Shown here piece by piece: positions 1 through 35,332 of a DNA stretch of 35,332 nt. The DNA lies in assembly GCA_017881725.1 (NCBI GenBank), contig JADGQO010000047.1, positions 1 through 35,332 on the forward strand. Direction: 5' to 3'. The DNA comes from Fibrobacteria bacterium (GTDB taxonomy: Bacteria; Fibrobacterota; Fibrobacteria; UBA11236). The notes under the pieces are model-generated. The model made no database searches and had not been told where the DNA came from. It saw only the letters and a program-made list of their open reading frames with translations. The first letter of the stretch is position 1. Each line of letters starts with the position of its first letter. Position numbers and translations under genes: made by a program.

Positions 1-540
1 GTACAGTAATTCAATCAGGCACAGGTTGCGGCGGGATCCGGTTTTCCCTGCTCGCACCATCGTTTCCAAATGCCCGTACAAACAATCGATTTCCGAATGG
101 GACAGGCTATGCGGCTTGTACTTTTGTTGCGAAGGTCCGTAAAGTCCAAATGTGGGATCCTCCGTGAGTAAACCTTCATCCGCCAAAAATCCGGAAAAAC
201 TTTTCAACGTCGATATGTATCGCGAGATGCTGGTGGGCGCGAATCCCAACTCGACAAGACTACCAATGAATTCCCGCAGTGACGCGGCGTTAAAGTTTCC
301 CAAGTCAGAGCTGGGGCTGGGCTGGGATTGGGTTCCGGCGCGGCGCCAGTCCTTCCCAAGACCGGGGACGGTCTTGGTGATATCGGAGTCCTCATTTCCC
401 TTTGTGATTGTGCGTCGAAAAAAAATCCGGAGATCGGACAAATAGGCGGCAATGGTATCCGGGCTCAAACGCTTTTCCAATTGGAGGTGCGTCAAATAGG
501 CATCTTCCATGGGGATCGAGTCGAGTTTTTCGAGGTTCAT
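1..540 (-). CDS. Xer-type tyrosine recombinase, N-terminal part (cut by window edge)
   Basis: The minus strand is open from an ATG at 540 to the window edge, giving 180 residues without a stop. The N-terminus has the SAM-like core-binding domain of XerC/XerD recombinases: residues 21-40 read like the usual helix 1 (LEKRLSPDTIAAYLSDLRIF), and a second helical block around residues 105-125 contains SISRYISTLKSFSGFL. The visible end, RNLCLIELLY, is the start of the catalytic domain just before the usual GLRVSE motif. The catalytic R, H, R, H and Y residues lie outside the window. The insert around residues 47-80 (TKGNEDSD to SSDL) is longer than in E. coli XerD. The family resolves chromosome dimers at dif or integrates mobile DNA; the window cannot decide which. 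The gene starts 58 bases from tRNA-Lys and is divergent from it. The start lacks a clear Shine-Dalgarno sequence; an ATG at 551 in another frame runs into a stop. Confidence 0.8.
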   Translation of the reverse strand, partial: MNLEKLDSIPMEDAYLTHLQLEKRLSPDTIAAYLSDLRIFFRRTITKGNEDSDITKTVPGLGKDWRRAGTQSQPSPSSDLGNFNAASLREFIGSLVELGFAPTSISRYISTLKSFSGFLADEGLLTEDPTFGLYGPSQQKYKPHSLSHSEIDCLYGHLETMVRAGKTGSRRNLCLIELLY

Positions 541-558
541 ATTTGCTTCATGGGATCA

Positions 559-586
559 TTGAAAAAGTAATTTTTTGGTGTATATT
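559..586 (+). promoter_or_regulatory. Sigma-70-type promoter of tRNA-Lys
   Basis: A -35 box TTGAAA (559-564) and a -10 box TATATT (581-586) are separated by 16 bases. Transcription would start near 593, six bases before the mature tRNA. It lies in the gap between the divergent recombinase gene and the tRNA. Confidence 0.6.
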
Positions 587-598
587 TATGGCCGCTTT

Positions 599-674
<76 letters not shown>

Positions 675-680
675 AACTCC

Positions 681-736
681 CCCCTCCATGTCGGCTTGAA
701 TCGTAAGAAACGGCGTAGCATGGAGGGGATTTTTTT
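681..736 (+). terminator. Intrinsic terminator after tRNA-Lys
   Basis: A perfect 10-bp stem, CCCCTCCATG (681-690) with CATGGAGGGG (719-728), is followed by a run of seven T after one A. The 28-base loop is long for a simple terminator. It separates the tRNA from the ars operon. Confidence 0.7.
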
Positions 737-768
737 CAATTATCATCAATGACCGATATAGACGCTTC

Positions 769-784
769 ATCGTAATATTACGAT
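769..784. promoter_or_regulatory. ArsR operator candidate (16-bp perfect palindrome)
   Basis: ATCGTAATATTACGAT is its own reverse complement and ends 10 bases before the arsR start codon. ArsR/SmtB repressors bind AT-rich dyads at this kind of position, so autorepression relieved by arsenite is the natural reading. Promoter boxes are less clear: a weak TATAGA at 758-763 could be the -10, which would put the palindrome over the transcription start. Confidence 0.6.
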
Positions 785-794
785 TTTATACCCC

Positions 795-1130
795 ATGCCT
801 GCCCGACATCCGACCGAGTTTTCTTCCAAAGATGTCAAGTTGGCCGAAATGGCCAAAGCCATGGCTCACCCGGCTCGCGTCGCCATTTTACGGGAACTGG
901 CCAGACGAGGCACCTGTATTTGCGGTGAAATCGTCAAAGTGCTTCCCTTAGCGCAATCCACCGTATCGCAGCACTTGAAGGAACTGAAAAACGCAGGCCT
1001 CATCCGCGGCGAAGTGGAGGGGACGGCCTCTTGCTATTGCATCGACTGGACGGCTTTGAATACCGTACGCGATGCGTTTCAAGACGTTTTCACGGATTTC
1101 GAAAAAGACCATGTGCGGAGTTGCTGCTGA
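795..1130 (+). CDS. arsR: ArsR/SmtB-family arsenic-responsive repressor
   Basis: This 111-residue protein has the winged-helix fold of Ars[14 protein letters not shown] (about 23-35), the recognition region [16 protein letters not shown] (55-70), and the wing [12 protein letters not shown]. Thiols suitable for As(III) binding are C41 and C43 (TCICGE), C80 and C82 in the wing, and the terminal pair C110-C111; C41 and C43 lie where the metal-binding ELCVCD motif sits in classical ArsR. It should repress its own operon until trivalent arsenic binds. The stop overlaps the aquaporin start (TGATG), indicating translational coupling. There is no obvious Shine-Dalgarno sequence before ATG 795, and the next in-frame ATG at 849 also lies upstream of the HTH core. 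Confidence 0.9.
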
Positions 1131-1834
1131 TGCCAGGGCTGACACGAGCATTGGCCGGGGAGACCTTGGGTACGGCATTCCTCTTGGCGTGCGTGGTCGG
1201 CTCCGGGATCATGGCTGAGCGGCTGTGCGGCGGCAATACGGGGTTGGCCCTTTTGGCCAATGCCTTGGCGACCGGCGCGGGATTGGTCACCCTCATCTTG
1301 ACTTTTGCTTCCGTTTCCGGATCCCATTTCAACCCTGCCGTCACTTTGCTGCAAGCCGGCTTGGGCGATTTTCCCTGGCGTCGCGTCCCGGCGTACGTTC
1401 TGTCGCAAATCGTCGGTGCCTTCGCGGGCACGGCGGTGGCCAATGCCATGTTCAGTCTGCCGTTATTTTTCGCCTCGCAACATGTCCGACATGGGCAGAC
1501 ACAAGCGTTTAGCGAGTTCATCGCCACCTTCGGTTTATTGCTGGTGATACGCGGCGTGGCCAAAAGCAGCGTGGCTTGGGTTCCACTCGCCGTCGCTGGC
1601 TATATCGTCGCGGCCTATTGGTTTACGGCTTCGACATCGTTTGCCAACCCAGCGGTGACGCTGGCCCGGGCTGCCACGGACACGTTTGCGGGGATACGGC
1701 CCTCGGATGTTCCGGTTTTTATCGCGGCCCAAATAGCGGCGGTAGCCTTGGCCATCCCGCTCTGTCGATGGATGTTCGGCGTTTCCGAAAAATCAAGCGC
1801 AGCCTCCAGGCCCGCGACCGGCCTTCCGGAGTAA
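1130..1834 (+). CDS. aqpS: MIP-family aquaporin/aquaglyceroporin of the ars operon
   Basis: The protein of 234 residues has about six membrane helices and the two half-helix signature motifs of the MIP family: SGSHFNPAVT (NPA at 68-70) and TSFANPAVTLAR (NPA at 173-175). It sits between arsR and arsC. In Sinorhizobium meliloti an aquaglyceroporin (AqpS) in an arsR-aqpS-arsC-arsH operon takes the place of the ArsB/Acr3 pump and lets arsenite formed by ArsC leave down its gradient. The same job is inferred here; the symbol follows that precedent. The start was chosen at ATG 1130 because it overlaps the arsR stop by one base and directly precedes the first helix; upstream in-frame codons would lie inside arsR. 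Confidence 0.88.
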   Translation: MPGLTRALAGETLGTAFLLACVVGSGIMAERLCGGNTGLALLANALATGAGLVTLILTFASVSGSHFNPAVTLLQAGLGDFPWRRVPAYVLSQIVGAFAGTAVANAMFSLPLFFASQHVRHGQTQAFSEFIATFGLLLVIRGVAKSSVAWVPLAVAGYIVAAYWFTASTSFANPAVTLARAATDTFAGIRPSDVPVFIAAQIAAVALAIPLCRWMFGVSEKSSAASRPATGLPE

Positions 1835-1864
1835 GTAATCCGTATTTTCACAAAGGAACGATTT

Positions 1865-2260
1865 ATGTCCGCCCGAAAACTGCTTTTTGTCTGCATCGAG
1901 AATTCCAACCGCAGCCAAATGGCGGAAGCCTTCGCGCGCATCCACGGGGGCGCGGCGGTGGAAAGCTACAGTTCCGGATCCCGTCCTTCGGGAATCGTCA
2001 ACCCCAAGGCCATCGCTTCCATGGCGGAAATCGGATACGATCTTTCCAAGCATGGATCGAAGTCGTTGCAGGAAATTCCGGACGTGGAGTACGATGCCGT
2101 GGTCACCATGGGGTGCGGCGACGCCTGCCCTTTCGTGAAGGCGAAGCACCGGGACGATTGGCAAATTCCCGATCCCAAACATCTTCCTCCCGATGAGTTC
2201 CGAAAAATCCGGGACCTGATTGAAAGCAAGATTAAAACGCTGTTGTCGGAAATGCAGTAA
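1865..2260 (+). CDS. arsC: Arsenate reductase, low-molecular-weight phosphatase type
   Basis: The 131-residue protein reduces arsenate to arsenite. It has the LMW protein-tyrosine-phosphatase fold with the P-loop C10-IENSN-R16-S at the N-terminus, the redox-relay segment MGCGDACP with C84 and C88, and the general-acid aspartate in IPDPK (D103). This matches the thioredoxin-coupled ArsC type with three catalytic cysteines rather than the glutaredoxin-coupled E. coli plasmid type. It is the last gene of the arsR-aquaporin-arsC operon, 30 bases after the aquaporin gene, with an AAAGGA ribosome site before ATG 1865. A short hairpin (2260-2278) and a strong GC hairpin (2316-2343) follow. Confidence 0.93.
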   Translation: MSARKLLFVCIENSNRSQMAEAFARIHGGAAVESYSSGSRPSGIVNPKAIASMAEIGYDLSKHGSKSLQEIPDVEYDAVVTMGCGDACPFVKAKHRDDWQIPDPKHLPPDEFRKIRDLIESKIKTLLSEMQ

Positions 2261-2278
2261 CCGGGAAGTTACCCCGGT
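2260..2278 (+). other. Small hairpin at the end of arsC
   Basis: ACCGGG (2260-2265) pairs perfectly with CCCGGT (2273-2278) around a 7-base loop and begins on the last base of the arsC stop. No T-run follows. It may protect the 3' end or pause transcription ahead of the larger hairpin at 2316-2343. Confidence 0.35.
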
Positions 2279-2315
2279 GACAGTGGTGTTACCACGGGAA
2301 GCCCTCACACCCATA

Positions 2316-2343
2316 AACCCCGCCGGAATAACCCGGCGGGGTT
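2316..2343. terminator. Bidirectional terminator between arsC and speA
   Basis: AACCCCGCCGG (2316-2326) and CCGGCGGGGTT (2333-2343) form a perfect 11-bp stem with a 6-base loop, between the convergent arsC and speA genes. The stem ends in TT on the plus strand and in TTTAT on the minus strand, so it can serve both, though neither side has a long T-run. Confidence 0.65.
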
Positions 2344-2392
2344 GAGTCATCGACGGGTAGGCCTGATGGAGAGGTCCGTCGCTGGCCCCGGC

Positions 2393-4291
2393 TTATTCCA
2401 AATAGGTATATCCGTACAGTCCGGAGCGATAGATGGCCAGGAATTCCCGGCCTTCCTGCTGGGTGATCTTCCCTTCTTTCACGGATGCCGACACCCACGA
2501 TTCCATGGTCCGCACCAGGTTTTTATCGCTGAACTGCACGTAGTCCAACACGTCGGCCACGGATTCGCCGTCAATCACCTGGTCGATGTTATAGCCTTCT
2601 TTGCCGCGTACCGTAATGTGCACGGCGTTGGTGTCGCCGAAGAGATTATGCAAATCACCCAGGATTTCCTGGTATGCGCCTACGAGGTAAACGGCGACGT
2701 AATAGGGCTCACCGGGGTTCAAGGCGTGCAAGGGCATGGAGCGGGCCATTTCCCCTTGGCCAATGAAATGATCGATCTTGCCGTCGGAGTCGCACGTGAT
2801 GTCCTGGAGCGTGACGCTTTGCGTCGGCTCTTCGTCCAAGCGTTGGATGGGCATGACCGGGAAAATCTGGTCAAACGCCCAGGAGTCAGGCAGGGATTGG
2901 AACAAGGAAAAATTGCAAAAGTATTTTTCCGCCAAAAGCTTGGCGATGCCCTGCAGTTCGAAGGGGAAATGCTTCATTTGCCGCGCTTGGCGATCCACCT
3001 TCAAGGCCAAGGACCAGAACAGGCGTTCGGCCATGGCGCGGGTTTTCAAATCGATAATCCCGAGGTTAAACCGGTCCAAAACCTCTTCACGCAGTTGCAG
3101 CGCATCATGCCACGTTTCCAGCATATTGTTATGCGCCAGGTTTTTATAGAGGCTGTGCATCTCGCGCAAAGCCTCGTGATCCTTCTCGCCGATGGCGTGC
3201 AGTTGTTCGTCCCAGAACGGCGGTTTGCCCACTTCCAAGACATTGAAGACCAACACGGAGTGATGCGCCGTCAAGGCGCGGCCGGACTCAGCGATGATAT
3301 TGGGGTGGGGAAGATTGTGCTTGTCCGATACCTGGCAGATGGTATAGATCACGTCATTGGCGTATTCCTGAATCGAATAGTTCACGCTGCTGTTGCCGGT
3401 GGATCGGGTTCCGTCATAATCCACGCCCAGGCCGCCGCCGATGTCGACGAATTCGATTTTGAAATTCATGGATTGAATCTGCGCGAAGAACTGAGCGATT
3501 TCCCGCAGGCCAGCCTTGATTTTCCGGATGTTGGTGATTTGGCTGCCGAGGTGGAAATGGATCAGCTTGATGCAATGGTTGATGCCTTCCGCCTTGGCGA
3601 AATCCAGCGCTTCCAGCAACTCGGAAGAGTTCAGGCCGAACTTGCTTTGGTCGCCGCCGGATTCTTCCCACTTTCCCGAACCTGAGCTGGCCAGCTTGAT
3701 GCGGATTCCGATATTCGGTGAAATGTTCAGGCGCGTCGCCATGTTTTTGATCAGGCGCAATTCGTTGAGCTTTTCCACCACCACGAAGATTTTTTTGCCC
3801 ATTTTTTGGGCCAACATGGCGAGTTCGATGAACTCTTCATCCTTGTATCCGTTGCAAATGATCAGCGATTCGGCATTATCCATGATGGGAAGCACGGCAT
3901 GGAGCTCAGGTTTGGAACCCGCTTCCAGTCCGATATTGAACTTCTTGCCGTGGCGGACGATTTCCTCGAGGACGGGCCGTTGCTGGTTCACCTTGATGGG
4001 GTAGACGTTGTAGTACTTGCCTTTATATCCGTATTCCTTGGAAGCGGCGTCGAAACAGGAAGAAATCTGTTCAATGCGATCGTCCAGAATGTCCGGGAAC
4101 CGCAAGAGGACAGGCACGCCGATATCGCGGAACGTCAACTCGTCCACCAACTCCTTGATGTCGATTTGGAATCCCTTTTCCCGCTGTGGGCTGACTGTCG
4201 CATGGCCTTTTTCGTTCACGCCGAAATACCCGATACCCCAACCGTTGATGTTGTAAAGTTCGCTCGAGTCTTCAATTCGCCATTTGCGCAT
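2393..4291 (-). CDS. speA: Biosynthetic arginine decarboxylase
   Basis: The 632-residue protein converts arginine to agmatine, the first step of the agmatine route to putrescine and spermidine. It belongs to the PLP-dependent fold-III (alanine racemase-like) decarboxylases. The pyridoxal-phosphate lysine is K100 in YPIKVNQQ, followed by the family signature around GLEAGSKPEL and the HFHLGSQ and GGGLGVDYDG blocks. The C-terminal part keeps the SpeA-specific region ending in GLYGYTYLE. Length is close to E. coli SpeA (658). The start at ATG 4291 has an upstream AGGGA. It is apparently monocistronic, with 283 bases separating it from the small gene upstream. No regulatory element was recognised. 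Confidence 0.95.
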   Translation of the reverse strand: MRKWRIEDSSELYNINGWGIGYFGVNEKGHATVSPQREKGFQIDIKELVDELTFRDIGVPVLLRFPDILDDRIEQISSCFDAASKEYGYKGKYYNVYPIKVNQQRPVLEEIVRHGKKFNIGLEAGSKPELHAVLPIMDNAESLIICNGYKDEEFIELAMLAQKMGKKIFVVVEKLNELRLIKNMATRLNISPNIGIRIKLASSGSGKWEESGGDQSKFGLNSSELLEALDFAKAEGINHCIKLIHFHLGSQITNIRKIKAGLREIAQFFAQIQSMNFKIEFVDIGGGLGVDYDGTRSTGNSSVNYSIQEYANDVIYTICQVSDKHNLPHPNIIAESGRALTAHHSVLVFNVLEVGKPPFWDEQLHAIGEKDHEALREMHSLYKNLAHNNMLETWHDALQLREEVLDRFNLGIIDLKTRAMAERLFWSLALKVDRQARQMKHFPFELQGIAKLLAEKYFCNFSLFQSLPDSWAFDQIFPVMPIQRLDEEPTQSVTLQDITCDSDGKIDHFIGQGEMARSMPLHALNPGEPYYVAVYLVGAYQEILGDLHNLFGDTNAVHITVRGKEGYNIDQVIDGESVADVLDYVQFSDKNLVRTMESWVSASVKEGKITQQEGREFLAIYRSGLYGYTYLE

Positions 4292-4574
4292 TGCGTTACT
4301 TCCCTAAAAAGTGATTCTGCAACTTAACAATTTTGGGAGCGGTTTCGCGAAGCGGAACATTTCAACGGGATTGGACGGCCTGGATAATTTCCAAGGGCCG
4401 CAGCGCGCCAATCGGAGTACGGATATTACGATATGAGGGGATTCGCGCCCGGCCAAACCTAAAGCTGATCGGGGCGGAAATTTTCAGGGTGTTTAGATAA
4501 GGTCGTTTCCCCGACTTATTCTAAATCCCTGGGCGAAGGCTGGATTGAAAAAGCGGCGCGATTCAGTTCCAATA

Positions 4575-4757
4575 TTAATTGCTGGCAACCGCGAGATGAA
4601 GCCCAGCTGGGCCTTTATGCGCGATGCAACCGGAGCAAGTTTTATTTCCCGTGGCTGCCAGCCGAGCCAGGCCGGCTAATCCCAACAGAAATGCAACGAA
4701 AACCCACACCTCCCAAAGAGGCCGGGTTTGTCGTGAACGATCGGTATTACCTTCCAT
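4575..4757 (-). CDS. Small single-pass membrane protein, unknown function
   Basis: This 60-residue frame is supported by a textbook Shine-Dalgarno sequence, AGGAGG, five bases before ATG 4757 (complement of 4763-4768). The product has a charged N-terminus (about residues 1-13), one membrane helix around residues 16-35 (VWVFVAFLLGLAGLARLAA), then a CSGC motif (C41, C44) and a short tail with a histidine at 47. The two cysteines and nearby histidine could bind metal or form a disulfide, but this is inference. I do not recognise the family. It stands alone between speA and the outer-membrane protein gene, all on the minus strand. Confidence 0.5.
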   Translation of the reverse strand: MEGNTDRSRQTRPLWEVWVFVAFLLGLAGLARLAATGNKTCSGCIAHKGPAGLHLAVASN

Positions 4758-4956
4758 GATGTCCTCCTAAATGCAAAAGCTTTATCTCTTAGTGGACTAG
4801 AATCGCGCGCGGTTCAGCACGCCGTCGTGAGTTTTACCCATATCACAAACTAAACACAATTCGAATTCTATGGGGTGAAATATCCGGAAGATTATTAAGC
4901 GGATTGGCATCGAGTTTTGAGGGATGGCGGAAAAATTTGAGGCACAGGGACCCTTT

Positions 4957-4975
4957 AAGCCCAAATTGCGGGCTT
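4957..4975 (-). terminator. Weak hairpin downstream of the outer-membrane protein gene
   Basis: AAGCCC (4957-4962) pairs with GGGCTT (4970-4975) around a 7-base loop in the 293-base gap 4758-5050. There is no T-run on the minus strand, so terminator function is uncertain. I see nothing else convincing in this gap apart from the ribosome site of the small gene. Confidence 0.25.
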
Positions 4976-5050
4976 GAGCGGTCATTGTGAAGGTAAAACT
5001 CGGAATTCCGGATTTCCCAATTTTGTCGATAGCGATGCGTCAACACCCTG

Positions 5051-6076
5051 TTAAGGCCATTGGACCTGGCCGGAAACCTGATAAAAGGAAGTGCCGAGCT
5101 CATGGTGGCGCAGCGCGTAGTGAACGGAGAACCAGCGATAGGCCACCGAAGCGCCTGCGCTTAAGTATTCCGAGTCCCATCCGCCACGCAAGTAGATGAT
5201 TTCGTGGAAGTCCCACTCGACTCCTACGGCAGGGTATTTTCCGCCTTCGGATTTTTGCGTTGCGCCCAAAGCAACGGTGCTGTTCCAATCCGGAAAAATT
5301 TCTTCCCAACTGGCCGATAGGTGGTAGCGTCTGGAAATGTTTTCATAAACCTGGGTTTCGGAAAAATCGCTGCGCTGCTTGGTGGGTAGTAATTCGAATC
5401 CGGAAGCTTGGATTTTTACGTCGCGATCGGAAAAGTGCGTGACCGGATTGTATCCCCAATAAAACTTCAGGCAAGCGCCCAAATCCACGTTAAGGTTTTG
5501 GGCCAAATAATCCCCGCCTTCCAGCTCTTCGTAGAAATACTTGGTCGTCATGCCTAAGGTAAAGTTCATGGGTATCGGCCGGCTGGATATGTCGGAGCGG
5601 GGGAACTCGAAATCCCATTTCCGCATGATGTTGACGTTGGTCATGTAGACAACGTCGCGCAATTGCTGGCAACCATCGCAGGGCGCGGGGCGGAAGCCGG
5701 GATCGTTCAACCGGTCTTGGGCCGTGCCCTGCAACAAGGGCAGTACTTGGATGTCGCCCGTGGTCACGGTTTGCAGAAAGGCGTTGACATGCGTGTTCGA
5801 GTCCACGGAGTATCCGACGGCGCCGTTTAGGCTTTGGCTCAAGCCGTTGAACAAGGGCAACGTGGCCATTTCCAAGCGTAAAAGTTTCCCATCGCCGATG
5901 TCACCTGGAAAATCCAAATATTGGCTGGCGGTTTGAAAACGCGAAGGGAGCGCTCCCGACGTGCCGTTATCAGAAACGCTGGAGCCAATCAAATAGGCTT
6001 CCCCGGCGAAATCTTCCGCCTGGGCCTCCTGGGCCTGTATGGCAAAAACGCATAGCACGGTAAGCCATAAACGCAT
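5051..6076 (-). CDS. Putative outer-membrane beta-barrel protein (PorV-like)
   Basis: The 341-residue product begins with a clear signal peptide (MRLWLTVLCVFAIQAQEAQA, cleavage after AQA at about residue 20). The mature part alternates short polar/aromatic strands, and its C-terminal third (VGVEWDF..IYLRGGW..LSAGASVAYRWFSVHYALRHHELGTSFYQVS) resembles the ends of PorV/PorQ-type barrels. A CDGC pair is present at about residues 136-139. It probably sits in the outer membrane, but its cargo or partner is unknown. ATG 6076 was chosen because a GGGGAA precedes it and it gives a compact signal peptide; an in-frame TTG two codons upstream is possible. The M23 peptidase gene lies 62 bases upstream on the same strand, so the two may share a transcript. 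Confidence 0.6.
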   Translation of the reverse strand: MRLWLTVLCVFAIQAQEAQAEDFAGEAYLIGSSVSDNGTSGALPSRFQTASQYLDFPGDIGDGKLLRLEMATLPLFNGLSQSLNGAVGYSVDSNTHVNAFLQTVTTGDIQVLPLLQGTAQDRLNDPGFRPAPCDGCQQLRDVVYMTNVNIMRKWDFEFPRSDISSRPIPMNFTLGMTTKYFYEELEGGDYLAQNLNVDLGACLKFYWGYNPVTHFSDRDVKIQASGFELLPTKQRSDFSETQVYENISRRYHLSASWEEIFPDWNSTVALGATQKSEGGKYPAVGVEWDFHEIIYLRGGWDSEYLSAGASVAYRWFSVHYALRHHELGTSFYQVSGQVQWP

Positions 6077-6138
6077 GAACAACGGTTCCCCGGCGGGTCA
6101 ATGTCCGCACTGCAATCGACGCGATCGCTGGGGAGATT

Positions 6139-7110
6139 TTAATCTACGAGGATGCCCGAAGGCAAAATGTATTTCTCGGGGTTTTGGGCCGTGCCGTCGC
6201 GATGCACTTCATAATGGAGATGGGTGCCGGTCGTGCGCCCCGTATCGCCCATGTAACCGATCAATGCATATCGTTTTACCAGTTGGCCTTTTTCCACCAT
6301 GATTTTGGTCATATGGCCATACTTCGTCAAATATCCGTTGCCGTGATCAATGACTACCAAATTACCGAAGTTGCCGCTCTCGGTGGAGGTCGATACGATG
6401 CCGTCAGCGGTCGCGAAAATAGGTGTCCATTTGCTGTTGGCAATGTCCAAGCCTTCATGAAAGGCGCGCTCGCCCACCACGGGATGCAGGCGATATCCGA
6501 ATCCGCTGGTAATCTGACCCTTAGTCGGCAAAACGAAGGGCGTATGCTCCCACAAATTATGACGATAGCGGACAAATTCCTCGATCTGCTTGAAGCTCGA
6601 GGCCGTGAAGGTAATCTTGCTCTGCAATTGGCGGTTTTTCAGGCCGGAGTTCACAATTTGCTCTGAAACCGCCGGCGCCATTGACGCGCCGAGCTCCACG
6701 CGTCTCCCGCCGACGCCGAATGCCAGGAAGGATTTGTCGTAAGTGTTCATTCCGTAAAGCGCGCGGATTTTTTCTTCCAAGCGCGTCAGGCTATCCAATG
6801 TGGATTCGACGGACCCCTGCTGGGTCATCACTTGCGTTAAGTCCTTTTTCAAGGAGGTATTTTCCTTGTGTTGGACGGCTGAGGAGACTTGACGATAAAT
6901 CCATGCGCCGCTCTCTCCAGCCAGGCAAAGCAGACTTAAACTGAGCATACTGAGGGAAACCATCACGAGGTTGCATAGATTGGAATTCAAAGGGACGAAT
7001 CGCGAAACGCGGCGCGCATCCCATTGCCAGGCGACAAGGTATTCCTTCCCGGCGACGATGTTGAAAAGGCGGGCAAACAGGGTTTCCCCGAAGGTAATTT
7101 TTTTCTTCAT
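6139..7110 (-). CDS. Membrane-anchored M23 peptidase (LytM/NlpD type)
   Basis: The 323-residue protein has a cytoplasmic N-terminus of about 42 residues, one membrane helix (about 45-65), a short coiled coil (about 85-120), and a C-terminal M23 domain from about 190 to 320. The zinc ligands are visible: H218 and D222 in FHEGLDIA, and the HLH motif with H299 (H297 catalytic); H266 in KYGHM is the other catalytic histidine. Such proteins cleave cross-links in peptidoglycan from the periplasmic face and act in division, cell shape or elongation. All catalytic residues are present, so it should be active rather than an EnvC-like activator. The neighbouring outer-membrane protein gene follows on the same strand. 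Confidence 0.88.
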   Translation of the reverse strand: MKKKITFGETLFARLFNIVAGKEYLVAWQWDARRVSRFVPLNSNLCNLVMVSLSMLSLSLLCLAGESGAWIYRQVSSAVQHKENTSLKKDLTQVMTQQGSVESTLDSLTRLEEKIRALYGMNTYDKSFLAFGVGGRRVELGASMAPAVSEQIVNSGLKNRQLQSKITFTASSFKQIEEFVRYRHNLWEHTPFVLPTKGQITSGFGYRLHPVVGERAFHEGLDIANSKWTPIFATADGIVSTSTESGNFGNLVVIDHGNGYLTKYGHMTKIMVEKGQLVKRYALIGYMGDTGRTTGTHLHYEVHRDGTAQNPEKYILPSGILVD

Positions 7111-7282
7111 TCCAATTTCGTTACGAACTGAATTGCCCTTTGCAAGACTCAGGCTGTGCGCTTGGTCTCACCCGTGAAATCTCAAAAGTTTAGTGACTGG
7201 TGTGATTCTAGTCAAGTGAAAAGCGCTGATATAAGTTGTGATAACTCCAAGAGTTACCTTAGGGAACAATAGCCTCAAATGG

Positions 7283-7312
7283 TTGCGGAGGGTTGGGGAA
7301 TTTTGGTATCAT
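7283..7312 (+). promoter_or_regulatory. Promoter candidate of the 7321 gene (possibly leaderless)
   Basis: TTGCGG (7283-7288) and TATCAT (7307-7312) are 18 bases apart. The -10 box ends only 8 bases before ATG 7321, and no Shine-Dalgarno sequence is visible, so the transcript would be nearly leaderless if this promoter is used. Confidence 0.3.
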
Positions 7313-7320
7313 GGCCCTGA

Positions 7321-8241
7321 ATGCGGCGCGTTAAGAACCTGAGCATTTTAATTTGGTGGCAAGCCCTACTATTGGCGTTGGAAATAACAGCCACCATTCT
7401 CGATCATGCGCACCACTTGGAGTGGGGGATTTTGGGCACGCTTTTCCTCAAAGCCTGCTATTTGGGATTCGCGTCCGTTCTGTTTTTTCGATTCCTTTCC
7501 TTCAGGTCGCAAAAGGCCTATGAAAATCTTTTGGCTTCCTATCAGAGCATAGTCGGAACCGCCCTGGAAGATAAGGGCTTACGGAAAGATTCCTGGGTCA
7601 CTCCATTCCTGCTTTTGGTCATGGTTGTGGTATCTTCCATGGATTTTACACTTATTTTCCATTGGACCTCGAACGTCTACCGGATTTCGATAGTCTTGGA
7701 TTGCATTATCTGGCTCCTGGCCATGCGGTGGGTAACGCGAACCTATTGGCTTAAATCCATGGGACGTCGCGAACGCATTAAGGAACTACTGGATGATTCC
7801 CGGTCTAAGAGCAACCCGCAAGGCTCTGAGCCCTCGAAAGTCGTTGCGGCCAAGGTTTCGGGTCTTCCTTTTGGCGCCATCGCGGCGTTGGCAATTATAG
7901 CGAATGTCGGATTGAGCGGGTTTCGGCTGACCCAGGCGGAGCGAACTTTTCGCGTGGATAATTTAAAAGCTTGCATGATGGAATGCCTAAACATCGCTGC
8001 GGAGCGGTATTACCAGCAAGGTCAATGGGACGGTGGACTTGCAACCGAGCCTTGCCTCCGAGATCAGGGGACGCAATTATTGTTCTCGTTGAATTTACGG
8101 CGCGGTGAAGTTCTCTTGCGTACCATGGAAAAGGACAGCAGTGACTATTTCGAAGACGGGTTAAACGGGAATCAGGGGCTGGTATTGGAGCCCAATGGCG
8201 GATTTACAAAAGTGGAAAGGTTGAAAGCTGCCAAACCTTAA
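7321..8241 (+). CDS. Unknown membrane protein
   Basis: I do not recognise this 306-residue protein. It shows about five hydrophobic helices: three to four in the first 145 residues (about 8-26, 33-58, 94-114, 122-142) and one around 182-203. A charged cytoplasmic stretch lies between (about 145-180, including RRERIKELLDD). The last third (about 205-306) is soluble and resembles the periplasmic tail of pilin-like or sensor proteins with a single anchor, including two cysteines near MMECLNIA and a third in EPCLRD, but no fold can be named. The stop overlaps the stop of the convergent PHP gene by three bases (8238-8241). The M23 gene is divergent upstream. Confidence 0.6.
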   Translation: MRRVKNLSILIWWQALLLALEITATILDHAHHLEWGILGTLFLKACYLGFASVLFFRFLSFRSQKAYENLLASYQSIVGTALEDKGLRKDSWVTPFLLLVMVVVSSMDFTLIFHWTSNVYRISIVLDCIIWLLAMRWVTRTYWLKSMGRRERIKELLDDSRSKSNPQGSEPSKVVAAKVSGLPFGAIAALAIIANVGLSGFRLTQAERTFRVDNLKACMMECLNIAAERYYQQGQWDGGLATEPCLRDQGTQLLFSLNLRRGEVLLRTMEKDSSDYFEDGLNGNQGLVLEPNGGFTKVERLKAAKP

Positions 8242-9125
8242 TGGTGGACTTTAGCGTCCTTGGTTTGCTTTAACAGGGAAAGGACCTTATAGGGAACTTT
8301 CAGGCTGCCCGGCGCACTGCGCCCGTCGGACCGCTTCACGTGAAAGTCCGCGCCGCCGGAGCATATCAAATTATGCTTTTGAGCGAAAGTCCGGTACTTG
8401 TGATAGGCTGAACCCGGTTGACCGTGGCAATAGGTTTCAATGCCTAAAAGGCCCCATTCGACCAACAACTCCAACAAATCGTCGCGATTGGTTTTGTAGG
8501 GATGGGCTAAAACCGGAACGCCCCCGGCTTCCAAAATAAGCTGGATGGCCTCCGCAGGGGTGAGTTTGACGGAATCAATTTCGGACATCAGTTCGGACTC
8601 GTTGCCCAAATATTTAGTGAACGCCTCTTGGAAGGTGGAAACGTATTCTTCTTCCATTAATTGCGACGCAATATGCGCCCGGCCCACGCTGCCGCCATGC
8701 GCCCGCGCCATGACCCGCTCATAGTCAACGGAAATGCCCTTGGATACCAAGCGATCCACGATTTTTTTGGCTCGTTCGCGGCGTTTTTCACGGAGTTCCA
8801 CGAGGGTTTGATTAAGACGTAAATGCGTGGGATCGAAAAGGTATCCCAGAATGTGAATGTCACTGCCGCCTAGCGAGGAACTGATTTCCACTCCGGGAAT
8901 CAGCTCAATGCCCAATTGGCGGGCATACTCCTGGCCTTCTTCAAAGGAATCGATATTGTCATGATCGGTGATGGCCATGGCGGACAATCCTTGCTGTCCG
9001 CAGAGTTGAATCAAGGATCGGACATCCAGCCCGCCATCGGAAAGGGTGGAATGCATGTGCAAGTCCACAAAGTCCTTTTCACTGAATTGGTGCCGCAGAT
9101 TTCCCGCGAATTCCGTTGATTTCAT
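8238..9125 (-). CDS. PHP-domain phosphoesterase (YciV/RNase AM-like)
   Basis: The protein (about 295 residues from ATG 9125) carries the polymerase-and-histidinol-phosphatase motifs that bind three metals: DLHMHSTLSDG near the N-terminus, AITDHDN, IPGVEIS, VLAHPY and GGADFH near the C-terminus. Family members YciV/TrpH hydrolyse 3',5'-nucleotide bisphosphates and trim RNA 5' ends. The middle insert (REKRRERAKKIVDRL to SELMSEID) is the usual helical cap of this group. GTG 9143 would add six residues and is a possible alternative start. It is convergent with the gene at 7321 (stops overlap) and divergent from the mannose-1-phosphate guanylyltransferase gene. Confidence 0.88.
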   Translation of the reverse strand: MKSTEFAGNLRHQFSEKDFVDLHMHSTLSDGGLDVRSLIQLCGQQGLSAMAITDHDNIDSFEEGQEYARQLGIELIPGVEISSSLGGSDIHILGYLFDPTHLRLNQTLVELREKRRERAKKIVDRLVSKGISVDYERVMARAHGGSVGRAHIASQLMEEEYVSTFQEAFTKYLGNESELMSEIDSVKLTPAEAIQLILEAGGVPVLAHPYKTNRDDLLELLVEWGLLGIETYCHGQPGSAYHKYRTFAQKHNLICSGGADFHVKRSDGRSAPGSLKVPYKVLSLLKQTKDAKVHH

Positions 9126-9294
9126 AATCTTTCGTTTGAGCACTGCCCAAGGTTTAGCCTTGTTTCGTCTTCCTATTATAATACAAAGCCCTGCCCAATA
9201 CTACGCATCTCTCGAAAAGGTGACAGAAAAGTCGACAGTTTGGCAGATGTCTTCGTCGTCTCTAGATTTAGGCATTTCAACCCTGAAAGAGATC

Positions 9295-10398
9295 ATGATC
9301 CATCCCATTGTCATGGCCGGCGGCCGCGGCGAACGATTCTGGCCGTACAGCAATTCCAAACATCCTAAACAGCTGCTTCCCCTGGTGACCCGAAAGACCA
9401 TGTTAGAGGACACGCTGGACAATATCCGCAATTTCAAGAAGTCCACGCCCGGTAGCGGAAAGGCTCCGGTCCGGTTGATTATCGGAAAAAATTTGGAGAA
9501 GCCGGTCAAAGCGTTGGTGAAGAAGATTCCCGGTGTCGCCGTCGTTGCGGAACCCGTTGGGCGCAATACGGCCGCGGCGGTAGCCTTGGCGGCGCGCTTA
9601 ATCATGCGCGAAGACCCGCAAGGAATCATGCTGGTGTTAACCGCCGATCATGCGATCAAGCCGCCGGAAAAATTCGCCCAGGCCATGCGGGCGGCGTCGC
9701 TGGTCGCCGCGGAGGGGAAGTCCCTGGTGACCTTCGGGATTAAACCGGACCGGGCCGATATCGGCTTCGGCTACATCGAGGTGGATGGCGCGGCGCAGCG
9801 GCAAAGGGTGGAGGGATTGGAATCCTATGCGGCGCTGCGTTTCCATGAAAAGCCGGACAAGGCCACGGCCCAGACCTACGTGGATTCGGGACGATTTTTT
9901 TGGAACAGCGGCATGTTCGCCTGGCGCGTGGATACCTTATGGGCGCAATTCCAAAAGCACCAGCCCGCCGTCGCGAAAATTTTCGAGGCCGCAGGCGATT
10001 TGAATCCTAAAGGACGGAACTTCGCCAAGCAACTGGCCAAGATTTATAAGCAATTGCCGGAGATTTCCATCGACAACGGCATTATGGAAAAAGCCGACAG
10101 CATCCGCGTGGTGGTTCCACAATTCAGCTGGGACGACATCGGTTCCTGGGCTGCGCTGGAACGGCTGCATCCGGCCGATTCCCAGGGCAACCGGAAGGTC
10201 GGCCAAGTTCTGACGCTGGACGCAGCAGGCAATACCTTATTCGCCGAGGAAGGCCTTATCGCCGCCTTCGGAGTCAAGGATTTGCTCATCGTGCAAACGG
10301 GTGGGGTAACCTTAGTGTTACCTAAGGATCAGTCCGCGCGCCTCAAGGAGCTGGTCAAACTGGCCCAACAACAAAAAGCCCTGGCGAAGTTTTTGTAG
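9295..10398 (+). CDS. manC: Mannose-1-phosphate guanylyltransferase (GDP-mannose synthesis)
   Basis: The enzyme joins mannose-1-phosphate and GTP to give GDP-mannose, a donor for surface polysaccharide. The nucleotidyltransferase signature GGRGERFWPYS with PKQLLPL starts at residue 9, followed by VLTADH, the substrate-binding block FHEKP and FFWNSGMFAW, and the C-terminal EKAD..VVVPQFSWDDIGSW. At about 367 residues it is the short, monofunctional form lacking the phosphomannose isomerase domain of bifunctional ManC/AlgA. The start at ATG 9295 has GAAAGAG upstream; ATG 9247 would add 16 residues and lacks a ribosome site. It faces the GT9-like glycosyltransferase gene across 175 bases, which fits a surface-glycan context. 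Confidence 0.92.
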   Translation: MIHPIVMAGGRGERFWPYSNSKHPKQLLPLVTRKTMLEDTLDNIRNFKKSTPGSGKAPVRLIIGKNLEKPVKALVKKIPGVAVVAEPVGRNTAAAVALAARLIMREDPQGIMLVLTADHAIKPPEKFAQAMRAASLVAAEGKSLVTFGIKPDRADIGFGYIEVDGAAQRQRVEGLESYAALRFHEKPDKATAQTYVDSGRFFWNSGMFAWRVDTLWAQFQKHQPAVAKIFEAAGDLNPKGRNFAKQLAKIYKQLPEISIDNGIMEKADSIRVVVPQFSWDDIGSWAALERLHPADSQGNRKVGQVLTLDAAGNTLFAEEGLIAAFGVKDLLIVQTGGVTLVLPKDQSARLKELVKLAQQQKALAKFL

Positions 10399-10443
10399 GC
10401 CGGGAAAGCTGCTGGCCGCGTGTTTACGGCCGGTCCCTTTGCA

Positions 10444-10480
10444 GCCGCATTCCTTGCGGCCGCCGCCCGGTTGGGGCGGC
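10444..10480. other. Tandem hairpins between convergent manC and GT9-like genes
   Basis: GCCGCA/TGCGGC (10444-10449, 10455-10460; 5-base loop) is followed at once by GCCGCC/GGCGGC (10462-10467, 10475-10480; 7-base loop). Both are perfect 6-bp GC stems. Without a T-run they are at best a weak bidirectional terminator. A looser inverted repeat, GGGTCAA (10536-10542) with TTGACCC (10564-10570), lies closer to the glycosyltransferase stop. Confidence 0.4.
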
Positions 10481-10573
10481 TCGCACCCTTTGAACACCTT
10501 AGATATGCTCCTGGTTGGGACCGCTGGATCGCCCGGGGTCAACTCCCGGCTGTGACTGTGGGATTGACCCGGT

Positions 10574-11797
10574 TCAACTCCCGAGAGGTAATCCCAACGC
10601 GGGATTGGCCGTGGATGGGGTCGCCGCAGCTCCCGTTTCAGGAATTTCCGGGTAGGGTCGGCGCGAATAAATGATTTCCAGCCGGGGATTCAGGAAGGAC
10701 GTATCCCATGGCGCGTCCTCGGGTTCGAAATACGCTTTAACGTCGGTATCCGCCAAGCTCGCGAGGTGTAATAACGGCCCGTTGATGCCCATGGTGTAAG
10801 CCGACAAGGTGAACATGCCAAGAAGCAGGCCGGTGGATTCCACTTCCAGGAAGGGGGTCGTTGAGCCGATTTCCGAGGGCGCGGGAGGAGCCGGAAATAA
10901 GGATCCGGCCCCAGCTACGATCAATAGCGATTTGGCCTCACCCTGCCGTCCCCGTTCCACTTTGGCTTTGTCGAGCAACTCCCTTTGGCGAATCGGGTTG
11001 CCTTCCTGCCAAAGGAAAATCCGCGTGCTTTCCGGCTTAAGCCCCTTGGCCGTCATTCGAGAGGTTGCTTCTTGAAGGTGTTCCGGAGAGGGCCGCAAAC
11101 GGCTCCACTTGCAATGTACGCGTCGGGATGAGCTTGACCAGAGTTTTGCGGCCAACAAATACCTGCGCAAATGGTTGGCTGGTTCAGATGGTAGGAGGCG
11201 AATATTGGCGAGGGGAACAGGTGGTTCAGGGGCGATTTGAACGCGCATGGAGGCGCCGGAACTTCTCAAGAGATACCAGAGTAACGGCGAGGCTTTTTCC
11301 CGCAGGTTGATGACTACCTCTGGTTGAAACGCCCGGACAAACCGTTCCAAGTCTTTAAAATGGGATTCGCCCCAAAAGAACTCCGTTGGGTTTATGGGTA
11401 CGACTTTATCGGCTCCAAACAGGGCCGCTAAGAACAAGACCTCCGTTTGCTCGGCCAAAAGCTGCAATTCAACCCCTGGCAAATCGTGCGTTAAACTTTG
11501 CAGAAGGGGCAGTGCGACCAGGATTTCCTGGATCTCATCGGGCACCAAAACCAGTATTTTTTTGCAACTATCCAGGTTTTTACCGAGGTGGAAAGGGGCG
11601 CTATCCAACCCCAGGGTGGCCTTTTTATCCAAGTATTTCCAAAGACGCGTGGGCGAGAGCAGGTTCAGGATACGGTACGGCCACCGTTTCCCGATTCCGG
11701 GGTCGCGGCCTAGAATTCGGCGGGCCATAAGTGTTATAGTAGCCAAAGATAATTCCAAAGGAATGAAAATCAGCAGCGTATCCTCAAATTCGGTCAT
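10574..11797 (-). CDS. GT9-like glycosyltransferase (heptosyltransferase-related)
   Basis: The protein is 407 residues from ATG 11797, or 384 from ATG 11728. From about residue 80 it follows the Rossmann pattern of family 9 glycosyltransferases: KKILVLVPDEIQEILVALPLLQSL, then VELQLLAEQTEVLFL, and VVINLREKASPLLWYLLRSSGA. The C-terminal nucleotide-sugar region (about 300-365) has TGLLLGMFTLSAYTMGINGPLLHLASLAD, matching the usual DSGPMHLA site with G-P-LHLA retained. GT9 enzymes add heptose or related sugars to LPS core; the acceptor here is unknown and the sequence is divergent. ATG 11728 is equally plausible because it leaves 81 bases for promoters of the divergent cyclase gene. The last 20 residues are a low-complexity P/A/T tail. 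Confidence 0.65.
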   Translation of the reverse strand: MTEFEDTLLIFIPLELSLATITLMARRILGRDPGIGKRWPYRILNLLSPTRLWKYLDKKATLGLDSAPFHLGKNLDSCKKILVLVPDEIQEILVALPLLQSLTHDLPGVELQLLAEQTEVLFLAALFGADKVVPINPTEFFWGESHFKDLERFVRAFQPEVVINLREKASPLLWYLLRSSGASMRVQIAPEPPVPLANIRLLPSEPANHLRRYLLAAKLWSSSSRRVHCKWSRLRPSPEHLQEATSRMTAKGLKPESTRIFLWQEGNPIRQRELLDKAKVERGRQGEAKSLLIVAGAGSLFPAPPAPSEIGSTTPFLEVESTGLLLGMFTLSAYTMGINGPLLHLASLADTDVKAYFEPEDAPWDTSFLNPRLEIIYSRRPYPEIPETGAAATPSTANPALGLPLGS

Positions 11798-11809
11798 CTC
11801 CCGGAATCC

Positions 11810-14014
11810 ATGAGCCTTTTTTTAACCTTAATTCCCATAATTTCCGCCCTATTTTTGGCCTTGTTCGGTGTGCATTTAATTCCTGTTCCCCGGATTTCCC
11901 ATTATGAATTGATTTTGACCGCCGTCTTGGTTTTGCAAGCCTTGCTCTTTATTTTCGCCACCTCATCCCAACAAACGCAGTACCGGATGGGAAGCTTCGC
12001 GCGCGTTGCCTGGATGTTCGCCTTATCTTGGCTGGCGATTCACTTGCTCGGAGGCGTTGCCTTCAAGATGAATCTCGTCATCGCCCTCGCGGCCGCCGCG
12101 TTAATCGGGACCTCGGCGCATCCCATCCATGCCGTGTACACCATTCTGTTGACCGTCGCAGCGGCCATCATCACCGTGACCGATAAGCTCTTTGGGTATT
12201 TGCCCGGTTCTCATCCCGCGGTGATCCAGAACATCCCGGATTATGTGTTTTCGATTTTCTTTCCCGTGGTGAGCGTGGTCCTCTTTCAATCGGTTTTATT
12301 GGGGTTCCGGCAGGGTCGGGTGGTAGCTTCCTCGCCGGCACCGATTCCCAGCGAGCCCGTGACGCCGATCACTTTGGGCAAGGATTCCGCCACGCCTAAG
12401 GGTTCCGTGATTATATCGCAAGAAGGCCAAACGGTGGACCCGGCCCAGGCGTCGCAATTCTTCAGCCGGCTGTACCTGGAAAACCAGGGCGAACAGGCCC
12501 TGAAGGACATGAAGGACATTTTGAATACCGTCGTTTATTTCATGAGCCGGAATTTCAAGGCCTACACATCGATCGGATTCCTGGTCTCCGAATTCGGCGA
12601 TAAGATGGTCATCAACTCCGTCGTGACCAAGAGCCGTAACCTGAATTACGATTGCGTCGTGGAGTTCGGTAAGGGCGTGATTGGCTCAGCCGTGAACAAG
12701 CCGGGCGGATTCATCACGGGTAATCTGCGTTCCTATACCGGGGATTTGGAATATTACAAGGAGCCGGAAAACATAAATTCCATGATGATCATGCGCGTCA
12801 TGGACAACCAAACCAAACGCATTCAGGGATTGTTGCTGGTCGATTCGGAAAACATGCGCGCCTTCACGGACGAGCATAAGGAACTGATGTACCGGTTCAC
12901 GCAAATCGCCTCGGCCATGATCACCAGCGCGAAGCTGACCTACCAGATGAACAAGGTGGCCATCCAGGCGGACCTGCAATATGAAATCGCGAAAAAGTTA
13001 TCCGAATCGTTGAAGCCCGAGGAAGTGATCGACGTGTTGACGCAATCGCTCACCCGCACCTTCGAGCACGATCGCCTGATTATTTGCGCCTATAATTCCG
13101 CGACGGCCAAGGGAGCGGTGTGGCGATTAATCGGAAATCCGGGCGGGCTCGTCGAGGGGATGGAATTCGATATCCACAACGAGCGCAGCCTTTACGGCAG
13201 CGTGTTTCGGAATCGCCGGTCGATCGTAAGCCAAGGGTATCGCAACGAAGAACGCTTTTTCCGGTTCGACCGCGAGGAACCGGCGGAGTTGAAGCCGCAG
13301 GACATTCTCATCGCGCCCATCCACGACGATCGCCAATCCGTTTGGGCCGTGGTGGGGATCGAATCCAACCGTCCAGGAGTTTACAGCCAATCGGAATTGC
13401 AGCTCCTGAAAACCATCATGGCCAACGTGACCACGGCCTTGACCAAGGCGCGCATGTACACGGAGATGGAGAAGCTGGCGACCATCGATGGGCTCACCCA
13501 AATCGCCAATCATCGGAAGTTCCAAGACATCATGACCATGGAGTTGGAGCGGTCGCAACGATACAGCGCGCCCTTGACCTTGCTTTTGATGGACATCGAT
13601 CATTTCAAGAAGTTCAACGACACCTACGGCCATCCCGTTGGCGATCTGGTTTTGCAGATGGTGGCCAAGGCCCTGCAGGGCTCCATCCGGAATACCGATT
13701 ATTGCGCGCGCTACGGCGGGGAAGAGTTCGTGGTGGTCCTGATCCAGGCCGATGAGAATCAATCGCGGGTATTGGCGGAACGCATTCGGAATGCCGTGGA
13801 AAGCCTGCAAATTCAGAACGACGGTAAAATCCTGCGGGTGACGGTGAGTATCGGGAGCGCGACCTTTCCCACGGACGCAGCCAACAAGCAGGAACTGATC
13901 GACAACGCCGATAAAGCCATGTATTACTCCAAGCAAGCCGGCCGTAATCGCGTCTCGTTTTTCTCGGAGACGCGCAGCCAACCTGCTCCCGCCGCCGCGC
14001 CGGCCCACCATTAA
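11810..14014 (+). CDS. Membrane GAF-GAF-GGDEF diguanylate cyclase
   Basis: This 734-residue protein has about six membrane helices in residues 5-167, a flexible linker (about 172-215), two GAF-like sensory domains (about 225-375 and 395-545), and a GGDEF domain (about 555-725). The active site is intact: MDIDHFK (594-600) and GGEEF (636-640). The allosteric inhibitory site RNTD (627-630) sits exactly five residues before GGEEF, so product inhibition by cyclic-di-GMP is expected. It should make c-di-GMP in response to an unknown signal. The downstream kinase gene starts 35 bases later and the flagellar operon lies within 3 kb, which fits motility or surface control but proves nothing. Confidence 0.9.
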   Translation: MSLFLTLIPIISALFLALFGVHLIPVPRISHYELILTAVLVLQALLFIFATSSQQTQYRMGSFARVAWMFALSWLAIHLLGGVAFKMNLVIALAAAALIGTSAHPIHAVYTILLTVAAAIITVTDKLFGYLPGSHPAVIQNIPDYVFSIFFPVVSVVLFQSVLLGFRQGRVVASSPAPIPSEPVTPITLGKDSATPKGSVIISQEGQTVDPAQASQFFSRLYLENQGEQALKDMKDILNTVVYFMSRNFKAYTSIGFLVSEFGDKMVINSVVTKSRNLNYDCVVEFGKGVIGSAVNKPGGFITGNLRSYTGDLEYYKEPENINSMMIMRVMDNQTKRIQGLLLVDSENMRAFTDEHKELMYRFTQIASAMITSAKLTYQMNKVAIQADLQYEIAKKLSESLKPEEVIDVLTQSLTRTFEHDRLIICAYNSATAKGAVWRLIGNPGGLVEGMEFDIHNERSLYGSVFRNRRSIVSQGYRNEERFFRFDREEPAELKPQDILIAPIHDDRQSVWAVVGIESNRPGVYSQSELQLLKTIMANVTTALTKARMYTEMEKLATIDGLTQIANHRKFQDIMTMELERSQRYSAPLTLLLMDIDHFKKFNDTYGHPVGDLVLQMVAKALQGSIRNTDYCARYGGEEFVVVLIQADENQSRVLAERIRNAVESLQIQNDGKILRVTVSIGSATFPTDAANKQELIDNADKAMYYSKQAGRNRVSFFSETRSQPAPAAAPAHH

Positions 14015-14049
14015 GAGCACCTTTGCGGGCCATTTCCTAACTTTAAGGC

Positions 14050-15093
14050 ATGGCGAAAATCCTGGTAGTGGGTCTCAACCCAGCATGGCAAAGCGTCATG
14101 GCCTTCGCAGAATTGCGTCCGGGACGGGTAAACCGGGCGACGGAATCCGTCTCCTTCGCTTCCGGCAAGGGCATTAACGCCGCCAAAGTCCTTAAACGCT
14201 TGGGACATGAGGTCCACATCTTGCAAATCCTGGGGGGCGAAAATGGACGGCGCTGCCTGGGAGGATGCCTGGAGCTGGGCTTGCACAGCCTAGACGTATG
14301 GGTAGAAACGGAAACGCGCCAATGTTCGACCCTGCGCGATTTGGGTAACGGACAGGTTACGGAGCTCATCGCACCTTTTACGGTCGGGCGCGGAGCCGTC
14401 GCCGACGACCGGGCCAGCGCCGAATCGGACTCCGCTGCCGGGAATTCGCCGGATCGTAAATCGCAGCCTCTCCTGGGTGAGCCCGAGCGAATTACCGCGG
14501 AGTTGCTCAATCGCGTGGATTCGTCCGAGGGTTACGCGGCCGTCGTGGTTTGCGGCTCGGTCCCGGCTGGCTTACCGGCATCGATTTTGCCGGATATTCT
14601 CCGGAAGGTGTGCGCGCCAATTGCCGTGGTGGATGCCTGGCAAGGTTTTGCCGGAGAGGATTTGGGCTTGGCCACATGTTTCAAACTCAACCGCGAGGAG
14701 AACGCGTCCCTCTGCGGGAAAATGGGATGGGCACCACCGGATTATGACTCTCGGCGCGTGACGGATTGGGTGGCGGCGAAGGGTGGACCGGGAGCAAATT
14801 TTGCAGCGCCGGCTTTCCTGGTTACCGCGGGTCCCGACGTCGCATGGATGTTACGGCAGGGCCGGAAGCCCTTGCCCTTCCAACCTCCCGCCATCGATAG
14901 GGTCGAGAATTCCACCGGCGCCGGAGATACTGTCGCAGCCGGATTGGCGGATGGATTGGTGAACGGCCTGGAATTGGAGGATGCGTTTCATCGGAGCTTG
15001 GCCATGGGTTCAGCAAGCTGCATGTTGCCGAACATCGCCGAGTTCAGGGAAGAGGATTTTCTTTCTTTGCTCGCCAAGGTCCCAACCGCATGA
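14050..15093 (+). CDS. PfkB-family sugar kinase, 1-phosphofructokinase-like
   Basis: The 347-residue protein shows the FruK/LacC branch of the PfkB family: LNPAWQ near the start, the substrate motif SGKGINAAKVL (38-48), CGSVPAGLP (168-176), FKLNREE (211-217), and the catalytic STGAGDTVAAG (288-298) with base D293. The family phosphorylates fructose-1-phosphate, tagatose-6-phosphate or related sugars. A hydrophilic insert at about 112-146 is not typical and may be a surface loop. Its TGA stop overlaps the mqnB ATG (ATGA), so it is translationally coupled to two menaquinone genes. No PTS fructose transporter is nearby, and the true substrate is uncertain. Confidence 0.8.
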   Translation: MAKILVVGLNPAWQSVMAFAELRPGRVNRATESVSFASGKGINAAKVLKRLGHEVHILQILGGENGRRCLGGCLELGLHSLDVWVETETRQCSTLRDLGNGQVTELIAPFTVGRGAVADDRASAESDSAAGNSPDRKSQPLLGEPERITAELLNRVDSSEGYAAVVVCGSVPAGLPASILPDILRKVCAPIAVVDAWQGFAGEDLGLATCFKLNREENASLCGKMGWAPPDYDSRRVTDWVAAKGGPGANFAAPAFLVTAGPDVAWMLRQGRKPLPFQPPAIDRVENSTGAGDTVAAGLADGLVNGLELEDAFHRSLAMGSASCMLPNIAEFREEDFLSLLAKVPTA

Positions 15094-15791
15094 ATTTGAT
15101 TTGCGCCGCCACCCACAGGGAGCTTCAAGCGGCCGTGGAAATGGTTTTTCCAGCCGACATACCCTGGACGGCCTGGCAGGACTTGCCCTGGGCCTGGCGG
15201 ATGGGAGTGGGGAAATCCCAAATCCTGCTTGCGGCCACGGGCGTGGGGATTCCCATGACGTGCACACGCCTAATGACGGTGTTGCGTCATGTCCGCCCGG
15301 AATTAATCATAAATGTCGGCATTGCCGGAGCCTACCCGGGTACCGGGTTGCGGATAGGCGATATCGTTATCGCGGAATCGGAAACCTTTGGGGACCTTGG
15401 AATGGAATCGCCCGAGCCGGATCGGTTCATCCCTCTGGCCGAACAGCCTTTTGCCGATGCGGAGGGCAAAGGGCCCTGGCCCATGGATGCTTCCCGCTTC
15501 CTGAACGGGACCGCGCAGGAATGCGTCAAGATCGGCAAGGGCGCGACGGTCAATGCCTGCACCGGTACTGAAGTAACGGGGATGTTACGTCGAAGAATTA
15601 CCGGCGCGGACTTCGAAACCATGGAAGGGGCGGCCGTGGCCATGATCGCCGCGATTGAGGGCGTTCCGGCTTGTGAAGTGCGGGCCATCAGCAATTTTGC
15701 CGCCCGCCGCGACATGCGTCCGGAAAATATCCAGTTGGCCTTGGATCGACTCAGGGAAACCTTCGGCGCATGGCTAAAGGAATCGGCATGA
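15090..15791 (+). CDS. mqnB: Futalosine hydrolase
   Basis: The 233-residue protein belongs to the nucleoside phosphorylase/nucleosidase family, with GVGIP.T near residue 51, the IINVGIAGAYPGTGLRIGDIV block (about 72-92) and the C-terminal FETMEGAAVAMIA (about 172-184) that binds the ribose. Futalosine hydrolase removes hypoxanthine from futalosine to give dehypoxanthine futalosine in the alternative menaquinone pathway. The direct overlap with mqnD (ATGA) makes this assignment much stronger than MTA/SAH nucleosidase, to which it is related. The ATG also overlaps the kinase stop. Confidence 0.88.
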   Translation: MNLICAATHRELQAAVEMVFPADIPWTAWQDLPWAWRMGVGKSQILLAATGVGIPMTCTRLMTVLRHVRPELIINVGIAGAYPGTGLRIGDIVIAESETFGDLGMESPEPDRFIPLAEQPFADAEGKGPWPMDASRFLNGTAQECVKIGKGATVNACTGTEVTGMLRRRITGADFETMEGAAVAMIAAIEGVPACEVRAISNFAARRDMRPENIQLALDRLRETFGAWLKESA

Positions 15792-16618
15792 GGATCAAAG
15801 CCGCGATTTCCCCTTGCCCGAACGACGTTTTCATTTTCGGCGGGTTGCTGCGCGGGGCCGTGAAGGCGCGGTATGCGGGGGAACCGGTCGAAATCGGATT
15901 CGAATTCGAAGACATCGAAACCCTGAACCAAGGAGTCGCTTCGACTCGCTGGGAATTGGCGAAGATTTCCTACGCCAATTTTGCCGCTTGCCGCGATCGC
16001 TACAATCTCTTGGCATGCGGCGGCGCCTTGGGACGCGGATGTGGACCGCTGCTTTTATCCAATACGGGCGGCTTCGATCCTTCCGGGGAAATCCTGGTTC
16101 CCGGAGAGCGTACTACGGCCAATTTTCTTCTCGATTACTTCCTAAAATCGGACGAGATTTCCGCTCGGGGATATCGTAAATCCTTCCTGCCCTTTGACGT
16201 TTTATACCGGCGTTTGTTGGCCTCCGAGCCCTGCCAGGGCGTGGTCATCCATGAAATGCGTTTCACCTATGCCGGCGACGGCCTCCATTTGGTCCGGGAT
16301 TTAGGCGCGCATTGGGAGAAACACACAGGTTACCCCATTCCTTTGGGCGCGGTGGCTTTGGCTTCCTTCTTGGAGATTGATTTTCCCGGGATTACGGCCG
16401 GTTTGGAAGTCGCTATTCGATCTAGTTTGGATTGGTCCTATGCCCACCCCGAAGCCGCGCTGGCGCTTTGTCGTGAATACTCACAGTCTCTGTCGGACAG
16501 CGTGATCCGGGCGCATATCGATTTGTACGTCAACGGTTTTTCACGCGATCTGGGCGCGGATGGCCGGGCGGCCGTCGCCTACTTTCTGAAATCGCAGGTC
16601 GGATTCCAAACCACCTGA
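15788..16618 (+). CDS. mqnD: 1,4-dihydroxy-6-naphthoate synthase
   Basis: The 276-residue enzyme has the MqnD fold (periplasmic-binding-protein-like) and opens with the signature SPCPNDVFIFG. Further landmarks are KISYANFAAC, the GRGCGPLLLS loop, PGERTTANFLL, and VIHEMRFTYAGDGLHLVRDLG, all typical of MqnD. It converts cyclic dehypoxanthine futalosine to 1,4-dihydroxy-6-naphthoate. ATG 15788 overlaps the mqnB stop by four bases and precedes the conserved RIKAAISPCPND; the upstream in-frame ATG at 15770 lies inside mqnB. MqnA, MqnC and MqnE are not in the window, so the rest of the pathway must lie elsewhere. Confidence 0.93.
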   Translation: MRIKAAISPCPNDVFIFGGLLRGAVKARYAGEPVEIGFEFEDIETLNQGVASTRWELAKISYANFAACRDRYNLLACGGALGRGCGPLLLSNTGGFDPSGEILVPGERTTANFLLDYFLKSDEISARGYRKSFLPFDVLYRRLLASEPCQGVVIHEMRFTYAGDGLHLVRDLGAHWEKHTGYPIPLGAVALASFLEIDFPGITAGLEVAIRSSLDWSYAHPEAALALCREYSQSLSDSVIRAHIDLYVNGFSRDLGADGRAAVAYFLKSQVGFQTT

Positions 16619-16782
16619 AGCATCCAGATCCCTTGGGTCCATCGCGATAACTGGCTAACCGACTCAATACTCCAAGCCCCGGTCCTACGGCATTTTTTTC
16701 CCGGCTCGCTTAGGCCAGGGCAACAATTTCCTTCAACTTCCGCATTCACCCTTCGGAACGTGCCGACTTCGCGCATTTGCCC

Positions 16783-16799
16783 TTGGTCTGCTTCTTGCT
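16783..16799 (+). promoter_or_regulatory. Candidate sigma-54 promoter of the flagellar operon
   Basis: TTGGTCTGCTTCTTGCT keeps the invariant GG and GC at the exact -24/-12 spacing (10 bases between the dinucleotides) and the TTGCT half of the consensus TTGGCAC-N5-TTGCT; the bases CAC are replaced by TCT. Transcription would start near 16810, giving a short leader with GGAGG at 16815 before ATG 16827. Many bacteria express rod and ring genes from sigma-54 promoters. No sigma-54 activator gene or upstream activator site was identified. Confidence 0.4.
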
Positions 16800-16826
16800 C
16801 AATTGAATGGGATTGGAGGCTACCAG

Positions 16827-17561
16827 ATGGTCAATGGTTTATACACGGCTTCGCGGGCGATGTCCAACATCCTGGCGAAGCAGGATATCAATGCCCAGAA
16901 TCTGGCCAATACCAATACCAATGGTTTCAAGCTGGCCCGCCTGGTGAATACGTCCCAGGTTACGGTCGGTCGCAACGACGAGGGCAAATTGTCGCAACGC
17001 GAATATCAGCAGCTCAGCGAGGTGGCCACCAGTTTCACCCAGGGTCCGATGGTGCGCACGGGAAATAATTTCGATTTGGCTTTGAGCAATTCCGGATTTT
17101 TCAAAATCGAGTCCGACGACGGAATCCGGTATACCCGCAACGGAACGTTCAGCATGAATGGATATGGCGACTTAGTGACGCTCTCGGGAAAACAGGTTTT
17201 GGATCAAGACGGCGGGCCCATCAATTTGAAGGGCGAACAGGTGCAATTCATGGAGGACGGCGGGATTTTCGTCGATGGCAAAAAAACCGCGACCTTGGGC
17301 GTGGTGGATTTTCCGAATGTAAAGAAATTGCAATACGGCGCGGATGGGCTTTTCAATAACCCCGATCCGGATGGCAACCCAGTCAAGCCCGCAGACGCCA
17401 TCAGCGTGCGGCAAGGGTTTTTGGAAGGATCGAACGTGGACCCGGTATCCACCATGGTCACCATGATGGCCGAGTACCGCAACTATGAGGCGGATCAACG
17501 CGCCTTGAAGGCTGTCGATGAAACCTTAGCCAAGGCCGTGAACGACGTGGGCCGCGTTTAG
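16827..17561 (+). CDS. flgF: Flagellar proximal-rod protein FlgF
   Basis: The 244-residue protein starts MVNGLYTASRAMSNIL and has the N-terminal rod motif ANTNTNGFK (ANNxANxxTxGFK class). The core has the SGFFKIESDDGIRYTRNGTFSMNGYGDLVT block, and the C-terminus SNVDPVSTMVTMMAEYRNYEADQRALKAVDETL, the coiled-coil partner helix of rod proteins. It forms part of the flagellar rod in the periplasm. ATG 16827 was chosen over TTG 16803 because GGAGG lies 8 bases upstream. FlgF rather than FlgG is inferred from length, order (directly before flgG) and the more divergent N-terminus. Confidence 0.9.
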   Translation: MVNGLYTASRAMSNILAKQDINAQNLANTNTNGFKLARLVNTSQVTVGRNDEGKLSQREYQQLSEVATSFTQGPMVRTGNNFDLALSNSGFFKIESDDGIRYTRNGTFSMNGYGDLVTLSGKQVLDQDGGPINLKGEQVQFMEDGGIFVDGKKTATLGVVDFPNVKKLQYGADGLFNNPDPDGNPVKPADAISVRQGFLEGSNVDPVSTMVTMMAEYRNYEADQRALKAVDETLAKAVNDVGRV

Positions 17562-17608
17562 GCCGGAAACGAAGCCCTCTAACAGGCAAACAGGCAACGA
17601 GGAAAATC

Positions 17609-18397
17609 ATGATACGCAGTTTATACACGTCGGCGACGGGCATGAAGGCCAACCAGCTGTACATCGACAATATTTCCAACAACCTGGCCAACGTGAACAC
17701 CACGGGCTTCAAGAAATCAAAATTGGAGTTCCAGGAATTGCTTTACCAAACCCTTGTCGATCCCGGTTCGGGAAGCGCGGAAGGCGCAAAATCCCCGGCC
17801 GGTCTGCAACTGGGCTTGGGCGTGCGCAGCGTGGCGAACCAGAAAATATTCGGACAGGGTAACCTGCAACAGACGCAGAATCCCTACGACGTGGCTATCC
17901 AGGGTTCCGGATTTTTCCAGGTGCAGATGCCCGACGGCAGCGTCGCGTATTCGCGCGATGGATCGTTCAAGGTGTCCAATGACGGCACCTTGGTGACCTC
18001 CGGAGGATTTCCCCTGGAGCCGCAAATCAATATTCCCCAAGGCGCGCAAGACATTCAGATCGACGCTCAAGGGAAAATTAACGTCAAGCTCGCGGACACG
18101 GGGACGACGGAGGAAATCGGCCAATTGGAAATGGCGAAATTCCTGAACGAAGGCGGACTGAAAAGCTTGGGCAACAACCTTTACCAGGTTTCCGGGGCCA
18201 GCGGCGATCCGGAAACCGCCTTGCCGGGGACGAACGGGATGGGAACTCTGGTCCAAGGATCCTTGGAGGCGTCCAACGTCGAACTTGTCGAGGAAATGGT
18301 GAACATGATTGTGGCGCAGCGGGCATATGAAATTTCCGCCAAGGCTATTCAAACCTCCGACAGCATGTTGCAACTTGCCAACCAATTGAGGGGATGA
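17609..18397 (+). CDS. flgG: Flagellar distal-rod protein FlgG
   Basis: The 262-residue protein is canonical in length (E. coli 260). It opens MIRSLYTSATGMKANQLYIDNISNNLANVNTTGFKKSK, the strongly conserved FlgG N-terminus, and ends with EASNVELVEEMVNMIVAQRAYEISAKAIQTSDSMLQLANQLRG. It builds the distal rod that passes through the L and P rings. GAGGAAAATC precedes ATG 17609. The TGA stop overlaps the flgA start (ATGATGA). Confidence 0.97.
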   Translation: MIRSLYTSATGMKANQLYIDNISNNLANVNTTGFKKSKLEFQELLYQTLVDPGSGSAEGAKSPAGLQLGLGVRSVANQKIFGQGNLQQTQNPYDVAIQGSGFFQVQMPDGSVAYSRDGSFKVSNDGTLVTSGGFPLEPQINIPQGAQDIQIDAQGKINVKLADTGTTEEIGQLEMAKFLNEGGLKSLGNNLYQVSGASGDPETALPGTNGMGTLVQGSLEASNVELVEEMVNMIVAQRAYEISAKAIQTSDSMLQLANQLRG

Positions 18398-19374
18398 TGA
18401 AATTCCGGCCTGCCGATATCGTTTTCGCCTTCAGCCTTTTGATCGTCGGAACGAGGATTGCGCCGGCGGGTACCCAGCCCGTATCCATCCGGTTTTTGGA
18501 TCAGGCGGAAGTGGACGGCGAAATCATCCGGCTGGGCGACATCGCGCGAATCATGGCCGGGGAAGAGAAGGTCGTCGCCCAATTGGAAACCTTGGAAGTG
18601 GCCAAAAGCGCCGCTTTCGGGCTCACCCGTCTCATCGATTCGGACATGCTTTTCGCGCACGTGCTCAAACCCTGGGCTTCCAAATACCAGATGGAGTTCG
18701 ATCACAAGTCCATTCACGTCACCACCCGGGCGGATGTTTTTCCCAACGATTCCCTGGCGGCGTTGATCGAAAAGTTTCTCGCCGCCTGTTCCAAGGCTCC
18801 GGGCCAGAAAAACCAATGGGAGGTCGCGCGCGCGCCATCCCGCATCTTGGTTCCGGTGACTGCGCATTCCCTGGAACTTTCCTTTTCAGGCATGCGCCGC
18901 CGCGGCAAGGTCGAATTGAACCTGGCGGTCCGAGGGGAAACTCGCGTGCTACGTAACCTTCAGATTACCGTGAACATCCGCGTCGAGCAGCCCATGGCGG
19001 TTGCGACAAAGCTCATCGCGCCGGAGACGGTTTTGGGGCCGGACAACCTTTCCATTGAAATGCGGGAAACTACGGGCATGGACGATCAAAGTATCATCGA
19101 TCCCCAGTCCTTGATGGGCAAGCTGGCGAAAGTCAGCATTACTCCGGGACGATTGGTGACGCCCCGCCTGGTCACCTTGCCGCCGGCGGTAAGGCGCGGA
19201 CAAGGGGCGAAGATTGTGTTTCGCAACGGCAATGTCAGCGTGGTGGCTGAGGCCGTTTGCCGGCAGGACGGGATTACCGGCCAAATCATCATGGCGAAGA
19301 ATTTGGCGAGCAACCGGTTGGTCCGCGTACGCGTGACGGGGGACGGAATTTTGGAGCCTGTCCCCGGCGGATAG
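18394..19374 (+). CDS. flgA: P-ring assembly chaperone FlgA
   Basis: The 326-residue periplasmic protein has an N-terminal signal segment (about 1-25, FAFSLLIVGTRIAPAG). A middle region with LGDIARI leads into a C-terminal SAF/ChapFlgA domain (about 200-326) with AVATKLIAPETVLGPDNLSIEM, LMGKLAKVSITPGRLVTPRLV and VRRGQGAKIVFRNGNVSVVAEA. FlgA helps FlgI subunits assemble into the P ring, consistent with its place upstream of flgH and flgI. It is longer than E. coli FlgA (219) owing to the extended N-terminal half. Its ATG overlaps the flgG stop. Confidence 0.9.
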   Translation: MMKFRPADIVFAFSLLIVGTRIAPAGTQPVSIRFLDQAEVDGEIIRLGDIARIMAGEEKVVAQLETLEVAKSAAFGLTRLIDSDMLFAHVLKPWASKYQMEFDHKSIHVTTRADVFPNDSLAALIEKFLAACSKAPGQKNQWEVARAPSRILVPVTAHSLELSFSGMRRRGKVELNLAVRGETRVLRNLQITVNIRVEQPMAVATKLIAPETVLGPDNLSIEMRETTGMDDQSIIDPQSLMGKLAKVSITPGRLVTPRLVTLPPAVRRGQGAKIVFRNGNVSVVAEAVCRQDGITGQIIMAKNLASNRLVRVRVTGDGILEPVPGG

Positions 19375-19415
19375 GAATCCGCTTCGGATAGAAATCCAGC
19401 GCAAGAGGAGTCAAG

Positions 19416-20024
19416 ATGTGGGATGCGAAGGAAATAAAAATCGTAATCGGCGCTCTAGCCTTGACTGTGATGGTGGGCGGCGCATGGGCGCAAGCCATGC
19501 CGCATAATTTTTCCCTGTATACCGATAAGAAAGCGAAGCGCGTCGAAGACGTCATTACCGTGCTCATCGTCGAGAACGCCAAAGCTACCAACGATACCAA
19601 GACCAATACGGATAAATCCCAAGACGCTTCCGTGGACGTCAGCCCACTGTCCGTGACCTGGGCGGGGGCGGCCGCAAACGAATATTCGCCCAAGGTGGGT
19701 TTCGGAACCAGCGTGAAGCAGAAGTATGATGGGCAAGGGCAAACCTCGCGGCAGGGGGAAGTGAAGGCCACCTTGTCCGCGCGCATCGTCGCCGTTTACG
19801 ATAACGGAAATCTGTTGATCGAGGGCAACAAGGAAGTGGAAGTGAATAACGAAAAAGAAATCCTGCGCGTTTCAGGAATCGTCCGTCCGGAGGATATTTC
19901 CCCGGACAATACCGTGCAATCGGAAAAAATCGCCGACGCCCGCATCCAGTATACCGGACAAGGCGACAATCACCAAGCCGCCCGACCGGGAGTCCTCGCC
20001 CGCTTTTTCAATTGGATTTTTTAA
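19416..20024 (+). CDS. flgH: Flagellar L-ring protein FlgH (no lipobox)
   Basis: The 202-residue protein has the FlgH core: DKKAKRVEDVITVLIVENAKATNDTKTNTDKS, then KVGFGTSVKQKYDGQGQTSRQGEVKATLSARIVAVYDNGNLLIEGNKEVEVNNEKEILRVSGIVRPEDISPDNTVQSEKIADARIQYTGQG. FlgH forms the outer-membrane L ring. The N-terminus is a signal peptide (VIGALALTVMVGGAWAQA) with a type-I cleavage site, and no cysteine is present there, so it is not the usual lipoprotein. A strong AGAGGAG lies six bases before ATG 19416. It is somewhat shorter than E. coli FlgH (232). Confidence 0.92.
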   Translation: MWDAKEIKIVIGALALTVMVGGAWAQAMPHNFSLYTDKKAKRVEDVITVLIVENAKATNDTKTNTDKSQDASVDVSPLSVTWAGAAANEYSPKVGFGTSVKQKYDGQGQTSRQGEVKATLSARIVAVYDNGNLLIEGNKEVEVNNEKEILRVSGIVRPEDISPDNTVQSEKIADARIQYTGQGDNHQAARPGVLARFFNWIF

Positions 20025-20035
20025 CCGGAGCTGCC

Positions 20036-21145
20036 ATGCGCTATAACCTGATCGTCCCCGCAATGATTTTTTCCGCGTTGGCCGTGCAGGCGTCCCGGAT
20101 CAAGGACGTGGCGAAATTCGATGGCCTCACGGAAACGCAATTGATTGGTTACGGACTCGTCGTGGGTTTGAAAGGAACCGGCGACGGACCTCGCACGCAA
20201 TTCACGACGCAAAGCGTGGTCAATATGCTGCGCAATACCGGCATTGAAGTCCCGCGCGAGCGCATCCAGGTTCGGAACGTGGCTGCGGTCATGGTGACTA
20301 CCAAACTCAGTCCGTTCATGAAGCGGGGCGCGAATTTGGACGTCACCGTATCCAGCATCGGCGACGCGAAAAGCCTGGAGGGCGGCACCTTGCTCATGTC
20401 CCCGCTGCAAGCAACCGACGGAGAAATTTATGCTTTGGCCCAAGGCGCTCTGAGCATCGGCGGCATCAACCGCGAGTCATCAAGCGGGAAGTCATCATTT
20501 CAAAAGAATCATAACCTGGTCGGGGAAATTCCCAACGGCGCCATTATCCAGCGCGAAGCCCCAGGTGGAACCATGTCCACGGATGAATTGCGCATTTCCT
20601 TATCAGCGCCGGATTTCAGCTCGGCCGTGGCCATGGCCAAAGCCATCAACGCCAATTACAAGAAAGAAATCGCCGAGGCGAAAGATCCCGTGACGGTACA
20701 GGTTAAGGTACCCGATGAATTCAAGATCAAGCGCATGGAGTTCCTGGCCGATGTCGAAAACTTGGACTTCCTGGTATCCACGGTGGCCAAGGTCGTGCTC
20801 AATGAAAAAACCGGAACCGTCATCGCGGGCGGCAACGTGAGCATCTCCGAAGTGGCTGTTTCGCAAGGCAGCATTACCATCGAGATAAAACAGAACCAAA
20901 CCGCGCAGGTTTCGAATACCAATGCAGCCAATTCCGGCACCACTCAGGTCTCAACCAACCAATCCAACGAGGAGATGAAGGTCAGCGAATCCAAGGCGGA
21001 GATGAAGGTTATTCCCACCAGTTCCAACGTCGCCGATCTCGCCAAGTCCCTGAACGCCCTGGGCGTGACTCCCCGCGACATCATCGCCATATTCGAAGCC
21101 ATTAAAAAGGCAGGAGCGTTGAACGCGGAGCTCGTGGTGATGTGA
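20036..21145 (+). CDS. flgI: Flagellar P-ring protein FlgI
   Basis: The 369-residue protein forms the periplasmic P ring. It has a short signal sequence (MRYNLIVPAMIFSALAVQA), then RIKDVAKFDGLTETQLIGYGLVVGLKGTGDGPRTQFT, the family's diagnostic N-terminus, and SSIGDAKSLEGGTLLMSPL. The C-terminus NALGVTPRDIIAIFEAIKKAGALNAELVVM is also typical. A Ser/Thr/Asn-rich linker is visible around 290-320. CGGAG precedes ATG 20036, which follows the flgH stop by 11 bases; an in-frame TTG inside flgH is rejected. No flgJ follows: the next gene is convergent. Confidence 0.96.
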   Translation: MRYNLIVPAMIFSALAVQASRIKDVAKFDGLTETQLIGYGLVVGLKGTGDGPRTQFTTQSVVNMLRNTGIEVPRERIQVRNVAAVMVTTKLSPFMKRGANLDVTVSSIGDAKSLEGGTLLMSPLQATDGEIYALAQGALSIGGINRESSSGKSSFQKNHNLVGEIPNGAIIQREAPGGTMSTDELRISLSAPDFSSAVAMAKAINANYKKEIAEAKDPVTVQVKVPDEFKIKRMEFLADVENLDFLVSTVAKVVLNEKTGTVIAGGNVSISEVAVSQGSITIEIKQNQTAQVSNTNAANSGTTQVSTNQSNEEMKVSESKAEMKVIPTSSNVADLAKSLNALGVTPRDIIAIFEAIKKAGALNAELVVM

Positions 21146-21147
21146 TA

Positions 21148-21231
21148 GCCGCGCGACGATCAATTGTTGATTTCGCCGCTGCCAAAATCAAGCGCAGTCG
21201 CCTCCAGGTATTTTTCCCAAGGTCGCGCGGC
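21148..21231. repeat. Long-range inverted repeat in the flgI/hyfI convergent gap
   Basis: GCCGCGCGAC (21148-21157) is the exact reverse complement of GTCGCGCGGC (21222-21231). Inside lie smaller stems ATCAA/TTGAT (21159-21171) and TTGATTT/AAATCAA (21168-21191), mutually exclusive in part. The structure fills the 102-base gap between the convergent flagellar and hydrogenase-like operons and may act as a bidirectional terminator, although no T-run follows either outer arm. Confidence 0.45.
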
Positions 21232-21247
21232 AGCATAGTCCGTTTCG

Positions 21248-22012
21248 TCATCCCTTTTCCAATCGCCCTAACAGACGCAGCAGGCCATCCAAGATGGTCA
21301 AGGGATGGGGCGGGCATCCCGGGATATACAGGTCCACGGGCAATTCCCCGTCCACTCCGTTCTTCACCTCTGCTTGACCCATATATGGGCCGCCGGCAAT
21401 GGCGCATGCGCCCACCGCGATGACCAGTTTGGGAGAGGGAATCGCTTCGTAGGCCTTGTGGAGCGCCGAGGACATATTTCCCGTTACCGGGCCGGTGACC
21501 AGGAGACCATCGGCATGGCGCGGCGAGGCCACGAACTGGATGCCGAACCGGCCCAGATCGAATACGATGGTTTGCAAGACATTCACATCCGCTTCGCATC
21601 CATTGCATCCTCCCGCGCTGACCTGCCGGAGTTTCAGGGATTTTCCAAATAGTTTTTTCCGCTTCTCTTCCAAGGCGCCGGCAAGCCGCAGTACTTCCTC
21701 GCCCACCAGAAGATCGTTCCGTTTTCGCGCGGCGAGCCGGTAATCGCTGGAATGCGTTATGGCGCCGCTGGGGCAGGCTTCCTGGCAGTCCGTACAGAAC
21801 AAGCATCGCCCCAGGTCGATTTGGAAATGGTTTTCTGTCGGCAGGATGGCATCGGTGGGACAAGCCTTGACGCATTCCCGGCAGCCATCCGGACACTTGG
21901 ATGGATCGATTTCCGGACGCCCCCGGAAGCGATCGGGCAAATTGACCTTCTCCGACGGAAAAGGGATGGTCCGATAACCCTGTTGCCACCTGGCCAATAA
22001 GGATTTCAGCAT
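21248..22012 (-). CDS. Ferredoxin-small subunit fusion of the Ehr complex (HyfH/HyfI-like)
   Basis: This 254-residue protein joins two subunits that are separate in E. coli hydrogenase 4. Residues about 30-90 hold two [4Fe-4S] motifs: C40-X3-C44-X2-C47-X3-C51-P, with an extra residue in the first gap, and a standard C70-X2-C73-X2-C76-X3-C80-P. Residues about 125-254 are the NuoB/HyfI-type small subunit with all four proximal-cluster cysteines: C136 and C139 (GGCNGCE), C203 (GACAIAGG) and C233 (PGCPPHP). Electrons could thus pass through three clusters on the cytoplasmic arm. GGAGG lies before ATG 22012. It is the last gene of the operon, 43 bases after the large subunit. Confidence 0.88.
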   Translation of the reverse strand: MLKSLLARWQQGYRTIPFPSEKVNLPDRFRGRPEIDPSKCPDGCRECVKACPTDAILPTENHFQIDLGRCLFCTDCQEACPSGAITHSSDYRLAARKRNDLLVGEEVLRLAGALEEKRKKLFGKSLKLRQVSAGGCNGCEADVNVLQTIVFDLGRFGIQFVASPRHADGLLVTGPVTGNMSSALHKAYEAIPSPKLVIAVGACAIAGGPYMGQAEVKNGVDGELPVDLYIPGCPPHPLTILDGLLRLLGRLEKG

Positions 22013-22055
22013 GTCATCCTCCGGGATTGCGGATAGAATTCAATCGTTATCGTGA

Positions 22056-23582
22056 TCACAAATCATGACCGCAATAGGAGAGGTTGAAACTTTTATTGCA
22101 CATCGGAAAATCAGAAATCTGTTGCTGGCGCATCGCCACGGCCAGACCCATCCAATTGTGGAACGAGGGATCCACCACCTTATAGCGATGGAACTTTCCC
22201 ACGTCATCGGTCATGGCCACATGGCAGATCTCGCCCCGCCAGCCTTCCACCATCGAGACGGCCACCCGGTTGGCCGGAAGCGCGCCCGCCGGAGTCCGGA
22301 TGGGACCGGGCGGCAGGGCGTTGGCCAAGGTGCGCACATAGGCCACCGATTTCTGGATCTCCATCCAGCGCAGGTAGGCTCGGGCGTTGACGTCTCCGGC
22401 TTCTTGAGTGCATATCGGAATCTTGAAGTCGGCATAGGCCCCGGCGGGAAAATCGCAGCGTATGTCATGGGCCAACCCGCAGGCCCGCGCCGCCGGCCCA
22501 ACCAAGCCCAATTGCACGGCTTGCTCCCGGGTAATTACGCCTACCTTTTCAAAGCGGGAAACCACCGACGAGGATTCCCACAGAAGCTCCGCGGCCCGCT
22601 TCACGTCCCGGAAGGCATTTTCCAGATTGCCCAAGAACTTTTCTTTCCGTTGCTCCTCCAAATCGAAAAGCACGCCTCCCGGCCGGATCATGTCCCTGCC
22701 GAAACGATTGCCGCAAATCAGCGCGGTCAAGTTCAGGAAATCGCCGCGCAATCTTCCGCAAAATGAAGCGGTGGGCAAGAAGCCGATGTCGCCGGCCAAC
22801 GCGCCCAAGTCGCCGGTATGGTTGGCCAGGCGTTCCAACTCCAAGGCCATGGCCCGCAGGGCTTGCGCGCGCGGCGGCACGGCGCACCCGGACAAGCCTT
22901 CCAGCGCCTGGCAATACGCCGTGTAATGTCCGATGGTGGTGTCGCCGGCGAGGGTTTCCATCATGTGCAGGGTTTTTTTATCCGGCCCTGATTGCAAGGC
23001 CCTTTCAATGCCGCGATGCTGGTAGCCGAGAGCGATTTCCAAATGCAAAACGGTTTCACCATGGCAATTGAAACGGAAATGCCCGGGCTCAATGACTCCG
23101 GCATGGATGGGACCGACCGCGACTTCATGGACCTCCTCGCCCTTCACTTGGAAGAAGTCCGTCACGCCGGGTTTCACCGCTTCGTCCGGATTCCAACCCC
23201 AGATATTTGCATGGTTTCCAAAAGGCTGATGGAACCGGATGGGCTTGAGCCAGGGATGCCCCAGGGGCGTGACGCCCCATTGTTCCGCGATCTCGCGCTC
23301 GAACCAATGCGCCGCGGGACAATCCGGCGTGAGCGAGGCGTAGGACTCTCCCACCGAAGCCGCGAGCAGGGAAAGCGTGCCGGATTCCGGATAGGACAGC
23401 ACGCTCATTAATTGCAATCCCTGATCAGTCACCGGATTTCCGAACAAGGCAGAGAGCTTGGCGCCGTTCTTTACGGATGTAATGATGTGATCCCGGAACG
23501 CAGAGAATGGATAAACGGGGATATCGGAGCAATTCGCCGCTTGTGAGTTTTTCAAGTTCAAGGTAACGGGAGACACCATCAT
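22056..23582 (-). CDS. Large subunit of an Ehr complex (HyfG/HycE-like, nickel ligands lost)
   Basis: The 508-residue protein joins a NuoC-like N-terminal part (about 1-120, with FEREIAEQWGV and GHPWLK) to a NuoD/hydrogenase-large-subunit domain (VGPIHAGVIEPGHFRF, LHLEIALGYQHRGIERAL, LELERLANHTGDLG). [NiFe] hydrogenases bind nickel through CxxC near the start and the end. Aligned by eye with HycE (RVCGICGFAH), the first motif is TLAGDTTIGH here: A212 and T215 replace the cysteines. At the C-terminus HycE has DPCYSC; here NLSYCG (500-505), with S502 and G505 instead. Both pairs are gone, so no NiFe site can form. The family name for such complexes is Ehr. ATGA links it to hyfF; the second ATG (23579) is better spaced from GGGAGG. 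Confidence 0.87.
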   Translation of the reverse strand: MMVSPVTLNLKNSQAANCSDIPVYPFSAFRDHIITSVKNGAKLSALFGNPVTDQGLQLMSVLSYPESGTLSLLAASVGESYASLTPDCPAAHWFEREIAEQWGVTPLGHPWLKPIRFHQPFGNHANIWGWNPDEAVKPGVTDFFQVKGEEVHEVAVGPIHAGVIEPGHFRFNCHGETVLHLEIALGYQHRGIERALQSGPDKKTLHMMETLAGDTTIGHYTAYCQALEGLSGCAVPPRAQALRAMALELERLANHTGDLGALAGDIGFLPTASFCGRLRGDFLNLTALICGNRFGRDMIRPGGVLFDLEEQRKEKFLGNLENAFRDVKRAAELLWESSSVVSRFEKVGVITREQAVQLGLVGPAARACGLAHDIRCDFPAGAYADFKIPICTQEAGDVNARAYLRWMEIQKSVAYVRTLANALPPGPIRTPAGALPANRVAVSMVEGWRGEICHVAMTDDVGKFHRYKVVDPSFHNWMGLAVAMRQQQISDFPMCNKSFNLSYCGHDL

Positions 23583-25057
23583 TTACCTCCCAGCGATTCG
23601 GCGGCTGCATGCAGCAAGGCCTGCAAACCCGAGGGAAGATATAATCCGAAAACCAACAGCGGGACGAACAGCAGGAGTGGCGGCAGGATGGAGAGCCATG
23701 CTTCCCGGCGCGGCGCTCCGGCGATTTCCGGATCCGCTTTGCCCAGGGCCATCCGCAGGGAATTGGTGGTCATGCCGACAAAGGAGAGTAACAGGAAAGC
23801 CAGGAACAGCGCCGCCAGAATCCCATGATGCGAATCCAAAGCGGCCCTGAGAATGGTGAACTCGCTGAGGAAAAGTCCGAAGGGCGGGAAACCGGTGGAG
23901 GCCAGGAATCCCGCGACCCAGAGAAAACCGGATACGGGAAGCACATGCACTATGCCTTTGACCAGTAGCGTCGATTTGGTTTTATAAGCCTCGCGGATAT
24001 TGCCGGCCACGAAAAAAAGCATCGGTTTGGCCAAGGCGTTGTTCAAGGCGTGCAGCATGGCGCCGAAAATTCCGGCTCCGCCCAAGCCCAGTCCAAAAAC
24101 CAGGATGCCCATATGCTCCACGCTGGAATAGGCCAGCATGCGTTTGTAATCCGATTGGCCCAAAATGAAAACGCCGGCCAGGAACATGGACAATAGGCCG
24201 AGAAGAATCAAAGGGCCTTGTCCGAATTCTTGCAATCCGGCCGCCGTGCAAACGCGTTGGATGCGCAGGATGCCGAGGAAGGCGCAATTGGTGAGCGCGC
24301 CGGAAAGCAGGGCGGCGACTACGGCCGGGCCTTCGCTATAGACATCGGGTTTCCAGGTGTGCATGGGCGCGAGACCCATCTTGGTGCCGTAGCCCACCAG
24401 CAGGAAAATGAACGCGGCCTTGAGCCAAGGAACGTCCAGCAGCCCCGCCTTTTCGACTAGATCCCCAAGCACCAACGGAATGGCTCCGTGGCCGTGATTG
24501 GCCGCCGAAACGGCGAGCAGGAAATTGCCGAGCAGGGCCAGGGCGATGCCGACCGAGCAGATGAGCAGGTATTTCCAGACTGCTTCCAGGGAGCGGTGAT
24601 GGCGATGGAAATAAATCAGCGGGGCCATTCCCAAAGTGGTTCCCTCCATCGCCACCCACATCATGCCGAAACTTTGGCTGCAGGATACCAAGGTCATGGC
24701 GGAGAGGACGAAGAGCAGGCATCCCACGAAAATCGCTTCCGGGGCGTTGGCGAACCACATGCCTTCCTCCATGTCACGATGCTTACCGGGAATTTCCCGG
24801 CGGAGGTAGGCGATGGAATACAGGGCGCAGGTCAGGAATAATCCGCTGATCACGTTCAGGACCAATCGTCCCGGAGCGTCCAAGGCGAACCAGCCTCCCA
24901 GCACAGGGGCGGGCTGATGAAACCAAGTCGAGAGCGTCAGGGTGAAATGCACGGCCGCCGTCAGCAGCAATTGCAAGCGCCGCAAGGATCCATTCCGGTT
25001 CAGGAAGGCCACGGCCGCCGATGCGAAGGGGATGCAGATGAGCAGGCTGAGAATCAT
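23579..25057 (-). CDS. Antiporter-like membrane subunit, HyfF-like
   Basis: The 492-residue protein is a NuoL/M/N-Mrp family subunit with about 14 membrane helices. Key polar residues for ion transfer are kept: the TM5 glutamate in WVAMEGTTL, the TM7 lysine in GYGTKMGLAPMHTWKPDVYSEGPAVVAALLSG, and the KRMLAYSSVEHMGI and HALNNALAKPMLF blocks with a lysine. HyfF-type proteins lack the long HyfB C-terminal extension, as here. The start at ATG 25057 comes one base after the hyfE stop and opens on the first helix; a longer in-frame start at 25165 lies inside hyfE. The stop overlaps the large-subunit start (ATGA). Confidence 0.9.
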   Translation of the reverse strand: MILSLLICIPFASAAVAFLNRNGSLRRLQLLLTAAVHFTLTLSTWFHQPAPVLGGWFALDAPGRLVLNVISGLFLTCALYSIAYLRREIPGKHRDMEEGMWFANAPEAIFVGCLLFVLSAMTLVSCSQSFGMMWVAMEGTTLGMAPLIYFHRHHRSLEAVWKYLLICSVGIALALLGNFLLAVSAANHGHGAIPLVLGDLVEKAGLLDVPWLKAAFIFLLVGYGTKMGLAPMHTWKPDVYSEGPAVVAALLSGALTNCAFLGILRIQRVCTAAGLQEFGQGPLILLGLLSMFLAGVFILGQSDYKRMLAYSSVEHMGILVFGLGLGGAGIFGAMLHALNNALAKPMLFFVAGNIREAYKTKSTLLVKGIVHVLPVSGFLWVAGFLASTGFPPFGLFLSEFTILRAALDSHHGILAALFLAFLLLSFVGMTTNSLRMALGKADPEIAGAPRREAWLSILPPLLLFVPLLVFGLYLPSGLQALLHAAAESLGGK

Positions 25058-25058
25058 T

Positions 25059-25763
25059 TCAAAGCATTTCCTTTTCCATGAATCCGTCCTCCGGGGACGC
25101 GGGTGCGCTCTGCGGCCAGTCCCCGAGCTTGGAAAGCTGCCGCGTGTCGATATGATCAAATTCACGGTTGATGTGGAAAATGGCTATGCCCATGACGAAT
25201 ACCCCGACGAATACATCCAGCATGACGCCCAGCTCCACCAGCAACGGTTCCTGGTAGGCCATGGCCACGCCGAACGCGTAGATCCCGTTTTCCATGGTCA
25301 GGTATCCGATTACCTGGGTGAGCGCTTTATGCCGGGCCACGATCAGGAACAATCCGGAAAACAAAGTGAAGAGCGACATGGGGACAACCAGATGGGAGGT
25401 GCCCGCCATGGGCCGGGGAAGCTTGAATCCCATCCAGATGGAAAAAGCCAGGGCCAGTATTCCCACCAGCAGGGACAGGGAAAACCCCACCAGGGGTTGG
25501 ATCTCCCGGCTCACGCCCGCCTGGCGCCGGGCCCGGTTAAGGAGAAAGGGGAAGGCCACGCCCTTCAACGCAATCACCCCTGCGGCCAGCGCATAATGCC
25601 GAAATGTATTCCCGTCTTCGCCGGTCATTAACGGCAACAGGCCCAAGAGCACGCCCTGCGCCGAAACAGTGCGGATGAGAATGGTGAACCGGCTGGATCC
25701 CAACAAGGCGAGATCGGACAGCAGCAGGAGGACGAAAATGAAATCGAAGCTTGCGGAATGCAT
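25059..25763 (-). CDS. Membrane subunit HyfE-like (NuoK/MrpC-related)
   Basis: The 234-residue protein has about seven membrane helices and the HyfE hallmark near the C-terminus: QVIGYLTMENGIYAFGVAMAYQEPLLVELGVMLDVFVGVFVMGIAIFHI. The two membrane glutamates (in TMENG and LLVELG) match the paired proton-path glutamates of NuoK-like subunits. E. coli HyfE is of similar length (216). It starts one base after the HyfC stop and ends one base before HyfF, so the genes are fully packed. Confidence 0.9.
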   Translation of the reverse strand: MHSASFDFIFVLLLLSDLALLGSSRFTILIRTVSAQGVLLGLLPLMTGEDGNTFRHYALAAGVIALKGVAFPFLLNRARRQAGVSREIQPLVGFSLSLLVGILALAFSIWMGFKLPRPMAGTSHLVVPMSLFTLFSGLFLIVARHKALTQVIGYLTMENGIYAFGVAMAYQEPLLVELGVMLDVFVGVFVMGIAIFHINREFDHIDTRQLSKLGDWPQSAPASPEDGFMEKEML

Positions 25764-25764
25764 G

Positions 25765-26676
25765 TTAGATCAACTCCACAATGAATGCCAAGGCGGAGAG
25801 TGCGCCTGCGGCCACCAGAAGCTGCGGGACCCGCAGCAAGCGTAATCGTGCCATGGAGGATTCGACCACGCCCACAACCACCGCCAAGGCGGCCATTCCC
25901 AGCAGGAAGCACGCCGTGTCGACCCAGGCATTGCCCGTGCGCACCGGCATGGCCAGCTCGATCAGCAAGGTTCCCAACACCCACATTTTCAAGGCGGCGC
26001 CATATAGGATGAAGGCAAAATCCGGTCCGCCGTGATCCAGGACCATCACCTCGTGGATCATGGTCAGCTCCAAATGGGTATTGGGATCATCCACCGGAAT
26101 GCGCGCGTTCTCCGCCAGGAAAACGATGAAAAAGGACAGTAACACCAACGCTACCATGGATCCGGACGCGCTCCAGGTCCAGGGCCCCGTGCCCGCCAGG
26201 ACGCCCGTCAGGGAGATGGAATGGTTCTCGCCGGCCAAGGCGGCCAAGCCTAGGAAAAGCGCGGGCTCGGCCAGGGCGGAAAACTGGACTTCGCGGCTGG
26301 CGCCCATCCCCTCGAAACTGGAGCCCGTGTCCAACGCGGCCAGCACGGTGAAGAAGCGCATCAGGCCCAGCAAGTAGGCGAACAAGACCAGGTCGCCTTC
26401 GAATCCGAACAGCGCGGGGCGGGATCCCATCGGGACCAGGAAGGTGGCCAGAATGACCGCAGCGAGACCGACGATGGGACCGGCGCGGAACAACCAGGTG
26501 GTGGTGACGCTGTACACCGCATCCTTGCCCAACAGTTTGCGCAGGTCATAATAGGTCTGGAACCACGGCGGACCTTGGCGTCCGGCGAAAAACGCCTTGG
26601 TCTTGTTGATGATCCCCAGCATCAAAGGCGAAAGGCACAGCGCCAACAATAGCGGGAGGATGGATCCGAAAATCAT
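25765..26676 (-). CDS. Membrane subunit HyfC-like (NuoH/EchB-related)
   Basis: The 303-residue protein is the NuoH-type subunit that links the cytoplasmic arm to the membrane arm. It has about eight helices, an N-terminal loop FAGRQGPPWFQTYYDLRKLLGK typical of group-4 hydrogenases, FSALAEPALF, and the signature AENARIPVDDPNTHLELTMIHEVMVLDHGGPD. These match HyfC/EchB better than quinone-type NuoH. ATG 26676 overlaps the HyfB-like stop (ATGA). An open frame continues upstream to 27885 but is only the antiparallel shadow of the HyfB-like gene. Confidence 0.93.
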   Translation of the reverse strand: MIFGSILPLLLALCLSPLMLGIINKTKAFFAGRQGPPWFQTYYDLRKLLGKDAVYSVTTTWLFRAGPIVGLAAVILATFLVPMGSRPALFGFEGDLVLFAYLLGLMRFFTVLAALDTGSSFEGMGASREVQFSALAEPALFLGLAALAGENHSISLTGVLAGTGPWTWSASGSMVALVLLSFFIVFLAENARIPVDDPNTHLELTMIHEVMVLDHGGPDFAFILYGAALKMWVLGTLLIELAMPVRTGNAWVDTACFLLGMAALAVVVGVVESSMARLRLLRVPQLLVAAGALSALAFIVELI

Positions 26677-28691
26677 GTCACCCCCAATTTCCAAATGAGC
26701 AAGGCCAAAAGGGCGAAAGCCACGTACAGGACATAGAGCTGGATCCGGCCATGCTGCACCCAGCGCAGGAATCCCAGCGACCAACGGATGGCGGCGGATG
26801 CGGGCCGGTAAATTTCTTCCAGGGTCGCATCGGGCGTTTCGGAATGGAATGCCAGCGACGCGGGAAAAGGCGAATTGAGGGGCGAAAGGATGGGCGAGAG
26901 ACGCGGCGTCAAGTATTTCCGCGTGCCCAATACGGGACGGAAGAAGGTGGTCAAAGGCTGGGCGAAGGAGGAAGAGGAATATTGCATGCGGACCGTGGGC
27001 AGCGCATAACCGCAACCCCAAGTGGAGGCCGCGGTGATTTTCTTTTTGCGCAACAGCAGTTGCCGTAGACCCGTCACCAATCCCGTCAGGAGGAGGACGG
27101 CCCAAGCCATCAACAGCAGGGATTTCAAAAGCAAATCCGTGGAAGCCGGCCAGGCGGAGGCCGTTGCCAGGGGAAGCCCGGTCAATTGTCCAATCACAGG
27201 CCCGAGCAAGCGTGGCAGCAGGGGCGCGGACAAGCCTATCGCGACGCAAGCCAGCGCCAATGCGCCCATCGGAATAAGCATGGCCGCGTGTTCGCGTGGG
27301 GCGTGTTCGGGCTGTGGCTGCGGGGAGCGGGGCGACCCTAGAAAGACGGTCCCGAATGCCTTGGCAAAGCAGGCCGCAGCCAGTCCGCCGATCAAGGCCA
27401 ATGCCACGATCACCAATGCGCCGCCCACCGGCAAGGACAGATGCCCGTTCTTCAAAGCGCCGAAGGATGCGGAATAAATGAGCAACTCGCTGATGAAACC
27501 GTTCAAGGGCGGAAGGCCGGAAATGGCCACCGCGGCCACTAAAAAGAATGCGCCGGTCCAAGGCATGCGCCGCAGCAATCCGCCCAAGCGATCCATGTCG
27601 CGCGTGCCCGTGGCATGGTTCACCGCGCCCGCGCCCAGAAAAAGCAACCCCTTGAACAAAGCGTGGTTGAGGACATGGAGCAGCCCACCTCCGAAACCCA
27701 GTACCGCCAATACCGGCGAAGCGTGGCTCACTCCCAGCATGCCGAGGCCCAATCCCATGGATATGATGCCGATGTTTTCGATGCTGTGGTAGGCGAGCAG
27801 CCGTTTCAAATCGTGTTGCGCCAAAGCCAGCAGCACGCCCATGACGCCGGAGACGGCGCCCATGGCGACCAAGGTCCATCCCCACCAGGCGGGCGGCGCG
27901 GAGAAGAAGGTGAAGCTACGCGCCAATCCGTAAATGCCGGTCTTGATGATCGCGCCGGACATAAGCGCCGACACATGGCTGGGCGCCGCCGGATGGGCCT
28001 CGGGAAGCCAGACATGGAAAGGCATGAGACCGGCCTTAGCGCCGAATCCCACCAGGCCAAGGAGGAAGAGGAAGGCGAACCCCGTACCGGCGCGGTTACC
28101 CTGGAAGACATCGAACTCCAGGCTCCCGGCGTTCACGTAGAGCATGGCGAAGAATGGGAGCAGGCAAGCCGTCCCGATATGCGTGACCACCAGGTAAAGC
28201 AAGCCTGCCTCGCGCGACTCCTTTTTCCCATCCTCGAACATCACCAGAAACGCGCATGCCAAGGTCATCAACTCCCAGGCGAACAGAAACAGCAGCCCGT
28301 TCCGGGACACAACCACTAGAGCCATGCTTCCCAACATCAAATTGAAGAGGAACCACGGATAACCCAACTTCCTTTGGCTCCGGAACGCCAGCATATATTC
28401 TCCGCCGAAAATCGCCGTTGTGGCTCCCAGGATCAAGATGGGCAATAGGAAAAAAGCGGAGAGCGGATCCAGGCCCACCGAGAAGGCCGCGCCCGGGATG
28501 CTCCAGGCCACGGTCGCGCTTTCCCCATGCCCGGTCAGCAAGGTTTTCAGCGTGGGGACAATGGCGATGGCGCATCCGATCACCGCGCCGCCGGTTCCGG
28601 ACAGGGTGGCCCAGCGCGTGGACTTACCGCTCAACAGCGACAAGATTGCGCTCCCCATCCAAACCGCTTCCGCCGCGATGATTCCCAGCAT
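26673..28691 (-). CDS. Antiporter-like membrane subunit, HyfB-like (second copy)
   Basis: At 672 residues this is a full HyfB/HycC/NuoL-type subunit with about 16 helices. Ion-path residues are present: the glutamate in FAWELMTLACAFLVMFE, the lysine in GFGAKAGLMPFHVWLPEAHPAAPSHVSALMSG, LKRLLAYHSIENIGI, and HVLNHALFKGLLF. The C-terminal extension keeps the HyfB signature WGCGYALPTVRMQYSSSSFAQP before a final lone helix. It follows a paralogue (28696-30681) by a few bases. ATG 28691 was chosen; the in-frame TTG 28694 is one codon earlier. Confidence 0.92.
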   Translation of the reverse strand: MLGIIAAEAVWMGSAILSLLSGKSTRWATLSGTGGAVIGCAIAIVPTLKTLLTGHGESATVAWSIPGAAFSVGLDPLSAFFLLPILILGATTAIFGGEYMLAFRSQRKLGYPWFLFNLMLGSMALVVVSRNGLLFLFAWELMTLACAFLVMFEDGKKESREAGLLYLVVTHIGTACLLPFFAMLYVNAGSLEFDVFQGNRAGTGFAFLFLLGLVGFGAKAGLMPFHVWLPEAHPAAPSHVSALMSGAIIKTGIYGLARSFTFFSAPPAWWGWTLVAMGAVSGVMGVLLALAQHDLKRLLAYHSIENIGIISMGLGLGMLGVSHASPVLAVLGFGGGLLHVLNHALFKGLLFLGAGAVNHATGTRDMDRLGGLLRRMPWTGAFFLVAAVAISGLPPLNGFISELLIYSASFGALKNGHLSLPVGGALVIVALALIGGLAAACFAKAFGTVFLGSPRSPQPQPEHAPREHAAMLIPMGALALACVAIGLSAPLLPRLLGPVIGQLTGLPLATASAWPASTDLLLKSLLLMAWAVLLLTGLVTGLRQLLLRKKKITAASTWGCGYALPTVRMQYSSSSFAQPLTTFFRPVLGTRKYLTPRLSPILSPLNSPFPASLAFHSETPDATLEEIYRPASAAIRWSLGFLRWVQHGRIQLYVLYVAFALLALLIWKLGVT

Positions 28692-28695
28692 CAAT

Positions 28696-30681
28696 TCACC
28701 ACAGCTTCCAGGTTAAAAGGAAAAGCAAAGTTAAGGTGATATACAGAATATAGGCCTGAATGCGGCCGTGTTGGATCCATCTCCAACGTATGAGCCGCGA
28801 ATCGATCCACAGGAATAAAGGCCGGTAGATTTTTTCCAGATAAAGATCGGGAATGCTGTTGGATTGCGACGCGGAACGGGGAAAAAATCCGTCCGCCTTT
28901 TCCTCGGTTTTCCGGCCTTGCAGGATTAACGCGAAGAAACCGGCCAACGGTTGGCTGAAGGATGTCGCGCTGTACTGCATGCGGCGTGTCGGCGCGGCGT
29001 ATCCGCATCCCCACGTGGTCCCGGCCCCGATCTTCCGGCCTCGCAACACGGCCCAACGGATCCCGGCCAACGTTCCCGCCAGCGAGAGAAGGAATCCGGC
29101 GAAAATCGCGAGCGGCCACAGCGAGGTCTGTACGGAGGAAATCTGTTCCAGGATTTCCCGGCCTTCGAATCCGGTAAGCGCCTGTACCATGGGAACGGTC
29201 AGCGTCGCGGCCCAGGGCAGCGCGGGAACCAGCAGAAGGCAGATCAAGGCCAATGCCAACAAGGGTCCGCGCATGGCCCAACCCGGTCGATGAAAATGTT
29301 GCGGCTCCGGTTGCCGGGGTTGCCCCAAATACGCGCCGCCGAAAGCCTTGGAGAAGGCGACCGCGGCGAACCCGCCCACCAGCGCCAGGCCTGCCAGCAG
29401 AACCAAGCTTGGCATCACCACGCCCGATCCCGGAATGCCCCGCATCCGGTAGGCTCCCAGGTAAATCCAAAACTCGCTCAAGAATCCGTTCATCGGAGGC
29501 AAGGCGCATAAAGCCAGTGCGCCCACCAGGAACGTGCCGCCTTCCAAAGGCATCCGCTTCGACAATCCCCCCAGCAGATTGATCCGCCGCGTCCCAGTGG
29601 CGTGGAGTATACACCCGGCATTGAGGAACAACATTCCCTTCGCCATGGAGTGGTTGATGGCGTGCAACAGCGCTCCGCAAAATCCCAAGGTGGCCAGCGC
29701 CGCAGAGCCGCGGCTGACGCCGAGGACGCCGATGCCGATGCCGATGAAAATGATGCCGATGTTTTCCACGCTGCTATAGGCCAGCAGCCGTTTGAGATCG
29801 CTTTGCGCCAATGCGAAAAGGATTCCCAGCAAAGCGGAAGTGAGCCCGATTCCCATCAGGACCCAGCCCCACCATTCCTGGTAATGGCCCAGGAAAGTCA
29901 GCGTCCGCAGCAATCCATAGACTCCGGTTTTCAAAAGCAAGGCGGACATTACCGCGGACACATGGCTCGGGGCCGCGGGGTGGGCTTCGGGAAGCCAGAT
30001 GTGGAAGGGCATGATCCCGGCCTTGGTTCCGAATCCGACGACCGCGCATACGAAGAGGAACCCGGAGAGCCATGCCGATCGCGAGACGCCCGCGAACCCG
30101 GCGAAATCCAAGCTGCCCGCTTCCTGTCCCAGCATGATGAATAATACCAGGAGAAATTCCATGGCGATGTGGGAAGCGACCAGATACATCCAACCGGCCG
30201 TGCGGACGTTTCCCTTGGCATCGTCGAAGAAGACCAGGAACGCCGCGCTCAGGGTCATGATTTCCCAGCCCATCATGAACAGCAGCGCGTTGCGGGAAAG
30301 AAAGACCACGGCCATGCCGGCCATCAACCAGTTGTAGAGGAACCAGGGCATGCCGATATTTTTCGTGTTACGGTAACTTAGGAGATACTCCCCTCCGTAA
30401 ATGGCGGCGAGGCTTCCCACCACCAGGGTGGGCAGGAGGAAAAAGGCCGACAATCCGTCCAGTCCTAGCGAAAACGATCCGGATGGGATCGCCCATGCCG
30501 CCTGGAATTCCAGGACCGGCCCGCCGAATAGCGTCGACAGCACCGGAACCATTCCCGCCACGGATCCCAGCACCACCGAAGCTACGCCGATGCGCGTTGC
30601 CCAAGTTGCGGACGAAGCGAAGAGAAGCGCACCCACGCCGCCCGCCAGCCACACGCCGATAGCCGCCAGCAGCCAATTCAT
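28696..30681 (-). CDS. Antiporter-like membrane subunit, HyfB-like (first copy)
   Basis: The 661-residue protein is a paralogue of its downstream neighbour and shares the block layout: MGWEIMTLSAAFLVFFD, GFGTKAGIMPFHIWLPEAHPAAPSHVSAVMSALLLKTG, LKRLLAYSSVENIGIIF, HAINHSMAKGMLFL, and the C-terminal WGCGYAAPTRRMQYSATSFSQP signature. All transmembrane glutamate and lysine positions usual for HyfB are kept. It should be one of three ion-translocating subunits of the complex (with the second HyfB copy and HyfF). Its ATG overlaps the regulator stop (ATGA), which couples its synthesis to that of the regulator. Confidence 0.92.
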   Translation of the reverse strand: MNWLLAAIGVWLAGGVGALLFASSATWATRIGVASVVLGSVAGMVPVLSTLFGGPVLEFQAAWAIPSGSFSLGLDGLSAFFLLPTLVVGSLAAIYGGEYLLSYRNTKNIGMPWFLYNWLMAGMAVVFLSRNALLFMMGWEIMTLSAAFLVFFDDAKGNVRTAGWMYLVASHIAMEFLLVLFIMLGQEAGSLDFAGFAGVSRSAWLSGFLFVCAVVGFGTKAGIMPFHIWLPEAHPAAPSHVSAVMSALLLKTGVYGLLRTLTFLGHYQEWWGWVLMGIGLTSALLGILFALAQSDLKRLLAYSSVENIGIIFIGIGIGVLGVSRGSAALATLGFCGALLHAINHSMAKGMLFLNAGCILHATGTRRINLLGGLSKRMPLEGGTFLVGALALCALPPMNGFLSEFWIYLGAYRMRGIPGSGVVMPSLVLLAGLALVGGFAAVAFSKAFGGAYLGQPRQPEPQHFHRPGWAMRGPLLALALICLLLVPALPWAATLTVPMVQALTGFEGREILEQISSVQTSLWPLAIFAGFLLSLAGTLAGIRWAVLRGRKIGAGTTWGCGYAAPTRRMQYSATSFSQPLAGFFALILQGRKTEEKADGFFPRSASQSNSIPDLYLEKIYRPLFLWIDSRLIRWRWIQHGRIQAYILYITLTLLFLLTWKLW

Positions 30682-31391
30682 GAAACGGATTCCTCAAGCG
30701 ATTTCACCGCGGATTCGGTTATGAAGGTTTTTTCAATCCGGCTGGCCTCGGCCAGAATATCATCACGCAAAGCCTGCCGCTGGATGGCGGATTTGAAACC
30801 TTCATCGCGCAACGCGAAGGAGAGTCGCGAGAGCAGGTGAAGATGCGCTCTAACGGTCGGACTGATGAGGCCGAACAAGGCATGCACGGGTTTACCGTCC
30901 AAAGCGTCGAACGCCACCGGTTTTTCCAGGAAGCATAGCGATATGATGGGCTGGGAAACGTGCAGGACCACGGGATTGCGCACATGAGGGATCGCGATGC
31001 CGTCCCCGATTCCAGTGGAAGCCAACTCCTCCCTGGCCAGCAGCACCCTCAAGAGGAACTCGCGATCCACTCCGTCTGGAAGTCGCATGTGCTCAACCAA
31101 TGATTTGAGCACCGAGCTTTTCGTATCGCCTTCAAGCCGATAAAAAATCCCGCCGCTTTGGATCGACTCCACCAAACTCGGGATAGGCAACCCGCTGCTG
31201 GTAGGCTCATGGAAAATATCCGATGAGACATTGAGTTTCCTGCTCGTGGCCCACTCGAGAAGTTCAGCCCGATTGAAGCGGTATTGATCATTGACGCGAT
31301 AGGCAGGCAGGAATCCCTGGTTGATCCATCGGTACACGCTTTTTTCAGAGATGCTGAGGAGTCCGGCCGCTTCTTTTACCCCGAGTTGCAT
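30678..31391 (-). CDS. HTH-EIIA fusion regulator of the minus-strand Ehr operon
   Basis: The 237-residue protein starts with an excisionase/MerR-like DNA-binding domain (about 1-52: VKEAAGLLSISEKSVYRWINQGFLPAYRV, then FNRAELLEWATSR). A linker (about 53-85) leads to a PTS EIIA domain of the fructose/PtsN type (about 90-230), with the phospho-histidine H136 in TGIGDGIAIPHVRNP and the conserved HLHLLSRLSFAL. EIIA domains accept phosphate from HPr or NPr, so DNA binding may respond to PTS state; this is inference. It has only about 30 differences from the divergent copy at 32470 over the first 222 residues (4 in the HTH domain). The stop overlaps the first HyfB-like gene. Confidence 0.85.
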   Translation of the reverse strand: MQLGVKEAAGLLSISEKSVYRWINQGFLPAYRVNDQYRFNRAELLEWATSRKLNVSSDIFHEPTSSGLPIPSLVESIQSGGIFYRLEGDTKSSVLKSLVEHMRLPDGVDREFLLRVLLAREELASTGIGDGIAIPHVRNPVVLHVSQPIISLCFLEKPVAFDALDGKPVHALFGLISPTVRAHLHLLSRLSFALRDEGFKSAIQRQALRDDILAEASRIEKTFITESAVKSLEESVS

Positions 31392-31439
31392 TTATTCCCT
31401 AGGTTCTCGATAGGATTCTTTATTAGGACTCTTTAACCC

Positions 31440-31468
31440 ATAATATATTTCATGTCCATAAATGTCCA
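31440..31468 (-). promoter_or_regulatory. Promoter with direct-repeat operator, minus-strand Ehr operon
   Basis: On the minus strand TGGACATTTATGGACAT (31468 to 31452) holds two TGGACAT copies spaced 10 bases, one helical turn. The first TGGACA serves as a -35 box (31468-31463), followed after exactly 17 bases by TATTAT (31445-31440) as -10. The same element with the same geometry precedes the divergent regulator, which makes a chance match unlikely. The start codon is about 50 bases downstream. Confidence 0.65.
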
Positions 31469-31475
31469 CGTAAAA

Positions 31476-31496
31476 ACGCGTCAATGTTTGACGTGT
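31476..31496. promoter_or_regulatory. Inverted repeat upstream of the minus-strand Ehr promoter
   Basis: ACGCGTCAA-TGT-TTGACGTGT is a 9-bp dyad with one mismatch per arm and a perfect core CGTCAA/TTGACG (31479-31484, 31488-31493). It ends 8 bases upstream of the -35 box, where an activator would bind. It is absent from the divergent promoter. A further 13-base palindrome, GTGACC-C-GGTCAC, lies at 31505-31517. Confidence 0.4.
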
Positions 31497-31551
31497 ATGA
31501 AATTGTGACCCGGTCACCTTCACCGGATTTAGCAGTAACTGTAGCGTTACC

Positions 31552-32322
31552 CTAATCACTCCACACCGTAGCGCGGATAGCGCCTGCTTTTACAACGCAA
31601 TCGCTTTCTTTGATCCAACACGTGAGACAACCGGAACCGATTTCCCTGTTCGCCACCATCCTATACCCATACGGCATTTTCCCCCCGAATCCGTGATAAG
31701 TGACCACGCGGGTTCCTACCGGAAGGTTCATGAGCTTTTGCTGGACGACCTCCACGTAAAGGCAAAAGTATTCCGGCTTCAATGGAACGGTTTCATCGAT
31801 TGCCGGCAGGCATACGTTTTCAGAAAACGGATTGTAAAGGTAAAACGCATTATAGTCCGACCAATCAAGGTCCATCATATTGCCATGGATAAATTCCACA
31901 TTCGAAATTTTCGCGCTTCTCGCAATGGCTTGGCCTTCGGCCAGTAGGTGGGGGCGCTGATCGATTCCTGCGAAAGGAACGGAATGCCTGGCGGCGCCGA
32001 TGAGACAAAATTTTCCCGGCCCGCAGCCGATATCCAGCACCTTGGTCCCGGGACTTGCAACGAGCATCTCCGCGGCGCAGATGGCCACGCGCACCGGAGT
32101 CCAGTGGTCGGAAGAAAGTTGCCTTGTCTCCCATGCAAATACCTCATCGAAATCACGATCGGAGGGTTGGGGGCCGCCGCTTAAGGCGCGAAAAATGCCC
32201 TGGGATTTGTTCCGGACATTTTGAAGCTGGGCGTCATTCATCTTTTGCATCGGGTTATGCTTGTCCCATTCAGGTTGCGGCTTTCGAATCCACGGCCAAC
32301 GAAGAGAAGGCATTATGCTCAT
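31552..32322 (-). CDS. Class I SAM-dependent methyltransferase, unknown substrate
   Basis: The 256-residue protein has the Rossmann SAM-binding core: motif I VLDIGCGPGKFCLIGA (about 94-109), an acidic strand end in FAGIDQRP, then NVEFIHGNMMDLDWSDYNAFYLYNPF, where YNPF sits at the catalytic-loop position. The segment SDHWTPVRVAICAAEML before motif I resembles Dot1-like or ribosomal-protein methyltransferases, but I cannot name the substrate. It lies between the two divergent regulators, on the same strand as the minus Ehr operon and upstream of its promoter. Starts at ATG 32322 and 32313 are both possible and neither has a strong ribosome site. Confidence 0.75.
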   Translation of the reverse strand: MSIMPSLRWPWIRKPQPEWDKHNPMQKMNDAQLQNVRNKSQGIFRALSGGPQPSDRDFDEVFAWETRQLSSDHWTPVRVAICAAEMLVASPGTKVLDIGCGPGKFCLIGAARHSVPFAGIDQRPHLLAEGQAIARSAKISNVEFIHGNMMDLDWSDYNAFYLYNPFSENVCLPAIDETVPLKPEYFCLYVEVVQQKLMNLPVGTRVVTYHGFGGKMPYGYRMVANREIGSGCLTCWIKESDCVVKAGAIRATVWSD

Positions 32323-32373
32323 GGGGAATGTTTTCTACGGACCTAAGGGCTTGGCGGAATGGATAAATTCGGT

Positions 32374-32417
32374 TGGACATTTATGGACATATATTTTAAA
32401 ATATCAATAGTGTCCAT
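32374..32417 (+). promoter_or_regulatory. Promoter with operator repeats, plus-strand Ehr operon
   Basis: TGGACATTTATGGACAT (32374-32390) is identical to the element before the minus-strand regulator. Its first TGGACA is the -35 box; TAAAAT (32397-32402) follows after 17 bases as the -10, inside a perfect 14-bp palindrome ATATTTTAAAATAT (32391-32404). A third, inverted copy TGTCCAT lies at 32411-32417, just past the expected transcription start, a typical repressor position. The regulator ATG is at 32470. Confidence 0.65.
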
Positions 32418-32469
32418 TTGAGGCTACTCTTGGGAGTCGAAAGCCGAAAAAGGCCACTTGGGGAGACGG

Positions 32470-33180
32470 ATGCAATTAGGCGTTAAAGAAGCTGCAAACC
32501 TTCTAAATATTTCCGAAAAAAGTATTTATCGCTGGATCACCCAGGGATTCCTACCCGCATACCGTGTAAACGACCAGTATCGATTTAATCGCGCCGAGCT
32601 CCTGGAATGGGCGACAAGCCGGAAAATCAACGTCTCCTCCGAGATTTTTCTCGAACCGACCAGCAGCGGCATGCCTATCCCGAGCCTGGTCGAATCGCTC
32701 CAAGCCGGGGGCATTTTCTATCGCATCGAAGGCAAGACGAAAGCCTCCGTTCTCCAATCCGTGGTTGAGCACATGCGTCTTCCGGATGGCGTGGACAGGG
32801 AGTTCGTGTTCCGGGTCATCCTAGCCAGGGAGGAGTTGGCGTCCACGGGAATCGGGGACGGCATTGCCATCCCTCACGTCCGGAATCCGGTCGTCCTTCA
32901 TGTGGCCCAACCCTTGATCACCTTGTGCTTTCTGGAAAAACCGGTCGAGTATTCCGCGCTGGATGGCAAGCCGGTGAGCGCCCTGTTCGGCCTCATTAGC
33001 CCGACGGTACGGGCCCACCTGCACCTACTCTCCCGGCTTTCCTTCGCGCTTAGGGATCCGGGATTCAAGTCCGCGATTCTCCGGCAGGCCCTTCGCGAGG
33101 AAATTCTCGCCGAAGCCGATCGCATCGAAAAGACATTCGCCCCTACCCACTCCGAAGTCCCGGAGAAAATAAGCCGGTGA
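32470..33180 (+). CDS. HTH-EIIA fusion regulator of the plus-strand Ehr operon
   Basis: The 236-residue protein has the same two domains as its divergent twin: an excisionase/MerR-like HTH (about 1-52, VKEAANLLNISEKSIYRWITQGFLPAYRV) and a PTS EIIA domain with the phospho-histidine H136 in TGIGDGIAIPHVRNP. Differences from the twin cluster in the last 15 residues and at a few surface positions of EIIA; in the HTH only residues 10, 13, 19 and 24 differ. Because both promoters carry the same 17-bp element, each protein may act on both operons. ATG 32470 has GGGGAGA upstream and was preferred over TTG 32458. Its TGA overlaps the GTG of the HyfB-like gene (GTGA). Confidence 0.85.
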   Translation: MQLGVKEAANLLNISEKSIYRWITQGFLPAYRVNDQYRFNRAELLEWATSRKINVSSEIFLEPTSSGMPIPSLVESLQAGGIFYRIEGKTKASVLQSVVEHMRLPDGVDREFVFRVILAREELASTGIGDGIAIPHVRNPVVLHVAQPLITLCFLEKPVEYSALDGKPVSALFGLISPTVRAHLHLLSRLSFALRDPGFKSAILRQALREEILAEADRIEKTFAPTHSEVPEKISR

Positions 33181-35156
33181 TTGTTTTTTTACTGAGCATC
33201 CCCATTCTCCTGGCGGGAGCCGCCCTTTCCGCTATGCTGCGCTCCAACCGGACCAGCGGAATCGTGTCCCTTCTCAGCCAGGCTGCCGCAACTATCCTGG
33301 TCACGGCGAGCATCGCTCCCGTGCTACGAGGCAAAACCGTGCTTGCAGGCGTCCTTCCCTGGGCCGCGCCCATCCACAGCATTTCCTTCCGCATCGATGC
33401 CCTCGGTGCATTTTTCCTCTCATGGTCGCTTCCGATGACCTTGCTGGGAACGATCTACGCAACCGGCTACCTCAAACCCTATTTCGACAAGGGTCGGCAT
33501 GGCGGACCGCATTTCGCTTTGCTGAACATGACCCAGCTCGCCTTCGTTCTGATTTATTCCGTGCAGAATGCCCTGGTCTTCATTTTGGCTTGGGAAATAG
33601 CGGCCGTGGCCGCATGGCTGCTTGTCATTTGGGATTATTCCAACCAGAAGATCCGGTTCGCGGGATTCAACTACCTCGTCTCAACCCATGTGGGAATGTT
33701 CGTCCTCGTCGCCGCTTTCATGCTGATGCACAGCAAAACGGGATCCTTGGACTTCAAGGATTTCGGAGCGTTCTTGACCCAACCCAGTTCGGTTCGCGGG
33801 GCGCTCTTCCTCTTGCTCGGCGTGGCGTTCGCGCTCAAGTCCGCCTTCTTCCCATTCCATACCTGGCTGCCCAGGGCCCATTCCGCCGCGCCCGCCCACG
33901 TGTCCGCGTTGATGTCCGGCGTGATCCACAAGGCAGGCCTGTTCGGATTCCTGCGCTTTACCTTGCTGATGGGCAAGCCGGATGAATGGATGGGATGGTC
34001 CGTCCTGGCATTCGGCGCCCTTTCCGCTTTCTTCGGCGTCCTCAATACCGCCCCGCAGCGCGATCTGAAACGGATGCTCGGATATTCCTCCACGGAAAAT
34101 GTCGGCATCGCGGCGATGGGTTTCGGAATCGGGTACTTGGGATGGACATGGAATTTGCCGGGATTGGCCTTATGCGGATTTGCCGGAGGCATCCTCCACC
34201 TGGTGAATCACGCGTTTTTCAAATGCCTATTGTTCTACGCCGCCGGATCCATTTACCGCGCGGTCCACTCGGTCGACTTGGAACGATTGGGAGGGCTCGG
34301 TAAAACCCTGCCGCGTACGGCGGTGTTTTTCCTGATCGGAGGAATGGCCATTGCGGGCTTGCCTCCCCTGAATGGGTTCCTCAGCGAATTCATCATCTAC
34401 TCCGGACTCCTCTCCGGAGGGGCGACCACCGCACAGGGCAACTTGCTTTTCGTCTTAGCCGCAGCGCTGTTGGCTTTCGTAGGAGGCGTGAGCGCCTTTT
34501 CCATGACACGATCTTTTGGCCTGGCGTTTCTGGGGCAACCTCGCGATCCCCATCTGCATCTGCACCAAGGCAAAGAGCCGTCGCAATCGATGCTCGGCAC
34601 GATGACGTTGCATGCGCTTGGGGTTCTGGCCTTGGGATTGATACCCGGTCTGGGCGGATTATTCATCCGATCGACCTTGAGATTGTTTCCAATCCTGGAT
34701 GGGAAATCGGTAGCTCTTCCCCTGCCCGCCCTGATGAATTGGCTCTCGCCCTTGCTTGCGGTCCTCATCGCCGCATCGCTGCTGATCGCCTGGTTGAAAT
34801 CGAAGGGGGCCCGCCTTAGCCAGACTTGGGCTTGCGGATATACGGCGGTTTCGACGCGAATGCAATATACCGGAAACTCCTTCGCGCGACAGTTCGCCGC
34901 GATCTGGTCGGCTTTTCTTCCCGTCCTTAGGCGGGAACAGCTCCCGAGCGAACTATTCCCACAACGTCCGAGCCATCTGGCAACCCATCACGTGGACGCG
35001 GTGGAGCGCCGCATCTTCGAAGCCTTGGGCCAAGGCGAGGAACTCATGACCCAGGCTTCCGATCGCATCTCCGAGCAATCCCACATAGGATTCGCCGCAG
35101 GGCTCGTGGCACTCATTATCATCGTGGCGCTGCTCTTCGGTGGGTTCGCGAAATGA
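33177..35156 (+). CDS. Antiporter-like membrane subunit, HyfB-like (plus-strand operon)
   Basis: This 659-residue protein starts at GTG 33177, overlapping the regulator stop. It has the HyfB layout: LAWEIAAVAAWLLVIWD (TM5 glutamate), ALKSAFFPFHTWLPRAHSAAPAHVSALMSGVIHKAG (TM7 lysine), LKRMLGYSSTENVGIA, HLVNHAFFKCLLFYAAG, and the C-terminal WACGYTAVSTRMQYTGNSFARQ signature. It differs more from the two minus-strand HyfB copies than they do from each other: for example PRAHSAAPAHV instead of PEAHPAAPSHV. It may therefore belong to a different Ehr subtype. Its stop overlaps the next gene (ATGA). Confidence 0.92.
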   Translation: MIVFLLSIPILLAGAALSAMLRSNRTSGIVSLLSQAAATILVTASIAPVLRGKTVLAGVLPWAAPIHSISFRIDALGAFFLSWSLPMTLLGTIYATGYLKPYFDKGRHGGPHFALLNMTQLAFVLIYSVQNALVFILAWEIAAVAAWLLVIWDYSNQKIRFAGFNYLVSTHVGMFVLVAAFMLMHSKTGSLDFKDFGAFLTQPSSVRGALFLLLGVAFALKSAFFPFHTWLPRAHSAAPAHVSALMSGVIHKAGLFGFLRFTLLMGKPDEWMGWSVLAFGALSAFFGVLNTAPQRDLKRMLGYSSTENVGIAAMGFGIGYLGWTWNLPGLALCGFAGGILHLVNHAFFKCLLFYAAGSIYRAVHSVDLERLGGLGKTLPRTAVFFLIGGMAIAGLPPLNGFLSEFIIYSGLLSGGATTAQGNLLFVLAAALLAFVGGVSAFSMTRSFGLAFLGQPRDPHLHLHQGKEPSQSMLGTMTLHALGVLALGLIPGLGGLFIRSTLRLFPILDGKSVALPLPALMNWLSPLLAVLIAASLLIAWLKSKGARLSQTWACGYTAVSTRMQYTGNSFARQFAAIWSAFLPVLRREQLPSELFPQRPSHLATHHVDAVERRIFEALGQGEELMTQASDRISEQSHIGFAAGLVALIIIVALLFGGFAK

Positions 35157-35332
35157 TCTGGGTACAGGCCGCGAACGCGTTAATCCTTTTGCTGATGCCA
35201 TTCGCGCTGATCGGAATTTTGAACCGGGTCAAATCCTTATGGTCCGGCCGCAAGGGGCCGCCAATCCTCCAGTCGGCGTTCGACTTGGCCAGACAGTTCA
35301 AGAAGGCTTCCGTCTATAGTACGACGGCTTCA
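35153..35332 (+). CDS. HyfC-like membrane subunit, N-terminal part (cut by window edge)
   Basis: Sixty codons are visible, from ATG 35153 to the window end. A first membrane helix (NALILLLMPFALIGILNRV) is followed by SGRKGPPILQSAFDLARQFKKASVYST, matching the loop GRQGPPWFQTYYDLRKLLGKDAVYS of the HyfC-like protein at 25765-26676. The ATGA overlap with the HyfB-like gene repeats the packing seen in the minus operon. It shows that a second complex of the same kind continues past the window. Confidence 0.85.
   Translation, partial: MIWVQAANALILLLMPFALIGILNRVKSLWSGRKGPPILQSAFDLARQFKKASVYSTTAS

Follow-up and report, generated by a model that had tools for sequence, protein, structure and literature searches.

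Energy-converting hydrogenase-related (Ehr) complexes (PMC6688271, PMC6349859) are described, in the passages devoted to them, as likenesses of complex I and the group 4 hydrogenases: a large and a small subunit, a NuoH-like subunit and antiporter-like subunits, with a large subunit that lacks nickel ligands. No regulator or operator is named in these passages, and testing of Ehr expression, assembly and function has been called for (PMC6349859). BldC, a small MerR-like winged helix-turn-helix (HTH) protein, is reported to bind head-to-tail on direct repeats that lie one helical turn apart and vary in number (PMC5859096). EIIA-Ntr (PtsN) has the EIIA fold (3urr, 1a6j) with a conserved histidine.

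The locus described here lies in a window of 35,332 nucleotides, positions 1 to 35,332 of contig JADGQO010000047.1 of a Fibrobacteria bacterium (assembly GCA_017881725.1). It differs from the published Ehr systems in that an apparently dedicated HTH-EIIA protein heads each Ehr operon and one site is common to two Ehr complexes. The regulator differs from BldC in being fused to an EIIA domain and in its predicted half-site, TKGACA as against AATTXXXX(C) in the BldC description (PMC5859096). From EIIA-Ntr the regulators differ in having a DNA-binding domain in the same chain, and they score 61.9-63.2 bits against an NCBIfam PtsN cut-off of 138.7. PRD-type regulators also carry EIIA domains; no PRD match was found in the regulators here (Pfam).

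Features of the two Ehr operons and of the predicted control region between them
Feature	Coordinates	Strand	Evidence and remarks
HyfHI, NuoI-NuoB-like FeS and small subunit fusion	21248..22012	-	Oxidored_q6 + Fer4
HyfG, NuoCD-like large subunit	22056..23582	-	Complex1_49kDa + Complex1_30kDa
HyfF, antiporter-like subunit	23579..25057	-	Proton_antipo_M
HyfE (NuoK-like)	25059..25763	-	Oxidored_q2, E 3.9e-5, under curated cut-off
HyfC (NuoH-like)	25765..26676	-	NADHdh
HyfB2, antiporter-like subunit	26673..28694	-	Proton_antipo_M
HyfB1, antiporter-like subunit	28696..30681	-	Proton_antipo_M; 4-bp ATGA overlap of REGm stop and HyfB1 start, 30681-30678
Regulator 1 (REGm), HTH_17 + PTS_EIIA_2, heads minus Ehr operon	30678..31391	-	Pfam
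Predicted core promoter of REGm, TGGACA-N17-TATTAT	31440..31468	-	-35 box = first half-site
Predicted operator of REGm, direct repeat TGGACA-N4-TGGACA, then T	31452..31468	-	Site comparison
Methyltransferase gene between the two regulators	31552..32322	-	Methyltransf_31
Predicted operator of REGp, same 17 bp, identical	32374..32390	+	Site comparison
Predicted core promoter of REGp, TGGACA-N17-TAAAAT	32374..32402	+	-35 box = first half-site
Inverted third half-site (TGTCCA on + strand), beyond REGp -10 box	32411..32416	-	
Regulator 2 (REGp), HTH_17 + PTS_EIIA_2, heads plus Ehr operon	32470..33180	+	Pfam; alternative start TTG at 32458
HyfB of plus complex	33177..35156	+	Proton_antipo_M; 4-bp GTGA overlap of REGp stop and HyfB start, 33177-33180
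HyfC of plus complex, start only	35153..35332	+	Remainder on contig C116

Two unlike complex I-like membrane energy complexes sit near each other in this genome. The minus operon runs from 31391 down to 21248 in the order REG-HyfB1-HyfB2-HyfC-HyfE-HyfF-HyfG (NuoCD-like)-HyfHI (NuoI/B-like). The plus operon leaves the window within hyfC and spans two contigs of the same genome, C184 and C116, a joining that depends on a 127-bp overlap: the last 127 bp of the window recur at 100% identity at the start of C116, the sole other place found in the assembly. C116 (locus L006, 1-5163) holds the remainder of hyfC, a frame without any Pfam match in the hyfE place, hyfF, hyfG and hyfHI, so that the large and small subunits are both present; their lack in the plus operon was one of the refuting cases named in the preliminary description of this DNA, and it did not come about. 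That description had spoken of two divergent Ehr operons; both are Ehr and divergent, yet they are not adjacent, as the methyltransferase gene lies in between. A relative of this gene (65% identity over 215 aa) is found beyond a regulator-SulP pair in the sister species (locus L013).

Each operon combines complex I-like large (NuoCD), small (NuoB), NuoH-like and antiporter-like membrane subunits. NuoEFG, the NADH module of respiratory complex I, is absent among the assigned genes of both operons, to which the scan was confined. As in published Ehr, the large subunits lack the two Cys pairs that bind Ni and Fe (PMC6688271, PMC6349859): their alignment has just two near-invariant Cys columns, neither has a nickel-hydrogenase Pfam match, and the single NCBIfam NiFeSe match, in the minus subunit, reaches 18.3 bits where the cut-off is 600. 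Both also fall far below the NCBIfam NuoD cut-offs. The FeS ligands are kept in both complexes, with none of the 9 near-invariant Cys in HyfHI or of the two in HyfG missing. Near-invariant columns are kept at 61/61 (HyfC), 99/101 (HyfG) and 55/56 (HyfHI) in the minus complex, and at 55/61, 92/101 (one His lost) and 47/56 in the plus complex.

The matches to HTH_17 and PTS_EIIA_2 are above the Pfam cut-offs in both regulators. An AlphaFold model of REGm (mean pLDDT 89.8) has a winged HTH of two helices, wing strands and a helix, followed by EIIA, and its best fold matches are EIIA-Ntr structures. A phmmer search of the HTH against PDB chains returned only RacA, at E 0.1; because kinship to BldC is thus unsupported, we use the BldC comparison as an analogy. 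REGm and REGp are 86.5% identical over 223 aa, with HTH domains at 92%, whereas the plus HyfB shares 34.7% identity with HyfB1 and 36.4% with HyfB2. This bears out the earlier statement that the regulators, coupled to their HyfB genes by 4-bp overlaps, are much more alike than the HyfB proteins; calling them near-identical was a little strong, since identity drops to 83.0% in the full alignment with tails included and to 75% in DNA.

A GIAxPH-type motif, which contains the phospho-acceptor histidine, is present in 86 of 87 regulators, L120 being the one without it. We searched for HPr in 43 of the 52 regulator genomes, chosen by hand, and found it in 41, including this genome and the sister species (G005); none was found in G175 and G212. 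With the phospho-acceptor histidine retained in the EIIA domain, phosphoryl flow via HPr most likely sets the DNA-binding state.

The preliminary description knew of no described system with an HTH-EIIA protein beside hyfB, implying that the arrangement is rare. On the contrary, it recurs and is the usual state: in 74 of 80 loci, from 16 named phyla (NCBI's names for the record titles), Ehr genes lie downstream of the regulator on the same strand, with HyfB the first of them at 73 loci and a complete Ehr operon at 54. The unusual features here are the site and the presence of another, divergent complex led by a paralogous regulator. Among the literature titles listed, which covered open-licence PMC papers only and are weak evidence of absence, none dealt with control of Ehr or hyf genes by an HTH-EIIA protein. 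The regulator occurs without Ehr at six of the 80 loci, although at L045 the contig stops 222 bp beyond it; the regulon may therefore be wider. In the sister species, where no Ehr was found, the regulator heads a SulP transporter, and in Singulisphaera a carbonic anhydrase frame lies ~550 bp past the regulator. We dropped, as a general claim, the bicarbonate or anion-transport regulon to which these cues pointed: apart from Ehr genes, the clusters shared most widely among the 80 loci are frames antisense to Ehr or regulator genes and common families, by inspection kinase-like (11 loci) and ABC-type ATPase frames (6), among others. The orphan regulators examined have neighbours unlike one another.

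The predicted operators of the two regulators are identical over 17 bp and their flanks are unlike (17.5% and 33% identity). With at most one mismatch, TGGACATNNATGGACAT occurs in this genome only at the two regulator promoters, in the sister species (G005) once, at its regulator, and in the regulator-free genomes G001-G004 in 0, 1, 0 and 0 copies. A third exact TGGACAN4TGGACA in this genome, on C109, falls within a frame of 186 aa and was put down to chance. New findings are the direct-repeat site TKGACA-N4-TKGACA itself, predicted to cover the -35 box in the promoter of the regulator, the confinement of the 17-bp form in this genome to the two regulator promoters, and a likeness of the regulators far beyond what their complexes would lead one to expect.

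We looked for the site in 81 upstreams, those of 79 loci and the two window promoters; L082 was left out because it has no upstream DNA. TGGACA or its complement is found in 45 of the 81 (9.4 in shuffles), TKGACA half-sites repeated at 10 bp in 18 (0.0 in shuffles), and a half-site followed by N16..18-TANNNT in 27 (0.30 in shuffles), where the shuffles preserve base composition only. TANNNT stands at exactly 17 nt from 19 of 64 half-sites, and inverted half-site pairs recur at 28 bp (10) and 38 bp (9). As the motif was derived from these 81 upstreams, only a further set of 36 is held out (43 regulator starts minus 3 in the training set and 4 duplicates). Measured against 1,493 control windows, 21 of 36 score above the 99th percentile and 18 above the 99.9th; these windows take in the upstream region of one or more of the dropped duplicates, which makes the control harsher. 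The 15 that fail include all 5 other scored regulators of the phylum (L119, L120, L122, L123, L126), and 25 of the 81 upstreams have no site (profile score < 8.8). Site score tracks HTH identity to REGm (Spearman 0.48, n=81, kinship not corrected for); at L015, with an HTH 78% identical, the site is absent by profile. The site is present without Ehr downstream at the SulP locus L013 (27.1) and at the orphan regulators L181 (G311; 19.1) and L182 (G479; 20.8). Scores are middling at the orphan copies L018 and L030 (12.0 and 13.1), and there is no site by profile at L027, L090 and L190 (G503). Nor does the profile show one in the named isolates of the set that have Ehr, Desulforhabdus (L061) and Pontiella (L089).

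Taken together, these observations suggest that many bacterial phyla use the HTH_17-EIIA protein as a dedicated regulator of their Ehr operons, one that acts on its own promoter. Protomers would bind the TKGACA-N4-TKGACA direct repeats head-to-tail, one helical turn apart; the repeats would cover the -35 box together with the spacer, and TGTCMA repeats often mirror them past the -10 box. This placement suggests, short of proof, repression of the regulator-plus-Ehr operon at the overlaid promoter. HPr phosphoryl flow to the EIIA histidine would set DNA binding and so tie Ehr expression to energy or carbon status. The regulator is thus probably a repressor gated by EIIA phosphorylation, with binding, sign and signal all inferred. 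In this genome an old copy of regulator and operator would now head a second, divergent Ehr operon, and REGm and REGp should each act on both operons, because the site is identical at both promoters and the HTH domains are 92% identical. We give a probability of about 0.68 to this main reading, in which an autoregulating, PTS-gated HTH_17-EIIA and operator module heads two Ehr operons and acts on both.

A variant compatible with the rest of this explanation is that the regulator is a MerR-like activator. MerR-type activators bind in the promoter spacer, where the second half-site sits. However, they act on an over-long spacer and the spacer here is a normal 17 nt, while the half-sites overlie the -35 box and appear again beyond the -10 box; we regard activation as possible but doubtful.

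As to history, the preliminary description had set duplication of a regulatory module against selection on a shared DNA site. These are not alternatives, and both are supported: REGm, REGp and the sister species' regulator form one clade (100; quick tree of 41 of 87 regulators, partly chosen and partly random), and the identical site stands between unlike flanks. REGm and REGp are 83% identical where 48-51% would be expected from the large subunits. The regulator-minus-large-subunit gap is 41.3 points here, and the widest elsewhere is 18.9 (2,142 pairs without the plus complex); for HyfC it is 41.6 points, against at most 27.6 elsewhere (L017-L035). Third codon positions of the regulators are 40-45% identical, with dN of about 0.10 and silent sites saturated; between REGm and REGp they are 43.9% identical (pS 0.76), and the sister species' copy is at least as close to each of the two as they are to one another. 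The duplication is old, given the saturated silent sites, and constrained; a recent one was dropped.

An unlikely course of events, in our view, is a duplication of the entire regulator-plus-Ehr operon, after which constraint on DNA site and signal kept the regulators alike while the plus complex drifted fast. The saturated silent sites would allow time enough for such drift, and the plus complex is on a long branch (3.53), and no row compared exceeds 46% identity to its large subunit or 49% to its HI subunit; in a search for close kin the best reached 45% among 167 genomes of the phylum and 46% among 392 genomes from one Planctomycetota phylum set. In the Ehr tree (quick method; 37 of 58 usable rows, partly chosen and partly random) the plus complex is joined by L127, whose Ehr operon belongs to the same class (99, with a long-branch warning). 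If L127 is left out, a topology that keeps the two complexes together is not rejected (p-AU 0.35); if it is included, that topology is disfavoured (p-AU 0.038; long branches involved). L127 has no regulator: a divergent frame, alpha/beta hydrolase-like by inspection, leads up to its HyfB, and its genome (G054) has no regulator at E 1e-25. Also against whole-operon duplication, the 10 regulator pairs at 80% identity or more have large subunits 64.2-83.5% identical.

Ongoing gene conversion, for which both regulators do lie on one contig, is very improbable as the reason for their likeness: it is largely refuted by the saturated silent sites, and the operator flanks are unlike. The layout is equally improbable as an assembly artefact, as although the genome is a draft of 235 contigs and the plus operon is joined through the 127-bp overlap, that overlap is exact with no other found, both regulators and the methyltransferase gene are within one contig, and the sister species likewise has regulator and methyltransferase close together.

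Beyond the main reading, two regulators sharing one operator may form a cross-wired switch that chooses between or balances the two Ehr complexes, a suggestion we offer tentatively. Just as tentative is the notion, within it, of a portable module placed on unlike membrane systems, two Ehr types here and a SulP transporter in the sister species, where the search found no Ehr.

A regulator with a sensory EIIA domain and a defined DNA site, standing next to Ehr genes across 16 named phyla, would provide a handle on when these complexes are made, and the site allows further regulon members to be hunted for. The predicted tie is one of Ehr complexes to PTS phosphoryl flow, and the regulator-plus-Ehr operon in many phyla suggests a mode of control for these poorly understood complexes.

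The source genome (5.2 Mb in 235 contigs, 90% complete) carries on its contig C184, the window, two divergent genes for HTH_17-EIIA regulators, REGm and REGp, with a methyltransferase gene between them. A 4-bp overlap joins each regulator gene to a hyfB gene, which agrees with the divergent, HyfB-coupled arrangement of the preliminary description. The plus operon runs past the window end inside hyfC; the same 127 bp open contig C116, the sole other place found in the assembly, and extension through this overlap, as had been proposed, reached the plus-operon large subunit. The possibility raised earlier that the plus operon has no large and small subunit genes is thus set aside (hyfG and hyfHI are on C116). 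Both operons encode a complex of the energy-converting hydrogenase-related (Ehr) type with complex I-like large and small subunits; the nickel site is absent from both complexes, and no NADH module is found among the genes of either operon. Two further complex I-type large subunits lie elsewhere in the genome (contigs C56 and C22).

Coordinates and gene content of the two operons and of related loci
Feature	Sequence	Position	Strand	Content
REGm	window	30678-31391	-	regulator leading the minus operon
Minus operon after REGm	window		-	hyfB, hyfB2, hyfC, hyfE, hyfF, hyfG, fused hyfH-hyfI
Methyltransferase gene	window	31552-32322		between both regulators, divergent from REGp
REGp	window	32470-33180	+	regulator leading the plus operon
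Rest of plus operon	C116			hyfC, frame in hyfE place (no Pfam match), hyfF, hyfG, hyfHI
Predicted core promoters at the two sites (scan of region)	window			TGGACA-N17-TATTAT, TGGACA-N17-TAAAAT
Same-genus regulator locus	L013	6272-8670		regulator (84%), operator nearly the same; leads SulP-family transporter with STAS domain
Singulisphaera regulator locus	L027	10001-12266		regulator without Ehr; carbonic anhydrase frame ~550 bp downstream

The two regulators are 83-86.5% identical, while the subunits they precede share far less: 32.5% for HyfF, 35-36% for HyfB, 40% for HyfG, 44-45% for HyfC and 46-47% for HyfHI, with no match between the hyfE pair. This mismatch, first remarked on for HyfB, is real. 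Over 2,207 locus pairs regulator identity tracks large-subunit identity, and at the observed large-subunit identity of 41.7% the fit predicts 51% for the regulators (48% when pairs with the plus complex are excluded) against 83% seen; the corresponding z of 5.2 is a yardstick only, because locus pairs are not independent. At third codon positions REGm and REGp are 43.9% identical, with pS 0.76 and dN 0.10, approximately the divergence of either from the copy at L013, a locus of the same-genus sister genome G005. By these measures the duplication, already suspected in the preliminary description, is old, and the protein is under strong purifying selection.

Two copies per genome are rare. Among 50 genomes searched, 46 have one, three have a tandem pair within one operon and one has two separate copies; in the Verrucomicrobiota set the regulator is present in 51 of 387 genomes, four of them with two copies. 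No Ehr gene follows the second copy in the stretches read of G311, G479 and G503 (1.4 kb only in G503), and that of G377 flanks the same Ehr operon as the first. In G213 a HyfB gene stands behind the second copy, and regulators (79%) and HyfBs (75%) are alike in divergence. The REGm/REGp pair, with subunits at 33-46%, is unlike these cases. Three Planctomycetota loci have tandem HTH-EIIA pairs heading one Ehr operon (58-63% and 47-50% identical to REGp), the two G377 regulators (61% identical) face each other from opposite ends of their operon, and the G503 regulator that has no Ehr genes in the stretch read is 88% identical to the Ehr-leading one of the same genome.

In trees, REGm and REGp form one clade (support 100) with the regulator of L013, a Fibrobacteres MAG contig that carries the nearest named relative of the regulator. 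The complexes fall at different places: the minus complex with Planctomycetota, near Myxococcota (support 86, not starred), and the plus complex, whose branch is long, with L127 (support 99, with a long-branch warning). L127 is a regulator-less Ehr operon of the same class. A tree constrained to keep both complexes together is disfavoured when L127 is included (p = 0.038) and allowed without it (p = 0.35); the favoured, though unproven, reading is therefore that a copy of the regulator captured a second Ehr operon. The plus complex has lost 24 of 218 near-invariant columns over three subunits, against 3 in the minus complex, yet keeps all near-invariant cysteines: it is divergent, without the look of a decayed complex.

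The arrangement itself is common, and its apparent lack of precedent in the preliminary description did not reflect rarity. A scan of genome_contigs with REGm gave at least 548 relatives; of the best 80, 74 have Ehr genes downstream in the same orientation, with HyfB as the first of these in 73, so that HTH-EIIA beside hyfB does recur, and 54 have the full gene set. The 74 loci span 16 named phyla, led by Planctomycetota (22), Verrucomicrobiota (9) and Myxococcota (8), plus eight loci without an assigned phylum. The six without Ehr genes are L013, L018, L027, L030, L045 and L090, L045 being counted here with a contig that stops 222 bp beyond the match. Under a rule that picks the first possible start, the HyfB start abuts the regulator stop or overlaps with it in 24 of 79 loci, follows 1-30 bp past it in 28, and is further off or unresolved in 17; in 10 this rule gives no HyfB frame directly next to the regulator. 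In the source phylum, 12 of 167 genomes have a large subunit match at E 1e-80; in the stretches read from the other 11, the regulator precedes HyfB in five, five begin inside the operon or are cut by a contig end, and one, L127, has no regulator.

Both promoters carry TGGACATTTATGGACAT in otherwise unlike flanks (17.5% and 33% identical), as expected of the shared DNA site proposed earlier, one of the two matches being there by construction of the comparison; it occurs nowhere else in the genome at ≤1 mismatch. Over 81 upstreams (79 loci and the two window promoters), the 6-base words with the strongest enrichment include TTGACA (46, 9.6 expected) and TGGACA (45, 10.3 expected). Direct TKGACA repeats at exactly 10 bp occur in 18 loci (0.0 in shuffles), and TKGACA faces inverted TGTCMA at 28 bp in 10 loci and at 38 bp in nine. 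A profile built from the repeats placed 21 of 36 upstreams outside its training set above 99%, and 18 above 99.9%, of 1,493 control windows; the 15 that failed include all five other regulators of the source phylum that were scored. Since site score rises with HTH identity, the regulators behind the failing upstreams may have altered DNA specificity. A -10-like word lies 17 nt from the half-site far above chance. The REGp operator lies between the starts of REGp and the methyltransferase gene and could serve both.

In G005 the module heads a SulP transporter, and a search of that genome (95% complete) at E 1e-60 gave no Ehr large subunit; further along L013 is a methyltransferase like that in the window. 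The profile finds no operator at the Singulisphaera regulator.

DNA binding, the sign of regulation and the signal are what we infer from these patterns. The site stands at the regulator's own promoter, including several copies with no Ehr gene after them, and so the simplest reading is autoregulation: the regulator would act on its own promoter, with the Ehr genes on the same transcript. Protomers would bind the direct repeats, one turn apart, head-to-tail, a fit with the binding described for BldC. Overlay of the site on the -35 box favours repression. In the REGm model, residues 209-236 form a long C-terminal helix past the EIIA domain that may serve as a contact for dimerisation. The EIIA domain keeps its histidine and resembles EIIA-Ntr, and HPr is present; phosphorylation is therefore the likely signal through which the regulator would govern its Ehr operons.
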